Assembly (NCBI GenBank): GCA_937873095.1
Contig: CALMVI010000040.1
Span: forward strand, 1-64,000
Direction: 5' to 3'
Origin: an uncultured Acetobacteraceae bacterium
GTDB taxonomy: Bacteria > Pseudomonadota > Alphaproteobacteria > Acetobacterales > Acetobacteraceae
Length of the DNA: 64,000 nt
Below the pieces are notes generated by a model. That model saw only the letters and a list, made by a program, of their open reading frames with translations, had not been told where the DNA came from and did not search any database. The position numbers and the translations under genes were made by a program. This document shows positions 1 through 64,000 of this stretch, in pieces; the first letter of the stretch is position 1, and the number at the start of each line of letters is the position of its first letter.

Positions 1-933
1 AACGGCACCATCCGCAACATCCTCGACGGCACCATCTTCCGCGAGCCGATCATCTGTCACAACGTGCCGCGCCTGGTACCGCACTGGACACGCCCGATCG
101 TGATCGGCCGCCACGCCTACGGCGACATCTACCGCGCCGTAGAGACCAGGATCCCCGGCCCAGGCCTGGTCACGATGGTGTTCCAGCCGGCCGATGGCGG
201 CGAGCCGCACGTCTACGAGCTGCACGAGTTCAAGGGGCCGGGCGTCGCCATGGCGCAGCACAACACGCGCGCGTCGATCGAGGGGTTTGCGCGCGCCAGC
301 TTCAACTACGCCCTGCTGCGCGACTACCCCGTCTACCTCTCCACCAAGAACACCATCCTCAAGGCCTATGACGGCATGTTCAAGGACGTGTTCCAGGAGG
401 TCTTCGACGCCGAGTTCCGCACCCGCTTCGACAAGCACGGCCTGAGCTACGAGCACCGCCTGATCGACGACATGGTGGCCAGCGCGCTCAAATGGTCCGG
501 CGGCTACCTATGGGCCTGCAAGAACTACGACGGCGACGTGCAAAGCGACATCGTGGCCCAGGGTTTCGGCTCGCTCGGCCTGATGACGAGCGTGCTGATG
601 AGCCCGGACGGCAAGACCATCGAGAGCGAGGCCGCCCACGGCACAGTCACCCGCCACTACCGCGAGCACCAGAAAGGCCGCGAGACGAGCACCAACCCGA
701 TCGCGTCCATCTTCGCCTGGACGCGCGGCCTGATCTATCGCGGCCGCTTCGACGCCACGCCGGACGTGACCGCCTTCGCCGAGACCCTGGAACGGGTCTG
801 CGTCGAGACCGTGGAAGCCGGCGACATGACCAAGGACCTCGCAATCCTGATCGGGCCTGACCAGCCCTGGATGAACACGCAAACCTTCCTGGCCAAGATC
901 GACGAGGGCCTGAGACTCGCGATGAAGATGTAG
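1..933 (+). CDS. icd: NADP-dependent isocitrate dehydrogenase, C-terminal part (5' truncated by window)
   Basis: The frame is open from base 1 and reads [16 protein letters not shown], then NVPRLVPHW and [11 protein letters not shown]. These are highly conserved stretches of the dimeric NADP-type isocitrate dehydrogenase (Icd/IDP), including the NADP-binding GRHA(F/Y)GD segment. Later [16 protein letters not shown] and [12 protein letters not shown] segments match the family's metal/isocitrate and cofactor sites. The enzyme oxidatively decarboxylates isocitrate to 2-oxoglutarate in the TCA cycle, in the cytosol. The ORF-track start at 64 is artificial, because the gene begins upstream of the window; about 310 C-terminal residues are present and end at a TAG stop. 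No frameshift is seen. Confidence 0.97.
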
Positions 934-1013
934 TCCCGACCTTGCGCCCCGGCGCGACGGGCGCGCCTGACCGGCCTTGGCGCGCGCCCGCAACCACCAG
1001 ATTGGAGCTATCC

Positions 1014-1841
1014 ATGGGCATCAACCGCCGCGTCTTCCTGATGACCACGCTGATGACCGGTTTCACCACGGCGGTGGCTCGCGCCCAGACCGCGCCGATC
1101 CACACCGACGCGGAGGGGCTGGACGCCGGGCAGGCGCAGATCCCGGTGGCGGACGGCCGCCTGCCCGCCTATTACGCGCGCCCTGCCGGCGCCGGCCCGT
1201 TCCCCACCATCCTCGTCATCGAGGAAATCTTCGGCGTGCACGAGTACATCCAGGACGTCTGCCGGCGCCTGGCCAAGCTCGGCTACCTTGCGGTCGCACC
1301 GGAGCTCTACGCCCGCCTGGGCGACCCTGGGAAATACACCGACCCGAACGAGATCGTGGCCAACATCATATCCAAGGCGCCCGACGCGACCATGCTGTCC
1401 GACCTCGACGGCACGGCGGCCTGGGCCGCGGCCAACCGGGGCGATCCGCAGCGGCTGGGCGTCACCGGCTTCTGCCGCGGCGGACGCGATGCCTGGCTGT
1501 ATGCCGAGCATAACCCGAAGCTGAAGGCCGCGGTCGCCTGGTACGGGCCGGTGAAGGGTCCTGTGTCCACCATCCAGCCGCACACGCCGACGGACGAGGC
1601 GGCCGCACTGCGCTGCCCCTTGCTCGGCCTCTACGGCGGCAAGGACGGCAGCATCAACCCGGCCGACGTGCAGTACGCGGCGCAGGTCGCGCGTGATGCC
1701 GGCCACATCGTGCAGATCCACATGTTCCCCGAGGCGGGCCACGGCTTTCATGCCGATTACCGGGCCACCTACAACAAGGACGCGGCCGAGCAGGGCTGGG
1801 CCGAGGCGGTCGCCTGGTTCAAGGCGCACGGTGTGGCGTGA
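1014..1841 (+). CDS. Tat-exported dienelactone hydrolase family protein
   Basis: This is an alpha/beta hydrolase of the dienelactone hydrolase family. The Cys nucleophile lies in GFCRGG, the catalytic Asp in GGKDGSI and the His in EAGHGFHADYR, giving the Cys-Asp-His triad order of the family. I chose ATG 1014 over the track start at 942 because TTGGAGCT lies just upstream and translation then begins MGINRRVFLM, a twin-arginine signal followed by a hydrophobic stretch and an AxA-like cleavage site (VARAQ). The protein is therefore probably periplasmic. Its substrate is unknown; family members hydrolyse dienelactones and other small esters. The stop overlaps the GTG of the next gene (GTGA), so the hydrolase and the exporter are likely cotranscribed. 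Confidence 0.85.
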   Translation: MGINRRVFLMTTLMTGFTTAVARAQTAPIHTDAEGLDAGQAQIPVADGRLPAYYARPAGAGPFPTILVIEEIFGVHEYIQDVCRRLAKLGYLAVAPELYARLGDPGKYTDPNEIVANIISKAPDATMLSDLDGTAAWAAANRGDPQRLGVTGFCRGGRDAWLYAEHNPKLKAAVAWYGPVKGPVSTIQPHTPTDEAAALRCPLLGLYGGKDGSINPADVQYAAQVARDAGHIVQIHMFPEAGHGFHADYRATYNKDAAEQGWAEAVAWFKAHGVA

Positions 1842-3346
1842 GTGACACCGTCCGGTCGCCGGAACCCGCTACGACGTCGAGCTATGCCAGCCCGCGCGAG
1901 GTCATCAGGGCCATCTCCGGCCTGATGCTGGTGCTGGCGCTCGCGTCGCTGGACGGCAACATCGTGGGGCCGGCGCTGCCCCGCATCGTCAGCGATTTGG
2001 GCGGGCTCGCGCACCTGTCCTGGGTAGTCACCGCCTTTGCCGTGGCTTCGACCGCAACGACGCCGCTGTATGGCAAGCTGTCGGACCAGTTCGGCCGGCG
2101 GCCGGCGTTCTTCGTGTCCATCGGCGTGTTCCTGCTGGGGTCGGTGCTGTGCGGCGCCGCCCACAGCATGGCCATGCTGATCGGCAGCCGGGCGCTGCAG
2201 GGCGTGGGCGCGGGCGGGCTGATCGTGCTGTCCCAGGCGACCATCGGCGACCTCGTCTCCCCCAGGGAGCGCGGACGCTACCAGGGCATGATCGCGGCGG
2301 TGTTCGCGCTGTGCAGCGTCGCCGGCCCGCTGCTGGGCGGGGTCATCACCGACCTGCTGTCCTGGCCGTGGATCTTCTACATCAACCTGCCGCTGGGCCT
2401 GGCGGCGCTCGTCATCCTCAGCCTCTCGCTGCCGGCGCAGACGCCGCGGCCCGCCGGGCGGATCGACTTCGCCGGGTTCGCCCTGCTGATCGGCGCCACC
2501 TGCACCGCGCTGCTGCTGCTCAGCTGGGGCGGCGTGGTCTATCCCTGGCGGTCGGCGCCCATCATCGGCCTGGGCGCCACAACGGCGGTGTTCCTGGCGC
2601 TACTGTGGCCGGTGGAACGCGCGGCCGCCGAGCCCGCGCTGCCGCCGCGCCTGTTTGCCGACCGGGTGTTCGCAACCGGCGTCGCCGGGATCACCCTGAC
2701 GGTGACGGCGCTGTTCGGCAGCCTGGTGTTCGTGCCGCTGTTCTTCCAGGCGGTGCTCGGCCTGTCGGGGACCGAGGCCGGGTTGCGCATGGCCCCTTTG
2801 ATGGGCGGGCTGATCGTCAGCTCGGTGCTGGGCGGCCGCAGCGTCACGCGCACCGGCCGCTACAAGCCGTTTCCCGTGGCGGGTCTCGCGATCGCGGCAC
2901 TCGCCTACCTGGCGCTCGCCTGGGCCGCGTCGCACGGCGTCGGCGCCAACGCGATGGACGGCCTGCTGGCCGTGCTCGGCCTCGGCATGGGGCTGGTCAT
3001 GCCGAACGTCACCACCGCGGTGCAGAACGCGGTCGCTCGGGTCGACCTCGGTGTGGCAACCGCGACGCTCGGGTTCTTCCGGTCGCTGGGCGGGGCGTTC
3101 GGGGTCGCGGCATCGGGGATGATCCTGTCGGCAACGTTGCGTGCGTCCCTGCCGGGAAGCGCGGGGCGCGCGGTCCTCGATGCAGGGCTCAGCCAGATCG
3201 CCCGTCTGCCGGCGGCCGAGCGCACGGCGTTGCTGGGCGCCTACGGTCACGCGCTCGGCACCACCTTCGCGGCGGCCGCCTGCGTCAGCGCGTTGGCGTT
3301 CGGCGTGCTGCTGTTCATGCCGGACCGGCCGCTGCGCACACGTTAG
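1838..3346 (+). CDS. MFS drug:H+ antiporter, DHA2 (EmrB/QacA-like) family
   Basis: This 502-residue polytopic inner-membrane protein has about 14 hydrophobic segments, as in the DHA2 branch of the major facilitator superfamily. DGNIVGPALPRI in TM1 matches the family's D(x)TIVNxALP motif. GKLSDQFGRRPAF is the cytoplasmic loop 2-3 motif A, and GVGAGGLIVLSQ, then GPLLGGVITD (motif C), mark it as an antiporter-type exporter. It starts at GTG 1838, overlapping the hydrolase stop by four bases. It probably exports a hydrophobic compound by proton antiport, but the substrate cannot be told. Its TAG stop merges with a dispersed TAGAGT repeat element. Confidence 0.9.
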   Translation: MSDTVRSPEPATTSSYASPREVIRAISGLMLVLALASLDGNIVGPALPRIVSDLGGLAHLSWVVTAFAVASTATTPLYGKLSDQFGRRPAFFVSIGVFLLGSVLCGAAHSMAMLIGSRALQGVGAGGLIVLSQATIGDLVSPRERGRYQGMIAAVFALCSVAGPLLGGVITDLLSWPWIFYINLPLGLAALVILSLSLPAQTPRPAGRIDFAGFALLIGATCTALLLLSWGGVVYPWRSAPIIGLGATTAVFLALLWPVERAAAEPALPPRLFADRVFATGVAGITLTVTALFGSLVFVPLFFQAVLGLSGTEAGLRMAPLMGGLIVSSVLGGRSVTRTGRYKPFPVAGLAIAALAYLALAWAASHGVGANAMDGLLAVLGLGMGLVMPNVTTAVQNAVARVDLGVATATLGFFRSLGGAFGVAASGMILSATLRASLPGSAGRAVLDAGLSQIARLPAAERTALLGAYGHALGTTFAAAACVSALAFGVLLFMPDRPLRTR

Positions 3347-3447
3347 AGTATGCTTTGTTCTCTCGCGTTCACTCCACAGGCTCTAGCTCGGTGTTTTACG
3401 AGCATCCTCATCCGGTCAGACGATTCCGTCTGGCCGGGATCTGCTCT
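3345..3447. repeat. Dispersed 103-bp repeat, family A copy 1
   Basis: This 103-bp stretch recurs at 10207-10309 with about 91 of 103 positions identical by hand alignment. It begins AGAGTATG, directly on the MFS TAG stop, and ends CTGCTCT. Its 3' part contains an inverted repeat, CAGACG-attc-CGTCTG, flanked by CCGG/CCGG. The structure is that of a REP-like palindromic intergenic element. No ORF in it is credible. Confidence 0.85.
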
Positions 3448-3647
3448 GGCCGTCCGGGAAGCGATCGGCCTGTTGTAGACGCCTGGGATAGTTCCTCGAC
3501 CAAGGCGGCGTTTCTACTCAGGGCTTCACACGATTGCGTGATACAGCTGCAACGCCGCTTAACATAACGTTACAGATCGGCCATTCCCTCGGGCGGGATT
3601 AGGAGCCGCGACAGGCTTCCAGCCCAGGTCATGTCCAGGAGAAATCA
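3448..3647. other. Intergenic region upstream of the beta-helix protein gene
   Basis: About 200 bases follow the family A repeat and have no supportable gene. The stretch is less GC-rich than its surroundings and presumably holds the promoter for the gene at 3648. I see no convincing operator or riboswitch. The ribosome-binding site CAGGAGA lies just before ATG 3648. Confidence 0.5.
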
Positions 3648-4925
3648 ATGCCGCGAACCATGATCGCCGCCCTTGTGGCGTGCCTGGCACTTCCTTGCGC
3701 CGGCCACGCCAAGGCGGTCTCGCAGGTGGGCCAATGCAAAGGCAACACCGTCCTGCATTTTACAACGATCGGGGCGGCCTTGGCGGCCCAGTCCTCGGCC
3801 GGCTCCACCATCTACCTGTGCCCGAACGTCTATGCCGAACAGCTGACGATCACGAACCCCACAAACCTGATCGGGGTGAATGACGGAACATCCTCTGGCG
3901 CGATCCTGACTGCGCCGGCGTCCGGGCTGGTTGCGAACGCTCCGGGTTCCGATCCGAACGTCCCGTATGCGGCACAGATCGCCGTCATCGGCGCCGGCAC
4001 GGTCACCATCAGCAACGTGACGGTCGATGGCACCAACAACCAGATCGACGGCTGCGCGCCCATCCTGGTGGGCATACTCTACCAGAACACCAGCGGCACG
4101 GTGCAGAACAGTCGTGTGATCAACCAGGCTCTGGTCAACGGACAGAACGGTCTGGGCGGCTGTCAGAGCGGCAACGCGATCGAGCTTCTCGGCAGCGGCA
4201 GCCAGACCGTGAACGTGGTTGGCAACGACGTGACCGGCTTCCAGAAGAACGGCATCACCGTCGACTCTGTTGTGGCAACCATCACCGGCAACACGGTGAC
4301 CGGGCAGGGCGCCACGTCCGCGATCGCGCAGAACGGCATCGAAACAGACTCGTCGCCAGGCGTCCTGATCTCGCAGAACGTGGTGTCTGACCTGGTCTAT
4401 ACCGGACAGTATGGCGGCGCGACCGGCATCCTGATCTATGACAGCGCGCAAGCGCAGGTGAAGTCCAACACCGGCACCAACACGCAGGGGGTGATCTACG
4501 ACTTCGCCGACGAGACGGGGGCGTCCGACGCACCCACGATCACGTCCAACAGGATACAGGCGACGCATACGTTCGACGGCATCGACGTGTGCGGGGTTGG
4601 CAGTGCAGTGATCAGCGGAAACACCGTCAACGGTTCCGATGAATCCGCGGTCCACCTGGACAGCGAGTGTGTCGCCTACAACAGCGACGGCAGCACGACG
4701 CGGCTGTATAGCAGTGCTACGGTTTCGAACACCAAGGTCAACGGCGCCTGCGTGGGCATCCTCGTCGGTTCGGGGTCGACCCTATCTTCCAAATCCGGGA
4801 CGAACAGCCTCTTCAGCACAATCAGCAATACGCTGCTTGGGTCCGATACCTGTCCGGGCACGGCTCCACAGTTCGCCGTGCATGCGGGCGGCCGCAAGGC
4901 GAAGCGGGTAGCACCGCTTCGCTGA
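3648..4925 (+). CDS. Secreted right-handed parallel beta-helix repeat protein
   Basis: This is a 425-residue exported protein. The N-terminus MPRTMIAALVACLALPCAGHAKA is a clear Sec signal peptide with an AxA-type cleavage site. The mature part has no catalytic motif I recognise. It shows repeating short strands rich in N, G, V and T (for example VISGNTVNGS, ITGNTVTGQG, TITSNRI), as in pectate-lyase-fold/NosD-like beta-helix proteins. Paired cysteines suggest periplasmic or extracellular disulfides. A role in polysaccharide binding or cell-surface interaction is only inferred from the fold. The start is supported by CAGGAGA eight bases upstream. Confidence 0.75.
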   Translation: MPRTMIAALVACLALPCAGHAKAVSQVGQCKGNTVLHFTTIGAALAAQSSAGSTIYLCPNVYAEQLTITNPTNLIGVNDGTSSGAILTAPASGLVANAPGSDPNVPYAAQIAVIGAGTVTISNVTVDGTNNQIDGCAPILVGILYQNTSGTVQNSRVINQALVNGQNGLGGCQSGNAIELLGSGSQTVNVVGNDVTGFQKNGITVDSVVATITGNTVTGQGATSAIAQNGIETDSSPGVLISQNVVSDLVYTGQYGGATGILIYDSAQAQVKSNTGTNTQGVIYDFADETGASDAPTITSNRIQATHTFDGIDVCGVGSAVISGNTVNGSDESAVHLDSECVAYNSDGSTTRLYSSATVSNTKVNGACVGILVGSGSTLSSKSGTNSLFSTISNTLLGSDTCPGTAPQFAVHAGGRKAKRVAPLR

Positions 4926-5029
4926 CCCACGACGGCCGGCGTCGCACACCGATGCGATGCCGGCCACCGTCCTGTGCGGCGGACAGCGGCGTTGGTCCGG
5001 TCGGCAGCTGTCCGCGACAACGAGGTGGT

Positions 5030-6622
5030 CTAACGACTAAGAGGTACGTATCCGGCGGCGGGCTGCCCGTTGCCGGCCGAGAATATCGTGTAGACGCCGC
5101 CATCCCCGAGTGGTGCCGGACCATGGATCAGCGTTGTCCTGGGCCCTGGCAGAGTGCCGCTCCAGGCCAGGGCACGGGGCAGGCAGTCGGGGGCGTTGGG
5201 GGACAGGCAGACCAGGGTGAACGGCCTGCCGGACTGCAGCAGCCCGCTGATGTCGGGTCTCATCGGCTCCCAATGGATGACGGCGGCGTAGCTGGCCGAG
5301 CCGCCTTTCCGCGCCAGCCTGGCAAAGACCAGCGGCACCGCCGTCCAGTATTTCCCGACGGCGATCATGGGCAGTCCGGGCGGCACGTGTGACAGGATCG
5401 CCGACACGTCCGCGTTGACGGCCAGGGGGTCGGGCCTGGCCTCGGTCACGAAGGTGAGCTTGCCCGGCGGCCCGGCATCCAGCGCCACCGCCACCAGGGC
5501 GGCCGCCGGCAACGCGAAGCGCCACCCCGGCATCCAGGCCCGAACCGTCGCCGGCCGGACCGTCCCGAACAGCGATGGCCCGAGCCGTGCTGCGCTGCAC
5601 AGCATGTTCCACGACCAGCAGGCCGGCAGCACCACTGCGAAGAGCTGGATCACGTTGAAGTAGCGCGACCCGTTCAGGTTGAGCTGCACCCAGTCGGTGT
5701 CGGCATAGACGACGGCCGTGAACACCACGGCGGCGGACAGGGCGAGCTGCTGGACCGGTATCGCCACGTCGCCCTGCCGTCCCATTTCGGTCGCTGGCCC
5801 GCAGCGCCGCAGGATGGCGGCGATGATTCCCGCGCCGACCAGCACCATCGCCAGCGCGGTCAGGTCGATCTCGCTCGCCACGGCGCCTGCCGCCACGTTC
5901 AGGGCATCCCAATGCGGACTCAATCCCGTGGGGGTTACCGGAACGAACCGCCGGGCGTGAAGCCATGCAAGGGCGAAGGCCAGGACCATGGCGGCGCAGC
6001 TCGCGCGGTTGCCGAGCGGCGAGGGGAGGCCGAGCAGCCAGCATCCGAAGCCGAGCGGCAGCACCAGCGCCACCAGGGAGAGGTTCACGAAGAACGCGAC
6101 CCAGAACACCGCCGTGACGGCGGCCCATACGCCCAGCCGGGCGATGGCGTTCCCTCCCGAGCGTTCCGCCAGCCACAGACCGAGGACGAACACCGCACAG
6201 GAGACCGGCTGTGACACCGCGGGGTTGAAGAAGGCGCCGGTGAACCGGTCCGCGGCGAACAGCATGGTCAGCACGGCCACGAAGAACTGCTCGTAGTGGC
6301 GCGCACGGTCGCCGGCCAGGGCCAGCACCATGGACACCGACAGGAAGCCGCAGACGTGGCGCAGGTACACCTGCAGGTAGAAGTTTGCCTTGATGCCGCG
6401 CACCGGGCTGGCCAGGAACGGCAGCAGGTTGCCGAAGCGGTTCTGGCTCCAGTAGTACCAGGTCAGCTTCTTGATCGACATGACCGCCGGCAGAAGCGAA
6501 TCGGCGTCATGCACCTGATGGCTGGTGCCGAACGTCATCATGGCCGAGGCGACCAGGATGAAGCCCGTCAGTATCACCGGGCGCGGCAGTGAAATCCGTA
6601 TAGCGGGGGTCTGAGGTTTCAA
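5030..6622 (-). CDS. Polytopic membrane protein of unknown function
   Basis: This 530-residue protein has many hydrophobic segments (for example VILTGFILVASAMMTFG, VWAAVTAVFWVAFFVNLSLVALVLPLGF, IPVQQLALSAAVVFTAVVY) and a C-terminal soluble domain of about 120 residues. The overall plan, with many transmembrane helices, an early acidic DADSLLP loop and a C-terminal periplasmic-type domain, resembles integral-membrane glycosyltransferases of the GT-C kind, but no diagnostic motif was identified. The start is TTG 6622, overlapping the stop of the IMPase gene (TTGA), so the two are probably cotranslated. That start lies inside a dispersed palindromic element (family C). Confidence 0.7.
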   Translation of the reverse strand: MKPQTPAIRISLPRPVILTGFILVASAMMTFGTSHQVHDADSLLPAVMSIKKLTWYYWSQNRFGNLLPFLASPVRGIKANFYLQVYLRHVCGFLSVSMVLALAGDRARHYEQFFVAVLTMLFAADRFTGAFFNPAVSQPVSCAVFVLGLWLAERSGGNAIARLGVWAAVTAVFWVAFFVNLSLVALVLPLGFGCWLLGLPSPLGNRASCAAMVLAFALAWLHARRFVPVTPTGLSPHWDALNVAAGAVASEIDLTALAMVLVGAGIIAAILRRCGPATEMGRQGDVAIPVQQLALSAAVVFTAVVYADTDWVQLNLNGSRYFNVIQLFAVVLPACWSWNMLCSAARLGPSLFGTVRPATVRAWMPGWRFALPAAALVAVALDAGPPGKLTFVTEARPDPLAVNADVSAILSHVPPGLPMIAVGKYWTAVPLVFARLARKGGSASYAAVIHWEPMRPDISGLLQSGRPFTLVCLSPNAPDCLPRALAWSGTLPGPRTTLIHGPAPLGDGGVYTIFSAGNGQPAAGYVPLSR

Positions 6623-6682
6623 ACCCCAGCTTGGTCCAGGGGCGTCGTGCGAAGCACGCTAGCGCGTGACGCCCCTGGCCTC
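6611..6682. repeat. Dispersed palindromic element, family C copy 1, inside coding sequence
   Basis: CCAGGGGCGTC (6636-6646) and GACGCCCCTGG (6668-6678) form a perfect 11-bp stem. The loop contains a further GTGC-gaa-GCAC stem. Flanking blocks (TGAGG-TTTCAAA on one side, GGCCTCAT on the other) recur around 29022-29082 upstream of bchI, so the two are copies of one element. This copy overlaps the last codons of the IMPase gene and the TTG start of the downstream membrane-protein gene. Confidence 0.7.
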
Positions 6683-7503
6683 ATCAGGGCGTCCTGCAAT
6701 CGCCGGAAACTGTCCTGGTCCGGCGTGCAGATCAGCCCGCCCTCGACGATGCCCGGGCGGTATTGCGACCCGTCGAACTGCGCCGCGTAGCCGCCCGCCT
6801 CGCGGTGCAGCAGCCAGCCGGGCAGGTGGTCCCACGGCATCAGCCGGTTGAACAGCAGGAAGTGGCAGTGCCCGGCGGCCAGCATCCGATACTCGTGCGC
6901 GGCGCAGCGGAAATCGTAGATCTGCGCCGGTCGCCGCAGGTTCTGCAGCACGATGTCGCGCAGCGCGGGCGGCAGGTAGCGCCAGGATGCGGCGCCTGTC
7001 ATGCGGTCGACCGGGACGGGCGCGGCCACGCGCAGCGTGTGACGCTTGCCGTCCGAAGACTGCTCCCACGCGCCTTCGCCGCGCACAGCGATCGAGGACG
7101 AATCGACCACAGGATCGTGGATCACGGACGCTGCCACCTCGCCGCTCACGATCGCGGCCGCCATCGTGCCGAACAGCGGCAGCCCTGCGGCGTAGTTCGA
7201 CGTGCCGTCGACCGGATCGACGACGAAGGCGAGTTCGGCGCCTGCCAGGCGGTCGAGCAGCGCGGGATCGCCGGCGGCCGCCTCCTCGCCCACCACGAGG
7301 CAGCCGGGGAACAGCCGGGTCAGGCCGTGCGCGATCATCGCCTCGGCCGCCTCGTCGGCGTCGGTGACCAGGTCGAGCGGGCCGGATTTGGTGCGGATGG
7401 AATGCGTGCCGAGCTTGCGGAAGCGCGGCATGATTTCCGTGCGGGCGGCCGCGCGCAGCAGCAGGTCCAGCTCGCAAGCCTGGCCGACGGTGAAGACTGT
7501 CAA
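6619..7503 (-). CDS. Inositol monophosphatase family protein
   Basis: This is a Mg-dependent sugar/inositol phosphatase of the IMPase/FBPase superfamily. GEEAAAGD supplies the metal-binding Glu, VVDPVDGTSNYAAGLP is the signature DPxDGTxN motif, and MPWDHLPGWLLHREAGG is the second (W)DxxxG...EAGG motif. Substrates in the family include inositol-1-phosphate and PAP (CysQ); which applies here is not clear. It is 294 residues, slightly longer than typical. The extra C-terminal tail (about 18 residues, GASRASVLRTTPLDQAGV) is encoded by a dispersed palindromic element. It starts at TTG 7503, three bases after the hflX stop, and so probably belongs to the hfq-hflX transcription unit. Confidence 0.88.
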   Translation of the reverse strand: MTVFTVGQACELDLLLRAAARTEIMPRFRKLGTHSIRTKSGPLDLVTDADEAAEAMIAHGLTRLFPGCLVVGEEAAAGDPALLDRLAGAELAFVVDPVDGTSNYAAGLPLFGTMAAAIVSGEVAASVIHDPVVDSSSIAVRGEGAWEQSSDGKRHTLRVAAPVPVDRMTGAASWRYLPPALRDIVLQNLRRPAQIYDFRCAAHEYRMLAAGHCHFLLFNRLMPWDHLPGWLLHREAGGYAAQFDGSQYRPGIVEGGLICTPDQDSFRRLQDALMRPGASRASVLRTTPLDQAGV

Positions 7504-7504
7504 C

Positions 7505-8851
7505 TCAGTGCGGGCGTTCGAAACGCGCGCGGTCGGCGGGCAGCAGGCGCACGGTCACGCGGGCCGCATCCTCCTTGTCCTCGCGGCCGATCACCTCGCC
7601 ATGCTCGTACAGCCAGGCCAGGCGCGCCCCGTCCTGATGGCCGATGTCGTATTCCGCCTGTTCCATGCCGGCGGCCAGACGTGCGTCCAGCATGGCGAGC
7701 AGCGCGGGCAGCCCCTCCCCGGTCAGGGCGGACACCGCGACCGATCCCTGGTTGACGGCCGCGGCGCCGACGCCGCCGAGCAGGTCGGCCTTGTTCAGCA
7801 CCTCCATGGTGCGGCGCTGGTAATCCTCGTCCAGCGTGCCGTCGCGGGCCATGCCGTCCAGCACCGACAGCACGTCGGCGCGCTGGGCGGCGCTGTCCGG
7901 ATGGGCGGCATCGCGCACGTGCAGGATCAGGTCGGCTTCGGCCACCTCCTCTAGCGTGGCGCGGAAGGCTGCGACCAGCTCGGTCGGCAGTTCGCTGATG
8001 AAGCCCACCGTATCCGACAGGATCGCCTGCCGGCCGCTCGGCAGCCGCAGGCCGCGCATGGTGGGGTCCAGCGTCGCGAAGAGCTGGTCCTGGGCGTGGA
8101 CGTCGGCGCCGGTCAGGGCGTTGAACAGGGTGGACTTGCCGGCGTTGGTGTAGCCGACCAGCGCGATGATGGGGTAGGGCACGCGCTTGCGCGCGCTGCG
8201 GTGCAGGCCGCGGGTGCGCCGCACCCCTTCGAGCTCGCGCTTGAGGCGGACGATGCGGTCGGTGATCAGCCTGCGGTCCGCCTCGATCTGCGTCTCGCCC
8301 GGCCCGCCCAGGAAGCCGAAGCCGCCGCGCTGCCGTTCCAGATGGGTCCAGGACCGCACAAGGCGCGAGCGCTGGTAGTCCAGATGGGCGAGCTCGACCT
8401 GCAGCGACCCCTCGCGCGTGGCCGCGCGCTCGCCGAAGATGTCCAGGATCAGGCCGGTGCGGTCGATCACCTTGCAGCCCCAGCCGCGCTCCAGGTTGCG
8501 CTGCTGAACCGGGCTGAGCGCCGCATCGACGATGGCGACGGTGACGTGCCCCGATTCGAGCTGCCCCTTCTCGCTCTCCATCTGCCCGGCGCCGAGCAGG
8601 GTGGAGGGCCGCCGGGTCCGCAGCGGCAGGATGGCGGTGTGCACCACGGCCAGGCCGATCGACCGGGCCAGGCCGACCGCTTCGTCCAGCCTGGCCTGGG
8701 CGGCGCGCGACGGGTCCACGCCGTGGCGCTCGGCAGGGTGCGGACGCTCCCAGGGCAGGATGATGGCGGCCCTGGTCGGCGACGCACCGGAGCCACCGCG
8801 TGGCGCGGCCGCGGTCGCCCGGTCGGGGTCCTCAGCTGTCGGCGTCTGCAG
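7505..8851 (-). CDS. hflX: Ribosome-associated GTPase HflX
   Basis: This is a TRAFAC GTPase that splits or rescues stalled 70S ribosomes. The N-terminal HflX domain ends in the glycine-rich [13 protein letters not shown] signature. It is followed by a helical segment and the G domain, with G1 [10 protein letters not shown]3 DTVGF and G4 NKAD. The track start at 8941 would run deep into hfq. A strong AAGGAGGT sits inside the hfq 3' end exactly six bases before an in-frame CTG at 8851, and no ATG or GTG lies between. I therefore take CTG 8851 (448 residues) as the likely start, with GTG 8875 as the alternative. The order hfq-hflX is conserved in proteobacteria. Confidence 0.93.
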
Positions 8852-9143
8852 AGACGACCTCCTTGTCGGGCGCACCCGCGTCTCGAGCCTTGTCGGAGGC
8901 AGCGGCTTCGCGCGCGGGATCGAAGAGCTGGATCGGCGCACCCGGCATCACCGTGCTGATGGCGTGCTTGTAGACCAGCTGAGTGTGCCCGTCGCGTCGC
9001 AGCAGCACCGAAAAATTGTCGAACCAGGTGATGATGCCCTGCAGCTTCACCCCGTTGATCAGGAACACTGTGACCGGAGTCTTGGCCTTGCGCACGTGGT
9101 TCAGGAACACGTCCTGCACGTTCTGCGTCTTCTCAGTAGCCAC
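8832..9143 (-). CDS. hfq: RNA chaperone Hfq
   Basis: This Sm-like hexameric chaperone pairs small RNAs with mRNAs. Residues 9-70 carry the Sm1 motif ([19 protein letters not shown]...[22 protein letters not shown]) and the Sm2 motif (YKHAISTV), which are diagnostic. The acidic, low-complexity C-terminal tail (about 30 residues) is typical of alphaproteobacterial Hfq. The start is GTG 9143, preceded by AAGGGT. The 3' end carries the ribosome-binding site for hflX and overlaps it by 20 bases. Confidence 0.97.
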
Positions 9144-9289
9144 GAAGTTGACCCTTCATTCTTGGCACAGCCCTGCGTTGGTGCGGGCCGTATCCGCTCG
9201 TCTGCACGGTCGCGCAGGACGCCATGCAGCGAACCTTGCAAGCGGCATGCCGACGCGGGACGCAGGCATGCGATTGCAGTCACGGTTAT

Positions 9290-10195
9290 CTAGCTTGCCC
9301 CTGGCCGCAAACCAGGGGGGCCGTTATCGCCGCCCTGCACCCGCCTGGCGAACAGGGCGAACAGTCGCCGGCCGACCGGACCGACCGTGCCCCCGCCCAC
9401 CGGCTGCCCGTCCAGCGCCAGCACCGGTTTGACGAAGGTGGTCGCGGCCGTGATGAAGACTTCGCGCGCCTTGCGCAGCTCGTCGAGCGAGAAGGCGCGC
9501 TCCTCGACGGCGACGCCGTGGCCGGCCAGTTCGGCCAGCAGGGCGGCGCGCGTGCAGCCGGGCAGGATGGCGTGGCTGAGCGGCCGTGTGCGCAGCACCC
9601 CGCCCTCGTCCACCATCCAGACCGACGTCGAAGCCCCCTCGGTGATCATTCCGCTGCCGTCGAACAATATGGCTTCGGTGGCGCCCCGTTCGCGCGCGGC
9701 CTGGCGCGCCAGCACGTTGGGCAGCAGCGCCACGGACTTGATGTCGCAGCGCGCCCAGCGCTGGTCGGGCAGGGTGATCGCGGTTGCCGTCCAGCCATCC
9801 GGGGCAGTGGGAAAGGGCGGCAGCCGCCGTGCGGTGACGACCAGGGCCGGGCGCGTACCGGGCTTGGGAAAGGCGTGATCCCGTCGGGATACGCCCCGCG
9901 TGACCTGCAGGTAGACCATGCCGTCCCGGCCGAAGGGTGCGGCCAGGCGGTTGCGCGCCGCCACCTCGCGCAGCACCGTCGCCAGCGCGGCGCGCCCGAT
10001 CGGTGCCGCGATGCGCAGCTCCCCCAGCGACCGGTCCAGCCGGTCGAGGTGCAGGTCGCAGTCCACGAACCGGCCGCGATGCAGGTGGACGACCTCGTAC
10101 ACCCCGTCGGCGAACTGGTAGCCGCGGTCCTCCACGTGAACCAGCGCCCGGAGGTGCGGAACGTAGCGCCCGTTGACGTAGGCGATGCGGCTCAC
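9290..10195 (-). CDS. dat: D-amino acid aminotransferase (class IV PLP aminotransferase)
   Basis: This is a fold-type IV PLP transaminase of the D-alanine/branched-chain family. YVNGRYVPHLRALVHVEDRGYQFADGVYEVV is the D-AAT-type N-terminus. DIKSVALLPNVLARQAA contains the Schiff-base lysine (DIKS), and EAILFDGSGMITEGASTSVWMV is the class IV signature. It likely interconverts D-amino acids and 2-oxo acids, for example D-glutamate for peptidoglycan. The track ORF begins far upstream; GTG 10195 has GGAGG seven bases before it and starts immediately before the conserved RIAYVNG, so I chose it (301 residues). ATG 10213 falls inside the upstream repeat and is less likely. Confidence 0.88.
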   Translation of the reverse strand: MSRIAYVNGRYVPHLRALVHVEDRGYQFADGVYEVVHLHRGRFVDCDLHLDRLDRSLGELRIAAPIGRAALATVLREVAARNRLAAPFGRDGMVYLQVTRGVSRRDHAFPKPGTRPALVVTARRLPPFPTAPDGWTATAITLPDQRWARCDIKSVALLPNVLARQAARERGATEAILFDGSGMITEGASTSVWMVDEGGVLRTRPLSHAILPGCTRAALLAELAGHGVAVEERAFSLDELRKAREVFITAATTFVKPVLALDGQPVGGGTVGPVGRRLFALFARRVQGGDNGPPGLRPGAS

Positions 10196-10206
10196 GCCAG
10201 GCCTCC

Positions 10207-10309
10207 AGAGCATGTCTCGTTCACTTGCGTTCACTCCACAGGCTCTAGCTCGTTGTTTTACGAGCATCTTCACCCGATCAGACGATTCCGTCTGACCGGG
10301 ACCTGCTCT
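10207..10309. repeat. Dispersed 103-bp repeat, family A copy 2
   Basis: This is the second copy of the 103-bp element at 3345-3447 (about 88% identical by hand count). It fills the entire spacer between the DUF4167 gene and the aminotransferase gene. Read on the minus strand it starts TAGAGCAGG, and this TAG is the DUF4167 stop codon. It contains CAGACG-attc-CGTCTG. Confidence 0.85.
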
Positions 10310-10808
10310 AGGCTGCAGGTTCCTCGGTAAGCGCATCGGGCTGGTCGCCGTAGCCGGGGGCCGGGCCGTTGGCCATCGGCGGCGCCTCGTCCTGCTGCTC
10401 GCCCGGCGCGTCGCGCCGCTGCTGGCCGTTGTACTGGCTGGACTGGCCGCCATGCTGTCCAGGCTGGCCGTTGTACTGGCCGCCGTTCTGCCCGTGGCCC
10501 TGCTGCGGCTGCTGCTGGCTCGCCTGGTTGATGGCGTTGAGGATGCGGAAGTAATGCTCGGCATACTGGAAGTAGCTTTCCGCCATCACCCGGTCGCCCG
10601 AGCCGGTCGCATCGCGTCCGAGCTGCAGGTATTTCTCGAACAGCTGCTGGGCCGTGCCGCGGATCCGCAAGTCCGGGCCGCTGCTGTCGAAGACGTGGTT
10701 CCTGTTGAGCGGAACGTTGCCGCCATATTGGCGGGGAGATCCGCCTCCGCCGCCGCCCCCGCCCCCGCCGCTGCGATGGGACCGTCCGCGCATGCGTTTC
10801 ATGTTCAT
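10308..10808 (-). CDS. DUF4167 domain-containing protein
   Basis: This 166-residue protein has a basic, glycine-rich N-terminus (RMRGRSHRSGGGGGGGGGG) followed by the conserved core NVPLNRNHVFDSSGPDLRIRGTAQQLFEKYLQLGRDA...SYFQYAEHYFRIL. These are the hallmarks of the alphaproteobacterial DUF4167 family. A Q/N/G-rich low-complexity tail follows. The function is not established; the basic Gly-rich head and its neighbourhood of translation genes (prmC, prfA) suggest an RNA- or ribosome-related role, which is inference. The stop codon is provided by the adjacent TAGAGC repeat. Confidence 0.85.
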   Translation of the reverse strand: MNMKRMRGRSHRSGGGGGGGGGGSPRQYGGNVPLNRNHVFDSSGPDLRIRGTAQQLFEKYLQLGRDATGSGDRVMAESYFQYAEHYFRILNAINQASQQQPQQGHGQNGGQYNGQPGQHGGQSSQYNGQQRRDAPGEQQDEAPPMANGPAPGYGDQPDALTEEPAA

Positions 10809-11057
10809 CCGATGCTACTATGCTTCATCACTGTGCTTTCCTGGCGAGCCGCTTCGCAGGGATCGTCGCCAGGCCGGAGCCGTGCGCACGATGCGAAGTC
10901 CTGGCCGAGAGTTCACGCCATCTGGCTGCGGGCCGACCGCCGATCCGTCCGAGCTGGGCGGACACTCCGCAGCTTTCCCGATTCGGGACAACCCGCGGCG
11001 GATAGCGGCCCTCCGGCGCAGCCGGACACCATCCGTGCCGTTTGGCGCAGCGAAACC
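10809..11057. other. Intergenic region between prmC and the DUF4167 gene
   Basis: About 250 bases contain no credible gene. The stretch probably holds the DUF4167 promoter or leader. The short track ORFs on the plus strand lack codon structure and a ribosome-binding site. I see no repeat family here. Confidence 0.4.
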
Positions 11058-11954
11058 CTACCCGCCTGAGCGGCCGCTGCCAAACGTTTTCTGCCGGGCG
11101 CCCACGCTCGCTACCAGCGCGCGGGGAACGCCCGCCAGATCGTCCTGGATTCCGACATGGGTGAGCCCGGCGCGCCGGGCAAGGGCCGCCACGTCGGCGG
11201 CCTGGCCGGCCCCCAGCTCCAGGATCGCCACCCCCTGCCGGCCGAGCAGCGCGGGCAGCGCGGGCAGCAGCCGGGCGTAGCAATCGAGCCCGGACGGTCC
11301 GCCATCGAGGGCGCCCCGGGGCTCGTGGCCCAGTTCGGGCATCAGCGCGGCGAGGTCGGCCGAGGCGATGTAGGGCGGGTTGCACAGGACGAGGTCGAAC
11401 GGATGGCCGACGGAAGCGGCCCAGTCGCCGACGACGAAGGCCGCCCTGGCCGACAGGCCGCAGGCGCCTGCGTTGCGGGCGGCCAGGCGGGCAGCCGCCG
11501 GCGAGATGTCCACCCCCACCCCGAACGCTCGATGGAACTCGCTGAGTGCGGCCAGCAGCAGGCAGCCCGTGCCGGTGCCGAGGTCGAGTATGGCGCCGAC
11601 CGAGTCGCGGTGCGGGAACGCCGCCAGCGCCGCCTCGACCAGCGTCTCGCTGTCCGGGCGCGGCACCAGCGCGTCCGGCCCGGCCGAGAGGTCCAGCGTC
11701 CAGAAGCCGCGGCGTCCGGTGATGTAGGCCAGCGGCTCGCGCGCCGCCCGGCGAGCGACCAGTGCCGCCAGGGCGCCTGCGTCCAAGGGCAGGTCGCGCG
11801 CGGTCAGCGGTGTGACAGTGAAGCCGAGCAGATGCGAGGCCAGCAGCCTGACTTCCCGGGCAGGCGCTTCCACCCCGCCCGCCTCGAGCCGGCGGCGAGC
11901 CCACGCCAGCGCTTCGCCCAGCGTCGCGGGCGCGCTATCTTCTGGAGGCAGCAT
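11058..11954 (-). CDS. prmC: Peptide chain release factor N5-glutamine methyltransferase PrmC
   Basis: This SAM-dependent methyltransferase modifies the GGQ glutamine of release factors. It has an N-terminal helical domain (LGEALAWARRRLEAGG...EVRLLASHLLG), the YITGRRGFWTLDL...LVPRPDSETLVE linker, the SAM motif ILDLGTGTGCLLLA, and the catalytic LCNPPYI (NPPY). It is 298 residues from ATG 11954; ATG 11975 is an in-frame alternative. Its substrate gene prfA lies upstream in the same direction, the usual pairing, but an opposite-strand gene separates the two here. Confidence 0.93.
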   Translation of the reverse strand: MLPPEDSAPATLGEALAWARRRLEAGGVEAPAREVRLLASHLLGFTVTPLTARDLPLDAGALAALVARRAAREPLAYITGRRGFWTLDLSAGPDALVPRPDSETLVEAALAAFPHRDSVGAILDLGTGTGCLLLAALSEFHRAFGVGVDISPAAARLAARNAGACGLSARAAFVVGDWAASVGHPFDLVLCNPPYIASADLAALMPELGHEPRGALDGGPSGLDCYARLLPALPALLGRQGVAILELGAGQAADVAALARRAGLTHVGIQDDLAGVPRALVASVGARQKTFGSGRSGG

Positions 11955-11973
11955 CTGATGCCCGGGATCTTCC

Positions 11974-12411
11974 ATGCGCCTGCCAACCGTCCTCCTGCTC
12001 TGCCTCGCAGCCCTGCCGGCCTCGGCGGCGATGGTCAGCTTCCATGTGACCGACCAGACCGACCCCCTGGAGGTCACCGAGGCCACCACGGTGTTCGTCA
12101 ACGGGCATCTGGTGGCGCATTTCGAGCTGAGCGCCGAGCACCCGTTCGCCGACATCGCCGTCAGCATGCCTGCGGCCGACCGCTACGAATACGCGCTGTG
12201 CGGCCGTATCACCATCCGCGCGCCCGACGGCCACAGCGAGACGCACGTGCTGGACGACGGTGCGTCGATGCCCGACCCGAACGGCCGCCGCCTGGAAGCG
12301 CTGGCGGCGGACGGGTTCACGACGTTCTTCCTGGCCGAGCGGCGGGGGGAGCAGGCGCCGGCGCCGGCGGATCTGCACAAGACGAATGTTTGTAGTGTTC
12401 CGACGTCCTGA
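11974..12411 (+). CDS. Small secreted protein of unknown function
   Basis: This 145-residue protein begins with a clear signal peptide, MRLPTVLLLCLAALPASAA, followed by a beta-rich mature domain (MVSFHVTDQTDPLEVTEATTVFVNGHLVAHF...). I do not recognise the family. Codon usage and the plausible signal peptide make it more credible than the overlapping minus-strand track ORFs. It lies between prfA and prmC on the opposite strand, its start 20 bases from the prmC start, so the two genes diverge from a very short spacer. Two palindromic elements (family B) follow its stop. Confidence 0.65.
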   Translation: MRLPTVLLLCLAALPASAAMVSFHVTDQTDPLEVTEATTVFVNGHLVAHFELSAEHPFADIAVSMPAADRYEYALCGRITIRAPDGHSETHVLDDGASMPDPNGRRLEALAADGFTTFFLAERRGEQAPAPADLHKTNVCSVPTS

Positions 12412-12422
12412 GAAAGAAAGGC

Positions 12423-12457
12423 CTGCTTTTTTGAAAAAAAGCAGCAAAAAACTTTTG
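12423..12457 (-). repeat. Family B hairpin element, copy 1 (diverged)
   Basis: This is a 35-bp AT-rich element. Read on the minus strand, CAAAAG-run-TTTTG is followed by a 10-bp stem, CTGCTTTTTT-tc-AAAAAAGCAG. The stem sequence differs from other copies but pairing is kept, and the loop TC is conserved. The flank AGCGAAC upstream on the minus strand also occurs at copy 6 (58413-58447). Confidence 0.75.
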
Positions 12458-12499
12458 TTCGCTTGCGCGGCACTGAGTTCCAACGCGCGCCCCAACAAT

Positions 12500-12534
12500 C
12501 AAAAGCTTTTTGGTTCTTTTTCTCGAAAAAGAAC
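12500..12534 (+). repeat. Family B hairpin element, copy 2
   Basis: This copy is identical over 35 bp to the element at 22251-22285. It contains the stem GTTCTTTTTC-tc-GAAAAAGAAC. It lies between the convergent ends of the small secreted protein gene and prfA, where it could also act as a bidirectional terminator. Confidence 0.85.
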
Positions 12535-12542
12535 ATCCGTTC

Positions 12543-13604
12543 TTAAGTCTCCGCTGCCAACCTCGCCGCCTGATCCTCCTCCGTCAGCGCGTCGACGAAC
12601 TCGTCGAACTCGCCCTGCATCACGCGGTCGATCTTGTGCGAGGTCAGGTTGATGCGGTGGTCCGAAACCCTCCCCTGAGGAAAGTTATAGGTCCGTATCC
12701 GCTCGCTGCGGTCGCCGGTCCCCACCTGGCTGCGGCGATCGGCCGAGCGGGTGGTGTGCAGGGCCGAACGCTGCGCCTCGTACAGGCGTGACCGCAGGAT
12801 CTTCATCGCCTTGGCGCGGTTCTTGTGCTGGCTGCGCTCCTCCTGCATCGCGACGACGACGCCGGTCGGCAGGTGGGTGATGCGCACCGCACTTTCCGTC
12901 TTGTTCACGTGCTGCCCGCCCGCGCCAGATGCGCGGTAAACGTCGATGCGCAGATCGCTCTCGCTGACCTGCACGTCCACCTCCTCGGCTTCGGGCAGCA
13001 CGGCCACGGTCACCGTGCTGGTGTGGATCCGGCCCTGGGTCTCGGTGGTGGGCACGCGCTGCACGCGGTGCACGCCCGATTCGTATTTCAGCCGCGCGAA
13101 TACGTTGCGGCCGGTGATCTCGGCGATGCCCTCCTTCAGGCCGCCGAGCTCGGTCTCGTTGAACTCAAGCACCTCGAACCGCCAGCCGCGCAGGGCCGCG
13201 TATTTCTGGTAGGCGGCGAAGAGCTCGGCGGCGAACAGGCCCGCCTCGTCGCCCCCCGCGGCTGGACGGATCTCGAGGATGGCGCTGCGCTCGTCCGCCT
13301 CGTCGCGCGGCAGCAGGGCCATCTGGATTTCACGCGCCAGGCCAGGAATGCGCGCGCGCAGCTGCCGCAACTCCTGCTCGGCCATGTCGCGCATCTCCGG
13401 GTCGTCGAGCAGGGTTTCCGCTTCCCGCTCCTCGGCCTGGGCGGCACGCCACTCATCGATCCGGGCGACCAGCGGCTCCAGCTCCGCCAGCTCCTTCGAG
13501 GCGCGCGAGAACGCGTCGCCGGTCAGGCCGCCCGACAGGTCGCTGCGAAGTTCCTCGGCGCGCAAGACGATGCGGTCGAATTTCTGACTGAGGTCGGTGG
13601 ACAT
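12543..13604 (-). CDS. prfA: Peptide chain release factor 1
   Basis: This class I release factor recognises UAA and [15 protein letters not shown] carries the catalytic [17 protein letters not shown] contains the P-x-T tripeptide of RF1 (PTT) in the codon-recognition domain, and [18 protein letters not shown] is the conserved domain-2 entry. At 353 residues it has the usual RF1 length. Its start lies two bases after the hisS stop, so hisS-prfA are probably cotranscribed, with prmC further downstream. Confidence 0.96.
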
Positions 13605-13606
13605 GA

Positions 13607-14845
13607 TCAGCGCCCCAGGCTCTCCGCCAGCTCAGCGAGCCTGACCTCGGTCTGCGTGCCGGTCACCAGGTCCTTCACCCGGGCGACGCCGCGGGCGAGC
13701 TCGTCATCGCCCAGGATGACGGCGGCGCGCGCGCCGATCCTGTTGGCGCGTTCCAGCCGACGCTTGAAATTGCCGCGATAGGCGACCTCGGACCGCAGCC
13801 CGGCGCGGCGGAGCGCTTGCAGGATGTCGAGCGCGGCAGCCTCGGCGGCCTCCCCCAGCGGGACCACGGCGATCGGCCGGGGGGCGGGCGGCGTGTCGTC
13901 CAGCAGCATCGACAGGCGTTCGATGCCTGCGGCCCAGCCTACCGCGGGCGTCGGCGGGCCGCCCATTTCGGCCACCAGCCCGTCATAGCGTCCGCCGGCC
14001 ATGACCGTGCCCTGCGCGCCGAGGCGCCTGGTGACGAACTCGAAAGCGGTGTGGCTGTAGTAATCGAGGCCGCGCACGATGCGGGGGTTCTCGACGAACG
14101 GCACCCCGAGGCGGCCGAGCTTGTCCTGAACCGCCGCGTAGAAGTCTTTCGATGCGTCCGACAGGCAGGAGCCGATGGTCGGCGCGTCGGCTATGACCTT
14201 GCGGTCGTCCTCGTCCTTGCTGTCCAGTATCCTCAGGGGATTGCTCCCTAGGCGCCTGAGGCTGTCTTCGGACAGCTGGGGCGACCTGTCCTGGAAGTAG
14301 CGGACCAGTTCGGCGCGGTAGATCGTCCGGTCGGCATCGCTGCCGAGCGTGTTCAGCTCCAGCACCACGTCGCCGGCGATGCCGAGCGTGTTCAGGATGT
14401 CCCAGCCGAGTGCCATGATCTCCGCATCGGCCAGCGGCTCGGCGGAACCCACCAGCTCGGCGCCGATCTGGTGGAACTGGCGGTAGCGGCCTTTCTGCGG
14501 CCGCTCGTAGCGGAACATCGGCCCGGCGTAGAACACCTTCTGCGGCAGCGCCTGGGTCAGCCCGTTGGTCACCAGCGCGCGGCAGATGCCGGCGGTGTTT
14601 TCGGGGCGCAGCGTCAGGCTGTCGCCGCCGCGGTCTGCGAAGGTGTACATCTCCTTGGTGACGACGTCGGAGGTGTCGCCCAGCGTGCGGGCGAAGACGC
14701 GCGTGTCCTCGAAGATGGGTGTGGACCACTCATCGAAGCCGTAGAGCGATGCGGTGGCGCGCGACGTGCCGACGACGTGGGCGTGTCGGCGCTGGTCCTC
14801 GCCGATGATGTCCCTGGTGCCGCGAACGGGCTGGAGCGCTTCCAA
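13607..14845 (-). CDS. hisS: Histidyl-tRNA synthetase
   Basis: This class II aminoacyl-tRNA synthetase charges tRNA-His. Motif 2 is [17 protein letters not shown], the histidine A signature is [12 protein letters not shown], and motif 3 is AAGIERLS; a C-terminal anticodon-binding domain follows. The track start at 14890 has an uncharacteristic leader. TTG 14845 gives (M)[21 protein letters not shown], which matches how this branch of HisS begins, so I prefer it (412 residues), though no strong ribosome-binding site marks it. Confidence 0.94.
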
Positions 14846-14921
14846 GTCTGTGGTCCGAAAGGGGAGGCGGCATCTACCACGTCCGGCCAACCGCGCCAGC
14901 CCGGCCGTCGCTGAGGTTTCG

Positions 14922-15071
14922 CTAGCGCAGCAGCCCGGGAAACAGGCCGAGCAGGCCGATGGCGATGAGGTACACGGCCACGATCAGGTTCAGCAGCCTG
15001 GGGACGAGCAGGATCAGCACGCCGGCCAGCAGGGAAGCGAGCGGCGTCAGGTAGACGGTGTGAAAGTTCAT
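14922..15071 (-). CDS. DUF3096 small membrane protein (not in ORF track)
   Basis: This 49-residue ORF is below the track cutoff. It encodes [19 protein letters not shown] followed by [24 protein letters not shown], two hydrophobic helices with the P-R-L-L-N turn. This matches the DUF3096 family of tiny membrane proteins (LLALIAGILILIMPRLLNYIVAIYLI-type sequences). GGAGA lies upstream of ATG 15071. It is placed between the Kai-operon kinase and hisS, all on the minus strand. The function is unknown. Confidence 0.85.
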
Positions 15072-15126
15072 GGGCGCGGTCTCCTGCTGCGCGGAACGGC
15101 TGGTTAGGGCGGTGCTTGGGCCCGAC

Positions 15127-16866
15127 TCAGGACGGCGGGGAGCGGACCAGGATGGTCCTGACGCGGTCGGCCAGGGCGCCCATGCCGAACGGCTTGGTCA
15201 TCACCTGCATGCCCGGCTCCAGCTGGCCGTTGCCGACCACTGCGTTGTCGGCGTAGCCGGTGATGAACAGCACGCGCAGGTCCGGCCTGGTCAGCCGTGC
15301 CGCGTCGGCCACCTGCCGACCGTTCATGCCGCCGGGCAGGCCGACATCGGTGATCAGCAGGTCGATCCGCGTGCCGGACTGGACCAGGCGCAGGCCGGAC
15401 GCGCCGTCCACCGCCTCCAGCGTGCGGTAGCCGAGCTCGCCCAGCACGTCGGATACCAGCATGCGCACCGTCGGCTCGTCGTCGACCACCAGCACCGTTT
15501 CGTTGTTGACTGCCGCGGCCGGTTCGGGCTCCTGCACGAGCTCGGCCTCCTGCACCGGGGCGACGGTGTGGCGCGGCAGGTAGATGCGCACCGTGGTGCC
15601 ATGCCCGGCCTCGCTGTAGATGCGCGCCTGGCCGCCGGACTGGCGGGCGAAACCGTAGATCATCGACAGGCCGAGCCCGGTGCCGAGCCCGATCGGCTTG
15701 GTGGTGAAGAACGGATCGAACGCACGGGCGGCGACCTCCGGCGGCATGCCGGTGCCGGTGTCGGTCACGCACAGCGCCACGTACTGGCCGGGCGCCATGT
15801 CGCGTTCGCGCGCGCCGCGCTCGTCGAGCCAGACATTGGCGGTTTCCACCGTCAGCCGGCCGCCATCGGGCATCGCGTCGCGGGCGTTGATGCACAGGTT
15901 CAGAAGAGCGTTTTCCAGCTGGTTCGGGTCGCACAACGTCGGCCACAGGCCGACCGCGAGCACCGTCTCCATGGTGATCTGCGGCGTCACGGTGCGGGCG
16001 AGCAGCTCGGCCATGCCGGCGATCAGCCGGTTCATGTCGGTCGCGCGCGGGTCCAGCGTCTGGCGGCGCGAGAACGCCAGCAGGCGGTGGGTCAGGGCGG
16101 CCGCCCGCGCGGCTGCTCCCTGGGCGGCCGTCAGGTAGCGGTCCAGGTCGCCTGTGCGGCCCTCCGCCACCCGCATCTTCAGCATCTCCAGGCTGCCGGT
16201 GATGCCGGTGAGGAGGTTGTTGAAATCGTGCGCCAGTCCGCCCGTCAGCTGGCCCACCGCCTCCATCTTCTGCGACTGGCGCAGCGCGTCCTCGACCCGT
16301 TCACGCTCGGCCTGTTCGGCCAGCAGCCGGTCATGGGCGTGGGCCAGGGCGTGTATGTGGGCTTTCTGCGCCCGCAGGTCGGTCAGCACGCCGCATAGCA
16401 GCACGTCGCCCTCGCGCTGGTGCAGCAGGCTGAGGGAGATTTGCACCGGCAGCATCCCGGCGGCGGTGTGCAGGCTGAACTCGTCCCTGGCGCTTGCGGT
16501 GCGGGCCTCGATCAGCGCCGCCTCGAAGCGTTCGGCGTCGGCCGGCGGCATGAACGGCTGCAGCGCGCGCCCGATCGCGCGCTCCTGCGGGATGCCGAGC
16601 ATCGCCGCCAGGCAGCGGTTGCAGTAGAGCACGGTGCCGTCGCCGGCCAGCGTGACCGCGCCTTCCTGGATCTGCTCGATCAGCACGCGATAGGGGTGGT
16701 CGCTGCTCTCCAGCGTGTAGACGCGGTGGTCGCCCGCCCCGGCCGCCACCACCAGCGCGTCGACCTCGCCGCGGCGGATCGCCTCGAGCGTCTCCTCGCT
16801 CTCCTCCAGCCGCGCCTGCAGCTCGGCGATGCGGGCGAGGTCGGCGTCGCGGCCGGAGCTGCTCAC
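15127..16866 (-). CDS. PAS-containing hybrid histidine kinase/response regulator of the Kai operon
   Basis: This is a 579-residue soluble sensor kinase. Residues 8-45 form a coiled-coil head (EESEETLEAIRRGEVDALVV) and 55-165 a PAS domain. Residues 165-200 are a coiled coil, and HisKA has H213 in GLAHDFNNLLTGITG. The HATPase follows (N box NALLNLCINARDAMP 319-333, then DTGTGMP and GTGLGLSMIYGFA). The C-terminal receiver domain carries D507 (LLITDVGLPG) and K558. No transmembrane segment is seen. Its ATG overlaps the stop of the upstream kaiB by four bases, so it is the last gene of kaiC-kaiB-kaiB-HK. It probably reads out KaiC/KaiB state, by analogy with SasA; that is inference. Confidence 0.92.
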   Translation of the reverse strand: MSSSGRDADLARIAELQARLEESEETLEAIRRGEVDALVVAAGAGDHRVYTLESSDHPYRVLIEQIQEGAVTLAGDGTVLYCNRCLAAMLGIPQERAIGRALQPFMPPADAERFEAALIEARTASARDEFSLHTAAGMLPVQISLSLLHQREGDVLLCGVLTDLRAQKAHIHALAHAHDRLLAEQAERERVEDALRQSQKMEAVGQLTGGLAHDFNNLLTGITGSLEMLKMRVAEGRTGDLDRYLTAAQGAAARAAALTHRLLAFSRRQTLDPRATDMNRLIAGMAELLARTVTPQITMETVLAVGLWPTLCDPNQLENALLNLCINARDAMPDGGRLTVETANVWLDERGARERDMAPGQYVALCVTDTGTGMPPEVAARAFDPFFTTKPIGLGTGLGLSMIYGFARQSGGQARIYSEAGHGTTVRIYLPRHTVAPVQEAELVQEPEPAAAVNNETVLVVDDEPTVRMLVSDVLGELGYRTLEAVDGASGLRLVQSGTRIDLLITDVGLPGGMNGRQVADAARLTRPDLRVLFITGYADNAVVGNGQLEPGMQVMTKPFGMGALADRVRTILVRSPPS

Positions 16867-17168
16867 GGCCCGTCCGCGGGCAGGTCGAGGCCGCGCAGCA
16901 CGCGCGCCGTCTGCGACAGGTCGCCGATGATGCGGCGGACCGGCCCTGGCGCCAGCTTCATCAGGGTCGGCGCGGCGACCACCTGGTAGCGCGCGGCAAG
17001 TTCGGGCTGCTGATATATGTCGACTATCTCGAGGTCGTATCGGCTGGGCATCCGCTCGGCGCAGAACCGCCGCAGGTTCTCGATCGCGCGCTGCGACAGG
17101 CCGTTGGTGCCGGCCACGAACAACCGCAGCTGATAAGTGACCGCCGCATCGTCCTGCGTCCCGGTCAA
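16863..17168 (-). CDS. kaiB: KaiB-domain protein (second copy)
   Basis: This 101-residue thioredoxin-like KaiB-family protein reads [29 protein letters not shown]...[42 protein letters not shown], with the conserved LRLFVAG strand, VVDIxxxP and A(T)PTL(V/M)K blocks. Cyanobacterial KaiB switches fold and binds KaiC. The overlaps at both ends (ATGA) tie it to the other kaiB and to the kinase. It differs markedly from its neighbour, so the two probably have distinct roles, perhaps one in KaiC binding and one in kinase binding. Confidence 0.93.
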
Positions 17169-17488
17169 GCCGGCCCGGCGGGCGTCTTGGGGCAGATGTC
17201 CAGGCCCACCAGCACCTTCTCCGTGTCGGACAGGTCTCCGATCAGGCGCTTGAGCGGTGCGGGCAGCCGCCGGACGAGAGTGGGGATCGCCAGGATCTGG
17301 TCGCTCGCCGCACGCTGCGGGTTCTGGGCCAGGTCGATCACCTCGACGTCGTAGCGGCCCGCCAGATGCTCCTCGCAGACCCGCTTGAGGTTGGCGATCG
17401 CGGCCAGCGATTTCGCGGTCTGCCCGGCGACGTAGAGGCGCAGGTGATACTGTCCGTCCGCCTCGGCCTCCTGGTCCTGCGGGGTCAT
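17165..17488 (-). CDS. kaiB: KaiB-domain protein (first copy)
   Basis: This 107-residue KaiB-family protein reads [75 protein letters not shown]. The C-terminal [16 protein letters not shown] is typical of KaiB from non-cyanobacteria. ATG 17488 overlaps the kaiC stop (ATGA) and its own stop overlaps the second kaiB start. The 734-residue ORF in the track is an artefact of reading this gene through the shadow frame of kaiC. Confidence 0.94.
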
Positions 17489-19224
17489 CCCTGGCTCACG
17501 AAGCTGCGCCGCGCGGCCATGGCGTCGCGGTTCCTGGCGATCGCCGCATCGGTCTCGGCGGCTTCGGCCAGCAGCGCGGCCACCTCCTCCTCCTCCTGCT
17601 CCAGCGTCATCCGCAGCTCCTCGATCTGCCGCTCCACCGCCTGGCGCCGCCGCTGGTGCTCGCGCCGGCGCTGCTCGATCGCGCGGAGCCGCCGCGTTCC
17701 CTCGGCACGCTCCATCGCCTCCTGCGCCTCGCGCGCGGTTCCGGTCAGCACGCCGGCGGGCCCGACATAGGCGCTGGTCAGGACCACGCCGCGGTCGGTG
17801 ATCCTGTACTCGCGCATCTGGTTGGAGTGGTTCATGCCCCTGGACTTGATGATGTAGAGGATGCGGTCGCGCTCCCCGTTGGCTTCCACGTCCAGCAGCT
17901 TGATCCAGGCGTCCATCAGCGAGGAGAGCCCCTGGTCGGTCGCTTCGGCGATCGACCCGTCGGTGCGCAGGCTGGTGAACAGGCCGGTGATGCCGCGCGC
18001 CTTGAGCATGTCCACCATGCGAAGCAGCGTCGCATGCACCTGGACGGCCGGGCCGCGGAAGGCGGAGAGCGGATCGATGACGACGGTCGTCGGGCGGAAC
18101 CGCTCCAGCGCGCGATACATGCGCGCCAGATGCATCTCCAGCCCGAACAGGCTCGGACGGGCCGGCTCGAATTGCAGCAGCCCCTGGTCGGCACGCTGCC
18201 TTAGGTCGATGCCGACCGAACCGGCATTGCGGCAGATCTCGCGCGCGCTCTCCTCCAGGACGAAATACAGGCAGCGCTCGCCGCGTGCGCAGGTCGCCTC
18301 GGCGAAATGGGAGGCCAGCGTGGTCTTGCCGGTCCCCGCGACGCCGGACAGCAGGATGCTCGACCCGCGATAGAACCCGCGATGCTGGAGCATGTCGTCC
18401 AGACCCGAGATGCCGGTGCCGACAACCGTCGAGTCCACGTCGCGCTCCAGGCCGGACGAGGTGATCGGCAGGACGCTGATGCCGAGGTCGTCGATCAGGA
18501 ACGGATACTCGTTGGTGCCGTGCGCCGAGCCGCGATACTTCACCACGCGCAGCCGCCGGGTGGTGATCTGGTCGTCCACCCGGTTGTCGAGCAGGATGAC
18601 GCAGTCCGAGACGTATTCCTCGAGCCCGTGGCGGGTCAGCTGGCCTTCGCCGCGCTCGCCCGTGATGACGGCGGTCAGGTTGCGTTCCTTCAGCCAGCCA
18701 AACAGCCGGCGCAGCTCTGCCCGCAGGATCGAAGGGTCGGTGAAGCCGGAAAACAGGGTCTCGATGGTGTCGAGCACGACGCGCCTGGCGCCTATGCTGT
18801 CGACCGCAAAGCCCAGGCGGACGAACAGTCCTTCGAGGTCGTACTCGCCCGATTCCTCGATTTCGGACCGTTCCACCCGCACGTGGTCGATGGCCAGGCG
18901 GCGCGAGGCGACCAGGCCCTGCAGGTCGTAGCCGAGCGAGGCGACGTTGGCTTCGAGATCCTCGACCCGCTCCTCGAAGCTCATGAACACGCCCGGCTCG
19001 TCGTGCAGCGTCGCCCCGTTGACCAGGAAGGTGGTGGCGAACAGCGTCTTGCCGCAGCCCGCGGCGCCGCAGACCAGGGTGGGCCGGCCGGCCGGCAACC
19101 CGCCCAGCGTGATCTCGTCGAAGCCCAGTATGCCGGTAGGCGCCTTGAGCAGCCCGGCACGGTATGCCTGGGGTGAGCGGTCCTCGGTCATCGGTCGGAG
19201 CAGCACCTTGATTGCCTCCGCCAC
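17485..19224 (-). CDS. kaiC: KaiC-like double RecA ATPase/autokinase
   Basis: This 579-residue protein has two RecA/KaiC domains. CI has Walker A GAAGCGKT (53-60) and the catalytic pair E84-E85; CII has Walker A GVAGTGKT (294-301) and E324-E325. Aligning the CII tail with cyanobacterial KaiC (TDSHISTITD), the segment here is [10 protein letters not shown]. The phosphorylated Ser/Thr pair therefore corresponds to S434-S435, a Ser-Ser pair. A C-terminal coiled coil rich in E, R and Q (about 495-560) replaces the cyanobacterial A-loop/KaiA-binding tail, and no kaiA is present. It is first in the operon. ATG 19224 is used; M12 (19191) is an alternative. Confidence 0.94.
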
Positions 19225-19379
19225 GTTGTAGAGGTTTCCCTAGGCGGCGCCAGCGCTGCCCGGCGAAAACGCCGATTGTGTCCGAAGACGAGGCATGGTC
19301 TGCTTCGTGGTGCGCTCGACGCGACCGCACCGGATGGAGCACAGGCCGTTGCGGCTGCAGAGCGGGCATCGCACCACAT

Positions 19380-19430
19380 GAGCGCGCGAGTCATATGAGC
19401 GCGGGCGTCACATGAGCGCGGGCGTCACAT
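19380..19430 (+). repeat. 17-bp tandem repeat, three units, overlapping a start codon
   Basis: The 17-bp unit GAGCGCGGGCGTCACAT occurs at 19397-19413 and 19414-19430 identically. A diverged unit lies at 19380-19396, and a partial GAGCGCAAG follows. Each junction creates ATGAGCGC, and the last ATG is the start of the 85-residue gene. Unit gain or loss would change the leader but always restore an ATG. Confidence 0.85.
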
Positions 19431-19686
19431 GAGCGCAAGCGGGGCCGCGGAGCGGATGGCGGAGCTGGAAAAGCTTATCTCCAGCGTCCGTCACGACGTG
19501 TGCGGCGCGCTGACCCCGGCGCTGATGGTGGCGGACAGCCTGCAGTCGCACGCCGACCCCGCCGTGCAGCGTGCGGGGGCGAAGATCGCCCAGTCGATCA
19601 TGCGGGCGACGACGATGCTGAAAGCCACGCGCGAGGCCGTGCCGCCGATGCGGCACGCGGCGGGGGCGGACCGGCCGGGCGGGTAG
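19429..19686 (+). CDS. Small DHp-like (histidine phosphotransfer half) protein
   Basis: This 85-residue protein's MAELEKLISSVRHDVCGALTPALMVADSLQSHADPAVQRAGAKIAQSIMRATTMLKATRE resembles the two-helix dimerisation/phosphoacceptor domain of a histidine kinase. The H-box-like region is VRHDVCGALTPAL, with H22. No ATPase domain follows; the ORF simply ends. It diverges from the Kai operon across a 204-base spacer, so it could be a phosphotransfer or dimerisation partner of the Kai kinase (inference). The start is ambiguous because four ATGAGCGC copies precede it. Confidence 0.6.
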   Translation: MSASGAAERMAELEKLISSVRHDVCGALTPALMVADSLQSHADPAVQRAGAKIAQSIMRATTMLKATREAVPPMRHAAGADRPGG

Positions 19687-19723
19687 CGCGTCTGGCGGGA
19701 GGGCTGCATGATGCAGCCGGCCC

Positions 19724-21307
19724 ATGACCCCGCTTGAACGCCAGATCATCGACGAGCACCGCGCCGGACGGCTCAGCCGCAGGATGTTCCTCCGGCACGC
19801 GTCCAGGATCGGCCTGCTCGCGGCACTGCCTGCACCTGCGGCGGCGCTGGGACGGCCGGGTGCCACCGTACGCGTCGCCTCCCAGGTGCCGTCGGGCGCG
19901 CTCGAGCCGTTGACGGTCTCCGAGATCGGCGGCCTGGCGATGCTGTGCCAGACCGGCGAGTTCCTCATCTTCGACGGTTCGGACCTGGTCCTGCGCCCGT
20001 CGCTTGCGACCGGCTGGACGCCCGATGCCGATTGCTCGACCTGGACGTTCACCCTTCGCCCGGGCGTGAAGTTCCATGACGGCCAGGCGTTCGGCGCGGC
20101 CGACGTGGTGGCGACGATGGACCGTCTCTGCGACCCGAGGCAGGGATCGAACGCGCTGTCGGTGCTGCGCGGCGTGCTCTCGCCAGGCGGCACCAGGCGC
20201 ATCGACGAGCTGACCGTGCGGTTCGAGCTCGACGCGCCGAACGGCAATTTTCCGTATTACGTGTCGTCGGACAACTACAACGCGATCATGCTGCCGGCGA
20301 ACTACGCGGGCGATTTCGAGGCGAACTTCAACGGCACGGGACCGTTCCGGTTGGAGCGCTACGCGGCCAAGCAGGGAGCGAGCTTCGTCCGCAACCCGGC
20401 CTATTGGGGCCGCGCGGCCCTGCCGGCGCGGACCGAGTTCACGTTCTTCACCGACCAGCAGCCGCAGATCCTGGCGCTCGAGGACGACCAGGTGGACGCG
20501 ATCGTGCAGATCTCGGTGCAGGGGGCGCAGGGCCTGCTGCGCGACCCGGACGTGCGGATCATCGACATCCCCGCTTCCACCCACCGGCAGATACACCTGC
20601 GCTGCGACCAGGGCCCGCTCGCCGACAGGCGGGTAAGGCAGGCGATCGCGCTGTGCCTGGACCGGCCTGGCATCCTGCACGGGCTGTTCCAGGGGCGCGC
20701 CCGTCTCGGCAACGACTCGCCGTTCGACCCGATGTTCGCCTCGACCGACCGTTCGGTGCCGCAGCGCAGGAAGGACCTGTCGCGGGCCATGGCGCTGATG
20801 AACGAGGCGGGGCATGCGGACGGGTTCGAGACGACCCTGACCACCGAGCGGCAGCAGGAGATACCGGACCTGGCCGTGCTGGTGCAGAACGCCTGCGGGC
20901 AGATCGGCATACGGGTCGGGCTGCGCATCGAGGACCCCGGCACCTATTACGGCACCGCGCAGTTCGGCCGGTCGGACTGGCTCGACAGCGCGATCGGCAT
21001 CACCGATTACGGGCATCGCGGCGTGCCCAACGTCAACCTGGCGGCGCCCTATCTCAGCAACGGCGCCTGGAATGCCGCGCATTTCCGCAGCGCAGAGTAC
21101 GACCGGCTGGTGGCCGGCTACATCGCGGCCACCGACCTGTCGGCACAGCGCGTGCTTGCGGGCAGGATACAGACCCTGCTGCTGGACGAGACGCCGGTGA
21201 TCATTCCGTATTTCTACGACTACATCTGCGCCACCGGCCCGACCGTCACCGGCGTCGCCGTCAGCGGCCTGTCGCAGATCTTCCTGCAGGACGCGGCGCT
21301 GTCCTGA
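19724..21307 (+). CDS. ABC transporter substrate-binding protein, peptide/nickel family (SBP_bac_5)
   Basis: This is a 527-residue periplasmic binding protein. The N-terminus LSRRMFLRHASRIGLLAALPAPAAALG is a Tat-type signal. The family segments LATGWTPDADCSTWTFTLRPGVKFHDGQAFGAADVVATMDR and HRQIHLRCDQGPLADRRVRQAIALCLDR are typical of DppA/OppA/NikA-like proteins. The ligand is unknown: a peptide, opine or other amine-containing compound. Its TGA overlaps the permease ATG by one base, starting a four-gene importer operon (SBP, two permeases, double ATPase). Confidence 0.9.
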   Translation: MTPLERQIIDEHRAGRLSRRMFLRHASRIGLLAALPAPAAALGRPGATVRVASQVPSGALEPLTVSEIGGLAMLCQTGEFLIFDGSDLVLRPSLATGWTPDADCSTWTFTLRPGVKFHDGQAFGAADVVATMDRLCDPRQGSNALSVLRGVLSPGGTRRIDELTVRFELDAPNGNFPYYVSSDNYNAIMLPANYAGDFEANFNGTGPFRLERYAAKQGASFVRNPAYWGRAALPARTEFTFFTDQQPQILALEDDQVDAIVQISVQGAQGLLRDPDVRIIDIPASTHRQIHLRCDQGPLADRRVRQAIALCLDRPGILHGLFQGRARLGNDSPFDPMFASTDRSVPQRRKDLSRAMALMNEAGHADGFETTLTTERQQEIPDLAVLVQNACGQIGIRVGLRIEDPGTYYGTAQFGRSDWLDSAIGITDYGHRGVPNVNLAAPYLSNGAWNAAHFRSAEYDRLVAGYIAATDLSAQRVLAGRIQTLLLDETPVIIPYFYDYICATGPTVTGVAVSGLSQIFLQDAALS

Positions 21308-22248
21308 TGGGCCGCAAGCTGCGCATGGTGGCGGTCCGCTGCGCGCTGAGCGGGCTGACGCTGCTGCTGCTGAGCGCCGTGGTGTTCGCGGCCGGCCAGG
21401 TGCTGCCGGGCGATGTCGGCCGGTCCATCCTCGGTCCGCTGGCCGACGCCCGGGCGGTCGCCGCACTCGACCACCAGCTCGGCGCGGACGCGCCGCCGCT
21501 GCTGATGTATGCGCGCTGGATCGGCCACCTGCTGCAGGGCGACATGGGGGTGTCGTACGCCTATCGCAGCCCGGTCGCGCCCTTCATCGTCCGCGCGCTG
21601 GGCAAGTCCTCGGCCCTGGCCGCGGTTACGCTGGCGCTCGTCGTTCCGCTGTCGGTGGGCGCGGGCATCCTGGCCGCGTCCAGGCGCGGGCGCTGGCAGG
21701 ACCGGCTGGTCAACCTGGGCGGCCTGTCGCTGACGGTGGTGCCGGAGTTCGTCTCCGGCATCCTGCTGATCCTGGTGTTCGGCGTGTGGCTGCGCTGGCT
21801 GCCGATCTCGGCCAACACGAGGCCCGGCACCGGCGCGCCGGAACAGCTCCGCCACCTGATCCTGCCGGCGCTGCCGCTGGTGCTGGTGCTGTTCGGCTAC
21901 ATCGCCCGCATCACCAGGGCCGGCATGATCGAGGCGCTGGACGCCGACTACACGCGAACCGCGACACTGAAGGGCCTGCGCCGAAGCCAAGTGATCCTGC
22001 GCCACGTGCTGCGCAACGCGCTGCTGCCGACCATCACCGTCATCGCCGCCCAGACGAGCTACCTGCTGGGCGGCCTGGTGGTGGTCGAGACGCTGTTCCG
22101 CTACCAGGGCATCGGCAGCCTGATCCTGACCGCCGCGCACGGCAAGGACTACCCCATGCTGGAAGCCGGCATTCTGACCGTGGGCGCCGCCTACATCCTG
22201 TCCGCCATCCTGGCCGACGCCCTAGTCGCCATGCTCGACCCCAGATGA
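21307..22248 (+). CDS. ABC transporter permease, DppB/OppB-like
   Basis: This is a 313-residue inner-membrane permease with about six helices. The cytoplasmic EAA loop reads EALDADYTRTATLKGLRRSQVILRHVLRNALLP, as in binding-protein-dependent peptide/nickel importers, where it contacts the ATPase. The first 25 residues include TM1 (LSGLTLLLLSAVVFAAGQVLPGD), the usual DppB start. ATG 21307 overlaps the upstream TGA; the longer track ORF from 20404 is a shadow of the binding-protein gene. Confidence 0.92.
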   Translation: MGRKLRMVAVRCALSGLTLLLLSAVVFAAGQVLPGDVGRSILGPLADARAVAALDHQLGADAPPLLMYARWIGHLLQGDMGVSYAYRSPVAPFIVRALGKSSALAAVTLALVVPLSVGAGILAASRRGRWQDRLVNLGGLSLTVVPEFVSGILLILVFGVWLRWLPISANTRPGTGAPEQLRHLILPALPLVLVLFGYIARITRAGMIEALDADYTRTATLKGLRRSQVILRHVLRNALLPTITVIAAQTSYLLGGLVVVETLFRYQGIGSLILTAAHGKDYPMLEAGILTVGAAYILSAILADALVAMLDPR

Positions 22249-23069
22249 CCCAAAAGCTTTTTGGTTCTTTTTCTCGAAAAAGAACGTCCTTTCTTTTTGG
22301 CCTGCTCGTACTGGCTTTCTGGGTGGCCTGCGCGTTCGTCGGTCCGTTTGTCGTCCCGCAAGACCCCTATGCCGACGACCTGATGAACGCGCTAGCCCCG
22401 CCCTCCGCCGAGCACTGGTTCGGCACCGACCAGATCGGCAGGGACGTGTTTTCCCGGGTCATCGCCGGCGCCAGGCCCATCCTGTCGGTCGCACCCGCCG
22501 CGACCTTCCTTGCGGCCCTGTGCGGCACCATGCTCGGCCTGGTCACCGGCTATGCCGGCGGCTGGGTGGACACGGTGCTGAGCCGGCTGGTCGAGGTGAT
22601 CCTTGCGCTGCCGCTGATCGTGGTGGCGTTGCTGGTGCTGGTGGCGCTGGGACCGTCCTCGCTGAACGCGACCCTGGTGATCGCGCTGGTGTTCACGCCG
22701 ATCATCGCGCGCACGGTGCGCAGCGCGGTGCTGGCCGAGTGCAAGCTGGACTACGTTCCGGCGGCCCAGCTGCGCGACGAGACGGCGCTGCACATCATGT
22801 TCGTGGAAATCCTGCCCAACGTCCTGCCGCCCATCGTGGTGGAGGTCACCGTGCGGCTGGGATACGCCATCTTCACGGTGGCCTCGCTGAGCTTCCTGGG
22901 CTTCGGCATCCAGCCGCCCTCTCCCGACTGGGGGCTGTCGATCGCCGAGAATTACGGGCTCATCGTCGGCGGCTATGGCTGGACGGTGGGCTTCGCCGCG
23001 CTCGCCACCGCGTCGCTGGTGATCGGCGTGAACCTGGTGGCCGAGGGTCTGCAGGACGCGGCACGGTGA
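22245..23069 (+). CDS. ABC transporter permease, DppC/OppC-like, with a repeat-encoded N-terminus
   Basis: This 274-residue second permease has LGPFVVPQDPY-type early residues (VGPFVVPQDPYADD), then HWFGTDQIGRDVFSRVIAGARPILSVA, which is diagnostic of DppC, and the EAA loop at about 160-190. ATG 22245 overlaps the DppB-like stop (ATGA) and no later start fits. Codons 3-13 (QKLFGSFSRKR) are encoded by a 35-bp family B palindrome identical to the non-coding copy at 12500. The usual DppC cytoplasmic N-terminus is therefore replaced by element-derived sequence immediately before TM1. The positive charges (SRKRTS) keep the cytoplasmic orientation plausible. Confidence 0.9.
   Translation: MTQKLFGSFSRKRTSFLFGLLVLAFWVACAFVGPFVVPQDPYADDLMNALAPPSAEHWFGTDQIGRDVFSRVIAGARPILSVAPAATFLAALCGTMLGLVTGYAGGWVDTVLSRLVEVILALPLIVVALLVLVALGPSSLNATLVIALVFTPIIARTVRSAVLAECKLDYVPAAQLRDETALHIMFVEILPNVLPPIVVEVTVRLGYAIFTVASLSFLGFGIQPPSPDWGLSIAENYGLIVGGYGWTVGFAALATASLVIGVNLVAEGLQDAAR
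22251..22285 (+). repeat. Family B hairpin element, copy 3 (inside a coding sequence)
   Basis: This 35-bp element is identical to copy 2 (12500-12534). Here it starts six bases after the A of the ATG of the DppC-like gene and is translated as QKLFGSFSRKR plus one base. The stem is GTTCTTTTTC-tc-GAAAAAGAAC. Confidence 0.88.
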
Positions 23070-25036
23070 GCCCGCCCGCCCTGTCGCTGGCAGGCCTGTC
23101 CGTGTCCTACGGCCGGACGCCCATCCTGCGCGGGCTGTCGTTCGAGATTGCGCCCGGCGCGTGTTTCGGCCTGGTGGGCGAGTCCGGCTGCGGCAAGTCC
23201 ACCGCGGCGTTCGCAGCGTTGCGCGCGCTCCCGCCGGCGGGACGGGTCACCGCCGGCCAAATCGGCATCGACGGGCAGGACGTGCTCTCTCTCTCACGCG
23301 CGGGGCTGCGGCAGCTTTGGGCACGGCGCGTGTCGATGGTGTACCAGGACCCGAGCCGCGCGCTGAACCCCACGCTGACGGTCGGCGTCCAGCTGGCCGA
23401 GGCGTTCACCGTGCTGGGCGCGCCAGACCCGATGGCGCGCGCGGAGGCCATGCTGGCCCGCGTGCAGGTGCCCTCGCCGCGCCGGCTGCTGGCGGCCTAC
23501 CCGCACCAGCTGTCGGGCGGCACGCAGCAGCGCGTGGTGATCGCGATGGCGCTGGCCAAGAACCCGTCCCTGCTCGTCCTGGACGAGCCGACGACGGGGC
23601 TGGACGCGACGGTGGAGGCCGAGATCCTGGACCTGGTGGACGCGCTGCGCCGGGAGCAGGGCACCGCCGTGCTGCTGATCAGCCACAACCTGCCGATGGT
23701 GGCGCGCATGTGCGACCGGATCGGCGTGCTCTACGCCGGCATCCTGGTGGAGCAGGGCGAGGCCGGCGAGGTGCTGGGCGCGCCCTCGCACCCCTACACC
23801 GCGCGGCTGGTCGCGTGCCTGCCCGGCGCCGGGCGACGCAAGCGGGACGGCCCGCTGCAGACCATCGCGGGCGGGCTGCCCGCGCCCGGCGCGGCGCTGG
23901 CCCCTTGCGCGTTCGCGCCGCGCTGCGACCGGCGCGAGGCTGTGTGCCTGTCCACCCCGCCGCCCGAACGCTGGACCGGCCTGCACATGGCGCTGTGCCA
24001 TTTCACCCCGCCATTCCCGGCGCCGCCCGGCCTGTCCGCGGGCGCGCCCGCGGAGGCCGGCGCGCGGCCGGTGCTGGCGGCCCGCCACCTGTCGAAGACC
24101 TATGCCGGCCCGGGCGGAGCGGTGCGCGCCGTGGACGATGCCAGCCTGACGCTGGCGGCGGGCGAGACGCTGGGCCTGGTGGGCGAGTCGGGCAGCGGCA
24201 AGACCACGCTCGCCCGTCTCCTGCTTGGCCTGACCGCGCCCGACCCGGGCGGGACGCTGACGCTGGACGATGCGGCCCTGGGCCCGACCATACGGTCGCG
24301 CAGCCGGAACGACCGGCGCGCCATCCAGATCATCTTCCAGAACCCCGACTCCGCGCTGAACCGCGCGCAGCGCGTGCGGTCCATCCTGACCCGTCCGCTG
24401 GTCCGGCTCGCAGGCCTGTCCGGCCGCGCGCTGACGGCGGCGCTGTCGGAGCTCGCCCAGGGCGTCCGGCTGGGGGAGGCGCACCTGGCCATGCGCCCCC
24501 GCGCGCTGTCGGGCGGGCTGAAGCAGCGGGCGGCCATCGCGCGCGCCTTTGCCGGACGGCCGCGGGTGGTGATCTGCGACGAGCCAACCTCGGCGCTCGA
24601 CGTGTCGGTGCAGGCCGCCATCCTCAACCTGCTCGCCGGGCTGCAGGCGCGCGACGGCGTGTCCTACGTGTTCATCTCGCACGACCTGGCGGTGGTGCGC
24701 TACCTGGCCGACCGGATCGCGGTCATGTACCTGGGCCAGATGCTGGAGGTCGGTCCGGCGGAGGACGTGCTGGCCGGGCCGCACCATCCCTACACCGCGG
24801 CCCTCGTATCGGCATCCACGGCCGCGACGCGCATCCGCCTGAAGGGCGAGATGCCGGCTCCCGGTGCGGTGCAGGCCGGGTGCGTGTTCCAGGCGAACTG
24901 CCCACGCAAGATCGGACCGGTCTGCGAGAATGTGCGGCCGCCCTTCGATCCGGACGCCGTGCACCCGGTCCGCTGCCATCTGCCGGCGGGCGAGCTGCCG
25001 AGGGTCGACCGGCGGCTTGCGGGAGCGAATAGCTAG
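23066..25036 (+). CDS. Fused double ATP-binding protein of peptide/nickel ABC importer (DppD-DppF-like)
   Basis: This 656-residue protein has two ABC domains in one chain. The N-terminal domain has Walker A GESGCGKS, signature LSGGTQQR and Walker B LLVLDEPTTGLD. The C-terminal domain has Walker A GESGSGKT, signature LSGGLKQR and Walker B VVICDEPTSALD. Each half ends in the oligopeptide-transporter C-terminal region with cysteines (CAFAPRCDRREAVC; CVFQANCPRKIGPVC), which in the family can bind an iron-sulfur cluster. GTG 23066 overlaps the permease stop (GTGA). It energises the importer encoded by 19724-23069. Confidence 0.93.
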   Translation: MSPPALSLAGLSVSYGRTPILRGLSFEIAPGACFGLVGESGCGKSTAAFAALRALPPAGRVTAGQIGIDGQDVLSLSRAGLRQLWARRVSMVYQDPSRALNPTLTVGVQLAEAFTVLGAPDPMARAEAMLARVQVPSPRRLLAAYPHQLSGGTQQRVVIAMALAKNPSLLVLDEPTTGLDATVEAEILDLVDALRREQGTAVLLISHNLPMVARMCDRIGVLYAGILVEQGEAGEVLGAPSHPYTARLVACLPGAGRRKRDGPLQTIAGGLPAPGAALAPCAFAPRCDRREAVCLSTPPPERWTGLHMALCHFTPPFPAPPGLSAGAPAEAGARPVLAARHLSKTYAGPGGAVRAVDDASLTLAAGETLGLVGESGSGKTTLARLLLGLTAPDPGGTLTLDDAALGPTIRSRSRNDRRAIQIIFQNPDSALNRAQRVRSILTRPLVRLAGLSGRALTAALSELAQGVRLGEAHLAMRPRALSGGLKQRAAIARAFAGRPRVVICDEPTSALDVSVQAAILNLLAGLQARDGVSYVFISHDLAVVRYLADRIAVMYLGQMLEVGPAEDVLAGPHHPYTAALVSASTAATRIRLKGEMPAPGAVQAGCVFQANCPRKIGPVCENVRPPFDPDAVHPVRCHLPAGELPRVDRRLAGANS

Positions 25037-25042
25037 CCGCGG

Positions 25043-25306
25043 TCACACCCATTGCCGCCGAAGGTCGACCAGGTGCAGCACCAGCGCGCCGAGCAGGCCG
25101 CCCGAGACGAACCCCCACCACGCGCCGCCGAGCGCGAGACGCATCGCCAGCACCAGGCATAGTCCCGAGCCGAGGTTCCACACCAGCCCGGACGGCGCCA
25201 CGCCGCGCCCGCGCACCCGAAACAGCAGCACCAGCGCCATCCCCTCGCACAGCATGCCGGCCAGGATGAAATCCAGCACCCGGCCATGCGCCATCAGCGC
25301 CGTCAC
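25043..25306 (-). CDS. Small membrane protein in the bch operon
   Basis: This 87-residue protein has about three hydrophobic segments (VLDFILAGMLCEGMALVLLF, LVWNLGSGLCLVLAMRLAL, GFVSGGLLGALVLHLV). GTG 25306 overlaps the bchO stop (GTGA), so it is the fourth gene of bchI-bchD-bchO-orf. I do not recognise the family. Its position suggests a membrane role connected with bacteriochlorophyll synthesis or photosynthesis, which is inference only. Confidence 0.75.
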   Translation of the reverse strand: MTALMAHGRVLDFILAGMLCEGMALVLLFRVRGRGVAPSGLVWNLGSGLCLVLAMRLALGGAWWGFVSGGLLGALVLHLVDLRRQWV

Positions 25307-26205
25307 GCCGCCCCCACCGAACGCGCGAACGCCTCGACCGCCGCCGCTGCGCGTTCCGGCGCCTCCTCATGCGCGAGGTGCCCCAGCCCCGCCCAGTGGA
25401 TCACGCGCGCGTGCGGCACCAGCGCCGCCACCCGGTCCGCGTCGCGGGGCGGGATGGCCCTGTCGTTGTCAGCCGCCACCAGCAGCAGAGGGGTCGCCAG
25501 CCGCGGCAGGTCCCTGACGACCGGAACGAGGTCCCAGTTCGCCATCATCCGCAGCGCGCCCGCCGCATGCCCGGGCTCGCGCACCAGCCGCGCGTAGTAT
25601 CCGACGCCCGCCGCATCGAGCCGCGACCCGGTGCCGGCCAGCAGCCGCTCCACCACGCGGGGGTCGCCCGCCCGCCAGGCAAACAGCTGCGGCAGCACCG
25701 GCAGCCCCACCAGCAGGCGCGCGAGCGGCGCGAACACCTGGCCCGCCGGCCCGGCCAGCGGCATGAACGCCCCGTTCAGGCTGACCAGCCCGGCCGGCGC
25801 GATCATCCTGTCGATGCACATGCGCGCGAGAACCGCGGCCCCTGCCGAATGTCCCACGGCCAGCGCCGGCTCGCTGCCGATCGCGTCCAGCAATCCCGCA
25901 AGATCCCTCGCCATCGCCGGCAGCGACAGGCGGTGCCCGCCCGGAACGCTGGTGAAGCCGTGCCCGGGCAGGTCGGGCGCCACCACCCGGAAGTGCCGCA
26001 CCAGATACGGCCAGACGCCGCGCCAGGAATGGGTGGACGCGCCGGTCCCGTGCAGCAGCAGCATGACGGGTGCCGTGTCCGCGCCGCCGACCTGCACGTG
26101 CCATGTCAGCGGCCCCACGCGCAGGAACCGGCTCGCGTCGCGGTTCGGCCAGTCCGCCGCCTGCGCCCAGCGCGCGGGCGGGGCCGCATCGCCGGCCGGG
26201 TTCAC
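25303..26205 (-). CDS. bchO: Alpha/beta hydrolase BchO, magnesium-chelatase-associated
   Basis: This is a 300-residue alpha/beta-fold hydrolase. LLLHGTGASTHSWRGVWPYL is the oxyanion-hole region, VGHSAGAAVLARM the nucleophile elbow (Ser), VAADNDRAIPP the acid region and GLGHLAHEE the His. This is the pattern of BchO, which is always found next to bchD/bchI in anoxygenic phototrophs. Its exact biochemical role is unproven. GTG 26205 overlaps the bchD stop (GTGA); the longer track ORF reads through bchD in another frame. Confidence 0.9.
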   Translation of the reverse strand: MNPAGDAAPPARWAQAADWPNRDASRFLRVGPLTWHVQVGGADTAPVMLLLHGTGASTHSWRGVWPYLVRHFRVVAPDLPGHGFTSVPGGHRLSLPAMARDLAGLLDAIGSEPALAVGHSAGAAVLARMCIDRMIAPAGLVSLNGAFMPLAGPAGQVFAPLARLLVGLPVLPQLFAWRAGDPRVVERLLAGTGSRLDAAGVGYYARLVREPGHAAGALRMMANWDLVPVVRDLPRLATPLLLVAADNDRAIPPRDADRVAALVPHARVIHWAGLGHLAHEEAPERAAAAVEAFARSVGAA

Positions 26206-27929
26206 GATCGCGCCGCCGCCCGCACCGCCTGCGAGAGGCCGGCGGCATCGGCGTAGGGCAGGGGAACGTAGAGCGCGCCCATGGCCTGGGCCAACGCGCC
26301 CGCCTCGGCCCCAGGACGCGGCGACGTGTCCAGGACCAGCGCCGACACGCCGCCCGCCCGCAGCCGGCGCGACGCCGCCAGGGCGTCCTGCGCGGCCTGC
26401 GCTCGCCCGGCCGCCCCCGCCCGCGTCACGTTCGCCCGGCCGTCGGTCAGGAACACGAGCGTCGGCGCGCAACCGCTCCGGCGGAGCGTCTCGGCCAGCA
26501 GGAAACCGGCGTCGATGCCGGCGGCCAGAGGCGTGCCGCCGCCGCCGGGCAGGGCCGCCCGGCTGCGTTTGGCCCGCACCAGAGAGCGCGTCGGCGGCAG
26601 CAGCACCTGCGCCCCGCGGCCGCGGAACGCCAGCACGGCCACCTCGTCGCGGCGCCGGTAGCATTCGGCGAGCAACAGCTCCACCGCGCCCTTCGCCTCG
26701 GCAAGGCGGTTCAGCGCGGACGACCCGGACGCGTCCACCACGAACACCGTGGTGCTGCGCGTCCGCTGCTCGCAACGCGTCACCCGGAAATCCTCCCGCC
26801 GCAGCCTGATGCGCCCGTCATTCGGGGCCGCCTTGTCCTCGGCCGCCCGCACGCGCTGCCAGGGCGCTGCGGCGCGCAGGGTTTCCAAGAAGTTCAGCCG
26901 CATTCCCGGACCTGGCGCCGCCGCGCGCACGCCCACCGGCCGGCCCCTCGGTGCAGCTTCGCGCGCTTTCTGGCGCGCTCCCTCACTCCCCTGCGACCGC
27001 GAGGTGCTGCGAAAATCCTTCGCCTGCAGCCGGGCCAGCAGACCCGGCGGGATCGCGGCACGCGCCGCCTCCAGCACGATCTCCGAGCCGGAGGCCCGCT
27101 CGGCCTCGCCCGACCCCGCATCCGCCGGCGCGTCGCCCGGCTGGGACGGGGCCTCAGCCTCCGCCGCCTCGCCGGGCGGGGATGCCGGCGCTTGCGTGGC
27201 CCGCGGCGCCAGCACCAGCCGCGCCGCTGCGGCGGCGTCCTGCATCGTGGCCACGCCGCGGCCATCCAGCGCGGCCACGCCATGCGCCGCTCTGAGCGCC
27301 AGCAGGACGGCCCGCGGCGAACCGATGCCGAGTGCCACGGCCGCCGCACACACCGCTTCCAGCACGCCCGGCTCGGCCGCGACCTCGGGCAGCATCCGGC
27401 GCGCCGCGTCGATGGCGCCGCGTTGGGGGAGCCCGGCGCCGGCCGCGCGATGGCTCACGCCGGACAGATCGAGGTGGAAGGCCAGGCGGTCGGCCAGGGC
27501 AGGCATGGTCCGCTCGTCTTCGGTCGCGCCCTCGTCGAGCGCCACGATGCCGATGCCGGCCCCGCTATCCAGCGCCGCGGCCAGCCGGGCGGCCAGCGCC
27601 GCCGTCATCCGCTCGGCCATCGCGGCGAGCAGGGTGCCGCCACGCGCCTCTGCCAGCAGCCCGCGCGAGCGGACCGGACGCCCGGCCCGCAGCGTTGCGG
27701 CCAGGTCGAGCCCGCCGAGCAGCGCGTCGTCGGCGATGCTGGCCGGCATGCGCCGCATCGGCCCGGCGATCAGCGCCAGGAACCGGTCGCGCACCGGGCC
27801 CGCCTGCGCCCGCACGGCAATGCCCCCCGTTCCGACCGGGTCGACGCTGTAGAGCGCCGCCGACTGCACCGCGTCGTCCCAGACCGACGGGTCCAAGCCG
27901 GGCCGGTCCGAGGCGGACGGGTCGGTCAA
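26202..27929 (-). CDS. bchD: Magnesium chelatase subunit D (BchD)
   Basis: This 575-residue subunit works with BchI and BchH to insert Mg2+ into protoporphyrin IX, the first committed step to bacteriochlorophyll. The N-terminal half is a degenerate AAA+ domain without a normal Walker A. A Pro/acidic linker follows ([20 protein letters not shown]). The C-terminal von Willebrand A (integrin I) domain has the MIDAS motif [14 protein letters not shown] (DxSxS) and later [12 protein letters not shown] 27929 overlaps the bchI TGA (TTGA); the track start inside bchI is a shadow extension. Confidence 0.94.
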
Positions 27930-28996
27930 GCCGCCGCACCGAGGATGGGGGGATGCGTGGGTGTGGGCGCGGGCTCCGCCCCGCTTCTGCCCGCCAGCTG
28001 CAGGATCGCCCGCTCCACCCTGACCGTCGACCCGGCCTCGTCCAGCGGGTCGCGCCGCAGGCGGTGCCGAAGGGCCGACGGCGCCACCTGTTCGACCTGG
28101 CGGACCGACGCCGCGGTCTCGCCGTCCAGGCAGGCCAGGGCGCGCGCGGCCCGCAACAGGGTCAGCTCCGCCCGCAACCCGTCCGTGCCCAGCGCCATGC
28201 ACAGGCGTGCGGCGTGTTCCAGCACGGCGTCCGGCACGTCCACCGACGGCAGCAGGGCGCGCGCCGCCTCGATCCGCGCGCGCAGGCGCTCGTCCTCGCC
28301 CTGCCAGCGGGCGCAGAAGGCGGCAGGATCGCGCTCATAGGCGTCGCGCCGGCGCACGATGTCGATCCGCTCGGCGATGTCGGTCGGCGTGCCGACCTCC
28401 ACCGACAACCCGAACCGGTCCAGGAGCTGCGGCCGCAGCTCGCCCTCCTCCGGGTTGCCGCTGCCCACCAGCACGAAGCGGGCAGGGTGGCGCACGCTCA
28501 GCCCTTCGCGCTCGACCACATTCTCGCCCGAGGCGGCGACGTCGATCAGCAGGTCGACGAGGTGGTCTTCAAGCAGGTTCACCTCGTCGATGTAGAGGAA
28601 GCCCCGGTTGGCGCGCGCCAGCAGGCCCGGCTCGAACGCCCGCTCACCGCGCGTCAGCGCGCGCTCCAGGTCCAGCGCGCCGACCACGCGGTCCTCGGTC
28701 GCCCCGAGCGGCATGTCGACCACGGCGACCGGGGCCAGCCGCTCGCCCCTGGGCTCCGGCCGCGCCAGGCACTCGTCGCACAACGCGCCTGCGGGGTCGC
28801 AGGCGTAGCGGCATCCATCCACCACGCGCATCGGCGGCAGCAATGCCGCCAGCGCACGCACGGCGGTGGACTTGCCCGTGCCGCGGTCGCCGAACACCAG
28901 GACGCCGCCGATCGTCGGGTCGACCGCCGCGACCAGCAGCGCCCGCTTCATCTCCTCCTGACCAACGATCGCCGAGAACGGAAATGCCTGACGCAT
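27926..28996 (-). CDS. bchI: Magnesium chelatase subunit I (BchI)
   Basis: This is a 356-residue AAA+ ATPase. [17 protein letters not shown] is the conserved start of the domain, GDRGTGKST the Walker [22 protein letters not shown] the Walker B/sensor stretch, and [19 protein letters not shown] the sensor I/arginine finger region. I prefer ATG 28996 ([12 protein letters not shown]) to the TTG 29017 of the track, whose extra MGVWGLR is derived from a repeat-related GGGGGTCTGGGG segment. It forms hexameric rings with BchD. First gene of the bchI-bchD-bchO-orf operon. Confidence 0.95.
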
Positions 28997-29021
28997 GCGC
29001 AAACCCCAGACCCCCAACTTC

Positions 29022-29082
29022 TCTATGAGGATTTCAAAGGCTTGCCTTTGATGGGGTCCAGGGGCAAGGCCCCTGGCCTTCG
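29022..29082. repeat. Dispersed palindromic element, family C copy 2 (tandem hairpins)
   Basis: Two perfect hairpins stand side by side: TCAAAGGC-tt-GCCTTTGA (29034-29051) and CCAGGGGC-aag-GCCCCTGG (29058-29076). The blocks TGAGG, TTTCAAA, GGTCCAGGGGC and GCCCCTGGCCT are shared in order with the element at 6611-6682. It lies between the upstream small ORF and bchI, where it could end transcription of the former. Confidence 0.75.
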
Positions 29083-29086
29083 TTCG

Positions 29087-29329
29087 CTACTGTGCCTCCG
29101 GCACAACCCCGTAGCTACTGAGATAGACCGGGTCGTCGTAATCGCCCAACGCCTCGTCGGCACTGATCTGCACAACGTGCGCGCCGACCACCGATCCTGC
29201 GGCCATCGCCTTTTCCGCCCGCCGCTCCCCCTCGGCCGCGTCGCGGCACGGCACCGGCGCACCGGCTGTCAGTCCGCCCCGCCGCCCGCGCGCATACGGC
29301 ACGAACACGACACGCTCGATCTTCGCCAT
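29087..29329 (-). CDS. Small hypothetical protein
   Basis: This 80-residue protein begins MAKIERVVFVPYARGRRGGLTAGAPVPCRDAAEGERRAEKAMAAG, followed by SVVGAHVVQISADEALGDYDDPVYLSSYG. The pattern of a short strand, CRD(A)xxAxRxAE, then a second strand resembles small alphaproteobacterial hypothetical proteins of about 80 residues with no assigned role. I chose ATG 29329, because the track extension upstream is low quality (C/R-rich). It lies upstream of bchI, separated by hairpins. Confidence 0.6.
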   Translation of the reverse strand: MAKIERVVFVPYARGRRGGLTAGAPVPCRDAAEGERRAEKAMAAGSVVGAHVVQISADEALGDYDDPVYLSSYGVVPEAQ

Positions 29330-29582
29330 GCCCCGGCATCCCGCACCCGGCGCCATGCCGGTCGGACGATGCTTAGCAGCACGCGCGAGTCGCGACACGC
29401 TCCGGCACGCGCATCCGTCGGGTCCGCTCGGACACGGGATGAGACAGGCGACACGCGGAATTCGGCTTGCCAGCCTTGCCGGCCTGCTGGCATAAGCCCC
29501 CACCCCGCCCAGGACAATCCAAGCGAGCCGCCCATATGATGGGACGGCGCCCCTGGCGCTACCGATCCAGGAGTTTTCGTCA

Positions 29583-30008
29583 GTGTCTCAGCCTTCGCTC
29601 AGGATCACGCATTTCGAAGCGCGCATGCCGCCATCCGACTACGTCTTCGAGGTGTGGAACCCGCTCGACGGCGCCTACGAGACCGCCGCCAGCTTCGAGG
29701 CGGCCATGGACCGGGTGCAGCGCATCGCGCAGACGGTGCGCGAGATGTGGGTGTCCAAGGACGCGGCCCTGGACACGCTGGACGGTCCGCCCGCCCCGGT
29801 CGCCGATGCCGAGTTTGCCGAGTTCCGCATCACCGCGCAGGCCCAGCGCAGCTACGACATCCGCAGCTTCGACAGCCCCGAATGGACCCATTTCCGCGGC
29901 TATATCAGCCAGGCGGCCGAGCGCATCAGCGGCGAGGTCGGGTTTGTGCTGGCCCCCTCGCTGGTCCCCGCACCGCCGGCGCAGCGGCTCCAGGCGCGGT
30001 CCGCCTGA
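29583..30008 (+). CDS. Hypothetical protein
   Basis: This is a 141-residue soluble protein with no signal peptide: LRITHFEARMPPSDYVFEVWNPLDGAYETAASFEAAMDRVQRIAQTVREMWVSKDAALDTLDG and so on. I do not recognise the family. GTG 29583 has CAGGAG about nine bases before it, which supports the start. Codon use is like its neighbours. Several minus-strand and frame-shifted ORFs over it are shadows. Confidence 0.65.
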   Translation: MSQPSLRITHFEARMPPSDYVFEVWNPLDGAYETAASFEAAMDRVQRIAQTVREMWVSKDAALDTLDGPPAPVADAEFAEFRITAQAQRSYDIRSFDSPEWTHFRGYISQAAERISGEVGFVLAPSLVPAPPAQRLQARSA

Positions 30009-30042
30009 GCGCAGGCGAGCCGCCTGAGCGAAAGGAACGCGC

Positions 30043-30363
30043 CTAGCCTTGCCTGGCGGGCGTTTTGACGATCAGGCCGTCCAGCTCGGCGGTGACGTCG
30101 ATCTGGCATGACAGCCGCGACGTCGTTTCCAGGTCGCTCACCAGGTCGAGCATGTCGTTCTCCGCCGATGTCGGCGCGGGCAGGCGGTCCGCCCAGGCGG
30201 GGTCGACGAACACGTGGCACGTGCCGCAGGCGCACGAGCCGCCGCAATCGGCGTCGATCCCTGGGACGCCGTTCGTCACCGCCGCCCGCATCACGGTCAT
30301 GCCGATTGCGGCGTCCACGCTGCGCGACTGTCCGTCATGCGAGACATAGGTGATCCTGGGCAT
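30043..30363 (-). CDS. Adrenodoxin-type 2Fe-2S ferredoxin
   Basis: This 106-residue ferredoxin has cluster ligands CGGSCACGTCH (C-x5-C-x2-C) and a distal CQI, in the order of vertebrate-type/putidaredoxin ferredoxins that pass electrons to monooxygenases or to Fe-S assembly. ATG 30363 is supported by TGGAGT seven bases upstream; the track's longer N-terminus (CC-rich) is unlikely. It is divergent from the flavin reductase gene, with a tandem-repeat array in the shared spacer. Confidence 0.9.
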   Translation of the reverse strand: MPRITYVSHDGQSRSVDAAIGMTVMRAAVTNGVPGIDADCGGSCACGTCHVFVDPAWADRLPAPTSAENDMLDLVSDLETTSRLSCQIDVTAELDGLIVKTPARQG

Positions 30364-30444
30364 CGGGCACTCCACAAAACAGCACGCGCCTGCGCGACGA
30401 GGGCAGCCAAAGGCCTCTGCGTGCAACACCCCGGACTGTCAACC

Positions 30445-30548
30445 GGACGGGTGCACGCGGTCCCGCATCGGGACGGGCGCACGCGGTCCCGCATCGGGAC
30501 GGGTGTACGCGGTCCCGCATCGGGACGGGCGCACGCGGTCCCGCATTG
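30445..30548. repeat. Array of four 26-bp tandem repeats, each carrying a hairpin
   Basis: There are four contiguous 26-bp units (30445-30470, 30471-30496, 30497-30522, 30523-30548). The consensus is GGACGGGCGCACGCGGTCCC plus GCATCG, and units differ at only one to three positions. Across each junction GTCCCG-cat-CGGGAC is a perfect inverted repeat. It lies in the 239-base spacer between the divergent ferredoxin and flavin-reductase genes. There are no spacers, so this is not CRISPR. Confidence 0.92.
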
Positions 30549-30602
30549 GTCTCCGCCACTTGGGCTGCTAAGCCCCGGTCAGCATAGCTGGACGACATTT
30601 CG

Positions 30603-31331
30603 ATGCGCGACACCGCCGGCCCGTCCGACACCGAGCAGCACACGCCGCCTGGCATCGACAGCAGAGCGTTCCGCAACGCTCTCGGCAGCTTCGTCACCGG
30701 CGTCACCATCATCACCACGCTCGACGAGCAGGGCCGGCCGGCCGGCCTCACCGCAAACAGCTTCAACTCCGTCTCGCTCGACCCGCCTATGGTGCTGTGG
30801 AGCCTGGCGCTGGACAGCACCTGCCTGTCCGCCTTCCGCCAGGCCGGCTGGTGGGCGGTCCACGTGCTGGCCACCGGACAGGAGCAGCTCTCCAACCAGT
30901 TCGCCCGACGCGACGCCGACAAGTTCCAGGGCGTGCCGACCATGCCCGGCCCAGGCGGCATCCCGCTGCTGGACGGCTCGGCCGCCCGTTTCGTCTGCCG
31001 CGCCGCTTTTGAGTACGAGGGCGGCGACCACGCCATCTTCCTGGGCGAGGTGCACAGCTTCGAGCAGAGCGGCCAGGCGCCCCTCGTCTACCACCAGGGC
31101 CGCTACGCCTCCGTCACCGCCCAGCCCGGCCAGCAAGCCGGTGGTGGGCCAATCTCCGGACTGGCGGGGCTTGAACGGTATGGCCTGGTCGCCGCCGCAG
31201 CCGCAGGCGGCAAGGCGCTGACCGCCACCGGACGTGAACTGACCGAAGAACTGGTCGCCCTGGCCGGCCAACGCTCGATGCCCGACCACGACATCTCCAC
31301 CCTGCGCAGGCTGCTGGGGCTACTGGGTTAG
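30603..31331 (+). CDS. Flavin reductase-like FMN-binding protein
   Basis: This is a 242-residue protein. Residues 20-160 are the flavin-reductase-like split-barrel domain: FRNALGSFVTGVTIITTLDEQGRPAGLTANSFNSVSLDPPMVLWSL is the canonical N-terminal block and GDHAIFLGEVHSF a later conserved strand. Such proteins supply reduced FMN to two-component monooxygenases. A C-terminal extension of about 70 residues (GLAGLERYGLVAAAAAGG...STLRRLLGLLG) is alpha-helical and may be a partner- or ligand-binding domain. Its TAG overlaps the convergent TSCPD gene stop. Confidence 0.88.
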   Translation: MRDTAGPSDTEQHTPPGIDSRAFRNALGSFVTGVTIITTLDEQGRPAGLTANSFNSVSLDPPMVLWSLALDSTCLSAFRQAGWWAVHVLATGQEQLSNQFARRDADKFQGVPTMPGPGGIPLLDGSAARFVCRAAFEYEGGDHAIFLGEVHSFEQSGQAPLVYHQGRYASVTAQPGQQAGGGPISGLAGLERYGLVAAAAAGGKALTATGRELTEELVALAGQRSMPDHDISTLRRLLGLLG

Positions 31332-32824
31332 GCGACGAGGCGCAGGCGTCCGCGCCGCGCGGCCGCCTGCGGCAGGTCCAGCGGCAGAAGTGGTGCGGCG
31401 GCGGGCGGGGCAGCCGGCGCCTGGGCAAGCTCCGGCACGGGCAGCACGCGCCCGAGATACTCGGCGGCCAGCGCGCGGAACACGTAGTCCAGCACCGAGG
31501 TCGCGCGTTCGACCTCCGGGTCGCCCTCGACCGTGCCGGCAGGCCCGAACCGCGTCAGGGTGAACGCTTCGACGAACGCGTCCAGCGTCACCCCGTGCTG
31601 CAGGCCGAGGCTGACGGCCTGCGCGAAGCAATCGGCCAGGCACCGCACCGCCGCGCTCTCGCGCGGCAGCGCCAGGCTGATCTCGCCAAGCCGCCCGTCG
31701 GCATACTCCGCCGTGCGCAGGAACACCCGGTGACCGCCGACCGATACCTTTCGCGTCAGCCCGCCATGGCGGGCAGGCAGGCCTTCGTAGCCGCCACGCT
31801 GCCCCCCGTCCGCCGGCAATGCCTGGGCCGGGTCTGGCGAGGGCAGGCCCGCCGGCACCGGCGGCATCACCGGCAGGTAGGCGGCCACCGCCCGGTGCAT
31901 CGCCTCGTGCGACAGCAACCCGGCCACGGGCAGCGGCACGTCGCCCGCCAGCACGGCGGCCAGTGCCGCTTCGGGCGACATCGCGGCCGCCGCCAGCCGG
32001 TCCAGCGCCGCGCGGGTCAGATGCTGGTCGCGTACCGGCGAGAAGGCGGGCGCGATCCCGCCGGTTTCCACGCCGAGCAGCGCGTCGGCCGGCCCCGCCG
32101 CGAACACGCCCGCCGCCGGAACTGGCCCAGGCGTCCCGGCAACCCTCGCCCGTGCGGCCGCGGCCGCTTCTGCCAGCCCTGGCAGCACGCAACGGGCGGG
32201 CGGTGCCGGCCAGGCTGCGCCCGTCGCCAGCAGGTCGCGCTGGTCGCCCTCCAGACCGTGTTCCACCGCGCCGCGCAGCACGGCGGCCAGGCATCCTGCC
32301 ACCTCGCGCGCCGCTCGGCTGTCATAGGCGAGCCCGGCGCAGGCCAGCAGGTCATCAAGGCCCGTCAGCCCGATCTCGTAGCGTTCCGCACCAGGGGCCA
32401 GCAGCCGGCAGGCCTGTGTTGCCAGGCCTGCCGCGCGCGCGAAATCCAGGGCAGCATAACCCGCGCCGGGCTGGTAGAAGCCCGCCACGTTCAGCCTGAA
32501 GCCGGGAACGCCGCCCGCATCGCCCATGCGCCAGACCCACTCGTTCGGCGCCGCCTGGCGGCGCTGCAGCAAGGTCAGCAGGCAAGCAGCGATCGCGTCG
32601 CTCTGCCCAGCCTGTCGGGCTCGCGACGCTATGGCGCCGAGCCACGTGGCCGAGGCGGACGCGACGTTGACGGCGTCCGCTCCGGGCACGAGCTGCGCCA
32701 GCGCGTCGGCCGCGCGGTCGTCCCAGGCGGCCGGCATTCGCACCAGCCGGGCCCGCTGGTCGGCATCGGCCCTGGCCGACACCTGCCGCATCCTGACGCC
32801 CTGCCACAGCCGCAATGCTCTCAT
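31328..32824 (-). CDS. TSCPD-domain protein related to B12-dependent ribonucleotide reductase C-terminus
   Basis: This is a protein of about 498 residues. Near residues 355-460 it reads GLTRKVSVGGHRVFLRTAEYADGRLGEISLALPRESAAVRCLADCFAQAVSLGLQHGVTLDAFVEAFTLTRFGPAGTVEGDPEVERATSVLDYVFRALAAEYLGR. This is closely like the C-terminal region of class II reductase NrdJ (the TSCPD domain). The upstream 350 residues contain a few segments (FRLNVAGFYQPGAGYAALDFARAAG) reminiscent of reductase but no recognisable active-site cysteines or loop. It is therefore probably a non-catalytic NrdJ paralogue. ATG 32824 is chosen; upstream track residues lie over a probable promoter. Confidence 0.75.
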   Translation of the reverse strand: MRALRLWQGVRMRQVSARADADQRARLVRMPAAWDDRAADALAQLVPGADAVNVASASATWLGAIASRARQAGQSDAIAACLLTLLQRRQAAPNEWVWRMGDAGGVPGFRLNVAGFYQPGAGYAALDFARAAGLATQACRLLAPGAERYEIGLTGLDDLLACAGLAYDSRAAREVAGCLAAVLRGAVEHGLEGDQRDLLATGAAWPAPPARCVLPGLAEAAAAARARVAGTPGPVPAAGVFAAGPADALLGVETGGIAPAFSPVRDQHLTRAALDRLAAAAMSPEAALAAVLAGDVPLPVAGLLSHEAMHRAVAAYLPVMPPVPAGLPSPDPAQALPADGGQRGGYEGLPARHGGLTRKVSVGGHRVFLRTAEYADGRLGEISLALPRESAAVRCLADCFAQAVSLGLQHGVTLDAFVEAFTLTRFGPAGTVEGDPEVERATSVLDYVFRALAAEYLGRVLPVPELAQAPAAPPAAAPLLPLDLPQAAARRGRLRLVA

Positions 32825-32886
32825 GGCGAGCACGTAAGCATGGAACGCGCGACTCGAAAACCTAGATGCGGCGGATAAAACGCAGG

Positions 32887-32910
32887 TTGACCACACTATC
32901 TTGTGGACAA
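32887..32910. promoter_or_regulatory. 24-bp dyad upstream of the TSCPD gene (candidate operator)
   Basis: TTGACCACA-ctatct-TGTGGACAA is an inverted repeat in which eight of nine arm positions pair. It ends about 63 bases upstream of the TSCPD gene start, in an AT-richer spacer. The regulator is unknown. It does not fit the 16-bp NrdR box. Confidence 0.5.
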
Positions 32911-33253
32911 CGCCGTCGGACACCCGTTTGCGCTAATGTCTGAGTCCAAAGTCTGCTTCGGGTGGGAACCGCTTCGAGCTCTACACGGAGCGAGTAGCCG
33001 TGCTCGTGTCTGAGCCGTCGCCCATGAACACGGCGTCGGCCGCGTAGTCGGCGACGTAAGTCCATACGGTGCTGCGTACCATCGGTGAGGACGGCAGCCG
33101 TTCAATCGAGCCCTAACGCCGTCAGGCACCGGCGACGCTCGGCCGATCGGGCGCATCGAACGCGCCGGCGGGCGAGTGGATGCTGAGCTTCGGCATGGCG
33201 CGTCGCCTCCGGTATGAGCGCAAGTGCCGCTCTGCGGCACCCGCCAATAGACG
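32911..33253. other. Intergenic region, no supported gene
   Basis: These 343 bases lie between the TSCPD promoter region and the SDR stop. The short ORFs on both strands have no recognisable motif or ribosome-binding site. A minus-strand stretch (TVWTYVADYAADAVFMGDG, around 33010-33085) could be a decayed gene fragment, but I cannot identify a parent family. Confidence 0.35.
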
Positions 33254-34009
33254 TCAGATCGTCTGGCCGCCCGACACCTCGATGCGCTGGCCGTTCACCC
33301 ATCGGTTGTCGGGGCCGAGCAGGCTTGCGACCATCGGGCCGATATCGTCGGGCAGGCCGACGCGGCCGAGTGCGGTCATGCCGGCGAAGGTGGTGTTGTA
33401 GTCGGGGATGTCGCGCACCGCGCCGCCCAGGAAGTCGGTCTCGATCGCGCCGGGTGCGACGGTGTTTGCGGTGATGCCGCGCGCGCCCAACTCCTTTGCC
33501 ATGTAGACGGTCAGGATTTCCACCGCGCCCTTGGCGGCCGAGTAGGCCGAGAAGCCGGGGAACGACACGCGGGTCAGGCCCGACGAGAGATTGATGATGC
33601 GCCCGCCATCGGCCAGCATCGGCAACAGCGCCTGGGTCAGGAAGAACACGCCCTTGACGTGGACGGCGAACAGCTTGTCGAACTGGTCCTCCGTCGTGGC
33701 GGCGAAATCCACCATTTCGCCATGGCCGGCATTGTTGACCAGGTGATCGATCGTGTCGCGGTTGAAGGTGTCGGTCAGCGCGCGGCGCAGGGTGTCGGCG
33801 AAGGCGGGGAAGGTCGACACGGTGCCGGTGTCGAGCTGCAACGCCGCTGCCTTGCGGCCCAGCGCCTCGATCTCGGCCACGACGGCATCAGCATCATCCT
33901 TGCCGCTACGATAGGTGAGGATCACGTCGCCGCCACGGCGGGCGATGCTGATCGCGGTGTTGCGGCCGAGGCCACGGCTGCCGCCGGTCACTAGGGAAAG
34001 GGTGGTCAT
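33254..34009 (-). CDS. Short-chain dehydrogenase/reductase
   Basis: This is a 251-residue classical SDR oxidoreductase. LVTGGSRGLGRN is the nucleotide-binding TGxxxGxG, HLVNNAGHG the NNAG motif, INLSSG holds the catalytic Ser, and YSAAKGA is the YxxxK active site. The tail GPDNRWVNGQRIEVSGGQTI is typical. ATG 34009 is supported by CGGAGTG eight bases upstream and begins right before the Rossmann motif. It diverges from an AraC-family regulator that probably controls it. The substrate is unknown. Confidence 0.92.
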   Translation of the reverse strand: MTTLSLVTGGSRGLGRNTAISIARRGGDVILTYRSGKDDADAVVAEIEALGRKAAALQLDTGTVSTFPAFADTLRRALTDTFNRDTIDHLVNNAGHGEMVDFAATTEDQFDKLFAVHVKGVFFLTQALLPMLADGGRIINLSSGLTRVSFPGFSAYSAAKGAVEILTVYMAKELGARGITANTVAPGAIETDFLGGAVRDIPDYNTTFAGMTALGRVGLPDDIGPMVASLLGPDNRWVNGQRIEVSGGQTI

Positions 34010-34139
34010 GGAAGCACTCCGGTTGCTGTTGCCGATCCTATGCATCGAACTGCACCGCCGAAGTTACGCGATCAGCCGCGAGACTTGCCTGATTGTCCAA
34101 TTTCGTTGTTGGATCGTCGCGTCTCCTTATCTGGAGCGC
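34010..34139. promoter_or_regulatory. Divergent promoter region SDR/AraC
   Basis: This 130-base spacer between divergent genes is lower in GC than its surroundings. It contains the imperfect dyad GTCCAA-tttcgttg-TTGGAT (around 34096-34115), a candidate site for the AraC-family protein. Core promoter elements cannot be placed confidently. Confidence 0.4.
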
Positions 34140-35030
34140 ATGACCGATCAGCTTCTCGACTGTGCCGGGCGCTACGCCGATGCCCACGCCGACCGGACGG
34201 GGGTCGCGACGACCCCGATCGATGGATTGGTGATCCTGCGCGAGACAGCGCCGAGCATGCTGCAATACGCAGTGTCGAAGCCGCTGGTGGCGCTGGTGCT
34301 GCAAGGCCGCAAACGCGTGACGATGGGCAACCAGACCTTCGACTTCGGCGCGGGCGAATCCTTGCTCATCACCACGGACGTGCCGACCGTCAGTCAGATC
34401 ACGAAAGCCAGCCGCGTCTTGCCTCATTACTCCCTCGTTCTCGGACTCGATCCGATCACCATTGCCGGGCTAGTGGGCGAGATCGGCCTGGTTCCGTTTG
34501 AGGCGGACCGTCCGGTCAGGGTCGATCCGACCGAGGCGGAGGTCGCCGACGCGGCTTTTCGCCTGCTCCGATTGCTCGACCGCCCCCGCGCGCTGGCAGT
34601 TCTGGGACCTCAGCTCAGCCGCGAGCTGCATTATTGGCTGCTCAGCGGGCGGCATGGCGGCGCGATCCGAACTTTGGGCGTCACCGGCAGCCACGCCCAG
34701 CGGGTGGCACGGGCCGTCACCATGCTTCGCGCGCGCTATGCCGAGCCGGTGAAGGTTGAAACATTGGCCGAGGCGGCCGGCATGAGCCTGTCGGCTTTCC
34801 ACGTCCATTTCCGCAGCATCACCTCGCTGTCGCCTTTGCAGTTCCAGAAGCAGCTCCGCCTCATCGAGGCCCGGCGCCGAATGCTGGCGCTGGGCGAGGC
34901 GATCAGCGACGCCGCCTACGGCGTGGGATACGAAAGCGTGCCGCAGTTCACGCGTGAGTACGGCCGCATGTTCGGGCTGCCCCCCGCCCGCGACGTTCGA
35001 CAGGCCCGGACGCAAGTGAACGCCGCCTAG
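34140..35030 (+). CDS. AraC-family transcriptional regulator (AraC_N type)
   Basis: This is a 296-residue regulator. An N-terminal cupin-like AraC_N domain (GLVILRETAPSMLQYAVSKPLVALVLQGRKRVTMGNQTFDFGAGESLLITTDVPTVSQI) is followed by two helix-turn-helix units (VETLAEAAGMSLSAFHVHFRSITSLSPLQFQKQLRLIEARRRML and ISDAAYGVGYESVPQFTREYGRMFGLPP). ATG 34140 has TGGAG six bases upstream. Members of this group usually activate a divergent oxidoreductase gene, as the arrangement with the SDR suggests. Confidence 0.93.
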   Translation: MTDQLLDCAGRYADAHADRTGVATTPIDGLVILRETAPSMLQYAVSKPLVALVLQGRKRVTMGNQTFDFGAGESLLITTDVPTVSQITKASRVLPHYSLVLGLDPITIAGLVGEIGLVPFEADRPVRVDPTEAEVADAAFRLLRLLDRPRALAVLGPQLSRELHYWLLSGRHGGAIRTLGVTGSHAQRVARAVTMLRARYAEPVKVETLAEAAGMSLSAFHVHFRSITSLSPLQFQKQLRLIEARRRMLALGEAISDAAYGVGYESVPQFTREYGRMFGLPPARDVRQARTQVNAA

Positions 35031-35221
35031 ACGACCCAGAGCTTCCCGAACCTCTGCTTTGGTGGTTTCGGCAAGGCATCCGCGTTCCTGATCAGCCATC
35101 CTTTTCAGCAAAACTTGGACGATGCCGGTAGGATGGCGAGAGCCTGCTGAAGTAGTAGGCCGACATTCGAATTGAGACACGCCGGTTTGCAGCCCCGGCT
35201 ACCCGGCCGTATAACTCCCGC

Positions 35222-35578
35222 ATGACCATAGGCACGCGTCTGTTCACCCTGCTGCGGGGGTCGCCTGTCGGCAGCGACGCCGACGGCAACCGCTACTACC
35301 AGGACCGCAGGCTGCCGCCGCCGGGGCAGCGCCGCCGCCGCTGGGTCATGTATGGCGGCGTCAAGGAGGCCAGCGCGATACCGGCCGAGTGGCATTCCTG
35401 GCTGCACTACACCACCGACGCGCCGCTCACCGGCGCCCCTCGCCGGGCCTGGCAGAAGCCGCATCTGCCCAACATGACCGGCACGGCGCTCAACTACCTG
35501 CCGCCCGGACATGACTACAAGGGCGGCCATCGCGCGGCGGCCACCGGCGACTACGAATCCTGGACCCCGGAGTCCTGA
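35222..35578 (+). CDS. NDUFA12 family protein, NADH:ubiquinone oxidoreductase accessory subunit
   Basis: This 118-residue homologue of the 17.2-kDa complex I subunit has GSPVGSDADGNRYYQDRR, RRRWVMYGGVKEASAIPAEWHSWLHYTTDAPLT and WQKPHLPNMTGTALNYLPPG, the characteristic W-H-x-W-L-H and H-x-P-N-x-T-G blocks. In alphaproteobacteria it sits at the inner membrane in complex I. Here it heads a unit with mlaD and a DUF2155 gene, as in many alphaproteobacteria. Its stop lies directly before the GTG of mlaD. Confidence 0.93.
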   Translation: MTIGTRLFTLLRGSPVGSDADGNRYYQDRRLPPPGQRRRRWVMYGGVKEASAIPAEWHSWLHYTTDAPLTGAPRRAWQKPHLPNMTGTALNYLPPGHDYKGGHRAAATGDYESWTPES

Positions 35579-36091
35579 GTGCCCCGGCATAGTGCGGCCG
35601 AAATCGCGACCGGCGCCGTTGTCCTGCTGGTGGCCGGCGGCTTCCTGGTCTACGCCCTGGCCAATACCGGCCAGAGCCTGACCCATGGCGGCTACGAGCT
35701 GCATGCCAGCTTCGACCATGTCGACGGCCTGGCCCCGGGCGGGGACGTGCGCATCGCCGGCGTCAAGATCGGCAGCATCATGTCGATCCGCCTGAACCCG
35801 AAGACCTACCAGGCGGAGGTCGCCTTCAGCGTCCAGCCCGACGTGTCGCTGACCATCGACAGCAGCGCCACCGTCGCCAGCGACGGCCTGCTCGGCGGCA
35901 AGTACCTTTCGCTGGCCACCGGCGGCGAGGACGCGACGCTGAAGCCGGGCGGCACGATCACCATCACCCAGGGATCGTTGAACCTGGAGGCGCTGATCGG
36001 CAAATACATCTTCGGCGGCACCGGCAAGGACGGCGGCGCCCCGGCCGGCAAGACGGCAGCGGCCGGTCAGGCCCAGACCGCCCCGAAATGA
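35579..36091 (+). CDS. mlaD: MlaD family protein, outer-membrane lipid asymmetry transport
   Basis: This is a 170-residue single-pass inner-membrane protein. TM helix AAEIATGAVVLLVAGGFLVYALA is followed by an MCE domain: YELHASFDHVDGLAPGGDVRIAGVKIGSIMSIRL, then LLGGKYLSLATGG. It is the periplasmic lipid-binding component of the MlaFEDB phospholipid transporter. GTG 35579 follows the NDUFA12 stop directly. The other mla genes are not in this window. Confidence 0.92.
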   Translation: MPRHSAAEIATGAVVLLVAGGFLVYALANTGQSLTHGGYELHASFDHVDGLAPGGDVRIAGVKIGSIMSIRLNPKTYQAEVAFSVQPDVSLTIDSSATVASDGLLGGKYLSLATGGEDATLKPGGTITITQGSLNLEALIGKYIFGGTGKDGGAPAGKTAAAGQAQTAPK

Positions 36092-36285
36092 TCTGGCCGC
36101 AGCCGGACGGTGACCCGGTCTCGTGCCGCGAAAAGATCGAGATCCTCGACGAGAACTTCGACGAGCTGCGCCACGTCATGCAGGACGCCTTCGAGGACGC
36201 GCTGCTGATGGGCGTCGACGAGGCCGCCATGCGCGCCCTGATCGGGCAGCTCGTGGCCGGGCTGAAGGCGCCGAGAAACCGATGA
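36088..36285 (+). CDS. Small conserved hypothetical protein between mlaD and DUF2155
   Basis: This 65-residue soluble protein reads MIWPQPDGDPVSCREKIEILDENFDELRHVMQDAFEDALLMGVDEAAMRALIGQLVAGL. It has an S-C-R-E-K-(I/L)-x-(I/V)-L-x-E-N motif and helices typical of a small alphaproteobacterial family found in this position. Its ATG overlaps the mlaD stop (ATGA) and its stop overlaps the DUF2155 start (ATGA), supporting its reality. The function is unknown. Confidence 0.82.
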   Translation: MIWPQPDGDPVSCREKIEILDENFDELRHVMQDAFEDALLMGVDEAAMRALIGQLVAGLKAPRNR

Positions 36286-36665
36286 CCCGCACGACGCTGG
36301 CCGTGCTGGCGGTCCTGGCGGGGCCTGCTTGGGCGGAACCGGTGACGCCGCCCACCATCTCGCCCCCCGACACCTGGCAGCCGCGCCAGACCGGCACCGT
36401 GCGGGTGCTCAACAAGATCGACTCCACGCTGCAATCATTGACGCTGCACACCGGACAGACCGTGCACCTGCAATCGCTCTCCATCACCCTGGTCGCCTGT
36501 GCGGTCCGGCCGCCAGACCTGCCGGCCGACGCCGCAGCACACCTCACTGTCGCCGACAGCCGGCCGGAGGCGCCCGGCTTCGACGGCTGGATCCTGCAGA
36601 ACGAACCGGCGGCCAACATGCTCGAGCACCCCGTGTACGACATCCAGCTCGCCTCCTGCGGCTGA
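36282..36665 (+). CDS. DUF2155 domain-containing secreted protein
   Basis: This is a 127-residue protein with signal peptide MTRTTLAVLAVLAGPAWAEP. The mature domain contains the DUF2155 core: RVLNKIDSTLQSLTLHTGQTVHLQSLSITLVACAVRPPDLPADAAAHLTVADSR...GFDGWILQNEPAANMLEHPVYDIQLASC, with the F-x-G-W-M/I...P-x-x-x-x-L-E-H-P-V-Y-D block. It is periplasmic with unknown function, possibly connected with MlaD. ATG 36282 overlaps the upstream stop. Confidence 0.9.
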   Translation: MTRTTLAVLAVLAGPAWAEPVTPPTISPPDTWQPRQTGTVRVLNKIDSTLQSLTLHTGQTVHLQSLSITLVACAVRPPDLPADAAAHLTVADSRPEAPGFDGWILQNEPAANMLEHPVYDIQLASCG

Positions 36666-36794
36666 CCGCGTCCGCGGTTCGCAACGGTAGCGTTTCAAAC
36701 CGAAGCTGGATGTTTCGTTTTCGTGCTCAACTCTTAACGAAGCAGCAAGTCCGCCACGGCAAACTCCGCCCACTCACACAGGGGTGGAACGAGA

Positions 36795-38060
36795 ATGGCC
36801 AACACACTTCCGGCAGACCTGGTCGCATTCAACGGACAGGGGCAGGCGACAAACTGGTCCGATCCGGCGAACTGGGTCGGCGGCACGGTCCCGACGGACG
36901 TCTCCAGCGTGGCGTTGATCCCTGTTTCGGCAACGTTGAACGCCAGCTTCACCACCGGTTCGGTCATGCTCCTCGGCAACGAGACGGTCACCGTCAACGG
37001 CACGTTGACCACGCTGTCGCCCGGCTTCTGCACCAGCTTCATGGTGTGCAACGGCGCTGTTGCCACGTTCTCGCCCACCTCCACGCTCAACGATGCGGGC
37101 GGCCTGATCGTGGGCAACATCAATGCCGGCGTGATGACGGCGCAAGGGTCCGGATCGCAGCACGCCATGCTCGCCTCGCAAAACGGCCGCATCGGCGTGC
37201 ATGCCGGCAGCAGCGGCACGGTCACCATCGACAACGCCGAGTGGACCGATCGTGGCGAGATGTTCGTGGGCCTGGCCGGCCAGGGCAGCCTGACTGTCAC
37301 CGACGGCAGTCAGATCACCGTCGGCGTCGGCCTCTACATCGGCTCGCAGGTCGGCAGCGCCGGGCACCTTGCCCTGTCGGACAACGCGCAGATCACCGTC
37401 GCCGACAACGCCAGGGTCGGCGGTGGGTCCGACGGCGACGCCGACGGGACGGGCACGATGTCGGTCGCGTCCGGCAGCACGTTCTCGGTGTCCGAGGCGC
37501 TTTGGGTCACCCAGACCGGCGCCGTTACCCTGTCGGGCGGCACGATAAACGTCACCAACTCCAACATGGGGCTTGAGGTCGCGTCCGGCGCCAGGGTGTC
37601 GGGTTCAGGCACCGTCAACGTCACCGTTCCCGCTGGCCAGTCCGTCAGCATCATCGATAACGGCACCATAGAGGCCAGCGGCGGCACCCTGGCTCTGAAC
37701 GGTTGGGTGACCGGCAACGGCGCGCTGAAGATCGACGGCGGCGCCACGCTTGCGTTGAACTCTGCCCATGTCGGCCTGCCAACCATCGGCTTTGTCGGAG
37801 CCGACGCTTCCCTGGTCCTGGCGCACGGTCTGAGCGAGCACGCGCCCATCACCGGCTTCGCTGCCGGAGACAGCATCGTCGAGTCCGGTGTCGACCACAT
37901 GAGCTTCAACGCCAGCACCGACGTGATGACGCTCAGTTCCGGCGCGACGCCGGTCGACACGCTGCAGTTTGCCGGAACCTACGCCAGCAACGCCTTCACC
38001 CTGACCCAGACCAGCGCGGGCGCAATGATCACGCTCGGCACAGCCCATACCGGGCACTGA
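36795..38060 (+). CDS. Beta-rich surface/extracellular repeat protein, paralogue 1
   Basis: This 421-residue protein is rich in G, S, T and V with repeating short strands (GTMSVASGSTFSVSEALWVTQTGAVTLSGGTINV). It resembles the beta-helix stalks of autotransporter-like and bacterial adhesin proteins. The N-terminal FNGQGQATNWSDPANWVGGTVP and C-terminal FAGTYASNAFTLTQTSAGAMITL are shared with the next gene. There is no N-terminal signal peptide, so export (if any) must be by a type I or other signal-less route. I do not assign a function. Confidence 0.75.
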   Translation: MANTLPADLVAFNGQGQATNWSDPANWVGGTVPTDVSSVALIPVSATLNASFTTGSVMLLGNETVTVNGTLTTLSPGFCTSFMVCNGAVATFSPTSTLNDAGGLIVGNINAGVMTAQGSGSQHAMLASQNGRIGVHAGSSGTVTIDNAEWTDRGEMFVGLAGQGSLTVTDGSQITVGVGLYIGSQVGSAGHLALSDNAQITVADNARVGGGSDGDADGTGTMSVASGSTFSVSEALWVTQTGAVTLSGGTINVTNSNMGLEVASGARVSGSGTVNVTVPAGQSVSIIDNGTIEASGGTLALNGWVTGNGALKIDGGATLALNSAHVGLPTIGFVGADASLVLAHGLSEHAPITGFAAGDSIVESGVDHMSFNASTDVMTLSSGATPVDTLQFAGTYASNAFTLTQTSAGAMITLGTAHTGH

Positions 38061-38160
38061 CCGGCTCGCGGCCGGCAGCGAACCAGACATGCAGTAAAGC
38101 CAAGCGCTGTTCGAGAAGAGATTTTTAGTTCGTTAATCTTAGCACAGAGGACGATTAATC

Positions 38161-39462
38161 GTGTCGGCTTCAAATATTACCCCCGGAACCGTCGTCTATG
38201 ACGGGCATGGCCAGGCAGCCAACTGGTCCGATCCGGCGAACTGGGTCGGCGGCAAGGTGCCTTCGGCGGCACTGATCGCCAGGGCGCTTTTCACGTCCGA
38301 CGCTACCCTGAACACCAGCTTCACGGTCGGCGGACTGATGATGCTGGGCACCGAGGCGATCACGGTGAACGGCGCCCTGACCACCACCTCGCTCAACCAG
38401 TGCGAAGCCTTCATGATCTGCAACGGCGCCACCGTCACCTTCGCGCCGGGCGCCACGCTGAACGACGCGGGCGGGCTGGAAGTGGGCGTGCATGCCTTCG
38501 GCTCCTTCACCGCAAAAGGCAGCGGGACCACGCAATCGAAGATCGACGTGCAGTATGGCCAGGTCGGCTTCCACGCCAACAGCAACGGGGTGGTCAGCGT
38601 TGACGACGCGTCTTTCACGGTGGCGAACTGGCTCTATCTGGGCCTGAGCGGGCAGGGCAGCCTGACGGTCAGCAACGGCGGCACGGTCTCCGTCGGCGCG
38701 TTCCTGATGCTTGGCGCCGACCAGGGCGGAACCGGGAACCTCACCCTGTCGAGCGGCGCGCAGATGACGGTCGGAAGTGCTGTCACGCTCGGCGGCAACT
38801 GCGTCGATCAGGTGACACCGGCTGCCGCCGGCACGCCGATGGGCACCGGCACGCTCACCGTCGGCGCGGGCAGCAGCCTGACCGCAGGCCAGGCGGTGCA
38901 CGTCATGGCCGGCAGCGCAGTGGTGATGGCCGGCGGGACCATGTCGGTCACCAGCGCCTTTCCCGGCATCGACGTGCGCGCCGGCGGCACGCTGTCCGGC
39001 TTCGGCACACTCAACGTTCCCAACCACGCGCCAGGCCAGGTCAGCGGCCTGATGGTGTCGGGCACCGTCGAGTCCGTGGGCGGCACGCTCACCATCAACG
39101 CGCCCGTAGGTGGCACGGGCCAGGCGCAGATCGCCGATGGCAGCACGATGGTTCTCAACGGCGCCAGCGTGGCCGTGCCGACGATCCATTTCATGGGCGG
39201 CAACGGCACGCTGGTGCTCTCCCACGGCATCGACGACCGAAGCACCACGGTGACCGGCTTCACGGGGGGAGACCACATCCTGATGGCCGGCGTGGACCAG
39301 CTCGCCTGGAATCCCAGCACGGACGTGCTGACGCTCGGCGCCGGCGGCCAGACGGTCGACCACGTCCAGTTCGCGGGCAGCTACGCCAGCAACGCCTTCA
39401 CGCTGACCCAGACCAGCGCCGGTGCCATGATCAGCCTGGCCGTGACCCATACGGGGCATTAG
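38161..39462 (+). CDS. Beta-rich surface/extracellular repeat protein, paralogue 2
   Basis: This 433-residue paralogue of the preceding gene has the same framework: YDGHGQAANWSDPANWVGGKVP at the start, MLGTEAITVNGALTT, ATLNDAGGLEVG, and FAGSYASNAFTLTQTSAGAMISL near the end. Again there is no signal peptide. The start is GTG 38161. The two arose by tandem duplication. The TAG stop is the first triplet of a TAGAGCAGC hairpin element. Confidence 0.75.
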   Translation: MSASNITPGTVVYDGHGQAANWSDPANWVGGKVPSAALIARALFTSDATLNTSFTVGGLMMLGTEAITVNGALTTTSLNQCEAFMICNGATVTFAPGATLNDAGGLEVGVHAFGSFTAKGSGTTQSKIDVQYGQVGFHANSNGVVSVDDASFTVANWLYLGLSGQGSLTVSNGGTVSVGAFLMLGADQGGTGNLTLSSGAQMTVGSAVTLGGNCVDQVTPAAAGTPMGTGTLTVGAGSSLTAGQAVHVMAGSAVVMAGGTMSVTSAFPGIDVRAGGTLSGFGTLNVPNHAPGQVSGLMVSGTVESVGGTLTINAPVGGTGQAQIADGSTMVLNGASVAVPTIHFMGGNGTLVLSHGIDDRSTTVTGFTGGDHILMAGVDQLAWNPSTDVLTLGAGGQTVDHVQFAGSYASNAFTLTQTSAGAMISLAVTHTGH

Positions 39463-39507
39463 AGCAGCATCATCCAGACTGGATCAGTCTGGGTGATAAA
39501 GCTGCTC
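39461..39507. terminator. REP-like hairpin with stop codon (TAGAGCAGC)
   Basis: GAGCAGC (39462-39468) pairs with GCTGCTC (39501-39507). ATCA/TGAT and CCAGACT-ggatc-AGTCTGG (39474-39492) pair inside, forming a long imperfect hairpin directly at the stop of paralogue 2. It may end transcription and is related to the TAGAGC element family. Confidence 0.65.
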
Positions 39508-39521
39508 GTCAGAACAAAATA

Positions 39522-39565
39522 TTAGAGCGGGTCAGGCTGACACAGTCAGCATGAACCCGCTCTAA
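39522..39565. repeat. Palindromic hairpin, 11-bp arms
   Basis: TTAGAGCGGGT (39522-39532) pairs perfectly with ACCCGCTCTAA (39555-39565). Inside, GCTGAC-aca-GTCAGC makes a second perfect stem. It lies between paralogue 2 and otsB and shares the AGAGC ends of the REP-like family. Confidence 0.75.
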
Positions 39566-39615
39566 TCCGTCTGCGTCCCGATGGCGGTTCGGCGTCCGAA
39601 CCGCTATCGGGGAGC

Positions 39616-40368
39616 ATGGCCGCTCCGACCGAATTGCCGACGCTGTCCCGCTATGCGCTCCTGCTCGATCTGGACGGGACGCTGCTCGACATCGCGCCGA
39701 CGCCGGGCGAGGTGGTCGTGCCGCCAGAACTGCCCGACGACCTGCGCCGGTTGCGCGCCCTGTGCGGCGACGCGCTCGCCATCGTCACCGGCCGTCCGGT
39801 GGCGCAGATCGACTGCCTGCTGCCCGACATCCCGTTCGCCGTCGCGGGCGAGCACGGCGCGGCGATACGGCGTCGCCCTGGCGAGCCGGTGCTGCGTCTG
39901 CCGCTTCCAGACATGCCGTCGCGCTGGATGCCGGCGGTGTCCCGGATCGTGGGCCAGCACCCGGGCGCCATGCTGGAACCCAAGAGCCACGGCATGGCGG
40001 TGCATTACCGTGCGGCGCCCCAGGCCGGCGAGGCGCTGCGGGCCGGATTGCTGGCCCTGCTCGCCGACCGGCCGGGCGACTACACGCTGCTGCCGGCCAA
40101 GATGGCCTGGGAAATACGCCCAACCGGCATCGACAAGGGAACCGCGTTGCGCGCGCTGATGCAGCACGCACCGTTCCGGGGCCGGACCCCCGTCTTCGTG
40201 GGCGACGACGTCACCGACCAGGACGGGATTGCGGAGGCGCGCGCCCAGGGCGGCCTTGGGCTGTTCGTTCCGGAAGATTTCGGCACGCCCGCCCAGGTGC
40301 GCGCCTGGATCAGGGGGCTGGCCTCGCAGGCGGATCACGCGCCGGACATCGGGCCTGGGCCGGCTTAG
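39616..40368 (+). CDS. otsB: Trehalose-6-phosphate phosphatase
   Basis: This is a 250-residue HAD-superfamily phosphatase. LLLDLDGTLLDIAPTPGEVVVPPEL is HAD motif I (DxDGT), IVTGRPVAQI motif II, and VFVGDDVTDQDGIAEA motif IV. AGEHGAAIR and IRPTGIDKGTAL are TPP signatures. It dephosphorylates trehalose-6-phosphate to trehalose, an osmoprotectant. No otsA is adjacent. It could equally act with a distant OtsA or on a similar phospho-sugar. Confidence 0.92.
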   Translation: MAAPTELPTLSRYALLLDLDGTLLDIAPTPGEVVVPPELPDDLRRLRALCGDALAIVTGRPVAQIDCLLPDIPFAVAGEHGAAIRRRPGEPVLRLPLPDMPSRWMPAVSRIVGQHPGAMLEPKSHGMAVHYRAAPQAGEALRAGLLALLADRPGDYTLLPAKMAWEIRPTGIDKGTALRALMQHAPFRGRTPVFVGDDVTDQDGIAEARAQGGLGLFVPEDFGTPAQVRAWIRGLASQADHAPDIGPGPA

Positions 40369-40391
40369 AGGAACCGATCTCGGACCGCCTG

Positions 40392-41468
40392 CTACTCGGC
40401 CCAGCCGGTCACGTCGTTTCCGCCGAAGACCATGCGGCGGATCATCGACGAGGTCAGGCCGGCGCTGAAGCTCGGTGGGGGCGCGCTGACCTCGTCGAGG
40501 CGCCTGGTCTGGTCTTCGCTCAGGATCACGTCGGCCGCGGCGATGTTGCTGGCAAGCTGCTCCGGCTTGCTCGCCCCGATGAGCGTGGAGGCGACCCCGG
40601 GGCGGGCCATGACCCAGGCCAGTGCCACCTGCGCGGCGGGCCGGCCGTGTTCGGCGGCGACCGAGTTCAGCACCGCCAGCACGTCCCAGTTGCGGCTGGT
40701 GAACTTGCTGTTGCCGAACGGATTGGGGCCGCTCAGCCGGCCGGAGCCGCTGGTGTCCTCGCGCCGGTACTTCCCGGTGAGGAAGCCGCCCGCCAGCGGG
40801 CTCCAGGGCATGACGCCCATGCCGGCCTCGCGGGCCGCAGGGACGTGCTCGCTCTCGACGTCGCGCGCGACCAGCGAATACTCGACCTGGATGGCGACCG
40901 GGCCTGGAACGCGCCGCTCGGCTGCGATGGTGGCGGCCTTCATCGCCAGCCAGGCGGGCATGTCGGAGAAGGCGTAGTAGCGGATCTTGCCGGCCCGCAC
41001 GAGGTCGCCCAACGTCTGAACGATCTCCTCGACCGGTGTGACGCCGTCCCAGATATGCATCCAGTACAGGTCGATGGTGTCGGTGCCGAGACGCCGGAGC
41101 GAGCCTTCCAGCGCACGATGGATGTTCTTGGCGCCCGCGCCGCCTGCGTTCGGGTTGCCAGCGCCGGCTTGCGCCGCCGCCAGCGGGCTGGCCGAGGCGT
41201 TGAACGCGAACTTGGTGGACAGCACCACCTCGTCACGCGAGCCGGTGTCCCTGATGAACTGGCCGACCAGCGACTCGCTGCCGCCGCCTGAGTAGATGTC
41301 GGCCGTGTCGATGAAATTGCCGCCGGCTTGACGGTAGGCATCGAAGATCGTTCGCGCCGCCGTGTCATCCGCGTTCCACCCGCCGGGCCCGAACGTCATC
41401 GTCCCGAGTGCGATGGGGCTGACCACCAGGCCCGAGCGGCCGAGCGTACGGTAGGACGTGAGCGACAT
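40392..41468 (-). CDS. Aldo/keto reductase
   Basis: This is a 358-residue NADPH-dependent aldo/keto reductase of the AKR11/AKR13-like group. The barrel begins YRTLGRSGLVVSPIALGTMTFG. FIDTADIYSGGGSE contains the catalytic Asp and Tyr, VVLSTKF the Lys, and LYWMHIWD the His. IGASKPEQLASNIAA is the cofactor-binding end. It is divergent from a TetR-type regulator with a shared palindromic spacer, so expression is likely controlled by that repressor. The substrate is unknown. Confidence 0.93.
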   Translation of the reverse strand: MSLTSYRTLGRSGLVVSPIALGTMTFGPGGWNADDTAARTIFDAYRQAGGNFIDTADIYSGGGSESLVGQFIRDTGSRDEVVLSTKFAFNASASPLAAAQAGAGNPNAGGAGAKNIHRALEGSLRRLGTDTIDLYWMHIWDGVTPVEEIVQTLGDLVRAGKIRYYAFSDMPAWLAMKAATIAAERRVPGPVAIQVEYSLVARDVESEHVPAAREAGMGVMPWSPLAGGFLTGKYRREDTSGSGRLSGPNPFGNSKFTSRNWDVLAVLNSVAAEHGRPAAQVALAWVMARPGVASTLIGASKPEQLASNIAAADVILSEDQTRRLDEVSAPPPSFSAGLTSSMIRRMVFGGNDVTGWAE

Positions 41469-41480
41469 CGAGGTTCCAGA

Positions 41481-41559
41481 CTTCCGTAATGGATGCTATG
41501 AAACTGATGGGCCGTAATGCCGGCCAGGTCAACCCATTTCATAGTGCGCGTTATGGAAG
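41481..41559. promoter_or_regulatory. Nested inverted-repeat operator between AKR and TetR genes
   Basis: The left arms CTTCCGTAA (41481-41489) and CTATGAAA (41496-41503) are mirrored by TTTCATAG (41537-41544) and TTATGGAAG (41551-41559). There are six-base spacers on both sides and a 33-base centre. One arm position mismatches. It fits two symmetric regulator sites in the divergent promoter; the right-hand arm also provides the GGAAG ribosome-binding site of the regulator gene. Confidence 0.7.
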
Positions 41560-41564
41560 TCTCG

Positions 41565-42230
41565 ATGGATACCCCGCCCCGCCGGACTGGCCGGCCGCTC
41601 TCCTTCGACCGGAACGCGGCCTTGCAGCAGGCCATGCTGACGTTCTGGCATCATGGCTACGAGACCACCTCGGTGGCCGAGCTGACCGCGGCGATGGGGA
41701 TCAGCGCGCCCAGCCTGTACGCGGCGTTCGGGGACAAGAAGCAGTTGTTCCTCCAAGCCGTGCGGCTCTACGCAGGCGACCCGGCCGACGTAGAGCGCGC
41801 GATTGCCGGTGCGCCGACCTCGTTCCACGCCGCGCGCGCGCTGATGACCGGTGCGGCCACGACCTACACGGGGGAGGCCACCCCCAAAGGCTGCCTGCTC
41901 GCCAGCGCGACCGCGAGCGGCTCGGCGGCGGCCGCCGACGTGCAGGACGCCGTGGCCGCGCTGCGCCGTGGCATCGAAGCCTGCCTGCGGGTGCGGATCG
42001 AGCGCGACATCCAGGAGGGGGTCCTGCCACCCGGATCGCAGGCCGCCCCGCTGGCAGGGCTGGTCCTGGCGGTCACGCAGGGCATGTCCGTCCTCGCCCG
42101 GGAAGGCGCCTCGCGCGCGTCGCTGCTGGCCGTGGTCGAAGCCGCGCTACGCGCCTGGCCGGGCAGCAAGGCCGAGGACGCGCGCCGAGGCGATGGGACG
42201 GCGGCGAACGCGGCGGAGCACAGTGCGTGA
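41565..42230 (+). CDS. TetR/AcrR family transcriptional regulator
   Basis: This is a 221-residue repressor. The N-terminal helix-turn-helix is GRPLSFDRNAALQQAMLTFWHHGYETTSVAELTAAMGISAPSLYAAFGDKKQLFLQAVRLY; the C-terminal ligand domain includes KGCLLASATASG, typical of the TetR_C group that controls oxidoreductase genes. ATG 41565 has GGAAG five bases upstream; ATG 41553 lies inside the operator arm. It probably represses its own gene and the divergent aldo/keto reductase. Confidence 0.92.
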   Translation: MDTPPRRTGRPLSFDRNAALQQAMLTFWHHGYETTSVAELTAAMGISAPSLYAAFGDKKQLFLQAVRLYAGDPADVERAIAGAPTSFHAARALMTGAATTYTGEATPKGCLLASATASGSAAAADVQDAVAALRRGIEACLRVRIERDIQEGVLPPGSQAAPLAGLVLAVTQGMSVLAREGASRASLLAVVEAALRAWPGSKAEDARRGDGTAANAAEHSA

Positions 42231-42441
42231 CGCGGCGACGGCGGGTCAGCCGGTGTCGGGCGGCCGATCGGGATGGCTGGCGGCAGGGTCCAGGGGTCGG
42301 CGCCGGGGTTCCGGGGAGACAGGGCCGGGGTAGGCCCAGAATCTTGTCGGTAGGGCAGAGGGGCTGGGGGCGATACCCGGTCGTCGGCGATGGCGGCCGG
42401 CTGCAACGTGGTCGCACCTTATCAGCCCTCGCCGTAACTGC

Positions 42442-42879
42442 TCAGAGTCCCTCTTGGCGGTAGCGCGTCAGCCAAAGCAGCGCGAGGGGTTGGCAGAGGA
42501 CGGCGAGGATGGACGAGCCTATCGGCAGGTCGGTGTGGTGCGTAGCAGGCGGGAGTTGCCAGGCTAGGATCAAACCCAGTAGCGCGAGTGGAACACCAAG
42601 GGCGATGATGACAGTAATGGCCGCTCGCACGAGAGTGCGCACACTTGGCGGGACAGGCGGCCAGAATATTAGGCGCATTGAAAACACGATGACGAAGCTG
42701 AAAATGAACATGACGAAACCGTCGACATTCACGGCGTCATCTGGATTGCCGCCACCGCGCCCGATGAGGGCGCCCCCGAGTCCGACGGCCATGAAAGTCA
42801 GGCCGACACACCCCATGGCCAGGGAAAAAAGATACCAGGCACTAGGGCGAGTGGACGACTTATCGGTTGATATCGTCAT
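42442..42879 (-). CDS. Small polytopic membrane protein, candidate immunity partner
   Basis: This 145-residue protein has four hydrophobic segments (WYLFSLAMGCVGLTFMAVGLGG, VDGFVMFIFSFVIVFSMRLIFW, RAAITVIIALGVPLALLGLILAW, GSSILAVLCQPLALLWL). Its ATG overlaps the stop of the upstream gene (ATGA), so the two are translationally coupled. I do not recognise the family. Small membrane proteins coupled to pore-type effectors are often their immunity proteins, which is the best guess from context. Base composition is lower in GC than flanking genes. Confidence 0.7.
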   Translation of the reverse strand: MTISTDKSSTRPSAWYLFSLAMGCVGLTFMAVGLGGALIGRGGGNPDDAVNVDGFVMFIFSFVIVFSMRLIFWPPVPPSVRTLVRAAITVIIALGVPLALLGLILAWQLPPATHHTDLPIGSSILAVLCQPLALLWLTRYRQEGL

Positions 42880-43961
42880 GCGTGAACCGCTGTGCAGTGC
42901 ACCTGCAAGTAGCTGAAAAACTGATGTAGCAACGACTTGTCTGTTTGTATTTCTTCTCGGACAAGCAGACCAACCGAGCCGGCGCCGGCAGCTTTGCCGG
43001 TCGCTTCCAACCTCAAGGCTGCTGATATCTGTTCGGTTCGTACCTGTGCGCGCAAGTTGGCGCGTGCGGCAATTTGATGCAAGCGCTCGGCGCGGGCAGC
43101 GTTTGTCGTCCGGGCGCTCATGTTAGTGGCAGCCTGGGCGGTTATACGATCCATCGCGCGCAGTTCGCGTATCTCGACCAGCTCCTTCACGAGTTTCACC
43201 CCGCCATACGCGACGTCGGGCAGCGTCATGACCGTCGCAACGATGCGAAACCGCTCAGTCTGCTTCTTGAAGTTCTCTGCGCGCTCGTCCTCTCCACCGA
43301 GTTCCATTGCGTAAGCGCCACCATCGGCGCCCAAAAGGATGACGCCGCCGACCAAACCAACCGCGCCCAACACGCCCAATCCGGTCGGCAGAAGGGCGAC
43401 GGACAGAGCAATGCAAAGAATGTCGAGGGCGACCCCTACTCCATCATCCTTGTGCGCGGTAAACATGCGGTTGAGGACGTTTCCCATGGCCTGGCTCATG
43501 GCGAGGCTGGCTTGGCTTTCCTGGAGGGCGGCCTTGCCTTGGGCTTCGAGGGCGTCGCGGATGAAGGTCTTCACCTTGCCCAGAAAGCCGGAGGGCGGCT
43601 TGGGTGGAGGTGGAGGTTTGTTCCATTCGAAGATGGAGACGGCGCCAATGCCTTCGCCGTCGCGTTTGGGCGCGCGGAAGGGGTAGAGGTTGCCGTTGGC
43701 GGTCCAGACGATGCCCGTGTCGGGTCCGCAAGCGCGGTCAACGAAGCGGGTCAGGCAAGTACGGGCCTCGTTCTGGTCGGCGTACGGGCCCCATTCCGGG
43801 GTCAGCATGAGCGTCACTTGGGTCTCCGTCTGCCGGCGGCGCATCGTATCTTGAAACGAGAGGGTTATCCAACCGTGAAAAGCCGCCGAGGCGTCGGCGA
43901 AGACGATCGGGTAAACCGGGTTGGGAACGTGCCGGGACTCAGTCTCGTGAACGGGCATCAT
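42876..43961 (-). CDS. Modular protein with proline linker and hydrophobic hairpin; candidate effector toxin
   Basis: This is a 361-residue protein of unknown family. Residues 1-114 are soluble and beta-rich (WITLSFQDTMRRRQTETQVTLMLTPEWGPYADQNEARTCLTRFVDRACG). Residues 116-123 are a proline linker (PPPPPKPP), and 125-170 an amphipathic helix. Residues 176-214 are a hydrophobic hairpin rich in Gly (DILCIALSVALLPTGLGVLGAVGLVGGVILLGAD), and 215-361 are charged helices. That plan resembles pore-forming contact-dependent effectors. There is no signal peptide. It is followed by a coupled membrane-protein gene. Codon use and GC content are unlike the neighbourhood, suggesting transfer. Confidence 0.7.
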   Translation of the reverse strand: MMPVHETESRHVPNPVYPIVFADASAAFHGWITLSFQDTMRRRQTETQVTLMLTPEWGPYADQNEARTCLTRFVDRACGPDTGIVWTANGNLYPFRAPKRDGEGIGAVSIFEWNKPPPPPKPPSGFLGKVKTFIRDALEAQGKAALQESQASLAMSQAMGNVLNRMFTAHKDDGVGVALDILCIALSVALLPTGLGVLGAVGLVGGVILLGADGGAYAMELGGEDERAENFKKQTERFRIVATVMTLPDVAYGGVKLVKELVEIRELRAMDRITAQAATNMSARTTNAARAERLHQIAARANLRAQVRTEQISAALRLEATGKAAGAGSVGLLVREEIQTDKSLLHQFFSYLQVHCTAVHA

Positions 43962-44026
43962 TCAGGTTATAAGGAGGCACCTCCTGCTTACACTCAGTAT
44001 TACCGTTTTGGTTACTGGACGAGGAT

Positions 44027-44470
44027 ATGATTTCCAGAGTGAGCGTCTTTGGCGTTATGGGCTCGGTTTTCTGCGCGACTTGTGCGGCCGCGCCGGCTGC
44101 ATCTTGCGACGCGCCTGCGGCGCTGCGTTTTGCGACCGGGTCGAGTTCAGGTGAAGTTTCGGGCGGGGTGACGCAGGGGGAGTTGGCGTGCTGGACGGTG
44201 TCGGCGAAGTCGGGGCAGGTCATGACGGCGACTGTCGATAGCACGGGTCAGAACGCGGTGATGCAGGTTTACCAGCCGGGTTGGAAAGTGGCCAAGGTGG
44301 ACGGGGATTATCGGTTTACAGGCAAGGCGCTGAAAGGTGCGGCGGAGGGGGATGACGCGATGAAGTGGTCGGGCGCGCTGCCGAAGACGGGGTCGTTCCT
44401 GCTTGTGGTGGGCGCCAGCAGGGGTGGCAGCAACTACAAGCTGGACGTGGAAATCACGAACGGACGTTAG
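44027..44470 (+). CDS. Secreted PPC-like (pre-peptidase C-terminal) domain protein
   Basis: This is a 147-residue protein. The signal peptide MISRVSVFGVMGSVFCATCAAAPA is followed by one domain: LRFATGSSSGEVSGGVTQGELACWTVSAKSGQVMTATVDSTGQNAVMQVYQPGW...LPKTGSFLLVVGASRGGSNYKLDVEI. The L-x-x-G-x-S-x-x-x-x-G-x(5)-x-D/C-W-x(4)-G-Q-x-x-x-x-x and G-x-Y/F-L-L-V-V-G pattern is like bacterial PPC domains. It is divergent from the toxin-like gene across 65 bases, within the low-GC patch. Role unknown. Confidence 0.7.
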   Translation: MISRVSVFGVMGSVFCATCAAAPAASCDAPAALRFATGSSSGEVSGGVTQGELACWTVSAKSGQVMTATVDSTGQNAVMQVYQPGWKVAKVDGDYRFTGKALKGAAEGDDAMKWSGALPKTGSFLLVVGASRGGSNYKLDVEITNGR

Positions 44471-44504
44471 AGCCGCCCCCCTCCCGCCGGCCGGGAGAGG
44501 GAAG

Positions 44505-44539
44505 CAAAAGTTCTTTGGTTCTTTCTTTCAAGAAAGAAC
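44505..44539 (+). repeat. Family B hairpin element, copy 4
   Basis: This 35-bp element has the stem GTTCTTTCTT-tc-AAGAAAGAAC. It is identical, in reverse orientation, to the copy at 58413-58447. It lies between convergent genes (PPC protein and aldehyde dehydrogenase) next to a GC-rich CTCCCG/CGGGAG hairpin, so it may serve as a terminator here. Confidence 0.85.
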
Positions 44540-44550
44540 TGCTTGCTGAC

Positions 44551-45987
44551 TTACTCCGCCGCAATCGCCCCATATCCAATCTCCGCCTTGGTCTCCAAGA
44601 ACTCGCCAAACGCAAGGTCGCCCCACTCGCGGCCGTTGCCGGATTGTTTGTAGCCGCCGAAGGGGGCCATGATGTCCATTCCGGCGCCGTTTATGTTGAC
44701 CTGGCCGGCGCGGAGGCGGGAGGCGACGTGGCGGAGCTGGGCTGGGTCGCGGCCCTGGACGTAGGCGGCCAGCCCGTAGGGGGTGTCGTTGGCGATGGCG
44801 ATGGCTTCGTCCACCGTGTCGTAGCCGAGGATGGCGATGACGGGGCCGAAGATTTCCTCGCGCGCTATTGTCATGTCGTTCGTGACTTGGGCGAATACTG
44901 TGGGGCGAACGTAGTAGCCGACCTCCAGGCCTTCCGGGCGGCCTGGACCGCCGGAGACGAGTTTGGCGCCTTCTTCGATGCCGCGGTTGATCAGGCCCTG
45001 TATCTTGGTCCATTGCGCCTCGCTGACGACGGGACCGAGCTCGGCGTTGCCTTGCGGGTCGCCGACGGTCGTGGCGTCGGCCGCGGCGCGGGCGATGTCG
45101 ATCACCTGGGGCATCAGCGTGTGCGGGGCGAGCATGCGGGTGGGGGCGTTGCAGGACTGGCCGGTGTTCTGCATCACGTGCTTGACGCCGCGGGTGACGG
45201 CCGATTGCAGGTCGGCGTCGGGCAGGATGATGTTGGGGGATTTGCCGCCGAGTTCCTGGTGGACGCGCTTGACGGTGGGGGCCGCGGCGCGGGCAACCTC
45301 GATGCCGGCGCGGGTGGAGCCGGTGAAGCTGACGAGGTCGATTTCGGGGTGGGCGCTGATCGCGGCGCCGACGCCTGGGCCGTCGCCGTTGACGAGGTTG
45401 AAGACGCCTGGGGGAACGCCGGCCTCGTGGAGGATTTCGGCCAGGATGATGCCGCTGAACGGGGCGATTTCGCTGGGTTTGAGGATCATGGTGCAGCCGA
45501 CGGCCAAGGCGGGGGCCACCTTGCAGGCGATCTGGTTGATCGGCCAATTCCAGGGGGTGATGAAGCCGCACACGCCGATGGGCTCGCGGGCGATGAGCGT
45601 GGTGCCGCGCATCTCCTCGAACACGTAGTTGGCGAGGATGCCCTGGGCGGCCTGGAAGTGGCCGATGCCGATGGCGGCTTGCGCGTTCTGGCTGAGGCTG
45701 ACCGGGGCGCCCATCTCCTCGGTGATGGCGGCTGCCATGTCGTTGTAGCGGGATTTGTAGACGTCGATGATGCGGCCGAGCAGGGCCAGGCGGTCGTCCC
45801 GGGTGGTGCGGGAGAAGGATTCGAAGGCGCGTAGGGCGGCGTGGGCCGCGCGGTCGACATCGGCCCCTGCCCCGAGCGAGATCCGGCCGCAGGGGCGTTC
45901 GGTGGCGGGGTTGATGACGTCGAGGGCTTTCGGGGCGGCGGGGTCGACCCAGGCGCCGTCGATGTAGAACTGTGTGTAGTCGCGCAT
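44551..45987 (-). CDS. NAD(P)-dependent aldehyde dehydrogenase
   Basis: This is a 478-residue aldehyde dehydrogenase. GFITPWNWPINQIACKVAPALAVGCTMILKPSE is the cofactor-binding signature, VHQELGGKSPNI contains the general-base Glu, and NTGQSCNAPTRML the catalytic Cys. EEIFGPVIAILGYD is the C-terminal block. I use ATG 45987 (MRDYTQFYIDGAWV), because the track leader before it is not conserved. It is divergent from frmA and could oxidise aldehydes from the amine-degradation genes, though the substrate is not determined. Confidence 0.93.
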   Translation of the reverse strand: MRDYTQFYIDGAWVDPAAPKALDVINPATERPCGRISLGAGADVDRAAHAALRAFESFSRTTRDDRLALLGRIIDVYKSRYNDMAAAITEEMGAPVSLSQNAQAAIGIGHFQAAQGILANYVFEEMRGTTLIAREPIGVCGFITPWNWPINQIACKVAPALAVGCTMILKPSEIAPFSGIILAEILHEAGVPPGVFNLVNGDGPGVGAAISAHPEIDLVSFTGSTRAGIEVARAAAPTVKRVHQELGGKSPNIILPDADLQSAVTRGVKHVMQNTGQSCNAPTRMLAPHTLMPQVIDIARAAADATTVGDPQGNAELGPVVSEAQWTKIQGLINRGIEEGAKLVSGGPGRPEGLEVGYYVRPTVFAQVTNDMTIAREEIFGPVIAILGYDTVDEAIAIANDTPYGLAAYVQGRDPAQLRHVASRLRAGQVNINGAGMDIMAPFGGYKQSGNGREWGDLAFGEFLETKAEIGYGAIAAE

Positions 45988-46127
45988 GTTGGCCTCGTGG
46001 TTGTTGGGCGTCCCGGGCGGCACCCTATGGGGTTCGGGGCGGACGTGCCAGGGTGGGCGTCAACGGGGACGAAGGTTCTATCGCGCGGTGGGGCGTGGGA
46101 TGGGATGGCAGGCCGGTGCGGGTCCAC

Positions 46128-46142
46128 GCCGACTGTGTCGGC
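46128..46142. promoter_or_regulatory. Small perfect dyad in the ALDH/frmA divergent spacer
   Basis: GCCGAC-tgt-GTCGGC is a perfect 6-bp inverted repeat in the 250-base spacer between the divergent aldehyde dehydrogenase and frmA genes. It is a candidate regulator site, though chance occurrence in GC-rich DNA is possible. Confidence 0.35.
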
Positions 46143-46237
46143 CAGACCCGCTCTGGTCTTGGTTCTGGCGAGCGGCTTTCCTGCCCAGGCTGATTCCAGT
46201 CCGGACGGGGCTGCTCTGGGGTTTTGGGAGAGAGAGC

Positions 46238-47347
46238 ATGGATGTTCGCGCGGCCGTTGCGTTCGAGGCGGGAAAGCCGCTGACGATCGAGACCGTTCAG
46301 CTGGAAGGCCCGAAGGCGGGGGAGGTTCTGGTCGAGATCAAGGCAACGGGCATCTGCCACACGGACAAGTACACGCTGTCCGGCGCGGATTCCGAAGGGC
46401 TGTTTCCGTGCATCCTGGGACATGAGGGCGCGGGCGTGGTGGTCGATATCGGGCCGGGGGTGACGGCCCTGAAGAAAGGCGACCACGTGATTCCGCTGTA
46501 CACGCCGGAGTGCAGGCAGTGCAAAAGCTGCCTCAGCCGGAAGACCAATCTGTGCACGGCGATACGAGCTACGCAGGGCCGCGGCGTGATGCCGGACGGG
46601 ACGAGCCGGTTCAGCTTCCAGGGCAAGCCGCTGTATCATTACATGGGCTGTTCGACTTTTGCGAACTTCACGGTGCTGCCGGAGATCGCGCTGGCCAAGG
46701 TGCGGGAGGACGCGCCGTTCGAGAAGATCTGCTACATCGGCTGCGGTGTGACGACAGGCGTGGGGGCGGTGATCTACACGGCGAAGGTCGCGCCCGGCGA
46801 CAAGGTTGTGGTGTTCGGGCTGGGCGGAATCGGGCTGAACGTGTTGCAGGGCGCGCGGATCGCAGGGGCCGACATGATCGTGGGCGTGGACGTCAATCCA
46901 GGCCGCAAGGAACTCGCCGAAAAATTCGGCATGACGCATTTCGTCAATCCCAAGGAGGTCGAGGGCGACATCGTGCCGCATCTGGTGGCGCTGACCGATG
47001 GCGGGGCGGACCATAGTTTCGAGTGCGTGGGCAACACCACGCTGATGCGGCAGGCGCTGGAATGCGCGCATCGCGGCTGGGGCAAGAGCACCATCATCGG
47101 CGTTGCTGCGTCCGGCCAGGAGATCTCGACACGGCCGTTCCAGCTGGTGACGGGGCGTGTGTGGCAGGGCAGCGCGTTCGGGGGCGCGCGGGGGCGGACG
47201 GACACGCCGAAGATGGTCGACTGGTACATGGACAAGAAGATCAACATCGACGACCTGATCACGCACATCCTGCCGCTGGAGAAGATCAACGACGGGTTCG
47301 ACCTGATGACGCGAGGCGAGAGCATCCGCAGCGTGGTCGTTTACTGA
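46238..47347 (+). CDS. frmA: S-(hydroxymethyl)glutathione dehydrogenase / class III alcohol dehydrogenase
   Basis: This is a 369-residue zinc-dependent dehydrogenase. TGICHTDKYTLSG gives the first zinc ligands, GHEGAGVVVDIGPGV the second, and PECRQCKSCLSRKTNLC the four structural-zinc cysteines. VVVFGLGGIGLNVLQGARIAGA is the NAD-binding fold. It oxidises the glutathione adduct of formaldehyde to S-formylglutathione. ATG 46238 has GGGAGAGAG upstream; the 453-residue track ORF adds a shadow leader. fghA follows one base after its stop. Confidence 0.96.
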   Translation: MDVRAAVAFEAGKPLTIETVQLEGPKAGEVLVEIKATGICHTDKYTLSGADSEGLFPCILGHEGAGVVVDIGPGVTALKKGDHVIPLYTPECRQCKSCLSRKTNLCTAIRATQGRGVMPDGTSRFSFQGKPLYHYMGCSTFANFTVLPEIALAKVREDAPFEKICYIGCGVTTGVGAVIYTAKVAPGDKVVVFGLGGIGLNVLQGARIAGADMIVGVDVNPGRKELAEKFGMTHFVNPKEVEGDIVPHLVALTDGGADHSFECVGNTTLMRQALECAHRGWGKSTIIGVAASGQEISTRPFQLVTGRVWQGSAFGGARGRTDTPKMVDWYMDKKINIDDLITHILPLEKINDGFDLMTRGESIRSVVVY

Positions 47348-47348
47348 C

Positions 47349-48188
47349 ATGGCGCTGGAGAAGCGCAGCGAGAGCGCGTGTTTCGGCGGACGGCTGGGGG
47401 TGTACAGCCACCAGTCGCGGGAGACCGGGACGGAGATGGCGGTGTCGGTGTTCCTGCCGCCAGCGGCCGCGTCCGGGGCGTGTCCTTTGCTGTATTACCT
47501 GGCCGGACTGACCTGCACGCAGGACACGTTCGTGCAGAAGGCCGGGGCGCAGCGGGTGGCGGCCGAGCTGGGGCTGATCCTGGTCGCACCCGACACGAGC
47601 CCGCGCGGGGCGGGCATCCCAGGCGAGGACGCGGACTGGGATTTCGGCACCGGCGCCGGGTTCTACCTGGACGCGACGCAGGCGCCCTGGTCGAAGAACT
47701 ACCGCATGGGCAGCTACGTCAACGAGGAGCTGCCTGCGCTGATCGCCGAGGCGTTTCCGGTGAAGGCAGGGGCGGCCGGCATCATGGGCCACTCGATGGG
47801 CGGGCATGGCGCGCTGGTTTCGGCGTTACGGCATCCCGGCAAGTGGCAGTCGGTCTCGGCCCTGGCGCCAATCTGTCATCCGGTCGACGTGCCGTGGGGG
47901 CACAAGGCGTTCGGCAACTACCTGGGACCGGACCGCGCTGCGTGGGACGAGTACGACGCCAGCGTGCTGATGGCGCGCCGCGCGTTTCCGGGGCCGGTGC
48001 TGGTGGACCAGGGATTGGCGGACCAATTCCTGGCGGTGCAGCTGCGGCCCGAGGCCTTGGAAGCGGCGGCCGAGAAATCGGGGCAGGCGCTGACTCTGCG
48101 CAGGCATGACGGTTACGATCATTCCTACTGGTTCATCCAGACCGTGATCGAGGACCATCTGCGCCACCATGCGGATGCCCTGACGTGA
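47349..48188 (+). CDS. fghA: S-formylglutathione hydrolase
   Basis: This is a 279-residue serine esterase. FLPPAAASGACPLLYYLAGLTCTQDTFVQKAG is the conserved N-terminal strand and oxyanion region, MGHSMGGHGALVSAL contains the catalytic Ser, and VDQGLADQFL and HDGYDHSYWFI supply the Asp and His. It hydrolyses S-formylglutathione to formate and glutathione, completing glutathione-dependent formaldehyde oxidation with frmA, one base upstream. Confidence 0.96.
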   Translation: MALEKRSESACFGGRLGVYSHQSRETGTEMAVSVFLPPAAASGACPLLYYLAGLTCTQDTFVQKAGAQRVAAELGLILVAPDTSPRGAGIPGEDADWDFGTGAGFYLDATQAPWSKNYRMGSYVNEELPALIAEAFPVKAGAAGIMGHSMGGHGALVSALRHPGKWQSVSALAPICHPVDVPWGHKAFGNYLGPDRAAWDEYDASVLMARRAFPGPVLVDQGLADQFLAVQLRPEALEAAAEKSGQALTLRRHDGYDHSYWFIQTVIEDHLRHHADALT

Positions 48189-48318
48189 ACGGCGAAGGGT
48201 GATGCGTGCGCCGCGCGACGCTGCCGGCGCCGTTCGCGGCCGTTAACGATCGGCAGCGCGGCGCGACAGAATTGAGGGGCGCCTTGCCGGGCCGGTGCCT
48301 CGCCTCACATCAGGCGCC

Positions 48319-50088
48319 ATGCCCGATTCCGTGAAGCCGCACGCCAACCCAGCCTCGCTCCGGCTGCTGCTGCCCTACCTGCGGCCCTATGCCGGGCACA
48401 TGGCCGGTGCGAGCGTGGCGTTGCTGGCGGCGGCGGGGCTGGTGCTGGGCATCGGGCAGGGATTGCGGCGCCTGATCGATGGCGGGTTCGGCAGCCACAG
48501 CGCCGCGTCGCTGAACGGCGCCGCACTCGGCATGTTCGGCGTGGTCGCGGCGCTGGCGGTGGCGACCTACGCACGGTTTACGCTCATATCCTGGCTCGGC
48601 GAGCGCGTGGGCGCCGACCTGCGGCGGGCGCTGTTCGACCACGTCATCACGCTCTCACCAGGCTATTTCGAGACCGCGCGCACCGGCGACATCCTCAGCC
48701 GAATGACGGCCGATGTCAGCGTGCTGCAGACGCTGGTGGGCTCGGCGATCTCGATGTGGGTGCGCAGTGCGCTGACGGCGGTGGGTGCGCTCGTTCTGCT
48801 GGTGGCGACCAGCGCCAAGCTGGCGGGGATCATCGTCCTGGTGGTGCCGCTGGTGGTGGTGCCGCTGATCGTGTTCGGCCGGCGCGAGAAGAGGCTGTCG
48901 CGCATCGCCCAGGACAGGGTTGGCGACCTCGGCGCCTATGCCGAGGAGACGCTGTCCGCCCTGCCGACGGTGCAGGCCTTCACCCACGAGCCGGTCGACC
49001 GCGTCCTGTACTCCACCCGGATCGAGCAGTCGGTCGCCGCCGCCGTGCGCCGCATCCGGACGCGCGCGTTGCTGATCCTGGTGGTCATCCTGCTCGGGTT
49101 CGGGGCGATCACCTTCAGCCTGTGGGTCGGCGGGCGCGACGTGATCGCCGGGCGGATGACGGGCGGGGATCTGGCCGCCTTCGTGTTCTACGCGGTCATG
49201 CTGGCGGGGGCGGGGGGCACGCTGAGCGAGCTGTGGGGCGAGATGCAGCGGGCCGCCGGTGCTGCAGACAGGTTGGCCGAGCTGCTGGCCGAGCGGCCGG
49301 CGATCGCCGCCCCCGACCGCCCGGTGCCGCTGCCGGCCCCCGGGCCAGGCGCGGTGCGGTTCGACGACGTGGTGTTCCGCTATCCGTCACGGCCCGATGC
49401 CCCAGCGCTGGACGGCGTGTCGCTGCAGGTGGCACCCGGCGAGACGGTGGCCCTGGTCGGACCGTCGGGTGCGGGCAAGACCACGGTGTTCCAATTGCTG
49501 CAGCGGTTCTACGACGTGCAGTCCGGCCAGGTTGTGGTCGACGGGGTGGATGTGCGCGACGCCGACCCGGCGGTGCTGCGGCAGCGTCTGGCGGTGGTGC
49601 CGCAGGACCCGGTGATCTTCTCGGCCAACGCGTGGGAGAACATACGCTACGGACGGCCGGATGCGACCGACGAGGAGGTCCGCCGGGCGGCCGAGACGGC
49701 GGCGGCCGACTTCCTGTTCGAGTTGCCGGACGGGCTGGACACGTTCCTGGGCGAACGCGGGGTGCGGCTGTCCGGCGGCCAGAAGCAGCGTGTGGCGATC
49801 GCGCGCGCGGTGCTGCGCCGTGCCCCCATCCTGCTGCTGGACGAGGCGACCAGCGCGCTGGATGCCGAAAGCGAGCAGGCGGTGCAGCACGCGCTGACGG
49901 TGCTGGGGCGCAACCGCACCACTCTGGTGGTGGCGCACCGGCTGGCGACGATCAGGCGGGCAGACCGCATCGTGGTGATCGAGCGCGGGCGCGTGGTGGC
50001 CCAAGGGACGCATGACGCCTTGGCGCGCGAGGGCGGGCTGTATGCACGACTGGCGGCGCTGCAGTTCGGTGCTGCGGCGGCGGCGTAA
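48319..50088 (+). CDS. ABC exporter, fused permease/ATPase (MsbA/MDR type)
   Basis: This is a 589-residue half-transporter. Six transmembrane helices in residues 1-310 are followed by an ABC domain with Walker A VGPSGAGKT, signature LSGGQKQR, Walker B ILLLDEATSALD and the H loop VVAHRLATI. It dimerises in the inner membrane and exports a hydrophobic substrate, perhaps lipid or drug. The membrane domain resembles exporters often annotated next to diverse genes and does not identify the substrate. ATG 48319 (MPDSVKPH) starts the conserved region. Confidence 0.92.
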   Translation: MPDSVKPHANPASLRLLLPYLRPYAGHMAGASVALLAAAGLVLGIGQGLRRLIDGGFGSHSAASLNGAALGMFGVVAALAVATYARFTLISWLGERVGADLRRALFDHVITLSPGYFETARTGDILSRMTADVSVLQTLVGSAISMWVRSALTAVGALVLLVATSAKLAGIIVLVVPLVVVPLIVFGRREKRLSRIAQDRVGDLGAYAEETLSALPTVQAFTHEPVDRVLYSTRIEQSVAAAVRRIRTRALLILVVILLGFGAITFSLWVGGRDVIAGRMTGGDLAAFVFYAVMLAGAGGTLSELWGEMQRAAGAADRLAELLAERPAIAAPDRPVPLPAPGPGAVRFDDVVFRYPSRPDAPALDGVSLQVAPGETVALVGPSGAGKTTVFQLLQRFYDVQSGQVVVDGVDVRDADPAVLRQRLAVVPQDPVIFSANAWENIRYGRPDATDEEVRRAAETAAADFLFELPDGLDTFLGERGVRLSGGQKQRVAIARAVLRRAPILLLDEATSALDAESEQAVQHALTVLGRNRTTLVVAHRLATIRRADRIVVIERGRVVAQGTHDALAREGGLYARLAALQFGAAAAA

Positions 50089-50121
50089 GGTCGGGTAGGC
50101 TGTCGGCCGGAGGAACTTGTC

Positions 50122-50604
50122 ATGCCTGACGGTCTGTACGAGCAGGATGCGCTGGCCTGGTCCGAGCGGCAGGCGGCGCTGTTGCGTCGGTTGGCGGCGG
50201 GCGAACGGGTGAACGAGTCGGTGGACTGGGCCAACGTGATCGAGGAAGTCCAGGACGTGGGTCTGTCGGAGTTGCACGGGTGCGAAAGCCTGCTGGAGCA
50301 GGCGTTGCGGCATCTGCTGAAGCTTCATGTCTGGCCGGACAGCCAATCGGCGGCGCATTGGCGCGGCGAGATCGTCGTCTTCCTCGGCAGCGCTCGGCGG
50401 CGTTTTTCTCCCTCGATGAGGCAGCGCATCGACCTGGCCGGCATCTACGCGGACGCGTTCAGGGCCGTCGAGACCGAACGCGGACAGACATCTGTGGCGG
50501 ACAACTTGGCCGGGACATGTCCTTTCACTCTCGACGACCTGCTGTCGAGCCGGCCTGACCTGGCAAAGTTGGTGTCTCGTCTTGGACACAGTGGATTTCT
50601 ATAG
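50122..50604 (+). CDS. DUF29 family protein
   Basis: This is a 160-residue protein: YEQDALAWSERQAALLRRLAAGERVNESVDWANVIEEVQDVGLSELHGCESLLEQALRHLLKLHVWP. The D-x-x-x-W-x(3)-Q-A-x-L-L-R and D-W-x-N-(V/I)-x-E-E-(I/V) blocks are typical of the DUF29 family, common in cyanobacteria and proteobacteria and often multicopy. The function is unknown. The start has GGAGGAAC seven bases upstream. Confidence 0.88.
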   Translation: MPDGLYEQDALAWSERQAALLRRLAAGERVNESVDWANVIEEVQDVGLSELHGCESLLEQALRHLLKLHVWPDSQSAAHWRGEIVVFLGSARRRFSPSMRQRIDLAGIYADAFRAVETERGQTSVADNLAGTCPFTLDDLLSSRPDLAKLVSRLGHSGFL

Positions 50605-50720
50605 CTTCAGACCCGTCCAAGGCACCGGCGCGTCGCGGTCTCGGCTGACACCACGCGCTTCAAGACCACGCCGACCCCGGCTCGTGCCAGATCGCTGCCG
50701 GTAAGGGCCCCTTACACTGG

Positions 50721-51908
50721 CTACTGCGCCGGCCTGCCGAAATACTGCCGCCAAGCCGCGGCCTCTGTCGGCTTGCCGTCGGCCGCGTACGAGAATGCGT
50801 AGTTTCCGCCGGCATTGCTGTCCCAGATCCCGACGAAGCCGACGCTCAGTCCCGCCTGTATTCCGGCCGCCAGCTGCGCGCTGAGCCATTGCGGGAACGT
50901 CGCATCGTCGGTCACGTCCGTGCCTGCGTTGGAGTTGCCGGCGCCGCATTCCGGCACCGCGAACGTCTTGTGGTGCTGCAAGGCGAAATCGAGGATGCTG
51001 AGAAAGCTCTGGGCGTGTCCGGCGCTGGCGTCCAGGTCCGCGGGATAGAGTGCTGCGGGATACGTCCAGTAATGCGCGCGGTTGACCGGGTCGGCGATGA
51101 ATTGCGGCACCGTAGCGTCCTGCTGGCCGGTATCCCAATCCCAGTACGTCGCAGGCTGGGCATCGGCGTAAGGGTACATGTCGCCGTAGACGTCGACGCC
51201 GATGATGTCGACATAGTCGTCGCCCGGATACAGGGCGGTCGTGGCCGGCGCGTAGCTCCAGTTCACGGCGGCGGGGTTCCAGACGATCTCGACCCGCATC
51301 CTCGGCGTCTGCGTCGCGGCGGTGCTGCGGACCAGCGTGGAGACGTGCTGGAAGGCCGCCACCCAGTCTGCTTGCGTCTGCGCATCGCCGCCGGCGTAGT
51401 TGGGCCCGGTCAGGTTCATCTCCCAGCCGATACGGACGACGAGGTGGCGAAAGCCCTGCTGCCCCCAGGCTGCAATCACCTGGGTGACCTGCGCATCGTA
51501 GCTGCCATTGGCGAAGGCCTGGAATTGCGCATCCGGCGTGGGCGAACCGGCGGCGGTGGACGATAGCGGCAGTCCCAGCAGCGGCACCAGCTTGCTGCCG
51601 ACCGTGGATTTCCGGGTCGACCACGCCGACCATGACGACATGCTCGGCCACATGTCGACGGATTGCGTATAGTCGATATACGTCACCAACTCGGTAGCGC
51701 GCGCATGCATCGACAAGGTGAAGTTGCGGTAATCGGCGACGAACTGCGCCTCCGCGTTCGAATCGCTGCCGTTCGGGTCGCCCACGTAGACGGCGAGCGG
51801 GAAGGGCGGCTTCACCGCGGCTGCGGCACCGGCCGCAGCGGCCGGACATAGGCCAAAGGCGGCGACCATGGCAGTCGCAACTATCCGCTGTGTCGGTGGC
51901 GTAAGCAT
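50721..51908 (-). CDS. Secreted GH26-like glycoside hydrolase
   Basis: This is a 395-residue protein with signal peptide MLTPPTQRIVATAMVAAFGLCPAAAAGAAA. The (beta/alpha)8 barrel segments include HLVVRIGWEMNLTGPNY, matching the acid/base Glu of GH26 mannanase-like enzymes (R-x-x-x-E-M-N), and FAVPECGAGN, where the nucleophile Glu would lie, with VDIIGVDVYGD between. It probably cleaves a beta-mannan or related glucan outside the cytoplasm. ATG 51908 is supported by GGAGTGAGG; the track's 108 extra residues are not signal-like. Confidence 0.75.
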   Translation of the reverse strand: MLTPPTQRIVATAMVAAFGLCPAAAAGAAAAVKPPFPLAVYVGDPNGSDSNAEAQFVADYRNFTLSMHARATELVTYIDYTQSVDMWPSMSSWSAWSTRKSTVGSKLVPLLGLPLSSTAAGSPTPDAQFQAFANGSYDAQVTQVIAAWGQQGFRHLVVRIGWEMNLTGPNYAGGDAQTQADWVAAFQHVSTLVRSTAATQTPRMRVEIVWNPAAVNWSYAPATTALYPGDDYVDIIGVDVYGDMYPYADAQPATYWDWDTGQQDATVPQFIADPVNRAHYWTYPAALYPADLDASAGHAQSFLSILDFALQHHKTFAVPECGAGNSNAGTDVTDDATFPQWLSAQLAAGIQAGLSVGFVGIWDSNAGGNYAFSYAADGKPTEAAAWRQYFGRPAQ

Positions 51909-52320
51909 CCTCACTCCATCCAGCTGCATTGGTGAACCTGCCTGTTCGCACGAAGCACCGCACCCTTGCATGCAGAGCGGGCTCGACATGTTAAAGAAGG
52001 ATGAAAATGCTACCTGATGTAGGCCCCGCGCTAGGGCGTTTCGTGTGTCACGCGAAACGTATCGCCAACGAACGCGGCACGTCAATTGCGCAACGTGCGA
52101 TGCGACGGTCGCGTCGCATCGTGCGCGCGGTGACCAGACTTGTCTCTCGTCCCGGGGTGCCGACTCGCCCAAATGCAAGAAGAAAGCATGTTCGGTTCGA
52201 CTTGAACCGAACATGATCTGGAGCGGCTTCATGCGGACGGCATCAGCCCGACCGGCCCAACCTCAGCTTTGTCGAGCAGCTTGATCATCCAGGCTGAGTC
52301 CGGTCTCGGGTAATCCTGCT
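51909..52320. other. Intergenic region with four palindromes between the GH26-like gene and soxG
   Basis: This 412-base stretch has no convincing gene. It holds CGTTTCG...CGAAACG (52037-52059), CGATGCGAC-ggtcgc-GTCGCATCG (52098-52121), and CATGTTCGGTTC-gactt-GAACCGAACATG (52187-52215, a perfect 12-bp stem). A REP-like GAGCAG...CTGCTCT hairpin (52274-52322) touches the soxG stop. Confidence 0.7.
52187..52215. repeat. Perfect 12-bp inverted repeat
   Basis: CATGTTCGGTTC-GACTT-GAACCGAACATG is a perfect hairpin in the 3' spacer between the soxG gene end and the GH26-like gene start. It could be a terminator for transcription arriving from either side or a remnant of a palindromic element. Confidence 0.7.
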
Positions 52321-52323
52321 CTA
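52274..52323. repeat. REP-like TAGAGC hairpin supplying the soxG stop
   Basis: On the minus strand it begins TAGAGCAGG, and the TAG is the soxG stop codon; on the other side it ends GAGCAG. The inner arms (GATCATCCAG and relatives) pair imperfectly. It is related to the element at 39461 and to the ends of family A. Confidence 0.6.
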
Positions 52324-52821
52324 GGTGCCCGCGTCCTGCAGGGCGTGGTGCAGGTCTGGCGCGAAGGAGCGTTCGACGGCGATTTCGTAGCCGGTGGCGC
52401 CGAGGCGCCAGAGGCGGACGTTGAGGTGGCCGGCCCGTGTCAGCGCCAGGTCGCCCTCGCGGAACACGCGGGGATCGAGGTCGAGGGGCACGACCCTGGC
52501 CAGCACGTCCCGCACCGCCTCGCCGGACACGGCGAAGACGGCCCACATGTCGCTCTGGTCGGTGACGGCGGCCAGAGCGGCGAGGCTGCGGGCGAGGCGT
52601 GCGGGCAGGTCGGCCGCCCGGCCGCCCGACGCCAGGAAGCGGCCGGGCGCCAGGCAGGAGACCGCAACGCCGCCGGCCTGCACGCATCGCGACGGCGCCG
52701 GCAGGTCCGCGCCGAGTTCCGCGCGCAACGCCGCCGGCAGCCCTGCGCCGCCCGCGAAGGCGCCGATGCCGGCGACCGAGCGCGGCGGAGCCAGGCTGAC
52801 CGAGACCGGCGCGTCAGCCAT
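52321..52821 (-). CDS. soxG: Sarcosine oxidase gamma subunit
   Basis: This 166-residue gamma subunit of heterotetrameric sarcosine oxidase reads RCVQAGGVAVSCLAPGRFLASG, DQSDMWAVFAVSGEAVRDVLARVVPLDLDPRVFREGDLALTRAGHLNVRLWRLGATGYEIAVERSFAPDL, matching the SoxG fold (a GcvT-like trefoil). It overlaps the soxA stop by eight bases. Its TAG stop is the first triplet of a TAGAGC element. It is the last gene in the soxBDAG order. Confidence 0.9.
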   Translation of the reverse strand: MADAPVSVSLAPPRSVAGIGAFAGGAGLPAALRAELGADLPAPSRCVQAGGVAVSCLAPGRFLASGGRAADLPARLARSLAALAAVTDQSDMWAVFAVSGEAVRDVLARVVPLDLDPRVFREGDLALTRAGHLNVRLWRLGATGYEIAVERSFAPDLHHALQDAGT

Positions 52822-55735
52822 GCAGGGCGGCGCCAGCCGGGTCGTGGAAGACGGGTGGGACGATGTCCACCTCCGTTTCCATTTTCTGCAGCGGGTTGAC
52901 GGCGCGGAACACTTCGCCGATCCGGCGCTGGCCGCCAGCGAGAAGGCCGAGCCCGATCCAGCAGCCGAGTGTTGCGGAATAGGCGGCCGAGGTGACGTGG
53001 CCGTGGTCGTGCTCTATCCTGGCAGGCGCGCCGGCCGGCACCAGATGTGCGCCCGCCTGCAGCGTGCCCCCAGCGCGGGGGCGCAGGCCCACCAGCGCCG
53101 GCCGGTCGGCATCCTGCAACGCGGCGCGCTCCGACAGCGCCCGGCCGATGAAATCCTTCTTGCGCGACAGCATGCGGCCGAGCCCCAGATCGGCGGCGGT
53201 GGTCTGGCCGTTCAGCTCGGCGGCCACGGGATGGCCCTTTTCCAGGCGCAGCACGTTCAGCGCCTCCAGGCCGTACGGCGCCGCCCCGGCTGACTGGAGG
53301 GCGCGGGCCAGGGCCGCGCCGTGAGAGGCGCCGACGGCGATCTCGTAGGCGAGCTCGCCGGAGAACGAGATGCGGAAGATCCTGGCGGGAACGCCGCACA
53401 CGGCCGCCTGCGCCACGGCCATGAACGGCAGGCTGCGGCCGCCGACATCGCTGCCCGCCCCCACGAGTTGTTCGAGCACGGAGCGGGCATGGGGGCCCGC
53501 CAGGGCGAACTGCGCCCATTGGTCGGTGACCGGCTCCACGCAGACGTCGAGATCCGGCTTCAGCATCTGGCGGCAGAAATCCAGGTGCTGCAGCACGCGC
53601 GATGCGTTGCCGGTCGTCGTGGTCGCGACGAAATGCGTGTCCGACAGCCGGGCGACGGTGCCGTCGTCGAAGGCGAAACCGTCCTCCCGCAGCATCAGCG
53701 CGTAGCGCGCGCGACCGGGCGCCAGGCTGGAGATCGTGTTGGCGTAGACGAAGTCCAGGAACGCACCGGCGTGCGGGCCCTGCACGTCGATCTTGCCGAG
53801 CGTCGATACGTCGCAGAACCCCGCCGCCTGCCTGACCGTGCGGACTTCGCGGTCGATGCTCTGCTGCATCGTCTCGCCCACCTTGGGGAAATGCGTGGCG
53901 CGCAGCCACTCGCCCGCCTCGGTGAACGGCGCACCCTGGCTCGCCGCCCAGTCATGCGCCGGCGTGCGCCGGGTCGGCCGGTATCGCGCGCCGCGATGCG
54001 TGCCCCCCATGGCGCCGATCGCGACCGGCGTGTAGGGCGGCCGGAACACGGTGGTGCCGGTCTGCGCGATGGTCCTGCCGGTCAGGGCCGCCATCATCGC
54101 CAGCCCGGTGACGTTGGACGTCTTGCCCTGGTCAGTCGCCATGCCGAGCGTGGTGTAGCGCTTGAGATGCTCCACGTTGGTGAAACCCTCCCGCGCGGCG
54201 AGCGCCACATCGGCCGAGGTCACGTCGTTCTGGAAGTCGACGAAGGCTTTGCCGGTCGGGTTCACCACCTGCCAGAACGGCGTGACGGCGTCGCTTTCGG
54301 GGCCGGTGGACGGGACCGCACTCTCCTTACCGCCGCCTGCCTCGCTGCCCGTTCGCAGCGCGCCGCCGGTGGAGACATGCCCGGCGGCCGCACCGGCGGC
54401 GCGCATGCCGGGGGGCATCTGGCCGGGCACGAAGGCGGCCAGCGCGTCATGCCAGACCGGCCTGCCGCCGTGATGCGAGGCGAGGTGGACGGCGGGGTTC
54501 CAGCCGCCGGACATGGCGAGCAGGTCGCAGGACAGCCTGACACCGTCCGCTTTGCCGCCGAGCACGATGCTGGACAGCGCCGTGCCGCCCACCGCCTGAC
54601 GCACCGTCGATTGCTCGAACACCGGGACGCCGTGCGAGGCCGCGACCGCGCGCAGGGCGGGCGGCGTCTGCGGCCGCGGGTCGACCAGGGCCACGACCTC
54701 CATGCCGGCCTGCACGAGGTCGGCGATCGTGCCCGCGCCGTCGTCGTTGTTGGCGAACACCGCGGCCCTTGCGCCTGGACGCACGGCGAAGCGGTTGACG
54801 TAGCTGCGCACCGCGCCGGCCAGCATGACGCCGGGCAGGTCGTTGCCGCCGAACACGATGGGGCGTTCGATGGCGCCCGTCGCCAGCACCGCGCGCCTGG
54901 CCACGACGCGCCACAGGCGCTGCCTCGGCAGCGTGCCGGGCGCGGCCAGATGGTCGGCCACACGCTCCACGCCGGCATAGGTGCCGCCGTCGAACACGCC
55001 GGTGATGGTGGTGCGCGTCAGGATGCGCACGCCGGCGGCGCGCAGCCTTGCTTCCGCCTCCGCCAGCCAGGCCAAGGCGGGCCGGCCGTCGATGCTTCGC
55101 CTGTCGGACAGCAGTCGGCCGCCCAGGGCCGAGTCCTGTTCGGCCAGCACGACGCGCCCGCCCTGGCCCGCGGCAGCCAGGGCCGCCGACAGGCCGGCGG
55201 GTCCCGCGCCGATCACCAGCACGTCGGCGAACGCGGTCTGCTTGCCGTAGCGATCGGGGTCCGGCAGGCCGGATGCGCGGCCGAGGCCTGCGGCGCGGCG
55301 GATCAGCGGCTCGTACACCCGTTCCCAGAACGCGGCCGGCCACATGAACGTCTTGTAGTAGAAGCCGGCCGCGAAGATCGGCGCCAGCGCGCCGTTGATC
55401 GACAGCACATCGTGCCTGAGGCTGGGAAAGCGGTTCTGGCTTCTGGCCGACAGCCCGTCGAACAACTCGGCCACGGTGGCGCGCGTGTTGGGTTCGCGCG
55501 CCGCGCCCTCGCGCAGCTCGACCAGCGCGTTCGGCTCCTCGGGTCCGGCCGAGAGTATGCCGCGCGGGCGATGGTATTTGAACGACCGGCCAACCAGGCG
55601 CACGCCGTTGGCGAGCAGGGCGGAGGCGAGCGTGTCGCCCTGGTAGCCCTGCAGCCGCCTGCCGTCGAAGCTGAACGCGACCGGCCTGGCGCGGTCGATC
55701 AGGCCGCCCGTCTCCTGGCGGAACGCCTGCATCAT
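52814..55735 (-). CDS. soxA: Sarcosine oxidase alpha subunit
   Basis: This is a 973-residue subunit. Residues 1-100 are a ferredoxin-like head (FSFDGRRLQGYQGDTLASALLANGVRLVGRSFKYHRPRGI). About 165-440 is an NAD-binding FAD/NAD fold (VLVIGAGPAGLSAALAAAGQGG), and the C-terminal 380 residues are a GcvT aminomethyltransferase-like domain that binds tetrahydrofolate. The complex oxidatively demethylates sarcosine to glycine, giving methylene-tetrahydrofolate and H2O2. Its ATG overlaps the soxD stop (ATGA). Confidence 0.95.
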   Translation of the reverse strand: MMQAFRQETGGLIDRARPVAFSFDGRRLQGYQGDTLASALLANGVRLVGRSFKYHRPRGILSAGPEEPNALVELREGAAREPNTRATVAELFDGLSARSQNRFPSLRHDVLSINGALAPIFAAGFYYKTFMWPAAFWERVYEPLIRRAAGLGRASGLPDPDRYGKQTAFADVLVIGAGPAGLSAALAAAGQGGRVVLAEQDSALGGRLLSDRRSIDGRPALAWLAEAEARLRAAGVRILTRTTITGVFDGGTYAGVERVADHLAAPGTLPRQRLWRVVARRAVLATGAIERPIVFGGNDLPGVMLAGAVRSYVNRFAVRPGARAAVFANNDDGAGTIADLVQAGMEVVALVDPRPQTPPALRAVAASHGVPVFEQSTVRQAVGGTALSSIVLGGKADGVRLSCDLLAMSGGWNPAVHLASHHGGRPVWHDALAAFVPGQMPPGMRAAGAAAGHVSTGGALRTGSEAGGGKESAVPSTGPESDAVTPFWQVVNPTGKAFVDFQNDVTSADVALAAREGFTNVEHLKRYTTLGMATDQGKTSNVTGLAMMAALTGRTIAQTGTTVFRPPYTPVAIGAMGGTHRGARYRPTRRTPAHDWAASQGAPFTEAGEWLRATHFPKVGETMQQSIDREVRTVRQAAGFCDVSTLGKIDVQGPHAGAFLDFVYANTISSLAPGRARYALMLREDGFAFDDGTVARLSDTHFVATTTTGNASRVLQHLDFCRQMLKPDLDVCVEPVTDQWAQFALAGPHARSVLEQLVGAGSDVGGRSLPFMAVAQAAVCGVPARIFRISFSGELAYEIAVGASHGAALARALQSAGAAPYGLEALNVLRLEKGHPVAAELNGQTTAADLGLGRMLSRKKDFIGRALSERAALQDADRPALVGLRPRAGGTLQAGAHLVPAGAPARIEHDHGHVTSAAYSATLGCWIGLGLLAGGQRRIGEVFRAVNPLQKMETEVDIVPPVFHDPAGAALHG

Positions 55736-56010
55736 GCGAGCTCGGCCGACGATATCACGTGCGTGCGCGTGTCCCGCTCCACTTTCAGGAACTGCCTGCA
55801 GGCGGCCGCGTGGTACCAGAGTTCGCTGTGCGGGCCTGCGGGGTTGTCGCGGAAATACACGTAGTCGACCCAGGCCGACAGCTCGGCGTTGGAGCCTGGG
55901 CGGGAGAGGGTGGCGTCTCCTGCATACACGAATTCTTCCAAGCCTCGCTCGCCGCAGAAGGGGCAGGTCAGGCGCAAGGAAGAGCGTTCTTTTCTGAAGA
56001 AAAGAACCAA
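55732..56010 (-). CDS. soxD: Sarcosine oxidase delta subunit with repeat-derived N-terminus
   Basis: This is a 92-residue zinc subunit: LTCPFCGERGLEEFVYAGDATLSRP...WVDYVYFRDNPAGPHSELWYHAAACRQFLKVERDTRTH, with C-x2-C and His/Cys zinc ligands, usual SoxD features. There is no ATG in frame. The two possible starts are TTG 56010 (weak GAAAG upstream, ten bases after the soxB stop) and TTG 55977 (MRLTCPFCG, closer to the usual family start). With the first, VLFFRKERSS at the N-terminus is encoded by a family B palindrome. The ATG 56021 in another frame is a shadow. Confidence 0.85.
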   Translation of the reverse strand: MVLFFRKERSSLRLTCPFCGERGLEEFVYAGDATLSRPGSNAELSAWVDYVYFRDNPAGPHSELWYHAAACRQFLKVERDTRTHVISSAELA

Positions 56011-56018
56011 AAGACTTT
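55986..56018 (-). repeat. Family B hairpin element, copy 5, at the soxD start
   Basis: On the minus strand the stem is GTTCTTTTCT-tc-AGAAAAGAAC, preceded by AAAGTCTTTTG. It covers the candidate TTG start and first ten codons of soxD. The stem bases differ from other copies but pairing and the TC loop are kept. Confidence 0.8.
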
Positions 56019-56020
56019 CA

Positions 56021-57277
56021 TTAATGTAGGGCCATGTTGGTGCCGCCGCCGGTTTCGTCCAAGAGTTGGCCGGTGGCGAAGCGGTCCAGGCGGTAGGCGG
56101 TGGCGACGGGGTGGGGTTCGTCCTTGGCCATCAGGTGGGCCAGGCACAGGCCTGCGGCGGGGGTCGCCTTGAAGCCGCCTATGCACCAGCCGCCGTTCAG
56201 GTACAGTCCGTCCACCGGCGTGCGGTCGATGATCGGGCTGCCGTCCATCGTCATGTCCATCACACCGCCCCAGCTTCGCAACATGCGCAGTCGGCCGATG
56301 GACGGCATGAGCGCCATCGCCTCCTCGCAGGTCTCCTCCATGCAGGGCAGGTTGCCGCGCTGTGCGTAGGAGTTGTAGCCGTCCACGCTGGCGCCGAACA
56401 CCAAACCGCCTTTGTCAGACTGGCTGATGTAGAAATGGCCCGCGCCGAAGGTGATCACGCAGTCGATCAGCGGCTTGATGCCCTCGCTCACGAAGGCGGT
56501 CAGCACGTGGCTTTCGATCGGCAGCCGCAGCCCGGCCATCGCTGCCACGCGCGATGAATTGCCGGCCACCGACAGGCCGATCTTCCTGGCGCGGATGAAC
56601 CCTCGCGAGGTCTCGGCCCCGATGACGGCGCCGTTCTCGATGCGCAACCCGGTCAGCTCGCAATGCTGCAGGATGTCGACGCCGAGCTTGTCCGCCGCGC
56701 GGGCGTAGCCCCAGGCGACCGCGTCGTGTCGCACGGTGCCGCCGCGCTGCTGCAGCAATCCGCCCATGATCGGGAAGCGCGCCGTGTCGAAGTCCAGGAA
56801 CGGCGCGCGCGCACGCACCTCCTCCCGGCTCAGCAATTGCGCGTCGATGCCGTGCAGCAGCATGGCGTTGCCGCGTCTGACCGCGGCGTCGCGCTGGCCG
56901 TCGGAATGGAACAGGTTCAGCACGCCGCGCTGGCTGATCATCGCGTTGTAGTTGATGTCCTGCTCCAGCCCCTCCCACAGCTTCAGCGATGTTTCGTAGA
57001 ACGGGATGTTGCCGGGCAGCAGGTAGTTCGACCGTATGATGGTGGTGTTGCGCCCGACATTGCCGGAGCCGACCAGGCCCTTCTCGATCACCGCGATGTT
57101 GGTCAGGCCGTAGCGCCTGGCGAGGTAGTACGCGCAGGCCAGGCCGTGTCCGCCGCCGCCCACGATCAGCGCGTCGTACTCGGCTTTCGGCGCCGGTGTG
57201 CGCCATTGCGGCGCCCAGCCTTTCTGGCCCCTCGCCGCCTGGGCGAGCAGCGCCGCGATGGAGAAGTGCCTGGTCAT
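56021..57277 (-). CDS. soxB: Sarcosine oxidase beta subunit
   Basis: This is a 418-residue FAD subunit. YDALIVGGGGHGLACAYYLARRYGLTNIAVIEKG is the dinucleotide-binding fold, GNVGRNTTIIRSNYL the conserved flavin/active-site segment, and GLVFGASVDGYNSY and LYLNGGWCIGGFKATPAAG later SoxB landmarks. ATG 57277 begins MTRHFSIAALLAQAARGQKGWAPQWR, as usual for SoxB, and overlaps the stop of the upstream FAD oxidoreductase (ATGA). It holds the covalent FMN and non-covalent FAD sites of the oxidase. Confidence 0.94.
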   Translation of the reverse strand: MTRHFSIAALLAQAARGQKGWAPQWRTPAPKAEYDALIVGGGGHGLACAYYLARRYGLTNIAVIEKGLVGSGNVGRNTTIIRSNYLLPGNIPFYETSLKLWEGLEQDINYNAMISQRGVLNLFHSDGQRDAAVRRGNAMLLHGIDAQLLSREEVRARAPFLDFDTARFPIMGGLLQQRGGTVRHDAVAWGYARAADKLGVDILQHCELTGLRIENGAVIGAETSRGFIRARKIGLSVAGNSSRVAAMAGLRLPIESHVLTAFVSEGIKPLIDCVITFGAGHFYISQSDKGGLVFGASVDGYNSYAQRGNLPCMEETCEEAMALMPSIGRLRMLRSWGGVMDMTMDGSPIIDRTPVDGLYLNGGWCIGGFKATPAAGLCLAHLMAKDEPHPVATAYRLDRFATGQLLDETGGGTNMALH

Positions 57278-58404
57278 GCAGGAACCAGCGCCTGCCATCC
57301 GCGGGCGGCGCGCCAGTCGGCGGGCAGGCCTGCGAACCGGCCGAGGCCGAGCTTGGCGATGTCGGCAAAGCTGCAGGCGCCTGTCGTCACGAGCTCGGCG
57401 ATGGCGCGGCCGGTGGCGGGCGACAGGCCGAAGCCGACGCTGGAGAGGGTGGCGACGGTAACGTTGTCGGGCGAGCTCAGTCGGTCGATCACCGGGCGGC
57501 CGTCCGGCGTGTTCTCGATGATGCCGGCCCAGCTTCGCAGCACGCGCGCATGCGCCGCGCGGGGGAACAGGGTGGCGAGCCGCGCCGACAGGTTGCGCAG
57601 CAGCGGCGTGGTCGGCCGCGCCGGCTGCCGGTAGGCATCGTCGTCCAGCCACTCATGCGGGCCGCCGCCATAGGCGAGGTTGCCGCGCAGCGTCTGCCGC
57701 CCGTACAGCCCGTTGCCGTCCACGCCGCCGACCGGCATCAGCGGCAGCGCCTCGGTCACGATCATTTCCGCGCGTGCTGCCGCCAGCGGCAGGTCGACAC
57801 CGAGTTGCGCCAGAAGCGGCGCGGTCTGCGGTCCTGCCGCGATGACGACCGCGTCGCAACCGTGACTGTGCCCGCCTGCAAGGATTTCAACGACGCGGCC
57901 GTTGCGGGTGACGAAACCGTCCACGCCGGTGTGCTGCAGGATGCGGCCGCCATGGTCCTGCAGCGCCCAGGCATAGGCCTGCACGGTGCGTTGCGGGTTG
58001 GCGTGGCCGCCGAAATGGAAGTACTGCGCGCTGAGCGCCTGCTCGGTGACGAGCGGCGCCAGCTCGCGCAGCTGCTTGATGTCGAGCTCTTCGGAGTCGT
58101 AGCCCATCGCGCGGGTCAGCAGGGCCATCGACCGGTAGCGTGCCTCATCCTCCTGCGTCAGGTTGATCACGATGCGCCGGCGGCGGTACTCGGTGGGGTA
58201 GCCGAGCAGCTCGTCCATCATCGGCCACAGGCGCTGCTCCTCGTGGAACAGCGGGCTTTGGTAGTGCGTGGCGCCGCCGCCGTTCCGGCCGGAGGCTTCC
58301 CAGCCGACGATGAAGCGTTCGAACACGGTGACGGGGTGGCCGGCGCGGGCGAGCCACCAGGCGGCGCTGAGGCCGGTGACGCCGCCGCCTATGATGGCGA
58401 TCAT
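57274..58404 (-). CDS. DadA/SoxB-like FAD-dependent oxidoreductase
   Basis: This is a 376-residue glycine/D-amino-acid-oxidase-type flavoprotein. MIAIIGGGVTGLSAAWWLARAGHPVTVFER is the FAD fold, GRNGGGATHYQSPL the conserved substrate-side segment, and NVTVATLSSVGFGLSPATGRAIAELV the C-terminal FAD block. Paralogous to SoxB but in a different branch; it may oxidise another N-methyl or amino compound and may pair with the HcnB-like protein upstream. ATG 58404 lies eight bases after a family B hairpin; no standard ribosome-binding site is visible. Confidence 0.88.
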   Translation of the reverse strand: MIAIIGGGVTGLSAAWWLARAGHPVTVFERFIVGWEASGRNGGGATHYQSPLFHEEQRLWPMMDELLGYPTEYRRRRIVINLTQEDEARYRSMALLTRAMGYDSEELDIKQLRELAPLVTEQALSAQYFHFGGHANPQRTVQAYAWALQDHGGRILQHTGVDGFVTRNGRVVEILAGGHSHGCDAVVIAAGPQTAPLLAQLGVDLPLAAARAEMIVTEALPLMPVGGVDGNGLYGRQTLRGNLAYGGGPHEWLDDDAYRQPARPTTPLLRNLSARLATLFPRAAHARVLRSWAGIIENTPDGRPVIDRLSSPDNVTVATLSSVGFGLSPATGRAIAELVTTGACSFADIAKLGLGRFAGLPADWRAARGWQALVPA

Positions 58405-58412
58405 GGAAGGAT

Positions 58413-58447
58413 GTTCTTTCTTGAAAGAAAGAACCAAAGAACTTTTG
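58413..58447 (-). repeat. Family B hairpin element, copy 6, in a 5' leader
   Basis: This copy is the reverse complement of copy 4 (44505-44539), all 35 bases matching. The stem GTTCTTTCTT-tc-AAGAAAGAAC ends eight bases before ATG 58404 and so would fold in the ribosome-loading region of the DadA-like mRNA. The upstream flank AGCGAAC is shared with copy 1. Confidence 0.85.
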
Positions 58448-58498
58448 GTTCGCTGTCGCGGTTCTTTCTGGCAGCGTACGCCATGGAGGAGTTCTTCC

Positions 58499-60085
58499 TC
58501 ACGCGTGCATGTTCCCGTGCAACAACGCCGCCTCGTCCGCCGTCCCGATCGCATCGTACGGCACCCACTGCGTGCGTATCCCGAACCAGACATCCCACCC
58601 GTCTTGCATGGTGTCGCCATCGGCGAGCACGCCCAGCGGCAGCGGCCTGACCGGGGCGCGGTAGCTCGCCAGAGGGATGTCGGCCGGCGACGCGCCTGAC
58701 GTCAGCGCCAGCAGCAGCGCAATCTGTTCGCGGCAGCGTCGGCCCTGGCACACGCCCATGCCGGCGCGGGTCAGCCGCTTGATCTGGTCCGGATGCAGCG
58801 GCCCGTCCCGCAACAGGGTGGCGCCGTCGCGTGCGTCCATGCGGTCGGACCGGCAGCCGAGATAGCGCGGCGGCCTGATGCCGAGCAGCTCGGCACGGCT
58901 CACCTCCTCGCACAGGCAGACCGGGGCGGACACACTCTCCTCGACCAGCAGCGCCCGCATCCAGGCCAGGCGATAGGCGGTGCCGTCTTCCCCTGCGGGG
59001 GCGAGCGACCCGCGGTGCTGCTGCGTGCCGGATGCGAGCCAATCCTGGGCAGCCTGCGCTGCGGCGGCACCCTGTTCCGTGCAGGCGCCCTCCTCTGCCA
59101 GCCCTGCGCAATCGCCGGCGCAGAAGATGCCTGCCAGCGAGGTGGCGCCCCCCGGCGCCAGGGCGGGAACGTGCCCGCCCAGGTCGCCGCGCCACGCCAG
59201 CCGGCAGCCCGCGGCACCCGCCAGCTCGATCGCCGGAACCGCGCCGATGGCCAGGCACACCGTGTCGCAGGCGATGCGGTGCTCCACCCCGTCGCGGCGC
59301 ACCACCACCGCATCAAGCGTCAGCCCGCCCGCCTCGGCGCGCAGGATGGTCGTGCCGGTCAGGACGGAGACCCCGCGCGCCGCCAGCGCGGCCGCCAGCG
59401 CCGGCGCGGCCTGGGCCTGCGGCAGCACCTCGACCAGTCCCGCCACCTCCAGCCCGCGATCCAGCGCCAGCAGCGCCGTCCGTGCTGCCAGGTCGCCGGA
59501 GCCGAGGATCAGCAGCCGTCGGCCGTCGAACGCGTCGTAGCGGTCGAGAAGGCTGTGCAGCGCGCGCGCCCCCATCACGCCGGGGATGTCCACGCCCGGG
59601 AAGCCCAGGACCAGGTCGCGCGCGCCGGTGGCCAGGACCAGCGCGTCGAAGCCGCACATCCAGCTGCGTGACCCGTCGGACAGGCCTGCGACCCGGGCGG
59701 GCAGGGCGTTCAGCGCCGCGCCGTTGGCGAACACCCCCCAGGCGGTGATGCCCAACCGCACATCCACGCCGGCGTCGAAGGCCGCCTCCAGCCCTGGCGA
59801 GGAGGCGACCAGCCGCTCCACCATGCGGGCCGGTTCCTGGACCGCGGCGGTCATGCGCTGGCCGTAGAACAGCGGCACGTCCAGGCCCATCAGCGAGGCC
59901 GAAACCGGGTTCTCGTCCAGCAGCACCACGCGCAGGCCCAGCCGCGCGCCCTCGAGTGCCGCCGCTATGCCGGCAGGGCCCGCACCCACCACCAGAAGCT
60001 GGGCGTGCTCGTCGGGAAGCGCGAACTTGCCGTCGATCGCCCAGGGGTCGGCGCCGCGCGCAGCCTCGGGAAACGCCGCGTCCAT
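58499..60085 (-). CDS. HcnB/OoxA-like FAD/NAD(P)-binding protein with BFD-like [2Fe-2S] domain
   Basis: This is a 528-residue protein. LLVVGAGPAGIAAALEGARLGLRVVLLDENP is the FAD motif, DGRRLLILGSGDLAARTALLALDRG the second nucleotide fold, and CAGDCAGLAEEGACTEQG the FAD-tail. The C-terminal region CLCEEVSRAELL...GMGVCQGRRC gives a C-x-C...C-x4-C [2Fe-2S] BFD-like cluster. It resembles subunits of hydrogen cyanide synthase, octopine/nopaline oxidases and proline dehydrogenase complexes, which pair with DadA-like subunits such as the next gene. ATG 60085 overlaps the upstream stop by one base. Confidence 0.88.
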   Translation of the reverse strand: MDAAFPEAARGADPWAIDGKFALPDEHAQLLVVGAGPAGIAAALEGARLGLRVVLLDENPVSASLMGLDVPLFYGQRMTAAVQEPARMVERLVASSPGLEAAFDAGVDVRLGITAWGVFANGAALNALPARVAGLSDGSRSWMCGFDALVLATGARDLVLGFPGVDIPGVMGARALHSLLDRYDAFDGRRLLILGSGDLAARTALLALDRGLEVAGLVEVLPQAQAAPALAAALAARGVSVLTGTTILRAEAGGLTLDAVVVRRDGVEHRIACDTVCLAIGAVPAIELAGAAGCRLAWRGDLGGHVPALAPGGATSLAGIFCAGDCAGLAEEGACTEQGAAAAQAAQDWLASGTQQHRGSLAPAGEDGTAYRLAWMRALLVEESVSAPVCLCEEVSRAELLGIRPPRYLGCRSDRMDARDGATLLRDGPLHPDQIKRLTRAGMGVCQGRRCREQIALLLALTSGASPADIPLASYRAPVRPLPLGVLADGDTMQDGWDVWFGIRTQWVPYDAIGTADEAALLHGNMHA

Positions 60086-61359
60086 CACGCCGACTCCAGC
60101 GCCTGGCGCAGATCCTCGATCAGGTCGTCCTGGTGCTCCACGCCCACGGAAATGCGCAGCGAACTGTCGTCGATGCCCACATCCAGCCGGCGGGCGGCGG
60201 GCACGTTGGCATGGGTGGTGGTGGCGGAATGGCAGATCAGGGTTTCCGTGCCGCCCAGGCTGACCGCCATCTGGATCACGCGCAGCCGGTCCAGCATGCC
60301 GAACGCGGCATTCTCGCCGCCATGGATGCGGAAGGTGAAGGTGGAGCCGGCGCCGCGGCACTGGCGCGCGAACACCACGTGCGCCCGGCTGCCGGGCTGC
60401 TGGAACCCCACGTAGTTCACCGTTTCGACGGCGGGATGGCCGCGCAGGAATTCGGCGACCGCGCGCGCGTTGTGGCCGGCGCGTTCGGTGCGCAGATGCA
60501 TCGTCTCCAGCGAGCGCAGCACCATCCAGCTCGAGTGTCCGTCGAGCTGGCTGCCCAGCAGGGTGCGCAGCTGCTTCAGCGTGTGGATCGGGCCGGCCGC
60601 ACCGCTGACGCCGCCGGCGAGGCAGTCGCTATGGCCGCCCGCGTATTTTGTCAGCGACGTCATGCACAGATCGGCGCCCTGGGCCAGCGGGTTCTGCTGG
60701 AACGGTCCGAGAAACGTGTTGTCCACCACCACCAGCGGCCGGCTGCCCCGGACCCGCCCGATCTCGGCCGCAACGCGCGCGATCAGCGCGATGTCGGCGA
60801 TGCCGCTGGTGGGGTTGGCGGGCGTTTCCACCATCACCAGGGCGAGACGCCCGAGCGCTGCGGCCTGTTCGGCGGCGGCGCGGATGGCCGCCTCGTCCAG
60901 GGCGTCGTCGATGCCGAAGGGCGTGATGCCGAAGGCGGCCAGGTGGCCGTAGAGCAGCCCGTCCGTGCCGCCGTAGAGCGGCCTGGTGTGCAGCACCGTG
61001 TCGCCAGGCCGCAGGAACGCCTGGGTGATGGCATTGATCGCTGCCATGCCGCAGTTGAACACGGCCGCATCCTCGGCGCCGTCCAGCAGGGCCAGCCGCG
61101 CCTGCAGCATCGCCATGTTGGGGTGGTCCAGCCGCGCGTAGATGTAGCCCCGCTCGGCTTCAGGTTCGGCCTCCGCCTCCGGCGGCGTCGTGCGGAAATA
61201 GCGTTCGTGCACGTCCTTGGCGTGCTGCGCGCTGCGATAGGCGAAGGTGGAGGTGGCAAACAGCGGCGGCTTGATCGAGCCGTGATGCGCGGCCGGCGCG
61301 TAGCCTGCGTTCACCGTCAGCGTCTCTGGCCGCAGATAGCGATGTGCGGGGCCGTCCAT
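60085..61359 (-). CDS. Cystathionine gamma-lyase/synthase-family PLP enzyme
   Basis: This is a 424-residue fold-type I PLP enzyme. VETPANPTSGIADI is the substrate/cofactor region, VVVDNTFLGPFQQNPLAQGADLCMTSLTKYAGGHSD contains the PLP lysine (K238), and VAVSLGGTETLICHSATTTHANVPAARR is the C-terminal signature (SLGGxESL-like). The family does gamma- or beta-elimination or replacement on sulfur amino acids. An unusual insert (RTTPPEAEAEPEAERG, 56-71) precedes YIYARLDHPN. It lies between a Rieske oxygenase gene and a flavoprotein gene, which suggests a role in degrading a thioether or C-S compound. Confidence 0.9.
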   Translation of the reverse strand: MDGPAHRYLRPETLTVNAGYAPAAHHGSIKPPLFATSTFAYRSAQHAKDVHERYFRTTPPEAEAEPEAERGYIYARLDHPNMAMLQARLALLDGAEDAAVFNCGMAAINAITQAFLRPGDTVLHTRPLYGGTDGLLYGHLAAFGITPFGIDDALDEAAIRAAAEQAAALGRLALVMVETPANPTSGIADIALIARVAAEIGRVRGSRPLVVVDNTFLGPFQQNPLAQGADLCMTSLTKYAGGHSDCLAGGVSGAAGPIHTLKQLRTLLGSQLDGHSSWMVLRSLETMHLRTERAGHNARAVAEFLRGHPAVETVNYVGFQQPGSRAHVVFARQCRGAGSTFTFRIHGGENAAFGMLDRLRVIQMAVSLGGTETLICHSATTTHANVPAARRLDVGIDDSSLRISVGVEHQDDLIEDLRQALESA

Positions 61360-61360
61360 G

Positions 61361-62569
61361 TCAGTCCATCAGCTCCAGCGCACGCTCGGCCTGGGCGCAG
61401 TACCAGTCGGTGAAGCGGCCGACCAGCGCTTCGGCCTCCTCGGAATAGGGGCCCGGCACGTAGCCCACGGAGTTCACCCCGCGCTGGTTGTTCTCCACCA
61501 GCTCGATATCCTGCCGGTTGGTGGTCATCCACAGCGCCACCAAATTGTCCAGGTGGTAGTCGACGCCCTCGACGGCGTCCTGGTGGACGAACCACTTGGC
61601 CGTCACCAGCGTCTCCTGCGGCCCGGTCGGCTCGGCGGTGAAGACGAAGACGTGGTCGGCCACCGCGTGGCAGAAGCTGTTCGGCTCGCCCGCCCAGCGC
61701 ACCGACCCGACATCGCCCGCCTCTTGCTCGATCATCAGGCGGCGCACCGCATGCTTGCCGTCCATGGTGAGCGACACGACCCCCTCGTTGAGCGGGAAAC
61801 GTATGGCGCCCCACCAATCGCCGAGCGTCGGGCCGACCGGCAGGCCGGCGCGCGCCATGCGCGCGTTGAACCGTTCGACCCGGCCTTCCTCGTCGCCCTC
61901 GAAATGCGCGCGCACCTCGACCGGAAAGGCGACCGACAGGTCCGGGTGGCGCACGGCGCAGTGGTAGCACTCGCGCGCGTTCTCCATCACCAGCTTCCAG
62001 TTCGCACGCTCCACGAACACCGCCTCGTGCGCCAGCTTGGCGTGCGCCAGGTCGTGCGGCGCCAGCAACGGCGCCAGGCCCTCGCAGAACGCGTCGAAGG
62101 GCGGCGGGTCGTCCGACAGGCTGACATAGATGCAGCCGGCGACGTTGCGCACCTGGATCGGCAGCAGCGCGTGCGCGGACGGATCGAAATCCTCCTGCAT
62201 GCGGCGCGCGCTGACCAGGCGGCCGGTCAGGTCGTAGCTCCACTGGTGGTAGGGGCAGACCAGCACCGGCCGCTGGCTGCGTCCGGGCGGGCAGACCATC
62301 GCGCCGCGGTGCCGGCAGGAATTGTGGAAGCCGCGGATCACCCCGGCCCTGTCGCGCAGCACGACGATGGGCGACGTGCCGACGGTCAGCGCCAGTGCCG
62401 CGCCCGGCCTAGGCAGCTCCGATTCCAGGGCGGCCAGCACCCAGCTTCGCCCGAAGATCGCCCGCATGTCGAAGGCGAACGCCTCCTCGGCGGAGTACAG
62501 CGCCTGTGGCAGGGCGTGTCCGGGCCTGCGGGCGTGCAGCAACTTCCTGACCCGGCTGAAATCCGACAT
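61361..62569 (-). CDS. Rieske non-heme iron oxygenase, alpha subunit (GbcA/choline-type demethylase-like)
   Basis: This is a 402-residue oxygenase. The Rieske cluster is C85-x-H87 in NSCRHRGAM and C105-x2-H108 in CPYHQW. WKLVMENARECYHCAVRHPDLS starts the catalytic domain with the bridging Glu/Asp and iron His ligands. It is similar to glycine-betaine monooxygenase GbcA and stachydrine demethylase, N-demethylating quaternary amines. GAGG six bases before ATG 62569 supports the start. A separate ferredoxin-reductase partner (GbcB) is not adjacent. It is the first gene of the cluster, divergent from the LysR gene. Confidence 0.92.
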   Translation of the reverse strand: MSDFSRVRKLLHARRPGHALPQALYSAEEAFAFDMRAIFGRSWVLAALESELPRPGAALALTVGTSPIVVLRDRAGVIRGFHNSCRHRGAMVCPPGRSQRPVLVCPYHQWSYDLTGRLVSARRMQEDFDPSAHALLPIQVRNVAGCIYVSLSDDPPPFDAFCEGLAPLLAPHDLAHAKLAHEAVFVERANWKLVMENARECYHCAVRHPDLSVAFPVEVRAHFEGDEEGRVERFNARMARAGLPVGPTLGDWWGAIRFPLNEGVVSLTMDGKHAVRRLMIEQEAGDVGSVRWAGEPNSFCHAVADHVFVFTAEPTGPQETLVTAKWFVHQDAVEGVDYHLDNLVALWMTTNRQDIELVENNQRGVNSVGYVPGPYSEEAEALVGRFTDWYCAQAERALELMD

Positions 62570-62765
62570 CGGCATCCTCGTGCGGCGGGTTCGGGCTCCG
62601 TCCGACGCCCACATGCCACAGCGCCGTGCCGCGCGATAATGCCTTATCGGCATGAGCCGATCAGGTGCAGCCCGGCCGGGCGGTTTTGGCTGGCCGCCGG
62701 TTCTGGTATCGCTGGGCCTGGCCGAAGATCGTGCGATCGTGCGATCGTGCAGGAGGCTTCACCCG

Positions 62766-63683
62766 TTGGTCACCTTCGACAGGCGCTGGCTGCCGCTGAA
62801 CGCGTTGCGCGCCTTCGACGCGGTCGGGCGCCACCTCAGCTTCACCGCCGCCGCCCACGCGCTCGGCGTGTCGCAGAGTGCCGTCAGCCGCCACGTGATC
62901 GGGCTGGAGGAGCTGCTGGGACACGCGCTGTTCGAGCGGCGGCCGCAATCGCTGGTGCTGACCAAGGCGGGGGGAGCGCTGCTGCCGACGGTGCGCGGCT
63001 CGTTCGACCGGATAGAGCACGCGCTGAACGACGTGGTGCGCGACGGCGGCGGCCTGCGCACCCTGCGCCTGCAGCTGCCGCCCTCCTTCGCGCAGAAACT
63101 GGCGCTGCCAATCCTGCAGGCGTTCCGCAAGGATTTTCCGGACATCTTCATCGATTTTTCCAGCCTGGGGATCACCGGCGCGCCGCGGACGGAGACCGAC
63201 GTCGCGGTGATCTATGACCGGCCGCGCACCGGGGAGGCCGTTTCCGACCTGCTGTGGATGTCGCGCGTGACGCCCGGCTGCAGCCCTGCCCTTGCCGCCG
63301 CCCACCAGGGCAAGACGCTCGAGCGCTTCATCGCCGACAACGAGCTGCTGCACGTGAAGCTGGAGGGGGAGCCGCCGGGCATCATCTGGCAGGCCTTCTC
63401 CCGCCATTTCGGGCTCGGCGTGCGCACCAGCCGCGGCCTTGCCTTCGACACCGCGGCGCTGGCCGCGCAATACGCCGCCAGCGGCGAGGGGGTGGCGCTG
63501 CTCGACCGCGACCTGTTCGCGACCGACATCGCGGCGGGCACCCTCGTCACCCCCTTCGCCGAGACGTTCGAGGACGGCTACGGCTACTTCCTGCATCTGT
63601 CGGCCGACGACCTGGCCGACCCTGTCATCGCCGTGTTCAGGGGCTGGATGATCCGCAACTTCGCCCGCGGCGTGCCGTCCTGA
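62766..63683 (+). CDS. LysR-family transcriptional regulator
   Basis: This is a regulator of about 305 residues. LNALRAFDAVGRHLSFTAAAHALGVSQSAVSRHVIGLEELLGHALFERRPQSLVLTKAG is the GcvA-type helix-turn-helix, and the C-terminal region is the periplasmic-binding-like sensor. I prefer TTG 62766, which has AGGAGG nine bases upstream and gives the normal LysR N-terminus; the track start is 38 residues longer. It diverges from the Rieske/sox cluster and is the likely regulator of that catabolic unit. Confidence 0.92.
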   Translation: MVTFDRRWLPLNALRAFDAVGRHLSFTAAAHALGVSQSAVSRHVIGLEELLGHALFERRPQSLVLTKAGGALLPTVRGSFDRIEHALNDVVRDGGGLRTLRLQLPPSFAQKLALPILQAFRKDFPDIFIDFSSLGITGAPRTETDVAVIYDRPRTGEAVSDLLWMSRVTPGCSPALAAAHQGKTLERFIADNELLHVKLEGEPPGIIWQAFSRHFGLGVRTSRGLAFDTAALAAQYAASGEGVALLDRDLFATDIAAGTLVTPFAETFEDGYGYFLHLSADDLADPVIAVFRGWMIRNFARGVPS

Positions 63684-63694
63684 CCCGGCCCTGG

Positions 63695-64000
63695 GTGGCC
63701 GCGCTGCCGATGTACGACCTGCCGGAACTGCGCCCGGCGACCGACGCGCTGTGGTCGGCGGTGGCAGGGCGGCTGGCCGAATTCGGGGTCGAGGCGCCGG
63801 TGGAGCTGACGCGCGGGCCGACGCCGGAGGCGCTGTGGACCGACCCGCGCCTGCTGCTGGCGCAGACCTGCGGCTACCCGCTGGCGACCGCGCTGCGCGG
63901 GCGTGTCACCCTGGTCGCCACCCCCTGCTACGGTGCGGAGGGCTGCGACGGCGCGTCGTACCGCAGCGCCATCGTGGTGCGCGCGGCCGACCCGGCCGAC
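63695..64000 (+). CDS. PhnD-like phosphate/phosphonate-type binding protein, 5' part (truncated by window end)
   Basis: The frame is open from GTG 63695 to the window end: WVAALPMYDLPELRPATDALWSAVAGRLAEFGVEAPVELTRGPTPEALWTDPRLLLAQTCGYPLATALRGRVTLVATPCYGAEGC. The A-L-P-M-Y block and the Q-x-C-G-Y-P-L segment with TP-C-Y-G are those of PhnD-like periplasmic binding proteins. No signal peptide is seen at the chosen start, and the frame stays open upstream over the LysR end. The exact start is uncertain. It may provide substrate or regulatory input to the adjacent catabolic cluster. Confidence 0.75.
   Translation, partial: MAALPMYDLPELRPATDALWSAVAGRLAEFGVEAPVELTRGPTPEALWTDPRLLLAQTCGYPLATALRGRVTLVATPCYGAEGCDGASYRSAIVVRAADPAD

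Follow-up and report, generated by a model that had tools for sequence, protein, structure and literature searches.

Bacterial minisatellites, or VNTR loci, serve in MLVA typing and consist of near-identical head-to-tail copies of an intergenic unit that is tens of base pairs long. Iterons and tandem operator arrays are direct repeats of a unit that bears a dyad, and REP/BIME and similar dispersed repeats are GC-rich intergenic palindromes. A further group comprises the phase-variable promoter repeats, among them the hmw 7-bp repeat of Haemophilus and the TA repeat between hifA and hifB, which lies in a bidirectional promoter region and tunes expression by repeat number (PMC3899988).

The array described here shares features with each of these groups. 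It was found in a window of 64,000 nt from an uncultured Acetobacteraceae bacterium (GCA_937873095.1, contig CALMVI010000040.1, positions 1 to 64,000), in the spacer between divergent ferredoxin and flavin-reductase genes. It has the tandem copies, unit length and intergenic position of a minisatellite, and differs from the described loci in that its unit contains a palindrome and that it is known here from one genome. Like the Haemophilus repeats it lies in a promoter region, but its unit is 26 bp long, no recognisable pair of promoter hexamers flanks it and the adjacent genes do not encode surface antigens. The dyad-bearing direct repeat recalls iterons and operator arrays, from which the locus departs in having no adjoining replication or regulator gene, no other genomic sites and a period that is out of helical phase.

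Structure of the array and its palindrome

Four 26-bp units run head to tail without gaps from 30440 to 30543. Unit 1 (30440-30465, CAACCGGACGGGTGCACGCGGTCCCG) has a degenerate left edge and is followed by unit 2 (30466-30491, CATCGGGACGGGCGCACGCGGTCCCG), unit 3 (30492-30517, CATCGGGACGGGTGTACGCGGTCCCG) and unit 4 (30518-30543), which has the same sequence as unit 2 and gives way to a degenerate CATTGG. TRF reported a period of 26, 3.9 copies, 93% matches, no indels and a score of 183, whereas 30 dinucleotide-preserving shuffles of the window scored 86 at best. Thus, the array is real and exceeds chance, and the first-pass annotation was correct in describing four contiguous, nearly identical 26-bp units. 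Pairwise identity of the units is 90-100%, again without indels. The identity of units 2 and 4, together with the C/T differences at unit positions 13 and 15, is compatible with recent duplication.

The array is non-coding, bracketed by the two start codons (30363 and 30603) and with a unit length that is not divisible by 3. A head-to-tail unit in the 10-100 bp range, scoring above chance, is what defines an intergenic minisatellite, and the suggestion that the array might be one holds on both its tandem copies, which exceed the shuffles, and its non-coding position. The array had also been said to fill most of the spacer; it occupies 104 of the 239 bp that separate the two start codons (44%). 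The units are contiguous and have no unique spacers between them, so that a CRISPR array was rejected, as it had been in the first-pass annotation.

The perfect 15-bp dyad GTCCCG-CAT-CGGGAC is present at 30460-30474, 30486-30500 and 30512-30526, and every complete copy straddles the junction of two units. The outermost junctions are degenerate, with CAACCGGAC (edge CCGGAC) on the left and CATTGG on the right, and therefore the dyads, correctly recognized at the outset, number three complete copies rather than four. Since the units are copies made by duplication, the dyad represents one event and not several independent observations. Among random circularised 26-mers from the window, a background drawn from GC-rich sequence, 6.4% contained a perfect hairpin whose arms were 6 or longer and whose loop was 3-8, and 1.8% contained one with a loop of exactly 3. 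The two variable C/T sites of the inner units both fall outside the dyad, an arrangement expected by chance in ~18% of cases; this is weak evidence and gives no basis for an argument from selection.

Distribution in the genome and among relatives

The source genome is a 3.69-Mb draft in 162 contigs. Searching all of it with the array DNA returned this locus alone, and no perfect dyad was found elsewhere in the 3.69 Mb. A REP-like dispersed repeat family was rejected on account of this single location, the point on which the array differs from REP/BIME. Allowing no more than one mismatch, the loose dyad GTCCCGNNNCGGGAC was found at 29 places in the genome, including the three in the array, which are the only perfect ones; base composition alone predicts ~69, and the reversed control gave 121. 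A search with the dyad plus one extra base, at up to two mismatches, returned the three copies in the array and seven scattered weak matches elsewhere, below the reversed control. The near-matches to the loose dyad do not rise above expectation or control and thus give no sign of a regulon; a regulon of dyad sites was rejected for this lack of excess.

The background rate of tandem arrays was estimated from 442 kb of stretches of the source genome (12%). Arrays with at least three copies and at least 85% identity occurred about once per 63 kb in this sample, and the 26-bp array had the top score among those with at least three copies. It is therefore a case from the upper tail of a distribution rather than an isolated one. 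Another array outside long genes of the window is a 17-bp tandem repeat at 19375-19436 (3.6 copies, 91%), in which ATG occurs four times in succession, at 19378, 19395, 19412 and 19429. Short ORFs of 6 codons begin at the first three (MSARVI, MSAGVT and MSAGVT), each running to a stop codon at the following ATG; the last ATG begins an ORF of 85 aa. Judged by its sequence, this repeat could be a start-codon repeat acting on translation or a fortuitous minisatellite. Divergent to it is a KaiC-like two-domain ATPase ORF (17485-19224, minus strand), called by eye from P-loop motifs, after which comes a KaiB-like reading.

The genus is represented by three species genomes. The nearest relative keeps the divergent pair, with 64% identity for the flavin reductase and 62% for the ferredoxin, and is the only such relative found; its spacer of ~165 bp contains no tandem repeats, array or similar motif. 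In the third member the ferredoxin and flavin-reductase genes are on separate contigs, and there is no such array at either gene. Aligned locally, a two-unit query matched the relative's spacer, the upstream regions in the third member and the flanks of the array itself no better than it matched shuffles, which led to rejection of the idea that the relatives or the flanks retain a single ancestral unit.

Across the family, the array was present at one of the 31 ferredoxin loci examined, namely this one, and upstream of the ferredoxin gene at none of the 30 others. When 398 family genomes were searched with an 18-bp junction motif (at most one mismatch), tandem multiple matches occurred here only; the other 397 yielded scattered single near-matches at about the frequency of the reversed control. 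An exact two-unit search of the GTDB contigs, which may not include the window's own genome, gave no match. Plasmid origin of the region was rejected for want of any match, and viral origin because, among 2.9 million viral contigs, the junction motif was matched exactly only twice, each time singly. Missing from relatives and from the family genomes, the array is lineage-specific and, on this evidence, young. A different array, of 12 bp and 5.3 copies, was observed upstream of a related flavin-reductase gene on a bog MAG contig (L074:2540-2603).

Gene context and alternative readings

The first-pass annotation placed the array between divergent ferredoxin and flavin-reductase genes, and both assignments stand. 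The [2Fe-2S] ferredoxin gene (30043-30363, minus strand, ATG at 30363) matches Pfam Fer2 with an E value of 4e-10, with an ISC-like NCBIfam match below cut-off, and the flavin-reductase gene (30603-31331, plus strand, ATG at 30603) matches Pfam Flavin_Reduct with an E value of 6e-39; neither reaches the NCBIfam equivalog cut-off. Nearby are the magnesium-chelatase genes bchI and bchD, an SDR dehydrogenase gene and, at 33915-35030, a gene for an AraC-type regulator. No window gene directly adjoining the pair encodes a regulator.

A TTGACA hexamer on the minus strand (30437-30442, good to a few bases) overlaps the left edge of the array and is a candidate -35 element that, from its sequence, may drive the ferredoxin gene. 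No convincing -10 accompanies it, and a promoter scan revealed no full sigma-70-like site. In the nearest relative TTGAC also occurs 5' of the ferredoxin gene, at distances of 79 and 57 bases from its start codon. The array lies outside TTGACA, the sole promoter-like hexamer noticed. If real, a ferredoxin promoter at this hexamer has the array upstream, and the number of units would consequently leave its core spacing unaltered. Beside the array, at 30421-30457, an imperfect inverted repeat, CGTGCA...CCGG-ACTGTCAA-CCGG...TGCACG, surrounds TTGACA; comparison of the unit with this left flank was no better than with shuffles.

Three perfect 15-bp dyads within a divergent promoter region, adjoined by a TTGACA hexamer and spared by both variable sites, could suggest a multimerised operator, in which every dyad is a binding site for a dimeric regulator that acts as repressor or activator of one gene or both. 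Such an arrangement is unlikely. The same site was found neither at other promoters of the genome nor conserved at orthologues in the family, and the iteron-like operator sites proposed in the first-pass annotation lack support on these grounds: the genome holds no second array or perfect dyad and no excess of near-matches, the orthologous spacer contains nothing similar, and family conservation is absent. The gene pair also lacks a regulator gene directly beside it. Moreover, the 26-bp period corresponds to ~2.5 helical turns at 10.5 bp/turn, which places adjacent dyads on opposite helical faces; phased operator arrays differ in this respect.

It is also improbable, and slightly more so, that the array is a slippage-prone promoter spacer whose unit number differs among cells or strains and thereby tunes both genes. 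Near-identical tandem copies inside a bidirectional spacer speak for this, and the hifA/hifB repeat of Haemophilus offers a precedent (PMC3899988). However, the array is not situated between any recognisable -35/-10 pair, and the genes encode metabolic electron carriers rather than surface antigens. Neither the operator-array nor the phase-variation reading has positive support. The two might be combined in a recently multiplied operator of an undescribed ferredoxin/flavin-reductase regulator, with unit number as a heritable tuning knob for redox expression, a proposal to which we give very little credence.

An element acting at the RNA level, with the array in a transcribed 5' leader and its stem-loops affecting translation or RNA stability, is more doubtful still. 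RNA folding of the array is slightly better than that of shuffles (z = -1.9 on the plus strand and -1.7 on the minus strand; DNA z = -0.9), but a tandem palindrome by itself yields such scores, and any tandem repeat containing a dyad should show modest gains of this kind. An Rfam search gave no family match up to E = 1, and the array is not conserved; with the modest z-scores, the missing Rfam match led to rejection of a structured RNA. That the real number of units is other than four, as an artefact of assembling a 162-contig draft with identical units 2 and 4, is hardly to be believed, since the ~104-bp array fits inside one ordinary short read and the copies are told apart by edge and internal differences.

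Origin and meaning of the array

The array is probably a recent, species- or strain-level minisatellite with a fortuitous palindrome. One GC-rich intergenic stretch of 26 bp would have happened to hold a palindrome with 6-bp arms, and would then have been multiplied in tandem to four copies through replication slippage or unequal recombination. The two redox genes would each have their own promoter flanking the array, which would amount to an insertion of ~104 bp in the spacer between the two promoters. Presumably, the array is neutral or influences spacing only; most likely, it has no dedicated regulator and its effects are minor at most. Its top score in the 442-kb sample, its place in a divergent promoter region beside TTGACA and, weakly, the location of the variable sites outside the dyad argue against so ordinary an explanation.

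As an ordinary minisatellite, the array has little significance beyond possible use as a strain-typing marker. Were unit number found to vary and to alter expression, the locus would exemplify promoters tuned by repeats in a metabolic rather than an antigenic context.
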